Below are positions 1 to 33,710 of a stretch of 33,710 nt of DNA, one piece after another. Each line of letters opens with the position of its first letter. Positions within the stretch are counted from its first letter, which is position 1. A program made the translations under genes and the position numbers. The notes under the pieces are model-generated. The model had not been told where the DNA came from. It saw nothing but the letters and a program-made list of their open reading frames with translations, and did not search any database. The DNA is from Candidatus Hydrogenedentota bacterium (GTDB lineage: Bacteria > Hydrogenedentota > Hydrogenedentia > Hydrogenedentales > JAJRTN01), in contig JAJRTN010000127.1 in the NCBI GenBank assembly GCA_024278275.1, positions 1-33,710 of the forward strand. Reading direction: 5' to 3'.

Positions 1-62
1 ACCAGTTCAAGAACCCAACGGCGGTCCAACTCCTTGCGACTCATCAACAAATGTCCTTCCAT
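1..62 (-). CDS. Transposase, N-terminal fragment (cut by window edge)
   Basis: Reading leftward from ATG at 62-60 gives MEGHLLMSRKELDRRWVLEL before the window ends. A leading M(S)(Q/R)KELDR is typical of ISNCY/IS1202-type transposases, whose first helices form a helix-turn-helix that binds the element ends. A GGAGGG ribosome binding site lies about six bases upstream of the start. Only 20 residues are visible, so the family call rests on pattern memory and not on the catalytic domain. The tandem TGTGACATT repeats just upstream fit an insertion-sequence terminus. Confidence 0.5.
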   Translation of the reverse strand, partial: MEGHLLMSRKELDRRWVLEL

Positions 63-135
63 GCGAACCCTCCGGTTGAAAGGCTCCAATTGTGACATTT
101 CTAATGAGTCCAATATGTGACATTATCAAAGAGTC
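1..135 (-). mobile_element. End of an insertion sequence with tandem terminal repeats
   Basis: The transposase start at 62 is preceded by two direct repeats in a 25-base period: TGTGACATTTCTAATGAGTC at 91-110 and TGTGACATTATCAAAGAGTC at 116-135. Such iterated sites next to a transposase start usually mark the transposase-binding end of an IS. The outer boundary cannot be fixed from one end only. It probably lies near 135, because the sequence after that has no further copy. Confidence 0.5.
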
Positions 136-190
136 GCGACAGTCGGTGTTCGCGCTTTTGCATCGGGCGGACGGGCTGTGGTAGTCTACG

Positions 191-214
191 ATCCCGTTAG
201 ACAACGGGATTTTC
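191..214 (+). terminator. Small perfect hairpin followed by T run
   Basis: ATCCCGTT (191-198) pairs with AACGGGAT (203-210) around a four-base AGAC loop and is followed by TTT. It sits between the IS end and kdsB. On the + strand it resembles a short intrinsic terminator, possibly insulating kdsB from IS-borne transcription. No + strand gene upstream of it is visible, so its role is uncertain. Confidence 0.3.
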
Positions 215-374
215 CCCTCCCTCATCTAACCTGACGCACGGCCCAATCAACACGTGTTTCGTGTCCATGAACGGCCCGTCAGCACCCTTGTGGTCCGGTT
301 TATCGTGCCGGCGGGTGAGTTTCAGGTTTGGAAGCATCGGGCCCGTCCGGGCCGTACCGCATGAGGAGGTGGTC

Positions 375-2760
<2,386 letters not shown>

Positions 2761-2764
2761 ACAC

Positions 2765-3739
2765 GTGCGTAAAGACAGGCTGGAGCGGCGATTGCGGTTG
2801 GCCCTCTCCTGGCGTGACACCCTGTTACGCCGGCACGCGGTCAACGTCCGCCGGGGTATCGACGGCACCCACCGCGTCAGCCTGTCAAAACGCGGTACCC
2901 ATCCCGTGGAAGCCGCGGAATCCCATATCGAAAAACTCCGTCACCAGGCACGCAGGGAAGCGGCGCGGGCCGCCACCGATCTGCGCCGGGCACTTCACGC
3001 GCGCGAACGCCTTCTGGCACGGGCGGCGGCGGGACAAAAGACCAATCTCCGGCGTCTGAACCGGCGAAGTCGCGCTCTGGCCGCCCGCATCAACCGCGGT
3101 CGAAAGGAGGTCGCCCGGTTAAACGCATTGGTATCGGCGGAAACCGGCGATCAGGCCGGGGGCTATGTGGAAATGCCGGAAAACGCCTACGCGAAGGCCC
3201 TGCGCCAGGCACGAGGCAATCCGTGGCAAGGCGTACCCGCCGAGGACCGGCGTACTATCGTGCTGGGAACGCTGGCCGTGGTGTTGGCCGTGCTGGGCGT
3301 AATCGCCTATGCTCGATGGGACGAAGGGGTGCGCTTCGAGGCGGGATTCACGGGAACAGACCAATCGGTGCTCCGAATTGTCTGCGTGAACAATACACCG
3401 TCCCCCATCGTGCTCCATATGCCATGGCCGGGGGAGGTACAACCGGGAAAGCGCCGTCAAGCCTATGGGGCCAACCTCTATGTTTCCCTGGACGGAGGAA
3501 AAACCTTCCGCCTTTTCCCCAGCGCGGGCAAGGCCTGGACCTATCAAGGCACGCCGACACTGGTGGAAGAACCCATACAGGTGCCCCCGCGCATGCGAAC
3601 CGAAGTCATGTTGGAGCTGCCGGCGTTGAACCTGCCCGGTGACGGAAAGGGCCTGTTACGGCTCCTTTGCACTCGTGGCGACGGCAAGGAAGTATTGCGT
3701 TTCGGGTGGGAACAAACGGAAAAAGGACGTGGGGAGTAG
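2765..3739 (+). CDS. Unknown membrane-anchored coiled-coil protein
   Basis: Not recognised as a known family. The 324-residue product begins at GTG 2765, four bases after pyrG, and looks translationally coupled to it. Residues ~50-125 are rich in Arg, Ala, Glu and Leu with heptad-like spacing, predicting a basic coiled coil. One clear transmembrane segment follows at ~164-183 (TIVLGTLAVVLAVLGVIAYA). The C-terminal ~140 residues look like a beta-sandwich with alternating hydrophobic stretches and a SLDGGKTF turn. The likely topology is cytoplasmic Arg-rich coil, single span, extracytoplasmic beta domain. There is no catalytic signature. Operon position beside kdsB and pyrG hints at an envelope role, but this is inference. 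Confidence 0.7.
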   Translation: MRKDRLERRLRLALSWRDTLLRRHAVNVRRGIDGTHRVSLSKRGTHPVEAAESHIEKLRHQARREAARAATDLRRALHARERLLARAAAGQKTNLRRLNRRSRALAARINRGRKEVARLNALVSAETGDQAGGYVEMPENAYAKALRQARGNPWQGVPAEDRRTIVLGTLAVVLAVLGVIAYARWDEGVRFEAGFTGTDQSVLRIVCVNNTPSPIVLHMPWPGEVQPGKRRQAYGANLYVSLDGGKTFRLFPSAGKAWTYQGTPTLVEEPIQVPPRMRTEVMLELPALNLPGDGKGLLRLLCTRGDGKEVLRFGWEQTEKGRGE

Positions 3740-3853
3740 CCCGATTCCCGCACGGTTACCCCCATGACACCCGTCTGTTTCAGACCCTTGCCGGTGACGT
3801 TCTGTTCAAACACTTTCCCACCGGTACCTTCAAGCCGACCATCCGAAGTACGT

Positions 3854-5356
3854 TCAGGCCGTCGGGTCTCCGGCCTTCCAGGCCGCCAGGCGGCGTTTTC
3901 GAAAGGCCGCGATGGGGGCGCTGGCGCCGGGGTCGCCGGCCTTTTTCAGAAGTTGGGCGAGCCGGGCTTCCAACCTGTGTCTTGTTGCCGCATGGGCGGG
4001 GTCGTTCACCAGGTTGTTGCACTGATCGGGGTCTTCCCTGTTGTCGAAGAGCAGCCAGGGCCCCTCATCGAGCAGGCGCGCGTAGGTGTAGCGCTTCGTG
4101 CGCACGCCGCGCCATTCCCGGATGCCGTTGGCCAGCCACGGGTTCCCGCCATGCACGAGCTTCATGAGCAGGACCGCGTCCTGTTGGTGGTGAGCCTCGC
4201 CGCGGGCGGCCGGGGAAAGGTCCAGGCCGTCGAGGTCCAGGGGCGCATCAAGCCCCGCGAGTCCCAACAGGGTGGGCATGATGTCAATGGGTGAAAGAAG
4301 GGCGTCGGACACGGTTTTCGGGGGGATTTCCCGCGGGTAGCGAATGAGGAAGGGTATGGAAATGGCCTCTTCATAGGGCATTTGCTTCGACGCCATGCGA
4401 TGGGAACCCAGCATATCGCCGTGGTCGGAGGCAAAAACGAGGATGGTATCCTGCCCCAGGCCCGTATCCTCGAGGGTTTGCATCAGTCTTCCCATGCAGT
4501 CATCCAGGGCCTGCGTGGCGGCATAATAGCCCTGGATCCACTCCCGCAGGGCCGCGTCATCATCCATGCGGGCACGAAAGCGCTTTCGTAAAACCGCCTC
4601 CTGCCCGGAGAGTGTATGGAGGTCGGTTTTCAGCAGTGCATCGACCATCGACCGCTCCCCCACGTTCTTGCGCAACGCAATCTTTTCGGCGGGGAAACGT
4701 TCCATGTATTTCGGCGGTGCAATGTAGGGGTCGTGAGGAGGCCCCCACGACAAAAAGAGACAGAAGGGCTGTTCCCGGTGCCGGCGTATGTAGTCGATGG
4801 CCAGGCGGGTCTGGGCGAAGGGCTCAAAGCCGGGCAGGGGAATATGCTCCCCTGTGTCGCCACAGTAGAAGCTGTCGAAATAGGCGTGGCTGCAATTGCG
4901 CACGGCCCAGTAATCGAAACCCAGGCGGCGATTCTTCGGCACAAAGGGAGCCCGGTTCCAATCGAGATGCCATTTGCCAATGTAGCCCGTGGCGTAGCCC
5001 TGGGCCTTGCAGACGGTGGCGATGCCGGGCAGGTCGTGACGGATCACCGTATCGTTCGCCACGGTACCGTTGGCCATGGGATAGCGACCGGTAAGAAGCA
5101 TGGCACGAAAGGGTGAACACACGGGCCAGGTGCTGAGGGCGTTGGTAAAGCGCGCCCCCTGCTCCGCGAGCCGGTCGAAGTTGGGCGTGGCCACCTGACG
5201 GTTGCCATAACAGCCCAGCACCTGCGAGCGCATCTGGTCGGCGAAAACAAAGATGATGTTGGGCTTGCGGCCGGTTGGCATGGCGAACGACGGCGCCGCC
5301 AAGGCCAACGAGGCGCCGACGACCCCCGCATGACGGAGAAAGCAACGGCGATCCAT
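3854..5356 (-). CDS. Tat-exported sulfatase (S1 family)
   Basis: Predicted to hydrolyse sulfate esters outside the cytoplasm; the substrate is unknown but a sulfated glycan is plausible. The 500-residue protein opens with MDRRCFLRHA and a hydrophobic stretch ending SFA, a Tat-type signal. The mature region starts KPNIIFVFADQ (metal Asp40; DQ instead of DD is a common variant). Cys80 in CSPFRAMLLTGR is the CxPxR formylglycine precursor site. GKWH (Lys128, His130) and SDHGD (Asp311, His312) are the other metal/sulfate ligands, with Lys324 following. Activity needs a formylglycine-generating or anaerobic maturase enzyme, which is not in this window. ATG 5356 is preceded by AAGGGGTG. It converges with the gene at 2765-3739. 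Confidence 0.93.
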   Translation of the reverse strand: MDRRCFLRHAGVVGASLALAAPSFAMPTGRKPNIIFVFADQMRSQVLGCYGNRQVATPNFDRLAEQGARFTNALSTWPVCSPFRAMLLTGRYPMANGTVANDTVIRHDLPGIATVCKAQGYATGYIGKWHLDWNRAPFVPKNRRLGFDYWAVRNCSHAYFDSFYCGDTGEHIPLPGFEPFAQTRLAIDYIRRHREQPFCLFLSWGPPHDPYIAPPKYMERFPAEKIALRKNVGERSMVDALLKTDLHTLSGQEAVLRKRFRARMDDDAALREWIQGYYAATQALDDCMGRLMQTLEDTGLGQDTILVFASDHGDMLGSHRMASKQMPYEEAISIPFLIRYPREIPPKTVSDALLSPIDIMPTLLGLAGLDAPLDLDGLDLSPAARGEAHHQQDAVLLMKLVHGGNPWLANGIREWRGVRTKRYTYARLLDEGPWLLFDNREDPDQCNNLVNDPAHAATRHRLEARLAQLLKKAGDPGASAPIAAFRKRRLAAWKAGDPTA

Positions 5357-5404
5357 AAAACACCCCTTTCAGCCGCCCCGGTCCCTAAGCAGCGTGCTGT
5401 ATTG

Positions 5405-5434
5405 ACTGTAGCAAAAGGGATGCCGATGGTCCAA
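5405..5434 (-). promoter_or_regulatory. Possible sigma-70 promoter for the sulfatase
   Basis: On the minus strand TTGGAC (5434-5429) and TACAGT (5410-5405) are separated by 18 bases and lie about 50 bases upstream of the sulfatase ATG. Matches to the consensus are partial, and in a GC-rich sequence such hits can occur by chance. Confidence 0.35.
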
Positions 5435-5473
5435 ACGTGGTTCTTCGTCGATTCCGCCCGTGCGCCGAAATGA

Positions 5474-5599
5474 TTACTTCTGGCCGAAGGCGGCGGACAG
5501 CATAACACTGAGAATGGAGAAGAAGAACTGGAAAAAGAGGGCTTCCTCGACACCTTGTTTGGCGCCCGTGCCTGCGGAAATCGACGTGATGTGCTTCAT
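5474..5599 (-). CDS. Small 41-residue hydrophobic protein, unknown
   Basis: ATG at 5599, TAA at 5474. The product begins MKHITSISAGTGAKQG and ends with a Phe-rich hydrophobic segment, FFQFFFSILSVMLSAAFGQK, that could span or sit on a membrane. AAGGA lies ten bases before the ATG. The ORF ends about 60 bases before the -10/-35 candidates of the downstream sulfatase. Nothing identifies a function, and no homologue is remembered. The ribosome binding site, the clean membrane-like helix and its position between two secretory genes make it more than a random ORF, but confidence is moderate. Confidence 0.45.
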   Translation of the reverse strand: MKHITSISAGTGAKQGVEEALFFQFFFSILSVMLSAAFGQK

Positions 5600-5719
5600 G
5601 GTGTTTGGGTCCTTCCCGTTGGGTTATCCTACTGGTGAACCGGACGAAATCCGGCGCGGTCTATTCATGCGACCTGGTCCCGGTCTGCACGGAGGATGCC
5701 ATAAACCGTTGTATTTCGA

Positions 5720-5734
5720 CCCCCCCCCCCCCCC
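5720..5734. repeat. Homopolymer tract of 15 C
   Basis: Fifteen consecutive C residues lie in the 5600-5871 intergenic region. Tracts this long are prone to slippage in replication and in sequencing. It is 120 bases upstream of the small ORF on the minus strand and is not inside any gene. Confidence 0.8.
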
Positions 5735-5790
5735 GGCCCGGCCTGGCCGGAACCAGGCATCACAACAGCCGCCCGTGCCATGACCAACCG

Positions 5791-5816
5791 CCATCCCGCG
5801 AAAGCGGGAATGACAG
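5791..5816. repeat. Short palindromic intergenic repeat (TCCCGCGAAAGCGGGA)
   Basis: CATCCCGCGAAAGCGGGAATG forms a tight hairpin and resembles the widespread ATTCCCGC(N)GCGGGAAT repeats. Related copies occur at about 11485-11570 and 21093-21165. It lies downstream of the lipoprotein gene at 5872 and could also act as an mRNA 3' hairpin. Confidence 0.6.
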
Positions 5817-5871
5817 AAGGAAGGAGCAAAGACATTTTCACGACCGTTTGCCGAACAGTACGGGCAAAGGA

Positions 5872-6594
5872 TTACATGCCGCGCCGACGCCGCTCTTTCG
5901 GTCCGGGAACCACCCAGGTGTCATCGGTTTTAAGGTATTTGAGCTGCACGCTGGAGTTGTTTCCGATCACCTTGACCAATTGAAGCTTGTCGTGGTGAAA
6001 GAGATCGCCCTCCGCGACAAAGTAATTCTCCTTTACCTTCAGCTCTTTATCGTAGACCTCCAGGTTGGCGTGTAAAACGCCATCCGTCTCGATGAAGCCG
6101 TTGCAGGTGACTTTGGGCCGGTTAAGGACATCCAGGGCGCGCTGCTTCCGTTTGTCATAGCGGTTGCTGCCCGGCTCCATAACCTCGTAGACCAGGATGG
6201 CGCCATACACGATGCCCTGGCGGTCGTCCGCGCTGGCCTTTCGAATCAGGTCCGTAACATCCGAGCGAAGGCGGCCTATGGCTTCGGGGCCATTCACACT
6301 GTTGCGGTGGGTGCTGAGCAAGGGGCGCAGGTTGTTCACCGCCGCCGCACGATCCGCGTCCGTCAGGCCACCTCCGCCATTGTAAGGTTTCCAAAGGACA
6401 TTGATGGCATTCTTCAACTCACCATAAATCTGTGTCGCGCTTGGGGGGGGCGGCGCGACGGGTTTCACCGGTTCTTCCTCTTTTTCCTTGCAGCCCGCCA
6501 GCACGAGCAGCCCAAGGAGCATCACGGTTGAAAAATACAGTGTACGGCGCATGGCATCCATCCCCTGAAATGTGTTTCCCACGTTTAAAACCAT
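5872..6594 (-). CDS. Putative lipoprotein, unknown function
   Basis: The 240-residue product has a signal peptide ending in the lipobox LVLAGC (Cys35), then an acidic stretch KEKEEEP and a Pro-rich linker, so it is probably anchored to a membrane by lipid. The rest (~50-240) begins helical, with YGELKNAINVLW, and ends with a beta-rich part, LVKVIGNNSSVQLKYL, that recalls small periplasmic assembly domains. No family is assigned. ATG 6594 is favoured because GGGAGGTGAT sits just upstream. ATG 6552 (MRRTLYF) would give a more normal signal length and is the alternative. The gene follows the large exported protein on the same strand, 137 bases away. Confidence 0.7.
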   Translation of the reverse strand: MVLNVGNTFQGMDAMRRTLYFSTVMLLGLLVLAGCKEKEEEPVKPVAPPPPSATQIYGELKNAINVLWKPYNGGGGLTDADRAAAVNNLRPLLSTHRNSVNGPEAIGRLRSDVTDLIRKASADDRQGIVYGAILVYEVMEPGSNRYDKRKQRALDVLNRPKVTCNGFIETDGVLHANLEVYDKELKVKENYFVAEGDLFHHDKLQLVKVIGNNSSVQLKYLKTDDTWVVPGPKERRRRGM

Positions 6595-6731
6595 AGTATC
6601 ACCTCCCTCCGTGAAACCGCAAACCTTTCGAGTATCCCTTCACGGGAAATACCGAAGAGTCTGCCCGGCTTTGTGCATGGACAGCGTGTTCCTGAAAAGG
6701 AATCGTTTGCCGCCCCATTTCCCGCAGACCA

Positions 6732-7415
6732 TCATTGCGCCGCCGTGAAGCGCACTTCAACGCGCATGGCGGCCAGGGGTTCACTGCCGCCCTTCGGGTC
6801 CTCCTTCTTTCCGCGAATGCGCAAATAATGGTCTTCCTCGCCGTAACTCCATGCCACGGCCCATGTGCCCACCGTGGGGCCTTCAGGGATTTCCCGCCCA
6901 TCGACCAGGACGACGGTCGGCTTCGGGAGTCCCGCGATGAACGTTTCAGCGCCCCCCGCCACGAGGTAACGCTCCGTCCAGGTGAGCAGCCCCGGCACAA
7001 GCCGTGGTTCCTCCACCACGCCACGGGTGCTGATGTGCGCCCGCGCACCGCCGCCATGAACGATCCACGTCCGCGCGTCGCAAAAACTGGGCCGTTCCAG
7101 CAGGAGCCGCAAGGCGTTTTCCACCACCACGGGACCGATGAAGGCCGGATAGGCCGTGTTGGTTTCGAGATTCCAGGCATCGGGCAGACAGCCTTCCACG
7201 GGAGACTTGTCGAAGGTCTGCTGGCATCCGCTGATAACGGCGCCCCGTGCCGCTTCGAGGAGCAGGGGGTCACCCACCACGTCCCGGGTGCGCAATACAC
7301 TTTCCGCCCAGCGCAGGCCGCACCACTGCACCAGGGTACCGAACCAATTCACCACATAGAAAGAGGTGCCAAAGACCGGGATGGAGCCGTAGGGCGTGAT
7401 CTGCCGGTCCGGATT
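6732..7415 (-). pseudogene. C-terminal part of the large exported protein, after an in-frame TAG
   Basis: This 227-codon stretch continues in the same frame, without any shift, directly after the TAG at 7418-7416, reading NPDRQITPYGSIPVFGTSFYVVNWFG onward in two blocks. The nearest start is a GTG at 7355 with no convincing ribosome binding site, and the segment has no signal peptide of its own. Early helices look like the end of an alpha/alpha toroid. The rest is beta-rich, finishing MRVEVRFTAAQ and TGA. It is best read as the severed C-terminus of the upstream ORF, either not translated or reached only by readthrough. Independent expression from GTG 7355 is the less likely alternative. Confidence 0.7.
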
Positions 7416-9959
7416 CTAGAACACGTCGGATACCGGGTGGGCCCCCTCCATGAAGTCCGGCCCGTCGGTAAGGGGATCGCCGGGAATGACACAGGTTCCT
7501 CCCGGTCCCGTGCCCGGCACGGCATAGGCATAGAGGAAGGGCAGGCCCGTGTAGGCCCAATAGCGGGCGGCACGCCGGATCTTGTGGCTGTTGGTCAATT
7601 GATAGGCCAGGGCGTAGCAATCGAGGGCTTGGGACGCCGCGTAAATGTCGGGGGCATCCATGGGCACTTCCCAGGTCTGCGAGCCGGCGGGCACGCGGAA
7701 ATCCGACATAACGGCCAGGGCTTTCAGGCCCGCCCGCTCCGCCACGGGATCGCCCGTGATGACGGCATAGCGCAGAATGGGCAGGGCCTGTCCGGCGCAA
7801 AGACCAAGGTTGGTTTCCCCTTCGCGGCCCAGGGTGTCCCGCTCGCCGTGGGTAAACTCCCGTGTCCGCCTGGCCACCGATTCCGGGCAGGTGTAGCCCC
7901 AGGAACCGTCGGCACGCTGCGATTCCAGTGGCCCCCCGGGCCGGGGCGGTGGGAAAACATCGAAAAGGCTTCCCATCTGCCGGCGCAACGAGGCGTCTTT
8001 GGACAGATTCATTTTCGCGGCCGGGGCCCAGTTTCCCGTGAGGTGACCGTAAGCGATCACCCGTCCCTTCAGCCAGGGGGCGGGTCCCGGCGCGAGGCCA
8101 TGGCGCCAATGGTTGGTATAGGCATCCTTTTCGGAGTCGTACATGGTGTTGACCCAGCCCTGCATAAGCGTATCGAGCGAAGCATCGAGTGGTTTAGCGG
8201 GCGTCGGCGGGTCAGGTTGTCCATACACTTCGTACCACAGGGGCGCCGCACCCACAATATCGGTTCGGTTCCGGGCGAAAAGATTTCCTTCCAGCATGAC
8301 GGCCTCGCCCGCCGTCAAGGGGAACGGCCGGCATGCCAGGCGACCGTTTTTCGCGATCCATACGGGCCAGGTGGGCACGAACATTTCCATGAGATGATTC
8401 GGCTGTTCCTGCAGAAAGTTGGGCGACGCGAAGGTGGCCATGGGCATGGCCTGGTCCCCATGCCACGGTTTCAGGGCATCCCAGAGGATTCCGGTCGTCA
8501 TGGTGCCCGTGGAGACCGCCATGAGGGGGACGGTGATCTGAAAAGGCGGCGGCGTGTGACGAAAACCCAGGCCGGCCCCCGTGGAATCAATGTCGGAGGA
8601 GCGGTCCTCGGCCCCCAGGAACTCAATGCCGGGAAACAGGGCGGTATACTTGGAGCCGCCAAAGCTTCCCTCGCCAACGCGATAGCTTGGCCCGCCCAGG
8701 CGGAGCAGCGCAACATCCGTTTCGGAACGGCCCGTAACCCGGTAATGAATCAGGCCCGGCTTGGGCCCCCGGGCAAAGAGCAAGTCCTGCGCCCCGGACG
8801 CCCCATCACCACGGGAACGCAACCGGAGCGTTTTCCCGGCCACCTCCATCTCCAGCACGGGAATGGAAAAATGATCGCCTCCTTCATCGCGAACGGCCCA
8901 GGAAAGGAGCGGGGCAACGGCCCCCATGATCCGCCACGGTCCCCCCTTGGCGGACCGGGCGCGAAACAGTCCCCACAACACCCCGTCGCCGTCGCCAAGC
9001 AGATGGAGAGAAACGGACTCATCCTCGATCACGCCCACCCCGTCGCCGCGAATACCCACCACGCGCCCCCCCCCGGGGCGGGGCAGGGAATCCACGTCGG
9101 CGGCAATGACCACGGTGGCCACGGTCAAAAGCACTTTCCCGCCGCAGCGAAGCGTGGCGGTGTAGCAGGCGGTTTTCGGAACGCTCTCCAGCACCCACTC
9201 GGCGATGTACTGAGGGCGGGGGCTGTTGGGAGCCTGGGCGGTCCACGGCTTGAGCGTGACACCGCTTCGATCCCGTTTCGCAGAATTTCCTTTGCGGCCC
9301 AAATCGACCTGGAGCGACCCCGGGGATGGACTGACGGGCAGTTGACCGCCCCCGATGTTCTCGATGACCAGGCGAAGGGTGACCGAATCCCCCGGCGCAC
9401 ACCAGGCCCGGCTCGGGTAGAAGTCAACCAGGGCGGGACGGGGCGCCCGCCGCAAGAGCGTAATGGCGTCGATCTCGAAACGGGCCGTGGTCCCCTGGCC
9501 GTTCACGGGGTCGATCCTGAAATAGTGCAGGCGCCCGCCCCAACCTTTCAGCCCCTCCAGGCGAACTTCATACTCGGCGAAAACATTATCCCCGGGACAG
9601 GTAAAATGGGCGACGCCGTTGGCGCCGGGATCGGGGCCTTCGGAGGTCGAGAAATAGACCTGGGTGGCGCCCGGTTCCGTGCTCCGCATACGAATGCGAA
9701 CATGGCTTATCTCATCGGCGGGAAGGTCCAGGCCACGCACCGCGATCGAGGCGTCCACGCCGGTGGACCGGCCACGCAGCACGCCGTCTTCCGCCACCAG
9801 ATCGGCCACGTGGTTCGTTGCATTCCAGTCCCTGGCGCCGTCATCAAAGGTCCACCTATGGATAATGCGGTCCGGCGTGTTCGGCGCCATGGGAACGGCA
9901 AAGACGCCGGTATTCAGGGTCAGGGTGATAAGAATAATCAACGGTCGAATCATGTTCAT
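7416..9959 (-). CDS. Large exported protein with toroid-like catalytic region, truncated by TAG
   Basis: 847 residues before the TAG, about 1,074 if the stop is ignored. MNMIRPLIILITLTLNTGVFA is a Sec signal in two blocks (charged start, hydrophobic core, VFA cleavage site). The first ~230 residues are beta-sandwich-like and carbohydrate-binding in style (RWTFDDGARDWN). A region near 190-330 has the GDSVTLRLVIENIGGG pattern of adhesion/CARDB folds. From about 620 onward, paired helices with W/Y-rich turns (GWVNTMYDSEKD, TNHWRHGL) suggest an alpha/alpha toroid as in many glycan hydrolases and lyases. No catalytic residue can be named. ATG 9959 is chosen over the open frame to 10088 because of GGGAGAA upstream and the signal peptide. 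Confidence 0.75.
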   Translation of the reverse strand: MNMIRPLIILITLTLNTGVFAVPMAPNTPDRIIHRWTFDDGARDWNATNHVADLVAEDGVLRGRSTGVDASIAVRGLDLPADEISHVRIRMRSTEPGATQVYFSTSEGPDPGANGVAHFTCPGDNVFAEYEVRLEGLKGWGGRLHYFRIDPVNGQGTTARFEIDAITLLRRAPRPALVDFYPSRAWCAPGDSVTLRLVIENIGGGQLPVSPSPGSLQVDLGRKGNSAKRDRSGVTLKPWTAQAPNSPRPQYIAEWVLESVPKTACYTATLRCGGKVLLTVATVVIAADVDSLPRPGGGRVVGIRGDGVGVIEDESVSLHLLGDGDGVLWGLFRARSAKGGPWRIMGAVAPLLSWAVRDEGGDHFSIPVLEMEVAGKTLRLRSRGDGASGAQDLLFARGPKPGLIHYRVTGRSETDVALLRLGGPSYRVGEGSFGGSKYTALFPGIEFLGAEDRSSDIDSTGAGLGFRHTPPPFQITVPLMAVSTGTMTTGILWDALKPWHGDQAMPMATFASPNFLQEQPNHLMEMFVPTWPVWIAKNGRLACRPFPLTAGEAVMLEGNLFARNRTDIVGAAPLWYEVYGQPDPPTPAKPLDASLDTLMQGWVNTMYDSEKDAYTNHWRHGLAPGPAPWLKGRVIAYGHLTGNWAPAAKMNLSKDASLRRQMGSLFDVFPPPRPGGPLESQRADGSWGYTCPESVARRTREFTHGERDTLGREGETNLGLCAGQALPILRYAVITGDPVAERAGLKALAVMSDFRVPAGSQTWEVPMDAPDIYAASQALDCYALAYQLTNSHKIRRAARYWAYTGLPFLYAYAVPGTGPGGTCVIPGDPLTDGPDFMEGAHPVSDVF

Positions 9960-10021
9960 ACCGAGTTTCTCCCGCGACGAACGGCTTGTTTCCATGGAGG
10001 AACATGGTATGGTCGCACGCC

Positions 10022-10073
10022 GGAAGAAAGCAAAGGGCCCTCCCCGGAATACATCCGCATTCGGGGGAGGGCC
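10022..10073 (-). terminator. Strong intrinsic terminator
   Basis: GGCCCTCCCC (10036-10045) pairs with GGGGAGGGCC (10064-10073), and GAAT/ATTC extends the stem inward. On the minus strand the stem is followed by CTTTGCTTTCTT. It would end transcription of the small ORF at 10138-10254 before the large gene starting at 9959. Confidence 0.65.
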
Positions 10074-10137
10074 GCTTCTCGTGGACAACCAGGACGCTAA
10101 CCGTCAAGGTCATCATGTCCCTGAAAAGGTCACCTCG

Positions 10138-10254
10138 TCATAGTCGGCGACTGTCCTTTCCCGAACCTGCCTCACTCGTGGGCAGGTCCGCCTGATGGTC
10201 GCGCGACCGCGCGAGGCGCCTCATACTAGCGCCCGGTTTTCCCGAATCATCCAT
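10138..10254 (-). CDS. 38-residue ORF with exceptionally strong ribosome binding site
   Basis: ATG at 10254, TGA at 10138-10140. The peptide starts MDDSGKPGASMRRLARSRD and is hydrophilic and Arg-rich, with no membrane segment. The minus strand just upstream (10273-10262) reads AGAAAGGAGGTG, which pairs with essentially the whole 16S rRNA 3' tail at ideal distance (6 bases after GGTGGT). A strong terminator closes the unit about 65 bases after the stop. The signals suggest a separately transcribed small gene. The amino-acid composition alone is unconvincing, so the alternative is a structured small RNA or a leader carrying a chance ORF. Confidence 0.35.
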   Translation of the reverse strand: MDDSGKPGASMRRLARSRDHQADLPTSEAGSGKDSRRL

Positions 10255-10260
10255 CGACAG

Positions 10261-10273
10261 ACCACCTCCTTTC
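10261..10273 (-). promoter_or_regulatory. Near-perfect Shine-Dalgarno site
   Basis: On the minus strand this is GAAAGGAGGTGGT, complementary to the 16S rRNA 3' end over at least eleven bases. It is the strongest such site in the window and precedes the 38-codon ORF at 10254. Confidence 0.6.
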
Positions 10274-10449
10274 TGCCTCGCACCGATATATCCCGCGGCC
10301 CAACATCGAATCGCTTCGCCATCGGTGGGGACTGGCGCCGGTGAGTACGCCTCATCGGCTGAAAAAGCTTACCACAAAGATAACGTTTCGTCCACCCCTG
10401 CGAAACAGGCGGGCGCGGATTTTCGACCCCAACCCCCGTCCGACCTGGT

Positions 10450-10479
10450 TTGGCCTGCCCCCCCGTGAAGGTCTACAAT
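10450..10479 (+). promoter_or_regulatory. Possible sigma-70 promoter for the HEAT lipoprotein
   Basis: TTGGCC (10450-10455) and TACAAT (10474-10479) are 18 bases apart, and transcription would start about 70 bases before the ATG at 10556. The -10 is good and the -35 is moderate. Confidence 0.4.
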
Positions 10480-10555
10480 AGGTCAAAAACAAGGAATTGC
10501 GGTTCTTTCGGCGCACGGGAGATTCGGGCCGAAAAAGGTACAATGGAGGTCGTTC

Positions 10556-11299
10556 ATGTTTCAGCGAGCGTTTGGATGGATGGCGGGCGCGTTAATCATC
10601 ATCGTGGTGGCGGGCTGCACGCCCAAGCCGGTCGTGACCGAGGTAAAACAGGCCAACCCCGATTCGGGGGTTCGGGTGGTGAAAACGGAAGGCCTGCCTC
10701 GGACGCCTCCCCAGCAGGCCGCCCCCGACAAGAAGGCCGCCCAATATGAGCTTGACGGGATGACGGTCAAGCCCAAGGTGGAGGAGCGCCCGGCCCGCTC
10801 CATCCCCGAGCTTTTCAAGGCGCTGAAGGCCGAGACCTGGGAAGAACGGTTGGCGGCGGTGGAAGACCTGGGTCGCAGCGGCAACACCAGCGACGAGGTT
10901 ATCGACGCCCTGGTCAACATGTACAACGACCGGTATGGGCAGATCTATTTCGCGGCCTCCGACGCGCTACGGAAGATCGGTCCCAAAGCAGTGCCGAAGA
11001 TCATTGAAGGGCTGAAGTTTGAGGGAGAGAACGCGCGTTTCGCCGCGGCATATACGCTCAAAGGCATCAATCCGCCGCCGGTCGCGGCATTACAACCGTT
11101 GATTGACGCGCTGGACGACGAGGGAGTGTATGTGCGCATGTACGCGGTGCTGGCCATCGCCCACCTGGGCGCCGCCGCCGAACCGGCTCTTCCGGCCCTT
11201 GAGGCCGTCGCCGCCAACGAGGAAGAGAACCCCGAGACCCGGCAGCACGCACGCCATGCTGTGAAGAGCATCCGGAAACGCCTGGCCGCGCAACAATAG
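10556..11299 (+). CDS. HEAT-repeat lipoprotein
   Basis: The 247-residue product has a lipoprotein signal with lipobox VVAGC (Cys21), then a Pro/Lys-rich linker to about residue 80. Next come four or so HEAT-type helical repeats (EERLAAVEDLGRSG, FAASDALRKIGPKAVP, ARFAAAYTLKGI, VRMYAVLAIAHLG). Such repeats bind proteins, so this is probably a membrane-tethered scaffold on the periplasmic side or cell surface. ATG 10556 follows GGAGGT by five bases. The gene stands alone, divergent from the small ORF at 10254 and convergent with the membrane protein ending at 11486. Confidence 0.85.
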   Translation: MFQRAFGWMAGALIIIVVAGCTPKPVVTEVKQANPDSGVRVVKTEGLPRTPPQQAAPDKKAAQYELDGMTVKPKVEERPARSIPELFKALKAETWEERLAAVEDLGRSGNTSDEVIDALVNMYNDRYGQIYFAASDALRKIGPKAVPKIIEGLKFEGENARFAAAYTLKGINPPPVAALQPLIDALDDEGVYVRMYAVLAIAHLGAAAEPALPALEAVAANEEENPETRQHARHAVKSIRKRLAAQQ

Positions 11300-11484
11300 C
11301 CCGCGGATACACTCCTCGTGGTGTTAATTCGGGATCGCCGGGGAAGTAAAGTGGTGAACAGGCCCGTAATCCTGGGTCGAAAGGGTTCCCGGGAGCCGGC
11401 GCACCTGGATGTCTGGCATGTACCCAATAAGGTCCTCTTTTGCCGGGTCCACGACGATAAAGTGAAGCCCCCGGCCTCCTTCCC

Positions 11485-11570
11485 GTCATTCCCGCGAACG
11501 CGGGGAGCCATGATTCGCGCCACACCCTGACCTTTCCCGTGGTTCCCCGCTTTCGCGGGGGTGAGGGTTG
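11485..11570. repeat. Pair of palindromic intergenic repeats in inverted arrangement
   Basis: CGTCATTCCCGCGAACGCGGGGA (11484-11506, in two blocks) and GGTTCCCCGCTTTCGCGGGGGT (about 11540-11561) are two related hairpin units separated by about 35 bases. The same core is seen at 5791 and 21093. The pair overlaps the 3' end of the membrane protein gene, supplying its last codons and stop. Confidence 0.6.
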
Positions 11571-12673
11571 GTCGCGGCACGGACGGCCGTACCCCCGGTT
11601 CCAGGCAAGACGGGCGAAGACGGGTGTTCGCGCTCCGGCGGATTGCGTTGCCACGCGATGACGCCCGTCAGCCCGCACCAGGCCAGGAAAAGAACATTGC
11701 ACACGGACCCGCCGATGAAGGTCAATAGGGCAACCGCCTCGCCGGGATACTTGAAGGGCGCCTGGAGCCATGCGGTACCAAGGAATACGCCGGCCCCGAG
11801 ACACGCCAGGGTTATGGCGTGAGCGTTGCCCGGGGCGGGCCGCGCCTCCAGGGAAAGGGGCTTGGTCCGCCGCGACGTCACCACGATGACCATGACGAGG
11901 AACCCATAGAGACACCACACGAGCACATGGGGCAGCCATGCGCCCGGAAAAGCCTCCGGCCGAATTTGGGTTCCGAAGAGCAGATAGGCCACCGCCAGAA
12001 GAACGCCCAGAACGATCAGTTCCCGGTCGCGGGGCAGGAGTTCCTCCAGGCGCCAGCGCTGTCCCCGCAGTACAACACGCCAAAGCAGTCCCAACGCCGT
12101 GACGACCGTCACGGCGATGATGGGGATCGCCATCGCCTCGCGGCCCGCCAGTTTTGCCCCCACCATGGTGCCCAGGTAGAGCCCCAGCAAGAGGAGAAAC
12201 AGCCGTGTCCGGGAGCGGGATCCGGCCACCAGCGGCACGCGCCTGCTCAATCGCCCCGGCGCCACGGCAAGCAATTCGCACAACAGGAGTGGCATGACGA
12301 AGGCCAGCAGGGGGTGTGCCCAGAACACGAGTAGCAGCGTATGAAGGACGCGCACGCCGCCAATGGATGCGGTGGCCTCCATGGCCCAGTTCGGGTTCCA
12401 TAACTGCTTGGTCATATAGCCCTCGTAAAGGCCGAAAAGGCCGCCATAGGCCATAAGCGTGGACAGGCCGGCCATGGGCCAGCGGTACATCAGGCCGGCC
12501 AGGACCAGGATATGAAGACCGTAGACGGGATATCCCACCAGCCATCCGCCGGGATGAAGCCAGGGGATGGGATCATTCATGGTACCCACTTCGGCCAGCG
12601 CCATGGACAGAGTCGCCAGCAAGAACCAGAACACATACTTGTGGGTACGGGAAGGGGCAGGAAGGCTTTCCAT
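11486..12673 (-). CDS. Polytopic membrane protein, unknown function
   Basis: The 395-residue product has roughly nine or ten hydrophobic helices between residues 12 and 355, for example WFLLATLSMALAEVG, LHILVLAGLMYRW, LFLLLLGLYLGTMVGA and GVLLAVAYLLFG. It is therefore an inner-membrane protein. No transporter or enzyme signature is recognised. ATG 12673 has GGAG about ten bases upstream. The last ~29 residues (after GGTAVRAATNPHPRESGEP) are hydrophilic and encoded by the palindromic repeat at 11485-11570. The gene probably lost its original stop to repeat insertion or always reads into it. It has no obvious operon partner; the gene to its right on the same strand ends 160 bases away. Confidence 0.75.
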   Translation of the reverse strand: MESLPAPSRTHKYVFWFLLATLSMALAEVGTMNDPIPWLHPGGWLVGYPVYGLHILVLAGLMYRWPMAGLSTLMAYGGLFGLYEGYMTKQLWNPNWAMEATASIGGVRVLHTLLLVFWAHPLLAFVMPLLLCELLAVAPGRLSRRVPLVAGSRSRTRLFLLLLGLYLGTMVGAKLAGREAMAIPIIAVTVVTALGLLWRVVLRGQRWRLEELLPRDRELIVLGVLLAVAYLLFGTQIRPEAFPGAWLPHVLVWCLYGFLVMVIVVTSRRTKPLSLEARPAPGNAHAITLACLGAGVFLGTAWLQAPFKYPGEAVALLTFIGGSVCNVLFLAWCGLTGVIAWQRNPPEREHPSSPVLPGTGGTAVRAATNPHPRESGEPRERSGCGANHGSPRSRE

Positions 12674-12833
12674 GGCGGCGGCTCCAGGGTAGGAAAATCA
12701 GTTCAGGCCATGGTATGGCTTACCCCGGTAAGCGCGAAAAGTGACATGCAACATTCGCGGCGGGTGTGATGGGAGCCATGGGGAGACTGGGGCTGGGGAC
12801 AACCTCCCTCCCACGCCCGCCCATCGGCGCCAT

Positions 12834-14315
12834 TCAATTCCGGTCGAAATGCGTGCCGGGGATGAGCTTGGCTTCGTATTCGCCCCGCAGAATCCGCTCG
12901 TGCTCCGCCAGGATGTCCGCGTACCGGGGGTCGCCCCAAAGGTTCCTGGTTTCCCACGGGTCCTTTTTCATGTCGAAGAGCAGGCGAACGGGGATGTCCT
13001 GGTAGTCGGCGCCGTGACCGGGGACGAATTGCGTCGCCGTTCCATCGGCCAGGAGGAAAGGCTTGTCAGGCTTCTTGGAAAAGCGGTAGAACTTGACGAA
13101 CTTGTAGCGGGCGGTGCGGACCATCCGGCCCGTGTGCTGCATTTCGGCGTAGACATGTTCGCGCCAGGGTGTCGGTGTGTCACCAGACACCAGGGGCCGG
13201 AGGCTCAGGCCGCGGCAGTGCGGGGGTTGGGGCACACTGGCGTAGTCGCATACCGTGGCCATCACGTCCACCCCGCTGACCAGGTGATCCGTGTCCAGGA
13301 CATCCTCCGCCATCAGGCCCGGACAGGAGATGATGAAAGGCACCTTCACCGACTCGTCGTAGGGGTGCCACTTCGACACGCGGGAGTGTCTGCCGAGGCC
13401 CTCGCCGTGATCGGAGGTGAAGATGATGATCGTAGGGTCATCGCGTGATTCCACGGCGTTCAGCATACGGCCCACGTCGCCGTCGATCTTTTCAATCATA
13501 CGATAGTAATCGTAGGCATAGTTGCGCCACTGCATGGCGTTGAACTTCGTATAGCGCCCGCCTTTGGGCTCCCGGAAGTTGTAGACGTTGTTCGGCGGCA
13601 CCGGCGGCAACGCATCGCCCAGGTTGAAGGTGTCGGTGGGGGCGGTGGTCACTTTGTCCTTTCCCCAGTCGGGCCAGAAGCAGATGTCGTGGGGGTTCAT
13701 CAGCCCCGCCACGATAAGGAAGGGGTTGGGCTCCCGGTAGTTGCGGACAAAGGCTTCGACCGCGCTTGACACCTCGTAGTCCGCCGCGTCCCCCGTATCC
13801 CGCGCACCCACGGGCATGGTGTCGAAGCCGGGAATCTTACGGGGTCCCGACACCTCGGGATAATTCCATTGGCCCCCGGCGTGCCACTTTCCGCAGTACA
13901 CGCGGGTATAGTCGCCGTGTTCTTCGAGCCATTGGCCCATGTTCGGCACATTCTGGTCGATGCCGATATTGTTATACGTAATGCCCGTTTCAATGCTCAT
14001 TCGGCCCGTAAAAATGGCCGACCGCGCCGGGCAACACACGGGGTTGGCGCTGTGGGATTCCGTGAAGGTCACCCCCCGTTTCACCAAGCGATCCAAGTTG
14101 GGCGTGCGTAGCCAATGGCAACCCCACGCGGGCTCCTTGTAGTGGGACTTCAAGGCGGCGATAGTGTCCATGTTCTGCTGGTCGGTCACGATGATGAGGA
14201 TATTGGGCCGCTTCGTATCGGCCCGCGCCACGGAGGCCGCAGTGGCACCCAAGGCGGCCGCGCTGGTTTTCATGAAACTTCTCCGGTTCAGGGTAACGCC
14301 CTGTCTTTCGGTCAT
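12834..14315 (-). CDS. Tat-exported sulfatase (S1 family), second copy
   Basis: Predicted extracytoplasmic sulfate ester hydrolase of 493 residues. The N-terminus has a classic twin-arginine motif, NRRSFMK, followed by an Ala-rich core ending ARA. The core starts RPNILIIVTDQQ (metal Asp45), then the formylglycine site Cys94 in VCCPARSAIFTGR (CxPxR with Cys in the x place), CGKWHAGG, and TSDHGEGLGRHS. Sequence differs clearly from the sulfatase at 3854, so the two probably act on different linkages. Its ATG lies three bases after the TGA of the gene at 14319-15140, and the AAGGAGGG site sits inside that gene's 3' end, so the two are translationally linked. Confidence 0.94.
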   Translation of the reverse strand: MTERQGVTLNRRSFMKTSAAALGATAASVARADTKRPNILIIVTDQQNMDTIAALKSHYKEPAWGCHWLRTPNLDRLVKRGVTFTESHSANPVCCPARSAIFTGRMSIETGITYNNIGIDQNVPNMGQWLEEHGDYTRVYCGKWHAGGQWNYPEVSGPRKIPGFDTMPVGARDTGDAADYEVSSAVEAFVRNYREPNPFLIVAGLMNPHDICFWPDWGKDKVTTAPTDTFNLGDALPPVPPNNVYNFREPKGGRYTKFNAMQWRNYAYDYYRMIEKIDGDVGRMLNAVESRDDPTIIIFTSDHGEGLGRHSRVSKWHPYDESVKVPFIISCPGLMAEDVLDTDHLVSGVDVMATVCDYASVPQPPHCRGLSLRPLVSGDTPTPWREHVYAEMQHTGRMVRTARYKFVKFYRFSKKPDKPFLLADGTATQFVPGHGADYQDIPVRLLFDMKKDPWETRNLWGDPRYADILAEHERILRGEYEAKLIPGTHFDRN

Positions 14316-14318
14316 GGC

Positions 14319-15140
14319 TCATCCCTCCTTCGCGCGCAGTTTTTCGAGCGGTTGTCCCTGGATGGCCGCCAATCCCGTCTCGGCGGGAACACCGCAGGAT
14401 GACCGGAGCACAAAGGCCTCCACACCCGTCACCACGAAAAGGGTGCGTCCCCGCTCATCCACCCAATAGACCGTGGGGATGACGCCCTCGCCCAGGTGCT
14501 CGTAGGCGGTGAGTTTCGCCGGTCCGTCCCGGAGAGGCAGCATCGCCGTCGTGCGGTAGGTGATGTACTGGTTGTGGCGCACCTCGTCGAACTCGTCAAT
14601 CAGGGAAAATCGCAGCCTCTCGGTCTTCTCGCGGGGAAGACGTTGCGCCACGTCGATGAGCGACCATTTGCAGGTACAGGGCCCGGGGAGCGCCGTGCTT
14701 TCCGCATCCCCCCCGGTTACCACGGTGAGCGTGGCGCCTTCCAGGCGGCCCATTTTCCGCATGCCGCTGAAGAGATAAGGGGGATCATCCCCGGACTTGG
14801 CGATTTTCGCCTCCATTCGCCACGCCTTGGGCACGGCCAGGGCATCGTCATGGGCCTCCATCTCCGCCACGATATAATGGGAATAGCCCGTTCGCCCGAT
14901 GCGATCCATGTCGAAGCGCAACGACACGCTGCCATTACCAATGGGCCGCCGCGCAATGCGCAAGCTTCCCTGGGTACGGAAATGCCAGTATCCGAGCGCC
15001 ACGTAGTCATATTCCTGCACCCACGTGCCAGCCGGATCGAAGGTGCCCTCCGGCGGACGGTAACGCTCAACGACAAAGGGGATTCGGTTCAAGGAAAAAT
15101 GGTCTCGCGGGTCTGTCAGGGGCAAGCCGGGGTTTTCCAT
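14319..15140 (-). CDS. Unknown beta-rich protein in a sulfatase operon
   Basis: The 273-residue product begins MENPGLPLTDPRDHFSLNR and has no signal peptide or membrane span. It is rich in short beta strands with many aromatic residues (EYDYVALGYWHFRTQG, VSLRFDMDRIGRTGYSHY), reminiscent of a lipocalin-like or carbohydrate-handling fold, but no family is recognised. ATG 15140 follows AAGGAGA by ten bases; the longer open frame to 15314 lacks such a site. It is the first gene of an operon with the Tat sulfatase. Being cytoplasmic while its partner is exported, it may process the imported product or a sugar intermediate; this is inference. Confidence 0.75.
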   Translation of the reverse strand: MENPGLPLTDPRDHFSLNRIPFVVERYRPPEGTFDPAGTWVQEYDYVALGYWHFRTQGSLRIARRPIGNGSVSLRFDMDRIGRTGYSHYIVAEMEAHDDALAVPKAWRMEAKIAKSGDDPPYLFSGMRKMGRLEGATLTVVTGGDAESTALPGPCTCKWSLIDVAQRLPREKTERLRFSLIDEFDEVRHNQYITYRTTAMLPLRDGPAKLTAYEHLGEGVIPTVYWVDERGRTLFVVTGVEAFVLRSSCGVPAETGLAAIQGQPLEKLRAKEG

Positions 15141-15185
15141 GGCTGGTGATTCTCCTTCTTCCCGCGCCCGTGCGCGTGAGGGAGC

Positions 15186-15213
15186 AGCATAGCATATGAG
15201 AACCCGATTCCAA
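15186..15213 (-). promoter_or_regulatory. Possible promoter of the sulfatase operon
   Basis: Minus-strand TTGGAA (15213-15208) and TATGCT (15191-15186) are 16 bases apart, about 45 bases before the ATG at 15140. The AGCATA unit is present twice in a row on the + strand. Confidence 0.35.
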
Positions 15214-15491
15214 ACACACCCAACCGGTGTGCCGCCGAGCTTTGGCGACATTGGGGAGCTTTTTGCGCGCCATTCCCCATGGCTCGGTTCAGAGAAACGC
15301 AACATACGGATCATGTGGCGGTCCGGCTGAAAATCAATGATGCCTGGAGGACCGTTACGGGCGAATGCCGTTGCGTCTTGGCAAGTCGACGTGATACAAC
15401 TCCCATTCCCGTGCCGGCTTCGCTTTCTTCGGGTTTCCCGGGGGGGGGGTGCCGCAAGCGCCTACCCCCGGACAGGAAGATTCACGCCACG

Positions 15492-16070
15492 ATGAAATAT
15501 GACGGTTGTAACGATCTCCCCCCGGCGGGATTGCCGGTACGCATGATCCGGTCCCACCTCGATGATCTGCCGCAATGGCCTTTCCCCCCGGGCTATGCCG
15601 TGCGCTCCATGGGGCGCGATGAGGGGCCGCTATGGGAACGGGTGTGGCGTGAAACGGAGCCCTTCGACGCCATCAAGCCCGGCCTTTTCGCCCACGAGTT
15701 TGGCACGGATCCCGCCGCCATCGAATCCCGCTGCTTCTTCCTCACCGCGCCCGGCGGCGCAATCGCGGGCACCATCAGCGCGTGGCAATCCGTCCTGGAA
15801 GACGGGCGCTTATACGGGCAAATTCACTGGGTGGCCGTCCATCCCAAGCACCAGGGGCGCGGCCTGTGCAAGCCCCTCATGACCCACGCCATGAACTGTC
15901 TTTCCACGCGGCACGACCGCTGTTTTCTCGGCACGGCCACCCGCCGCCTGCCCGCCATCAAGGTCTATCTCGACTTCGGCTTCGTCCCCGACATGACCTT
16001 TCCCGACGCCGAGCGGGCCTGGGCGCTGGTCCGCGCGGACCTCCCCCATCCCGCCTTGGACAGGGCATAG
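15492..16070 (+). CDS. GNAT-family N-acetyltransferase
   Basis: The 192-residue product carries the acetyl-CoA binding motif A, HWVAVHPKHQGRGLCKPLM (about 112-130; the Q/RxxGxG/A pattern), with the usual preceding strands (FFLTAPGGAIAGTISAW) and a C-terminal YLDFGFVPD that matches motif B. It should transfer an acetyl group from acetyl-CoA to a small molecule or protein amine; the substrate is not deducible. ATG 15492 has AGGAAG upstream; the open frame extends to 15279 but that part is low-complexity. It converges with the activase gene ending at 16103, 32 bases away. A run of ten G lies at 15440-15449, just upstream. Confidence 0.85.
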   Translation: MKYDGCNDLPPAGLPVRMIRSHLDDLPQWPFPPGYAVRSMGRDEGPLWERVWRETEPFDAIKPGLFAHEFGTDPAAIESRCFFLTAPGGAIAGTISAWQSVLEDGRLYGQIHWVAVHPKHQGRGLCKPLMTHAMNCLSTRHDRCFLGTATRRLPAIKVYLDFGFVPDMTFPDAERAWALVRADLPHPALDRA

Positions 16071-16102
16071 GAAATCGCGGGATCGCTTCCCGGAAGAGCG
16101 GG

Positions 16103-17098
16103 TCAACGTTCCAGGCAGGGCACGCCCGATTCCGCCAAATGCTGGTAAAAGCGTTCCAGCAGCGCGGGTTCGGGCGGGGTCATGACGACGCCGGCCCCGG
16201 CCTGTCCCAACCGCGCGCGCTTGGCATCGCCCAGGGGATGGTACGGCAGCAGCGCCACCCCGAGACAGTGGTCCAATTCCCGGTAGAGACGCGCCACGCC
16301 GTCCATGTGCGGAAGCGAATCGTTGACCCCGCCCACCACCACGCACCGCAGCACCGTGGCCGCCCCCAGCCCATCCACCAGGCGCAGATTCTCCCAGATC
16401 ACTTCCGGCCGCCGGCCGGTCCACTGCTCGTGCGCCTCGGGGTCCGTGTGCTTGATATCCCACAGAAACAGGTCAACCTTCGGCGCCACGGCGCGCACGG
16501 TGCCGGGCTCGGCCAGCCCACAGGTCTCCACGCACGTATGCACCCCCGCGGCCCGTGCCGCGTCGAGCAGGGCCATTGCAAACCCGGGCTGGGCCAGGGG
16601 TTCGCCCCCGGACAGCGTCAGTCCGCCCCCGCTCTCATCGTAGAAGACCCGGTCCTTCTCCACCTCCGCCATCACCGCCTCCACCGACATGAGGGAGCCC
16701 ACGCGCTCAATGGCCCCGCCCGGGCAAACCGGGGCACAGCGCAAACAGTCGGCGCAATGGCCGCGGCCCGCCAGCACGGAAAGCACCTCCCGCGCGTCGC
16801 CCCGGGGACACACGGCGGTGCAGCGCCGGCAGTCGATGCACAACCCGGGGCTGAAGAACAACTCGGGTTCCAGCCGCCGCGATTCGGGGTTGTGGCACCA
16901 GGCGCACCGCAACGGGCAGCCTTTCAGGAAAACCGTGGTGCGAATGCCGGGACCGTCGTGGGTGCAGCTCCGCTGCACGTCAAAGACCCGCCCCCGCACC
17001 CCTTCCGCGTCCAGTTCGACATCGGTTTGGTTCTCTTTCCCTGGGAAAGGCGCTTTCCCCTGGAAGGAAGCCGGGGGTTCAGTCCTCTTCTCATACAT
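16103..17098 (-). CDS. Glycyl-radical enzyme activating enzyme (radical SAM)
   Basis: The 331-residue product uses S-adenosylmethionine and a 4Fe-4S cluster to abstract hydrogen from the glycine of its partner GRE. The radical-SAM motif CPLRCAWC is at Cys61, 65 and 68, followed by HNPESR. Two ferredoxin-type clusters follow (Cys87/90/93/97 and Cys115/118/121/125), as in the activases of CutC, HPD and glycerol dehydratase but not PFL itself. [12 protein letters not shown] is the SAM-binding GGE motif. There is no signal peptide, so it acts in the cytoplasm. Its ATG overlaps the end of the GRE gene by eight bases, implying coupled translation. About 36 residues precede the usual family start. 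Confidence 0.95.
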
Positions 17099-20003
17099 AC
17101 TGCTGGGTACGGGCGATCACCATGTCCTGCCATTCTTTGTTCAAGGTGGCGAAACGGGCCGACCATCCCGCGATGCGGACGGAGAGGTTCGGGTACTTTT
17201 CGGGGTGCCGCTGCGCGTCGAGGAGCAGGGCCGAATCCACCACGTCGATGTGCATGAACATGCCGCCCAGTTTCACGAAACCGCGCATGAGACCCGCCAT
17301 GGCCTCCACGCCGCTCTCGCCTTTCACCGTCTCCGGGTGGATCTTCAGTTCCACCGTGGCGCCGTTGGGCGTGCGGGTGAAGTCCATCTTGCAATAGGAC
17401 TTGATCACGGCCGTGGGACCACGGCGATCCGTGCCCGGTGAGGGCGAAAAGTTGGTGGCCAGGATCTCATCCCCATGATGGCCGTCGGGACTGGCCGTCC
17501 GGCCGCCGTCGGGTCCGCGCCAGGCGATCTCGCGGCCGAAAGTGCTGATGCCGGCCGGGCGAAGTACCCCCGCGCGCTCGGGACACCGGGCCACCAGGTC
17601 CGTGTAGTCATTGAAGACCCGCGTCATCATGGCGTCGGCCTGCTCGCTGTCATTGCCATAGAACTCAAAGCGATTCAACACCAGGCGACGCAGGGCTTCC
17701 TGCCCCTCCCAGTCGTCCCGCAGGATCGACACAAAATCCGCCAACGACAAGCACCGCTCGTCGTAGACCAGCTCCTTGAGCACCAGCAGGCTGTTGGCCA
17801 CGTTGGCCAGGCCGCCCGCGTGGGGCGCCAGCACACTGTAACGCGCTCCCCGGTTGTAGTAGCTTCTGCCCCGATCGATGCAATCCTCGACAAACATGCT
17901 CACCAACGGCGCCGGGTGATCCGACCGCATCCAGCCGTCGGCCATACGGTGGTGTCCCTCGATATGCCGGGCCAGGCGCTCGGTGTAGGCACGATAGAGA
18001 TCGTCGAAGGTGGCGAAGTCGGGCGGGGCCGCGTTGGGCCGGTCCAGGTGAAGCGCGCCCTGGAGCAGGCCCAGGGCGTCGAAAGGCACGTAACTGAAGG
18101 TGGTCTCGCCGGGAATGAGCACTTCCCAGCAGCCGTCGTTGGTAAAACGCCGCGCATCGCGCAAACGGTAACCGAACTTCACCAGCCCGTCGATGACCAC
18201 TTCCTCGTTATACAGGGCCACGATGCCGCCGCCATGGCGCTGCACGCGGGCCATCTTCCGCAACAGGGCCGCGGGGGAATTCCGGTTGAGGCGCACGGCA
18301 ATGGGAAAATCACTGATGTGCAGTTCCTCGACAATGTCGAGGACCAGGCAGGTGACCTCGTTGGCCACCTCGCGGCCCTTTTCGTCCACCCCCGCCAGGA
18401 TGATGTTCTGGTAGAACTGGGCATCGCCGCTGCCCCCGAAGCCGTGGGCGCCGGTCCATTCACAGCCCTTTATCCAGAAATGGGCCAGCACTTCGCGGGC
18501 TTCCGCCAGGGTGGTGCGGCCCGCCTCGAGGTCCGCCGCCAGGTATCCCCCCAGCATCTCATCGATGCGGCCGATGCCGGACCAGGTGCCCATGAGCCGC
18601 TGGAAGGCGTACATGAACCAGAGCGACTGCACGGCTTCCTCGAAAGTGCGGGGAGGATTCTCCGGGACCTGTTCCAGGTTGGCGCGGACCCGCCGGTACG
18701 TGGCCTGTTCCTCGCCCGTCGAAGCGGCAATACGCTCTTCCAAGAGGTCGAGGTGGCGCTGCCGCCACATCCGCTCGGCATCGAGACAGCCCAACATGGC
18801 CTCAAGCAGGTCTTTGCCCCTGTTGCGCGGCGGCACGGATCCATCCAGGGGCGCCCCATGCCGCAGGGGGGCGTCGTCGCCCGCGTTGGCCAGCTTCCAG
18901 AGGCCCAGGGTCCCTTCATCGGGCGCGAAAGACGCGACCGCTTCGATGTGATCGGGAATCCGCCTGCTGATGTGAACGGAATCCATGGCGCCGTGACAGC
19001 CGACGGGCCCCCAGGGAAAGCCGCCGAAATACAGTCCGCCCCGCCCCTCGCTCCCGGTCTCCTTCGCAACCACTTCGGCCTCACGTACCAGGTCGCCGTC
19101 CACAAAGAGCCGCACTTTGCCGACGGTCAGGGCCATGGCCAGGTGGTGCCACGCACCATCGGTAATCACCCGGTCCGAAACAACTTCCGACGGGGCATGG
19201 CCCGGCAGGTAGGCGCTGAAACAGCCGGAACCGGCGTAAGAGTAGATTTCCCAGTGGTGGCGGGAGTCCTTGCTCTTGTTGAGCACCAGCACATTGAAGC
19301 CCGCGGCACTGTCCAGGCGCGCCCAGCACTCCACGAACAACGGAGGACGGCACAGGCTTTCGGTGGAAGCCGTCTCCCGCCAATAAGCGCCGCCGGGGCT
19401 GGTGAGGAAGGCGTCTCCCTGCCGGCCCTCGCAGCGCGTCTCTTCCGGCTTCGGGGCCGGTGCCGCTTCCACCAGCGGTTCATCTTCAAAGCCCTCGGCC
19501 AGGCGCTTTTCAATACGCTCCCGAAGCCCACGGTAACCCGTATGGAGCACCCGGTCGAAACCCAGCGTGGTGTGGCTCGTACTCGCCACGCCCAAGAAGG
19601 GCGTGACATGGCGGGCGGCTTCGTAAAGGGTGGCCGAGCCGACCACGCGCTCGCCGGGCAGAATGCGAAGGGGGGCCACCCGGGCCGCGTGCTTCGCCGC
19701 CAAAACATAGGCCTCGTTCTTGGTCAGTCCCTCGAATGCGCCATCGGGCAGGGGGGGCAGATCTCGTGCCAGACTTCGGCCATGCGCTCCGCCCATCGCC
19801 CGCTCCGCCAACGCGTGGGTCAGATCGCCAAGCCGCCGGGGTGTCTCGGGAGTCCATGTGCTTTGCCAATGCCGGGGAACCGGCTTCTCCACGGGGGTGG
19901 AGGCGCGAACCGTGCCACTGGCCAGGGCACCGGCCGCGAGGGTGGCCGTTGAAAAGGATTCCACGAATTCACGACGGCTCAGGCCGGTACGGTGTTTCTT
20001 CAT
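17091..20003 (-). CDS. Glycyl radical enzyme with Tat signal and inserted LamG-like domain
   Basis: 970 residues. Residues 9-34 form a twin-arginine signal (SRREFV, hydrophobic core, VRA). Residues ~55-180 match the GRE N-terminal region ([28 protein letters not shown]). Residues ~197-375 are a LamG/concanavalin-like insertion ([40 protein letters not shown]). The PFL-type barrel resumes at ~398. Catalytic Cys625 and Glu627 are in NDGCWEV; the glycyl radical Gly946 is in RIAGWSARF near the C-terminus. GCxE and a single cysteine exclude pyruvate formate-lyase (two adjacent Cys) and point to an eliminase/lyase type. The substrate is unknown. AAGGGGA precedes ATG 20003. The activase follows with an 8-base overlap, and an AraC gene is divergent. 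Confidence 0.92.
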
Positions 20004-20084
20004 GCTCTATTCCCCTTACGCACCCGGCGAGGCATTTCCGAAATCGAGGGTCTTCTTACCGTGCCGTCGCGGGGTTGTTACCAC

Positions 20085-20104
20085 GAACGTTCCCAAGTAT
20101 ACTT
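20085..20104. promoter_or_regulatory. Two adjacent palindromes in the divergent GRE/AraC region
   Basis: GAACGTTC (20085-20092) and AAGTATACTT (20095-20104) are perfect palindromes two bases apart, in the 120-base gap between the divergent starts at 20003 and 20124. They are plausible regulator sites. AraC proteins usually bind direct repeats, so another regulator is also possible. Confidence 0.35.
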
Positions 20105-20123
20105 CCGCCAGGTGGTTTTGGGA

Positions 20124-21032
20124 ATGGACATGCCTATCGATAATATATCCGAGACTACTGCACCCCGGAACGATGCACTCGCCGAAATGCTGTCCGCGCT
20201 CCCTCCCGAGGCCCTCCGTATGGACTTCCTGGAGCCCGGGTCGCTCACCCAGAGGGTTGACGGCACGGAACACTGCAAAACCGTGCCCTACATGATTATC
20301 GCCCAAGTCTTGCAGGGCGCCTACCAGGTAACATGTCCCGGTGCGGCGGCCCGCATTGGCGAGGGCGAAGCCTTCCTGACCCCGGCCCACCTGCCGCTCC
20401 GTATCCGTCACCGCACCGACACGCCTCCAAAGGGGCTGATGCGCGCGCGCTGGCTCCATTTCCACTTTTCCCTCTACGACACCATTGATTTCGGAACGCT
20501 GCTCCACCTGCCCCTGCGCGTTAGGCGGCATGACGCTAAAGCATTGGGCGACATCATCCAGGAGCTGCTTGATAGGCCGGCGGATCACGTGGCAAATCCT
20601 TTCGAACGCTACGTGCGCCGCCAGGAACTGGGATTCAAGGTGCTGCGCATCGTGTGCGGCATTTCCGCGGTGCGAGCGTCAGGTATCGCCCTCCTGCGCA
20701 GCGGGCCACGCCTGGCTCCCGCCCTGCGCTACCTGCACGAACACCTTGACCAGGTCATCACCGTGGCCGCCCTCGCCAACCATGCCCACATGTCCGTGAG
20801 TCATTTCCACGCCTTCTTTCGCAAACATCTCGGCCTGCCCCCCATGGGATACGTCAAACGGGTCCGCCTGCGCCGCGCCAGCGAACTCCTGGTTACCACC
20901 GGTCTCCCCGTCAGCACCATCGCGCAACATGTTGGTTTCGCCAACCCGTTCCACTTCAGTCGCGAGTTCAAACACCATTTCTCCGTTCCCCCCACCCATT
21001 ACCGCCGAATCCACGGAAGCCTCCTCGTGTAA
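20124..21032 (+). CDS. AraC-family transcriptional regulator
   Basis: The 302-residue protein has an N-terminal cupin-like sensing domain (GAYQVTCPGAAARIGEGEAFLTP in two blocks) and a C-terminal double helix-turn-helix of about 100 residues. The first HTH is ITVAALANHAHMSVSHFHAFFRK and the second is PVSTIAQHVGFANPFHFSREFK in two parts, ending PPTHYRR as expected. It likely binds a small-molecule effector, perhaps the GRE substrate, and controls the divergent GRE/activase operon 120 bases away. ATG 20124 (MDMPIDN) is favoured over the earlier in-frame ATG at 19992, which lies inside the GRE gene; ATG 20130 is equally possible. Confidence 0.9.
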   Translation: MDMPIDNISETTAPRNDALAEMLSALPPEALRMDFLEPGSLTQRVDGTEHCKTVPYMIIAQVLQGAYQVTCPGAAARIGEGEAFLTPAHLPLRIRHRTDTPPKGLMRARWLHFHFSLYDTIDFGTLLHLPLRVRRHDAKALGDIIQELLDRPADHVANPFERYVRRQELGFKVLRIVCGISAVRASGIALLRSGPRLAPALRYLHEHLDQVITVAALANHAHMSVSHFHAFFRKHLGLPPMGYVKRVRLRRASELLVTTGLPVSTIAQHVGFANPFHFSREFKHHFSVPPTHYRRIHGSLLV

Positions 21033-21441
21033 ACAAGACAGGAGCGAACACAGCTTTTTTTCAGGATACCGCCCAAACGACGACCAACCCTTTCCCCGCG
21101 AAAACGGGGATCCTTGAGTAGAGGGCAACGCCTTGCCCGTGGATTCCCGTGTCCGCGGGAATAACGGAAGGGTGGGGCAAACGCGTATTCGTGCCCCTTT
21201 GTGCCGAACGTCACGGGTAAGGGTGTACTCCGTCATTGCGAGAGAGCCTGGGCGTCCGTGGCAATCCGGGGGACCCCAATACACGTCCTTCACCAGGCTG
21301 CCGTGTCACTGCGTCTTCGCAAAAGGGTGCCTTCCCCAGCGCGCAACAGCTCGTTCCCCGCCGCGTCCCTCGCGATGACGGACTTTTTCGCGGGCTTCAG
21401 TATTCCCCGTTACCTTGTCCTCTTTTTCCGTGATTGCGGGT
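21033..21441. repeat. Intergenic repeat cluster
   Basis: This 409-base gap has no gene. It holds palindromic units of the CCCGCGAAAACGGGG type (21093-21111) and ATTCCCGTGTCCGCGGGAAT (21143-21162). It also holds a ~150-base element whose ends are inverted copies: TCCGTCATTGCGAGAG at 21229-21244 and CCTCGCGATGACGGA at 21368-21382. The latter resembles the GTCATTGCGAG repeat found in many bacteria. Confidence 0.6.
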
Positions 21442-22560
21442 TCATTGGCCGGTCAGCTCTTTCACCTTGAACACTATTCGACGCCGTTCCCCCTGACGAT
21501 CCACCAACAGGGTAACCTGGTCGTCAATGAACAGTTCCCAGGTCGCCAGGTCAACATCCACGGGTTGATAGACTGCGACGCCGTTCATCTCGGTAATCAC
21601 ATCCCCCAGGCGCAAGCCCGCCCGGGTGGCGGGACAATCGCGGAGGAGTTCCGTAACCAGTACGCCGCCGGACACGGTGATACCCAGTTCGCGCAGGGAA
21701 TAGGGCGAAAGATCCTCGACGGCCTGGCCGTGGAAACCAAGCCAGGGGTTGCGCCGACGCCCGAAGCGGATGATTTCTTCGGCCACACGCTTCACGCGGT
21801 TGATGGGGATGGCAAAGCCCAGGCCCTGGCTGCCGCCGCTCATGCTGAAAATCATGGTATTCACGCCGACGGCCCGCCCCGCAACGTCCACGAGCGGCCC
21901 ACCGCTGTTGCCCGGGTTGATGGCGGCATCGGTCTGGATCAGGTCCTGGTAAAGCCGTTCGCCGCCGCCCACGTCCCGGCTGACACGACGGTGGTTGGCG
22001 GAGACGACGCCCACGCTGACACTGGGCTGGGGGTCGCGCATAATGAGACCGAAGGGATTGCCGATGGCCACCACCCACTCGCCAACCAAGAGGCTTTCCG
22101 AATCCCCGAAGGGAATGTACGGAAGGTTCTCTCCCTTCGCTTTGAGCACGGCCAGGTCGGTTCGCTCATCGTAGCCCACCAGCCGGACCTCCAGGTTACG
22201 GCCATCGGGCAGGGTTACCGAGGAAATGGCGTCGGCGTCCTGGAGCACGTGATAGTTGGTCAGGATGTGCCCCGCGGCGTCAAAGATGGAACCGGAACCA
22301 ATGGACTGGACGGCATGCTCCCGTATACGCTGCATGGGTCTCGGGCCGAAACGGTCCCAGAAATCGTAAAAGAAGGGATCGCCCACGCGTTCCCGCTGAA
22401 TCTCCACCACGTTGATGGTCACCACGGCGGGCGCGACCTTTTCGATGGCGCGGACAATGGCGTTGCGCCGCGAAGCGCGCAGATCGTCCTGCACATCGGC
22501 CCGGGCGATCAGGGCCGTCAGCAGCACAGCGATCAGGGCGGAGGAAAATCGCGCGTTCAT
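21442..22560 (-). CDS. HtrA/DegP-like serine protease
   Basis: The 372-residue product has a Sec signal (residues 1-21, cleavage after ARA), a trypsin-like protease domain and one PDZ domain. The triad is His104 in TNYHVL, Asp135 in YDERTDLAVL, and Ser219 in GNSGGPL. The PDZ (~280-370) has the GVLVTELLRDCPATRAGLRLGD carboxylate-binding pattern in two parts. It likely degrades or refolds misfolded envelope proteins in the periplasm. One PDZ instead of two makes it DegS-like in layout, but it is soluble by signal prediction. GGGAGA precedes ATG 22560. It is separated by a strong hairpin from the DUF4340 gene on the same strand. Confidence 0.92.
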   Translation of the reverse strand: MNARFSSALIAVLLTALIARADVQDDLRASRRNAIVRAIEKVAPAVVTINVVEIQRERVGDPFFYDFWDRFGPRPMQRIREHAVQSIGSGSIFDAAGHILTNYHVLQDADAISSVTLPDGRNLEVRLVGYDERTDLAVLKAKGENLPYIPFGDSESLLVGEWVVAIGNPFGLIMRDPQPSVSVGVVSANHRRVSRDVGGGERLYQDLIQTDAAINPGNSGGPLVDVAGRAVGVNTMIFSMSGGSQGLGFAIPINRVKRVAEEIIRFGRRRNPWLGFHGQAVEDLSPYSLRELGITVSGGVLVTELLRDCPATRAGLRLGDVITEMNGVAVYQPVDVDLATWELFIDDQVTLLVDRQGERRRIVFKVKELTGQ

Positions 22561-22587
22561 GTTTCATCTCCCGGGTACCTGCGAAGA

Positions 22588-22622
22588 CGGCACCCCCGGC
22601 GTGTGACACACCGGGGGTGCCG
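22588..22622 (-). terminator. Very strong hairpin between DUF4340 and HtrA genes
   Basis: CGGCACCCCCGG (22588-22599) pairs perfectly with CCGGGGGTGCCG (22611-22622), loop of eleven bases. It lies 40 bases after the DUF4340 stop. The minus-strand tail is TCTTCG, weakly T-rich, so it may be a terminator or an mRNA-stabilising end. The + strand tail is TTTATTT. Confidence 0.55.
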
Positions 22623-22663
22623 TTTATTTCCGGCTTTTTCCCGTGGCTCGGAACCCACCGGCG

Positions 22664-24685
22664 CTATTGCTTCTCAATGGTAATCACGGGCACGTCATCC
22701 GTCTTTTTCGCCGCCGGAACGGGGATTTCCACGGCCGGTTTGGCGGCTTCCGGAATTCGTGCCGTCACGTCGGAAGTCTCTGGCGTGGTGACCGTGGACG
22801 AGGTGTTAGCGGGGGGCGTGGTCTTTGCGGGGGATTCCGCGGCCTTGGGCGTTTTCTTTTTCTTTTTGGCCTTTTTCAGGGAGGCCATCCCGCCGATGAG
22901 ACGTTCCACGTCGGCCTTTCTCATCTCAAAGACGCGGGGCCTGCCTTCGACGGCCATCAAGTGTTTGCCGTCTTTCTCGGGACCAAAGGTGATTTTCAGG
23001 GGGTCGTCGGCCTTAAAGTAAAGGGTTACGGCGCCATAGGTTTTCCCGTCGAGAGCGGTCATGTCAAAGCGTATATCGGCGACCTGCACATCGTTCAACG
23101 CCGCCAGCAGGCTGTTGCATTTTTCGCCTTCGGCGGGGGAGGTGGCGGCGCCGTCCGTGTAGGTCCAGCCCTTGTTCTTCCGGGTCAATACCACCGTTTT
23201 GCCGCCTTTGGACAAGTCGAAACGCACAACGTTATCCTCGTTGAAATCAAAGAGTGCCAACTTATAGGCGTCGCGGGGCGGGAAGAGAATCTTTTTTACA
23301 TCCATGTCTTTCATGGTGAAAACCTGGCGGTTGTCATCCATCTTCACGTAGACACCGTCCACACTTTTGGCGGGACCGCCAAAACGCACGGTGTGCTTGA
23401 CGCCTTTGGCCATGAAGGTCACGGAACGGTTGAAACGCCCCGTCTTGGTACCGGGCGCGGCGTAATCCTCGGGCTTCCAGGTTCCCAAGGTGGTGGCGAG
23501 GGCACTCAGGGTGGTGGTCTGCGCTTCGAGGCCCACGTCGGGACGCACGACTTTCCAGCTCGTGCCCACCTTGTCGAAACGCATGGCGTTGTCCGGGCGT
23601 TGCACGGTAATGCGCGTGATATCGTCCGTGGTCACATCTATTTTAGGCAGATCGAAAAGGTCCTCGCCCTGTGGAAAAAGCTGCTCGAAATTCCAGGAGC
23701 TTACCTTGTAGACGGTCGGCGTGTCGGCCTTGGCCAGGCGGACATAGGCGTCACCCGCCAGGTCCGGACGCCCCGCCTCCACCACGACGGGGTCTTCGCC
23801 TTCAAGAGCGATCTCGCAGCGGAAGGCCGGCGTGTCCAATCCCCACTCCGCGGGCGTTTCAGGATCCGCCACGTCGGTGGCGGTAAGGTTGCCCAGCTTG
23901 GAGAGGATATTGTTGATGGCCGTTTCCTTGGCTTCCCCGCCCAGTCCACCGGATGCAAGGGCCCACTTGAATACGGGCGGCGGGGCTGGTTTTTCCTCCT
24001 CCCCTTCCTTCGCTTCGGGTTCCTCCCGGGGAACCTCGCGTTTCTCGAAAACGAGTTTCTTGTCCGGGTAGTTGAGGGCGATGCGGGTGACTTTCTCCTT
24101 ATCCAGCTTGAGCACTTCCTTGTTCAGCCAGTGGTCCGCCTTGGGCTTGGCCCCGGCACCGCTGTCATAAACCCCCGCGTCCCGGCGGAGGTTGGTGGCC
24201 TCCTCGTAAACCTCCCTGCTGCCCGCTTGCCGAAGGAAAACGGACTTGTAGCCGGGGGCCTTGCCAATCAGCAGGTGAACCGCCGGTTCGTCGCCGGAAT
24301 CCTTGTAGGCCGCCACGTGAAAGGCTTCGTCATCCTTCAGTTCCCAAGCGGCCAAGTCCTCGTCCGAGGGGGCTTGGGCGCGAAACTCACCCTTGATTCC
24401 GATCAGTTTTTCCAGGTACTTCTCGACGGTCTCGGTTTTGGCGGGCGCGTTGAAGTGAGAAGTGACACGCCAGGCCTCCCCGTCTTTTTCGAGGATAACC
24501 TTGTCCTCGTCGTTTCCGGCGTAGAGTTCCACGCGGGCGATGGACTTGGCGCTGAGTTCCGTCGGAGCCAAGGCCGTGAATTGTTCGGTGATGGGCGTAC
24601 CGGTGTTCCTGCTCTTCTGAAGAACGGCCACGCCCGCCAATACCGCGAGAATAATGATAAAGGGAATCAGTTTCTTCGCACTCAT
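22664..24685 (-). CDS. DUF4340-domain membrane-anchored protein of the Gld-type ABC system
   Basis: The 673-residue product opens with MSAKKLIPFIIILAVLAGVAVL, a signal anchor in the first ~23 residues, and is otherwise extracytoplasmic. Repeated beta-rich units such as VARVELYAGNDEDKVILEKDGEAWRV and IARIALNYPDKKLVFEK are characteristic of DUF4340, which has several tandem copies and typically accompanies GldG-type proteins. The C-terminus is a low-complexity Lys/Thr/Pro tail (KKAKKKKKTPKAAE). It starts 35 bases after the GldF-GldG gene and belongs to the same operon. GGGAGAA precedes the ATG. Function is unproven; a role in export or envelope organisation is inferred from its partners. Confidence 0.85.
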   Translation of the reverse strand: MSAKKLIPFIIILAVLAGVAVLQKSRNTGTPITEQFTALAPTELSAKSIARVELYAGNDEDKVILEKDGEAWRVTSHFNAPAKTETVEKYLEKLIGIKGEFRAQAPSDEDLAAWELKDDEAFHVAAYKDSGDEPAVHLLIGKAPGYKSVFLRQAGSREVYEEATNLRRDAGVYDSGAGAKPKADHWLNKEVLKLDKEKVTRIALNYPDKKLVFEKREVPREEPEAKEGEEEKPAPPPVFKWALASGGLGGEAKETAINNILSKLGNLTATDVADPETPAEWGLDTPAFRCEIALEGEDPVVVEAGRPDLAGDAYVRLAKADTPTVYKVSSWNFEQLFPQGEDLFDLPKIDVTTDDITRITVQRPDNAMRFDKVGTSWKVVRPDVGLEAQTTTLSALATTLGTWKPEDYAAPGTKTGRFNRSVTFMAKGVKHTVRFGGPAKSVDGVYVKMDDNRQVFTMKDMDVKKILFPPRDAYKLALFDFNEDNVVRFDLSKGGKTVVLTRKNKGWTYTDGAATSPAEGEKCNSLLAALNDVQVADIRFDMTALDGKTYGAVTLYFKADDPLKITFGPEKDGKHLMAVEGRPRVFEMRKADVERLIGGMASLKKAKKKKKTPKAAESPAKTTPPANTSSTVTTPETSDVTARIPEAAKPAVEIPVPAAKKTDDVPVITIEKQ

Positions 24686-24720
24686 GAATTTTTCTCCCGA
24701 ACCCGGTTAGGGGATATTGC

Positions 24721-27255
24721 CTAATTTCCGCCCGTGTGCGCCAAGGTGTAGGCATTGCGCGAACGCAGCCGAAGGACGACGATGGAAACACCCAAGATCG
24801 CGATGAACGCGTTTGGCAGGAGGTACACCAGGGCCATCCAGAACATCTTGCTGCTGTCCCCGGCTTCGTCGATCATCCGAAGAATGGGCTTGTTCCCGCG
24901 CACGAAAGCGAGGTTTTCGTTCAACGTGACGGCATCGACGGCGTTGAGGAAGAGATCGAGGTTGCCCGACCCCGGCTGGATGAAGTTCTTTCGGAACATC
25001 TCCGAACACCCGAGGAGAACCAGTTTTCCCGGTTTCGCCTCAACCGGCGGCGCGGGGGGTTCGGCCTCGTCATCCTGGGGCATGGGGGGCTGGCCGGGCT
25101 GGGTTTGGGGCTTGGGCCACGCGGGGCGTTCTTTTCCTTCGAAGGCGTCGGGGAACTGCCCCTGTATCATGGCCATGAGCGGGTAGGCCTTCATTTTCGA
25201 AGCGTCACCCGGCGCGTCCAGTCCCACGCGGCCCAGGGTCTCCGGATCTTTCACGGTCCAGGCCCGGTCACTCGTGAACATGAGCGGTTCGACTTCCAGG
25301 CCCAACTTGGCAACCTTGTCATTGTCTATATCCAGGGCCGTTCCCCAAAGGTAGAAAACACTCGACAGCCGATTGGTGATGGACATGTCCTTGTTCATGG
25401 AGTTGTTGTTGACCAGGATGTGCGTGGGCGAGGGTACCCGCGTACCGCCGCCCAGCAGGCCCTGCAAACCGCCGGTCTGAATGGTCAGTTCCACGTTGTT
25501 CTCGTCCATGAGGATCTCGTCGCTCACGCCCAGGCCATACGCCGTGAGAAGGGGATTTACTTCCGGTTTTTCCTCCCGGGGACTGACGGAGATGCCGTTC
25601 CGGGTGGGACGGTAATCCCATTCGTAGGTCTGCACCGCCAATACCACCGGTTTGCCGCTGTACAGGGCGCGATTGATTTCCCAGCGCTGGCGGTCGTTCA
25701 GGCTGCGCGGGTTGATGACGGCGAGGGCGTCATATTCCTCGGGCAGCGGACTTTCCTTGGTCAGTTCGACACGGCGCACATCGTATTTCTCGTATTGAAG
25801 GATCTGCTCAAGATAGACGTAGGGGTCCTCGCTTTCGGGAATGGGCTGGCCCATCTGCCTGAGCATGGCTTTCATCTGCGGGTCGATGTTGATCGCTTCT
25901 TTCGGAGCCACCAGGGCGACGATGGGTTTCTTGTCGAGGGTTTGTTTGTAAACCACGTTGACGAGACGGTACTCCAGCTCCGTGAGGGCATGGGCGTCAA
26001 TAGGCTGGATAATCTCCTCTTCTTTGTCCTTGTATTGCACGCCGAGGCTCGAGTAGACCAGCTTGTTGCTCATCTCGGCGACACCGCGTGTGGCGGCGGA
26101 GAAGGGCTGTACCCCCTTGTCGAGCATGCGCGCCTCAAGCACATCCTCCTCGCTCTTGTCCTCATCGCCCTTGTCGCCTTTGTCCTTGGCGAACATGTTC
26201 TCCACTTCGAGATAGACGGTGGAATACTCGATCTTTCCGCCGGTGGCAATGCGGATTTCATCGAGCTTGTCGGTGATGCTCTGCTCCACGTCTTTGAGGC
26301 CGGCCGGCATCTTGGCTTTCGGCGTGATGTAGAGCTTCACCTGCACCGGTGTGTCAATGTCGGCGAAGATGGCCTTAGTCGCCTTCGAAACGGTGTAAAT
26401 CTTCTCTTCGGTTAGATCGAAGCGGCCCAGGCTGAGGTCAATAATGACCCAGTTGAAGATAAAGCCGATGCCCAGGCACAGCACCACGGCGGTGGCGAAA
26501 ACGGTTCTGGCTTTAGGCCGGTTCCGGCCATCGATGAAAAGCACGTTCAGGGCGAGGAAAAGAACCGTCCATGCGAGGAAGTAAAGCACATCGGCGAAGT
26601 CCACCACGCCCCGGGTAAAAGACTCGTAATGATCCACGAAGCCGAAGACATTGCTCAGGAAGGAGCCGAGTTGCCAACTGCTGCCCAGTTCGGCCATCTT
26701 CGCGTCGAGGGCCGCGGCCACAGGGTCGAAACCCAGGAAGAAGAGGAGCAGGCAGGCCAGCAGGGTAAGCACGAAGGCCACGATCTGATCCTTGAAAAAA
26801 CCGGAGAAAAGGATCCCCAGGGCGAGGAAGAAGGCCCCCAGGAACAACGCGCCGATGTAGCCGCCCACAATGGCGCCGCCATCGGGATTTCCCAGCGCGG
26901 CGAGCATGAGCGGGATCACCAGGGTGGCCGAAAGGGTGATGGCAAAGAAGACAAGGGCCGCGAAAAACTTGCCCAGCACCAGTTCATGGGCCTGCATGGG
27001 AAAGGTAAGCAGCATCTCCCAGGTGTTTTCCTTGCGCTCCTCGGCCCACACGCGCATGGTCACCGCGGGCGCGAAAATGCACAGGAGCCATGAAAGCACC
27101 TGGAAATAAGAGCGCATTTCCGCGACCATGGGCAGGTTCAGGCCCAGGTAAAAGATGAATCCCAAGGTCACGAAGGCCATCATGAAGACATAGCCGACGG
27201 GTGAAGTAAAGTAGGCGCCCAGGTCCCGGCGCATCACGGTCAGTACGTTTTTCAT
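24721..27255 (-). CDS. Fused ABC-2 permease and GldG-like periplasmic protein
   Basis: The 844-residue product joins two usual separate genes. Residues 1-245 are the GldF-type ABC-2 permease, with six membrane spans after MKNVLTVMRRDLGAYFTSPVG. About residue 255 onward is GldG-like: one span (VVLCLGIGFIFNWVII), the DLTEEKIYTVSKATKAI motif, a large extracytoplasmic domain and a final membrane span near 810-830. A charged K/D/E stretch (~355-375) interrupts the GldG part. It works with the ATPase encoded 57 bases upstream and the DUF4340 protein downstream. In gliding bacteria this transporter serves the surface adhesin system. Here no gliding genes are seen, so the substrate is unknown. Confidence 0.88.
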   Translation of the reverse strand: MKNVLTVMRRDLGAYFTSPVGYVFMMAFVTLGFIFYLGLNLPMVAEMRSYFQVLSWLLCIFAPAVTMRVWAEERKENTWEMLLTFPMQAHELVLGKFFAALVFFAITLSATLVIPLMLAALGNPDGGAIVGGYIGALFLGAFFLALGILFSGFFKDQIVAFVLTLLACLLLFFLGFDPVAAALDAKMAELGSSWQLGSFLSNVFGFVDHYESFTRGVVDFADVLYFLAWTVLFLALNVLFIDGRNRPKARTVFATAVVLCLGIGFIFNWVIIDLSLGRFDLTEEKIYTVSKATKAIFADIDTPVQVKLYITPKAKMPAGLKDVEQSITDKLDEIRIATGGKIEYSTVYLEVENMFAKDKGDKGDEDKSEEDVLEARMLDKGVQPFSAATRGVAEMSNKLVYSSLGVQYKDKEEEIIQPIDAHALTELEYRLVNVVYKQTLDKKPIVALVAPKEAINIDPQMKAMLRQMGQPIPESEDPYVYLEQILQYEKYDVRRVELTKESPLPEEYDALAVINPRSLNDRQRWEINRALYSGKPVVLAVQTYEWDYRPTRNGISVSPREEKPEVNPLLTAYGLGVSDEILMDENNVELTIQTGGLQGLLGGGTRVPSPTHILVNNNSMNKDMSITNRLSSVFYLWGTALDIDNDKVAKLGLEVEPLMFTSDRAWTVKDPETLGRVGLDAPGDASKMKAYPLMAMIQGQFPDAFEGKERPAWPKPQTQPGQPPMPQDDEAEPPAPPVEAKPGKLVLLGCSEMFRKNFIQPGSGNLDLFLNAVDAVTLNENLAFVRGNKPILRMIDEAGDSSKMFWMALVYLLPNAFIAILGVSIVVLRLRSRNAYTLAHTGGN

Positions 27256-27312
27256 TGGTCTTTTTTTCCTCCGGAAAAACCGCGCGGGACATGCCCGGCG
27301 GCAGCGTCTTCG

Positions 27313-28251
27313 CTATTGCGCCACTTTCTCGGTGAAAGCCAAGAAGACTTCTTCAAGGCTCAGGGGCTTGGGGGCCAGTTCGGTAAGTTCCCACTGCTGC
27401 GCCCGAGCCAGCTTGTTCACTTCACGGCAGATATTGCGCCCCATGGCGCCGTGTAATACGAACGAAGAAGCGCCGTTTGTCTCCCCCGTGAATTCGACTT
27501 TGTTGACCCCCTCGATGCTGGAGAGCTTACGCTCGATATCCTTGCGGTCGCCCTCGACCGAAACCCTGGCGCGCTCGCCCTTCTTGGCGCGGGCACGGAG
27601 CTCTTCCGTGGTGCCGTCACCGGCGATTTTTCCCTGGCTGATGATGACAATGCGGTCGGCCGTCGCCTCTATTTCCTGGAGGATGTGGGTCGAAAGAATA
27701 ACGGTCTTCTCCTTGGCCAGGCGTTCGATGAGGTGACGGATCTCGAGTATCTGGTGGGGATCGAGGCCCGAGGTCGGCTCGTCGAGGATGATCACCTCCG
27801 GATCGTGGATCAGCGCCTGGGCCAGCCCCGTGCGCTGACGATACCCCTTCGACAGTTCCCGGATGACCTTGCGGTACATGGGGCGCAGCCCGCAGGAATC
27901 AAGAACCATTTCCGTGCGCTGCTTGAGATGATTGCCCGAAAGGCCGCGTGCCTTGCCCACGAAAGAAAGATATGCGCTCACCTCCATGTCCATGTACAGG
28001 GGCAATACCTCGGGCAGATAGCCGAATTTCTTCCGAACCTGCACGGGATCCTTCAGCACGTCCACCCCCGCGACCACGGCCGTACCCTTCGTCGGGTAAA
28101 GATAGGTGGTCAGGATCTTCATCGTGGTGGATTTACCCGCGCCGTTCGGTCCCAGCAAGCCGACGATTTCGCCCTGCCTGACCTCGAACGACACATCGTC
28201 CAGGGCCACCACCGGCCCGTAGTGCATGGTCAGTCCTTTTGCTTCGATCAT
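27313..28251 (-). CDS. GldA-like ABC transporter ATPase
   Basis: The 312-residue product is the ATP-hydrolysing subunit for the permease encoded next. Walker A is GPNGAGKS (34-41), the signature is LSKGYRQR (133-140), and Walker B is VIILDEPT (153-160) followed by SGLDP and, later, the switch histidine in STHI. The C-terminal ~100 residues are the accessory domain common to gliding and ABC-2 drug-type ATPases. ATG 28251 follows AAGGA by about eight bases. The longer frame to 28773 is not coding in style and is rejected. It is the first gene of the three-gene operon. Confidence 0.93.
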   Translation of the reverse strand: MIEAKGLTMHYGPVVALDDVSFEVRQGEIVGLLGPNGAGKSTTMKILTTYLYPTKGTAVVAGVDVLKDPVQVRKKFGYLPEVLPLYMDMEVSAYLSFVGKARGLSGNHLKQRTEMVLDSCGLRPMYRKVIRELSKGYRQRTGLAQALIHDPEVIILDEPTSGLDPHQILEIRHLIERLAKEKTVILSTHILQEIEATADRIVIISQGKIAGDGTTEELRARAKKGERARVSVEGDRKDIERKLSSIEGVNKVEFTGETNGASSFVLHGAMGRNICREVNKLARAQQWELTELAPKPLSLEEVFLAFTEKVAQ

Positions 28252-29055
28252 AGGTGTCCTTCTCCTCGGAAGGGGCCGCCCGGTCCCGTTTCCTCCAGTA
28301 TTCACGCACGCTACGACGAACGCCGTAAGAATGCCCGAACGCCCACGGCGTTGGGGGTAGACAAACAAATTCCCTCGGGTATCTCCCGTTTGGGTGAGAG
28401 CAAAAGCCGTGCCACCCGGCACGTCGTGGCGCACCCCCATGTTCCGCCACGTAAACCTTTGGGCCAGCGCGTGTAACGATCCCCCGAGAAGGGCCGTGGA
28501 GCATGGATAGCGTGCCGCATATGGGGCAATGTCCCCGTTTTGGGGTATGGCAAGGATTGCGTTCCGCCATGGCCCCCCCCTGCCCCTCCTGTCATTTCGG
28601 ACGTTGACCGGGAGCATTCCCGTACCCAGCGGGGCGGCGACAGGGCACATGGCGCGGGCGTGACCGTTTGTCGGGGAGAAATCTCCATTGGGGTCCCTCA
28701 CAGACGAGCGTCGCGACATGACTGTCCGGGTCCGTCCCCGGGCATGTATGAGGGCCGGGGGACGTAACGCCAACGTTCGGGATGAATAATGGGAACGAGA
28801 CGGGCGTGCGCGGGTTCCGGACCAACAGTGTTTTCACGCCGCGACGGAATCAGGGGGCATCGGGGCGGGGCGGTGTGGTATCGTGACGCATCCGGCTTGG
28901 TCCGCCCCATGAGGTGTCAACGTGTTCACGGTTTCCGAAGCGTCGCCCCCTGTTCCGTGTGCGAGAGGGTCGTTTTGTGTCCTCGCCCAGCCACCTGGGG
29001 AAGCTTTCGAAGCCCTTTCCGGTTATCGGACCTTTTCGGGCCGGGAGGAGATGGT
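28252..29055. other. 804-base gap without a supported gene
   Basis: This lies between the divergent GldA-type ATPase and rnhB. Open frames exist on both strands, but none has a convincing ribosome binding site, codon pattern or recognisable product. Visible structure includes a small GGGGCAATGTCCCC hairpin (28525-28538) and scattered GC-rich inverted segments around 28590-28650. No tRNA or known riboswitch was recognised. The gap should contain the promoters for both flanking operons. Confidence 0.5.
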
Positions 29056-29829
29056 ATGAGCGGGTGGGGCAACCTGGAAAGTGTTTCCGCCACGTATAAC
29101 AAAGGCGCGCTCAAGGCGCTGTGGCGGGCGGACGGCGCCACCCCAATGCCCCGTGAACCGGAGGAAGGGGCTGAAACGCGCCTCCAGGCCCTGCTTTCGG
29201 CGGAACGGGAGGCCCGCGCACAGGGGTTCGCCCGAATCTGCGGCGTGGACGAAGCGGGCCGCGGCCCCCTGGCCGGCCCGCTGGTGGCGGGCGCCGTGCG
29301 GCTGGTGGATTGGGAGAATCTTCCCCGCAACCCGGCGGGACTGGCCGCCCTGAACGACTCGAAACAGCTCACGGAAAGTCAACGGGAGGCACTTTTCGAT
29401 ACGTTGATAAAGGGCCCCCACGCGGTGGCGGCCTGCGTGGTTTCCGCCGGGGATATCGACCGGGGAGGAATTCAACCGGCGAACTACGGAGCCATGGCCC
29501 GCGCGGCCATGACCCTGAAGCCCCTTCCGGACTTCCTCCTGGTGGACGGCTACCAGCTTCCCGGCATGGCCCAACCGTGCCTGAAAATGGTGAAGGGAGA
29601 CCGCCGTTCCCTCAGCATCGCCGCGGCAAGTATTGTTGCGAAAGTGGTCCGGGACCGCATCATGGTTGCCCTGGACAAGAAATACCCGGCCTACGGATTT
29701 GTTAACCATAAGGGTTATGCCACGCGTGCGCACCTCGACGCCATCGCGAAGCATGGTCCGTGCCCCATACACCGGCTCAGTTTCGCGCCACTGGCGAAGA
29801 TTGCCGAGACAGGAATGTTGTTTACATGA
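29056..29829 (+). CDS. rnhB: Ribonuclease HII
   Basis: Cleaves the RNA strand of RNA-DNA hybrids and single misincorporated ribonucleotides; cytoplasmic. The 257-residue protein has GVDEAGRGPLAGP with catalytic Asp65 and Glu66, then NDSKQL (100-105), LVDGYQLPG with Asp164, and KGD (Asp182) with SIAAASIVAKVVRD, matching the DEDD active site. About 60 residues precede the catalytic core, longer than most RnhB. GGGAGGAG sits five bases before ATG 29056; the open frame to 28789 is rejected. Its TGA overlaps the ATG of the next gene (ATGA). Confidence 0.95.
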   Translation: MSGWGNLESVSATYNKGALKALWRADGATPMPREPEEGAETRLQALLSAEREARAQGFARICGVDEAGRGPLAGPLVAGAVRLVDWENLPRNPAGLAALNDSKQLTESQREALFDTLIKGPHAVAACVVSAGDIDRGGIQPANYGAMARAAMTLKPLPDFLLVDGYQLPGMAQPCLKMVKGDRRSLSIAAASIVAKVVRDRIMVALDKKYPAYGFVNHKGYATRAHLDAIAKHGPCPIHRLSFAPLAKIAETGMLFT

Positions 29830-31571
29830 AGGTTGTCCATCGTTATTGTCTATCCAGGCTTTGTCCTCCCCCGGGCCTCCTGCTGGTGGTACCGCTGCTC
29901 CTGCTATCCGGTTGTGCGACGGCCGGGAACAACGTGGGCTTCAGAAACGATCAATGGGGCAAAACCCCCAAGCCATCGCCCCTGGCCCGGGCCATGACCC
30001 ATTACATGGTCTCCGTGATGGAAGAGCGCCACGGCAATACGGACAAGGCGCTGGAGCATCTCGCCCGGGCGGCGGAACTCGAACCGGGGTCGATGACGCT
30101 GAATGTGAAGCTCATCCGAGCCTACCTCTATCAAAACCGTTTCGAGGATGCCTTGACGCTCTGCCAAAAGGCCGTGGAGCACCTGCCCGACCGCGCGGGC
30201 CTCTACGTGGTCCTGGGCGAAATCTACCATCGCCTTGAACGGTACGACGAGGCGGTGGCCGCTTTCCAGAAGGCCATTGAGCTGGAACCGGAAAACTCCC
30301 TCGGGTACCGCGCCCTGGCCGATCTCCAGGAAAGCGCGAACGACCTGGTGGCGGCCATTGACATTTGCCGCCGCCTGGTCGAAATGAACCCGAACTCGGC
30401 CCTGCTCCACTTCCAACTGGGCGTCAACCTCATCCGCATTCATGACACCAAGGGCGCCGAAGCATCCCTGAAGCGCTGTCTCGAACTGAATCCAAAGATC
30501 GCCCGTGCCCGGTGGCTGCTGGGCACGCTCTACCTGGAAGCGGGCCGCAACGAGGAGGCGGCCGCGCACCTGGAGTTCTACCTCCGGGTGCGTCCCGGCG
30601 ACCTGCCGGCCGCGGAAAACCTGGCCGGGGCCATGGCACGCATGGGCCGGTACACGGAGGCCACCCAACTCTTCGCGGGTATTCTCATGCGCGACGAAAC
30701 CATGGCACTCCAACGCGTAGAGGCCATGTATGTTTTTCTGCTGGCGGCCAAGCCGGAAACGGTTGAACGCCTGGGCATGGCCGAGGATGCCCCCATCTTT
30801 TCCACCTTCATGAAAACGCTGGCGAAAAAGCAGCGGGGCGCGGACTACGGACCGACACTGGAAACGCTGGACACGGTCGAAGGAGACCTCGACGCCGAGT
30901 GTACGGACTTGCTGAATGGTCTGCTCTACCGCTTTGGAGAGGAAGAGACGGGCGACCGGTTATTGGGATGGATCGCGGCGCTGCAACAGCACCCGGCCGG
31001 CGCGGCGTCCCGAACCCTCGCAATAATGCAAGGCCGCCTGCTGCTGTTGCTGGAGCGTGACGAAGAGGCCATCGCGGTTTTTTCGCCGTTGCTGCGACGA
31101 GGAGTCAACGATCCGAACCTGCATTATTACCTGTCGCTGGCGTACGAGAACCTGGATGATTTCGCCAACACCGAAGCACAACTCAAAGCCTGTCTCGCGT
31201 TAAACCCGGACGACCCCGACATCCTGAACTTCCTGGGGTACCTTTACGCGGAAAAGGGCGTGAAGTTGGACGAAGCGGAAATGCTCCTCAACAACGCCCT
31301 GGAGATCGATCCGGGCAATCCCTTTTACCTTGACAGCCTCGGCTGGGTCTACTACCGCCAGGGCAAGGCCAGGAAGGCCATTGACCACATCCGCCGGGCC
31401 ATTTACGGCATGGACGGAGACGACGCGGTATTGCGCGATCACTTGGGCGACGCCTATCTGCTGTCCGGCGACACCCGGCGCGCCCTCGCCGAATGGGACC
31501 GTGCTCATCGTCTCGACCCGACCCTGAAAGGCGTGCAGGAGAAAATTGAGCGCCATAAGGACGCCCAATAA
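29826..31571 (+). CDS. TPR-repeat lipoprotein
   Basis: The 581-residue product has a lipoprotein signal with lipobox LLSGC (Cys30), then about ten or more tetratricopeptide repeats (for example AVEHLPDRAGLYVVLGEIYHRLERYDEAVAAFQKAIELEPEN, given here in motif form: W/L-G-Y-A-P spacing) from residue 65 to the C-terminus. The C-terminal repeats (NFLGYLYAEKGVKLDEAEML, LDSLGWVYYRQGKARKAI) are strongly conserved. Such proteins act as scaffolds in the outer membrane or periplasm. ATG 29826 overlaps the rnhB stop by four bases, so it is co-translated; a weak AGGAATG is upstream. It is convergent with the metallohydrolase ending at 31739. Confidence 0.88.
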   Translation: MKVVHRYCLSRLCPPPGLLLVVPLLLLSGCATAGNNVGFRNDQWGKTPKPSPLARAMTHYMVSVMEERHGNTDKALEHLARAAELEPGSMTLNVKLIRAYLYQNRFEDALTLCQKAVEHLPDRAGLYVVLGEIYHRLERYDEAVAAFQKAIELEPENSLGYRALADLQESANDLVAAIDICRRLVEMNPNSALLHFQLGVNLIRIHDTKGAEASLKRCLELNPKIARARWLLGTLYLEAGRNEEAAAHLEFYLRVRPGDLPAAENLAGAMARMGRYTEATQLFAGILMRDETMALQRVEAMYVFLLAAKPETVERLGMAEDAPIFSTFMKTLAKKQRGADYGPTLETLDTVEGDLDAECTDLLNGLLYRFGEEETGDRLLGWIAALQQHPAGAASRTLAIMQGRLLLLLERDEEAIAVFSPLLRRGVNDPNLHYYLSLAYENLDDFANTEAQLKACLALNPDDPDILNFLGYLYAEKGVKLDEAEMLLNNALEIDPGNPFYLDSLGWVYYRQGKARKAIDHIRRAIYGMDGDDAVLRDHLGDAYLLSGDTRRALAEWDRAHRLDPTLKGVQEKIERHKDAQ

Positions 31572-31738
31572 CAGCATCGCGAACACGGACCGCCGGCCCC
31601 CTTGTCATCCCAAGCGTTGGCGTCCCGCCCTTCGGTCTCCACCCATGGGGAGGGATGGGGCACGAACCGAACTGCTTCGGCACCGGTCCGTGGGGGGCTC
31701 CATGGAGATTGCTCACAAACGAATAGCCGGGCCCGGGC

Positions 31739-33316
31739 TCAATCCGCGTTGGCCCGTTTGTGCAGGTTTCGCCAAAAGCGGATGGATTCGTCGTGATAGC
31801 GTTTGACGCGGGATCCTTTCTCCGGGTCCGTTTGTTCGTTGCCCATGGCTGCCTGTTCGGCCCATTCCAGAAAGAGGCGTGTTGATTCACGGCTGATCCG
31901 GCGTTCACGGTTGGGCGCCTCAAGGTACCAGGCCCCGGTCATGGCCCCGCGGTAACTCGACGGGTGCGCGGTATGAACGCGCAGCAGAAACCATCCGGGA
32001 CCGCTCAGCGTGACGGGACCGATGGGCGTCCCCCTTTTCCACGCCGTGAAAGGCATGGACAGGACGGTCTTTCCGTTGTGAACCAACTCAATGCAGGTAA
32101 TCTCGTCACGGGTGTCCAGGTCCATATCCAGTCGGATACGAAACGGTTGACCACCGTCCGTCCTGAAGATATGACCGGGCCATTCGCCGTTGGCCCGTGC
32201 CCGAAGGAGCGGACCATTGGTGACGAAGCAACGCCCCTGGCGAAGTCCGTCCCACCATTTTTTCCAAGTAAGGATCCCGTCCACCTTCACGTAGACCCGG
32301 TTGTAACCGAAAGACTCGCCCGCCACGCCGGAGGCGCTTCCCGCGGCGGGAGGAATACGGAAACCACAGTTCAGGACATGGAAGTAAAGATCCTGGCAAT
32401 AGAGGGCGTTGCCATGGGGCGGCGGGTAAACCTCACGGTTCCTCGGGCGGCCCCACGCCTCCGTGTCATTGCTGTTGGATCGCGTCAGGTTGTTGTTGAA
32501 CACCTCGATGGAATCCACCCGGCCCAAAGCGAGCCACGCGGGAAGCTCCCACCAGTAGGGACGGTCCACGTGTATCCAAACATCCGGCAGGGCCATGGCC
32601 TCCCGCATGAAATCCAGGATGGGCGGATAATCCCACGTGTAATCCGTGACCCGTTTGTCCCGTGGCAGGCCAAAGTAAATAACCGTGCCGTCAAGCCGTT
32701 CGTCTTCCCCGCCACCAGGGTAAAGGAACCGATTGGCTGGAAGAACGACGGGGGTTTCTCCCGGCGCGGCCCGGAATGTTCGCGCATCGGGAGAGGTGTT
32801 CGCCCACCAGGCCAACACGTAGCCCACGTGGATATTCTCCGCGCGCATTAACAAGGGCATTTCTTCCGCGCTACGGTGGTTGTGGAGATCGCCGGCGTAC
32901 CATCCTTCCGCGGCAAGGTCGGCAAAACGCACTAATTCAATGTTCAGCATTTCGGTGCGGGCACTTTCCACGGTGAAAACGCCCGACGCCGTCTTGTATT
33001 CCATGCCGCATTCCACCTCGTAGGTGTACCTGCCCGGGTTCAGCTCGAGCGTGGCCTCACCTTCACACGTGAAATGGTTGAACGCGAAAGGCCAGGGGGC
33101 ACAGCGTTGGGGCCACCCATGGACGTCGGCCACGTAGATGCGGCACGGGAGGCGCTTGCCGTCACGCCCGTCGCACACGGTAAAGCGTATGGAGCCGGGG
33201 ATAGGGTCCCGAATCCCGGGGCTGTTTTCTTCGGCGGGCTTCGCCATGGCCGGACACAAAAGAACCATTACGACAAGGGCCGTCCCCCCCCGAGCCATGC
33301 CTTGCATTTTCCCCAT
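31739..33316 (-). CDS. CehA/McbA-like exported metallohydrolase (PHP-type)
   Basis: The 525-residue product has a Sec signal (residues 1-25, MAK region) and then a beta-rich N-terminal domain to ~130. The catalytic domain begins GWYAGDLHNHRSAEE, a metal-binding HxH motif (Asp143, His145, His147) as in PHP-superfamily CehA/McbA hydrolases. Trp-rich segments (WIHVDRPYWWELPAW) line the presumed substrate site. McbA and CehA cleave carbamate esters, but this branch is widespread in polysaccharide degraders and the true substrate is unknown. ATG 33316 has GGGAGGA eight bases upstream; the frame is open to 33532 without a better start. The protein is secreted, fitting the sulfatases nearby. Confidence 0.82.
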   Translation of the reverse strand: MGKMQGMARGGTALVVMVLLCPAMAKPAEENSPGIRDPIPGSIRFTVCDGRDGKRLPCRIYVADVHGWPQRCAPWPFAFNHFTCEGEATLELNPGRYTYEVECGMEYKTASGVFTVESARTEMLNIELVRFADLAAEGWYAGDLHNHRSAEEMPLLMRAENIHVGYVLAWWANTSPDARTFRAAPGETPVVLPANRFLYPGGGEDERLDGTVIYFGLPRDKRVTDYTWDYPPILDFMREAMALPDVWIHVDRPYWWELPAWLALGRVDSIEVFNNNLTRSNSNDTEAWGRPRNREVYPPPHGNALYCQDLYFHVLNCGFRIPPAAGSASGVAGESFGYNRVYVKVDGILTWKKWWDGLRQGRCFVTNGPLLRARANGEWPGHIFRTDGGQPFRIRLDMDLDTRDEITCIELVHNGKTVLSMPFTAWKRGTPIGPVTLSGPGWFLLRVHTAHPSSYRGAMTGAWYLEAPNRERRISRESTRLFLEWAEQAAMGNEQTDPEKGSRVKRYHDESIRFWRNLHKRANAD

Positions 33317-33540
33317 TCCCTGTTTCCTCCCATGGGCGTCATTCGCGAAAAGATAAACACATGCCCGCACACGGCAGTATACATGATAAGACGGCTTCAT
33401 CCGGGGCAAAGGGATGCCGTATGGGGGGATCATTTTCAACGAGACCGTCACATGCTCCTGTATATTACGGCTTCTCAGCCACAACACACAGGAGGGCGCA
33501 TAACAAGATTCCCAATATCGCGAATGTCTCACCTACTTCC

Positions 33541-33710
33541 TGATCGTCCCCTCCCCTGGGACATTCGAACGGGCCTGCGTCAATTTTGGGGGTTTTCATG
33601 CGGCGCGCTGCTCCCAGTATTCCTCGAACCGTCCTGATTGAATGACGCAACGCAGTGCGGTGATTGCGTTTGCGCCGCGTACGGTCCACTCCATGCCGGA
33701 TTGTTTGAGC
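33541..33710 (-). mobile_element. Partial ISKra4-family insertion sequence
   Basis: The transposase end (33596-33709) is followed by about 55 bases that include CAGGGGAGGGGACGATCAGG on the minus strand (33558-33539), a plausible IS end. The exact boundary is not determined because the matching terminal repeat lies outside the window. The metallohydrolase gene begins about 220 bases to the left. Confidence 0.55.
33596..33709 (-). CDS. ISKra4-like transposase, C-terminal fragment (cut by window edge)
   Basis: The visible 37 residues read LKQSGMEWTVRGANAITALR then CVIQSGRFEEYWEQRAA and TGA (33596-33598). The SGMxW-xxxGANAIxALRC-xxxxGRFExYWExR ending is a hallmark of ISKra4-family transposases, which have a DDE catalytic domain. 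The rest of the gene is outside the window. The frame is intact to the edge. Confidence 0.8.
   Translation of the reverse strand, partial: LKQSGMEWTVRGANAITALRCVIQSGRFEEYWEQRAA

Follow-up and report, generated by a model that had tools for sequence, protein, structure and literature searches.

A conserved, compact unit recurs in one order of Hydrogenedentota, in which an extended Shine-Dalgarno (SD) segment is followed by a start codon, a short reading frame and an intrinsic terminator. Comparison between genomes establishes, at the level of sequence, the conservation of this unit, its base pairing, and a reading frame that is kept while the encoded peptide is not. With moderate confidence, we read the unit as a structured mini-mRNA whose role would be the loading and passage of ribosomes rather than the synthesis of a particular peptide.

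The unit occupies the minus strand of the window, i.e., the whole analysed stretch of 33,710 nucleotides, from about 10340 to 10022 and consists of an SD-like segment, ATG, a 38-codon ORF, TGA and a terminator (Table 1). A sequence-only reading had noticed this compact SD/ORF/terminator arrangement, and the observation is confirmed: start codon, ORF, the inner pairing ACCTGCC/GGCAGGT and a strong terminator with a T-rich tail are found where it had placed them. The SD segment AGAAAGGAGGTG is present on the minus strand as well, at 10274-10263 and thus shifted by one base from the 10273-10262 given there. The predicted folding energy of the 339-nt stretch 10360-10022 has a z-score of -4.2, which was equalled by 0/100 shuffles. 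A simple terminator scan with a loop limit of 8 did not list the terminator; its stem is nonetheless part of the predicted fold. No Rfam family matches the window at gathering score, in agreement with the earlier statement that no matching family was known.

Table 1. Features of the unit and their positions in the window.
Feature	Position	Strand	Remarks
Conserved core	10177..10335	minus	10335-10217 fits model R1, 10328-10177 fits model R3
5' domain	10281..10327	minus	closing strands CACCGATG (10327-10320) with TATCGGTG (10288-10281)
Extended Shine-Dalgarno AGAAAGGAGGTGGTC	10260..10274	minus	15 pairs to 16S 3' end, one G-U
Mini-ORF, ATG to TGA, 38 codons	10138..10254	minus	ATG 10254-10252; stop position conserved in relatives
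Hairpin P5 in ORF, TTCGG/CCGGG	10232..10246	minus	CCGGGTAAACCCGG in most relatives; in both consensus structures
P6a coding strand GGGCGCTAG	10226..10234	minus	partner 10100-10092
P6a 3' UTR strand TTAGCGTCC	10092..10100	minus	partner 10234-10226
P6b coding strand CGCCTCG	10212..10218	minus	partner CGAGGTG 10137-10131
P6b 3' strand, immediately past TGA	10131..10137	minus	partner 10218-10212
P4 candidate strand GGCGGACC	10185..10192	minus	possible 8 pairs with post-SD GGTCTGTC 10263-10256; overlaps P7
P7 hairpin ACCTGCC/GGCAGGT	10165..10187	minus	10187-10181 with 10171-10165; GGAUC/GAUCC equivalent in relatives; weak covariation
Intrinsic terminator stem	10036..10073	minus	GGCCCTCCCC (10073-10064) with GGGGAGGGCC (10045-10036), then CTTTGCTTTCTT; from sequence and predicted fold; T-rich tail to about 10022

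Among the other genes of the window, the divergent neighbour (10556-11299, plus) encodes a HEAT-repeat protein with a lipoprotein-like start. An unusual combination is seen at 17094-20003 (minus), where a glycyl-radical enzyme (PFL-like and Gly_radical) carries Laminin_G_3 inserted at residues 224-348. Two sulfatases (Pfam PF00884 with SGSH_C) are encoded at 3857-5356 and 12837-14315 (minus).

The SD-like segment is the most conserved part of the RNA, and GAAAGGAGGTG and the AUG are each invariant in 17/17 aligned loci. In a duplex with AGAAAGGAGGTGGTC, each of the 15 bases of GATCACCTCCTTTCT would be paired, one of them as G-U (the 16S tail is that of relatives; the genome's own sequence contains no 16S end). 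A match to TGGATCACCTCCTT was found in 15 of 68 genomes, and 12 of these 15 are 16S ends by context. The 16S 3' ends of these 12 relatives uniformly read GGCTGGATCACCTCCTTTCTA (GGCTGGATCACCTCCTTTCT); one of the three remaining matches is the opposite strand of the element's own RNA. In 67,378 21-nt windows on both strands, the SD site gives the top predicted duplex with the 16S tail (-22.0 kcal/mol), and the 13-mer AGAAAGGAGGTGG occurs a single time in the 5.35 Mb of the genome. The distance from GGAGG to the ATG is 10 nt, which is rather long and counts against the mini-mRNA reading. A site near 6617 on the minus strand (GGAGGGAGGTGATACTATGG) reaches an almost equal duplex energy of -21.9 kcal/mol; it precedes a 240-aa ORF (5872-6594) without a Pfam match.

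A plain DNA search found the element in 16 of 60 genomes, its own included, and what aligned was centred on the SD rather than on a protein. The covariance model R1 of the 118-nt core gave matches in 32 of the 68 Hydrogenedentota genomes, all of one order, and at 33 places altogether; the window element belongs to its training set and scores E 5.0e-23. The loci comprise group A with a long frame (38-43 codons) and group B with a short frame (27-34 codons). Model R3, which was built solely from the divergent short-ORF group, finds the window element outside its training set at E 4.8e-6 and again matches 32/68 genomes, so groups A and B are one family. R1 matched none of the 17 genomes of family f10 or the 4 of family f7; with R3, a single weak match (E 0.008) appears in f10. 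A contig scan with a pattern that demanded SD, ATG and RGTC returned 27 matches, most of them in Candidatus Hydrogenedentota, and the five phage-type loci from a pattern scan of viral contigs all lack the remaining features of the element. Two variants may be mentioned here. One copy (L053, genome G064) has a degenerate SD (GGGAAGGGGGTGATTCC) and a 26-codon frame that, read by eye, is still open. Two similar copies (L010 and L017) lie near contig ends in one bin (G046, contigs C581 and C318), reflecting either duplication or a mixed bin.

The predicted structure is likewise conserved. According to RNAalifold, the 5' domain contains pairs with two-sided changes both in the all-group core and in the short-ORF group. 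The unprompted consensus fold of 11 group A loci renders the coding region as one long hairpin, in which codons ~9-11 pair with the 3' UTR (P6a) and the next codons with the surroundings of the stop (P6b/c), enclosing an inner GGAUC/GAUCC hairpin. The P6a-equivalent helix (columns 107-114 with 228-235) shows 97.7% pairing, with two-sided changes in 2/8 pairs. In permutation tests on P6, a locus's own strands pair at -34.9 kcal/mol versus -27.4 kcal/mol for strands swapped between species in group A (18/20 loci, near-duplicates L011 and L017 left out), and at -34.5 versus -26.5 kcal/mol in group B (10/10 loci), with 0/5000 permutations in either group. Two downstream control regions showed no effect in the same test (3349/5000 and 3126/5000). 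The long P6 helix has 90.4% of its cells paired, and its covariation score is higher than in 500/500 shuffles and in every slid version. Pairs changed on both sides are no more numerous than in shuffles (135/500 reach the count).

The other hairpins give a more varied picture. P5 shows little covariation because it is mostly invariant. P4 would mask the SD, and in group B the AUG as well; it is predicted in group B and possible in group A. In the window, both of its strands (GGCGGACC/GGTCTGTC) depart from the common GGTCCATC/GATGGATC, and its covariation is weak (228/5000 in A, 29/5000 in A+B). The counterpart of P7 in relatives (columns 157-162 with 181-186) has 1 of 6 pairs compensated, in two sequences, and its own pairings are no better than swapped ones. 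The sequence-only reading had proposed to look in related genomes for conservation of the ORF and covariation of the hairpins: frame and structure are both conserved, and covariation is found in the coding/3' UTR helix P6 but hardly in the inner hairpin that it had pointed out (P7). As P4 overlaps P6 and P7, a switch between P4 and P6/P7 might be possible.

The reading frame was compared in 30 loci, namely 29 of the 33 R1 places and L066 from the contig scan; left out were G048, in which the contig end cuts the frame, G064 (L053) with its degenerate SD, and G023 and G065, for which no locus was given. The first in-frame stop falls at codon 38-43 in 20/20 group A loci and at codon 27-34 in 10/10 group B loci. 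In the other two frames, the first stop is scattered over codons 0-55 and 1-34, and stops occur within the same span in 27/30 and 29/30 loci. Given the tight spacing in frame and the scatter out of frame, indels occur in threes, and selection keeps the short frame open. These data bear on the alternative that the RNA is purely non-coding and sequesters the 30S subunit via the 16S tail, the open frame being a structural by-product. Such an RNA would be in line with the SD segment as the most conserved part, with a pairing potential beyond the needs of initiation and with an unconserved peptide, yet it would not account for an invariant AUG, a frame open to a tightly placed stop in 30/30 loci with indels in multiples of three, or the interchange of the three stop codons in the Pirellulales, Chloroflexota and CC2171 loci described below. 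Since start, openness and stop are conserved, the element seems to be more than a non-coding RNA, and we regard this alternative as rather unlikely.

We assign a similarly low likelihood to the view that the unit encodes a small protein or peptide with a function of its own and that RNA structure merely tunes its translation. A synonymous bias in the ORF, which the sequence-only reading had named as a check, was not found: substitutions in L006/L008/L012, which belong to the less similar loci, are distributed as 37/38/38 over the three codon positions, with 6 synonymous versus 59 non-synonymous codons. As the frame is fixed while the codon positions vary about equally, the frame is kept with the peptide largely free. 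In the most similar set (L007/L011/L035), third positions change more often (6/13/17), a slight hint of peptide constraint. A strong ribosome-binding site and a conserved frame would suit a small protein, as would the N-terminal M.SPGKPGAS in most group A loci and the near-identical decapeptides of the Pirellulales form; against this, the N-terminal conservation coincides with an RNA hairpin, lengths vary from 27 to 43 aa within one phylum, non-synonymous changes dominate, and in one Pirellulales locus the peptide is altered while the RNA is kept. A search of NCBIfam with the 38-codon ORF and with an overlapping 44-aa frame gave no match. Moreover, the encoded peptide is not consistently Arg-rich. 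Together with the missing synonymous bias, this makes it doubtful that a protein is what the element is for. A conserved small protein was rejected as the main reading on the codon-position data. Of the two options offered originally, a small RNA that meets the ribosome through its SD-like segment and an Arg-rich small protein, the data favour a combination: the structured, conserved RNA fits the former, to which a conserved reading frame is added.

Next, we consider whether the element acts in cis, as a leader or attenuator, on the gene that lies downstream of it (9959-7419, minus). This gene does follow the terminator on the same strand in the window, and the 5' domain appears aptamer-like. 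Across 30 Hydrogenedentota, 17 Pirellulales and 9 Chloroflexota loci, however, the neighbours differ, with downstream genes that are unrelated and on either strand, including the opposite strand at several loci. The largest set of related downstream genes comprises 3-4 loci of close relatives, in Hydrogenedentota three loci of one genus, and a conserved same-strand downstream gene, as a riboswitch or attenuator leader needs, was not found across these loci. A leader of 9959-7419 was rejected for lack of a conserved downstream neighbour and is very improbable; with no downstream gene conserved, the element looks like an independent, stand-alone small RNA gene from its genomic context. A chance assembly of SD, ORF and terminator is practically negligible, as a lone 13-mer and a 38-codon ORF are each not improbable but conservation over 32 genomes and covariation refute it.

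Promoter-like boxes are found upstream of many relatives. At many Hydrogenedentota loci, TTGCG-17-TATAGT ends ~71 nt upstream of AAAGG at a near-fixed place; Pirellulales have TTGACC-18-TAGTAT ~100 nt upstream of AAAGG, and Chloroflexota a TACACT-like box ~21 nt upstream. The mean promoter-score excess over shuffles is small in group A (0.57) and Chloroflexota (0.54) and larger in group B (1.08) and Pirellulales (1.86). At the conserved place, the window element itself has only poor boxes (CGTACT), and a sigma-70 scan of its strand gave no match. Most relatives have terminators downstream of the stop, and the RNA lengths predicted from these boxes are ~240-330 nt in Hydrogenedentota, 260-320 nt in Pirellulales and 140-210 nt in Chloroflexota.

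The contig scan also gave one Pirellulales and one Anaerolineae locus. The Pirellulales form recurs in 18/146 genomes of its order, the other form in 9/151. Both combine an extended SD, an AUG and a tiny frame in sequences otherwise unlike the Hydrogenedentota element. The Pirellulales frame (MCS..QRWL[AV]) reaches its first stop at codon 10 in 16/16 loci, and the Chloroflexota frame (MLGHKGV.P) has 9 or 10 codons in 8/8. Either form has the end of its frame paired with the 3' UTR (0/5000 permutations in 16/18 Pirellulales matches, leaving out L086, a near-copy of L085, and L102, in which no SD was found; 1/5000 in 8/9 Chloroflexota loci, leaving out L107, a near-copy of L105). The Pirellulales stop is kept in 16/16 loci as TGA (10), TAG (3) or TAA (3), and stop-codon columns covary with their partners, one pair being G-C in 8 and A-U in 4 of the 16, another A-U in 10 and G-C in 3; the count of pairs with two-sided changes in this helix is not above shuffles (393/500 reach it). 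In L100, compensating shifts change the peptide from QRW to QVR while the surrounding RNA is kept. An RNA model of the Pirellulales form matches 28/392 Planctomycetota genomes. Several divergent Planctomycetota forms have, as read by eye, an apparent GTG start and a 13-codon frame. In 9/19 divergent loci (L131, L136, L138, L140, L141, L142, L146, L147, L149) no SD/ATG passed the filter, and one of the divergent loci (L156) is from Hydrogenedentota.

Further segments in these loci resemble anti-SD sequences. In seven divergent Planctomycetota loci (L132, L133, L134, L135, L137, L139, L148), AGTGGAATATG follows the SD, and in some of them a 3' CCACCTCC could pair with the SD or with an in-frame GAGGTGG, a possible internal anti-SD. 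In Chloroflexota (L103-L111), CACCTC/CATCTCC-like segments right past the stop look similar to the 16S anti-SD and might mask the SD.

Against the Planctomycetota and Chloroflexota loci, R1 gives a best E of 5.3e-7, but the similarity across phyla is mostly the extended SD and thus insufficient for homology. Moreover, the SD, ATG and RGTC letters common to the look-alikes were selected for by the scan pattern. Convergence of the phyla on a 16S antisense is possible.

The nearest Rfam family is CC2171 (RF01867), which the relatives match at 19.5-22.3 bits versus a cut-off of 75 (15 loci scanned); it came up weakly because it also carries GAAAGGAGGUGAUCC. Membership was rejected: the window element is unmatched in its own genome, two RF01867 matches elsewhere are at chance level, and the relatives stay below the cut-off. 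At an E-value threshold, eight Planctomycetota and Chloroflexota loci gave weak CC2171 and chance matches only. Like the window element, CC2171 stands alone and carries GAAAGGAGGTGATC(C), an antisense of the 16S end, and the element shares the layout of GAAAGGAGGUG[A/G]UC antisense to 16S with a helix from an early segment to one before the terminator, a likeness of layout, not homology. CC2171 differs in sequence and most of its structure, and Rfam types it as an sRNA without an ORF. Thus, by sequence comparison, the window RNA appears to resemble CC2171 in anatomy without being a member by score.

Six CC2171-like places were found on plasmids of Alphaproteobacteria, of which five (L180-L184, frame at position ~1201) were examined and one (H5) was not. 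In 5/5, a GTG 24 bases into the match opens a VSHC... frame of 24-26 codons, ending in TAA, TAG, TAA, TGA and TAA; as L182 and L183 are near-identical, these represent about four independent cases. L180 and L181 exceed the Rfam cut-off with 82.8 and 84.3 bits. The early codons CATTGYC can pair with GRCAATG just before the terminator, a helix already in the Rfam consensus. In L180, a 16S rRNA gene starts ~900 bases downstream of CC2171. In the open-access literature (PMC), we found no description of the element's RNA or of an ORF in CC2171.

Other known systems share single traits with the element. SgrS and RNAIII are coding or dual-function sRNAs. Pos19 of Rhodobacter, also of this kind, is reported to act on mRNAs together with Hfq and to have an SD that translation does not require (PMC5036791). 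The element resembles such sRNAs as a small independent transcript with a terminator and a short translated frame (all predicted here), whereas its hallmark, unlike that of Pos19, is the conserved extended SD. Staphylococcus aureus mRNAs pair with the 16S tail beyond the core GGAGG, a general mRNA property (PMC13009471); here, in contrast, a single structured RNA gene in other phyla is concerned. With tmRNA, the element shares a structured RNA with a short internal frame, but it has a conventional SD and start codon, and a tmRNA was rejected because ARAGORN finds none in the window, no tRNA-like part was found, and no Rfam family matches at gathering score.

How might a structured mini-mRNA act? 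That the unit is transcribed and translated, that it acts as a switch and that it affects other genes are inferences. The transcript would comprise a folded 5' domain, an extended SD for essentially the whole free 16S 3' tail, an AUG and the 38-codon frame, which would form the 5' strand of a long hairpin with the stop in or beside the 3' strand, followed by the intrinsic terminator. The extended SD would capture a 30S subunit, the frame would be translated, and passage of the ribosome would open the helix between coding region and 3' UTR, so that the RNA would alternate between a form without and a form with a ribosome. What the gene delivers might then be ribosome engagement instead of a peptide, with the RNA serving as a sponge or sensor for initiating ribosomes or its freed 3' strand becoming available to another partner.

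More tentatively, and with a fairly low probability, the RNAs of Hydrogenedentota, Planctomycetota, Chloroflexota and Alphaproteobacteria (CC2171) might be one kind, sensing or sponging available ribosomes via translation and not via a peptide. In such RNAs, a near-perfect 16S antisense would catch initiating ribosomes on a tiny frame that folds onto the 3' UTR. If so, the single segment common to otherwise unlike small RNAs would be explained, and the 'non-coding' Rfam sRNA family CC2171 would be a ribosome-driven mini-mRNA with a mechanism testable in culturable laboratory species. Bacteria would then keep a dedicated RNA to hold or count initiating ribosomes, and a reading frame could be conserved for the passage of the ribosome and not for its peptide.
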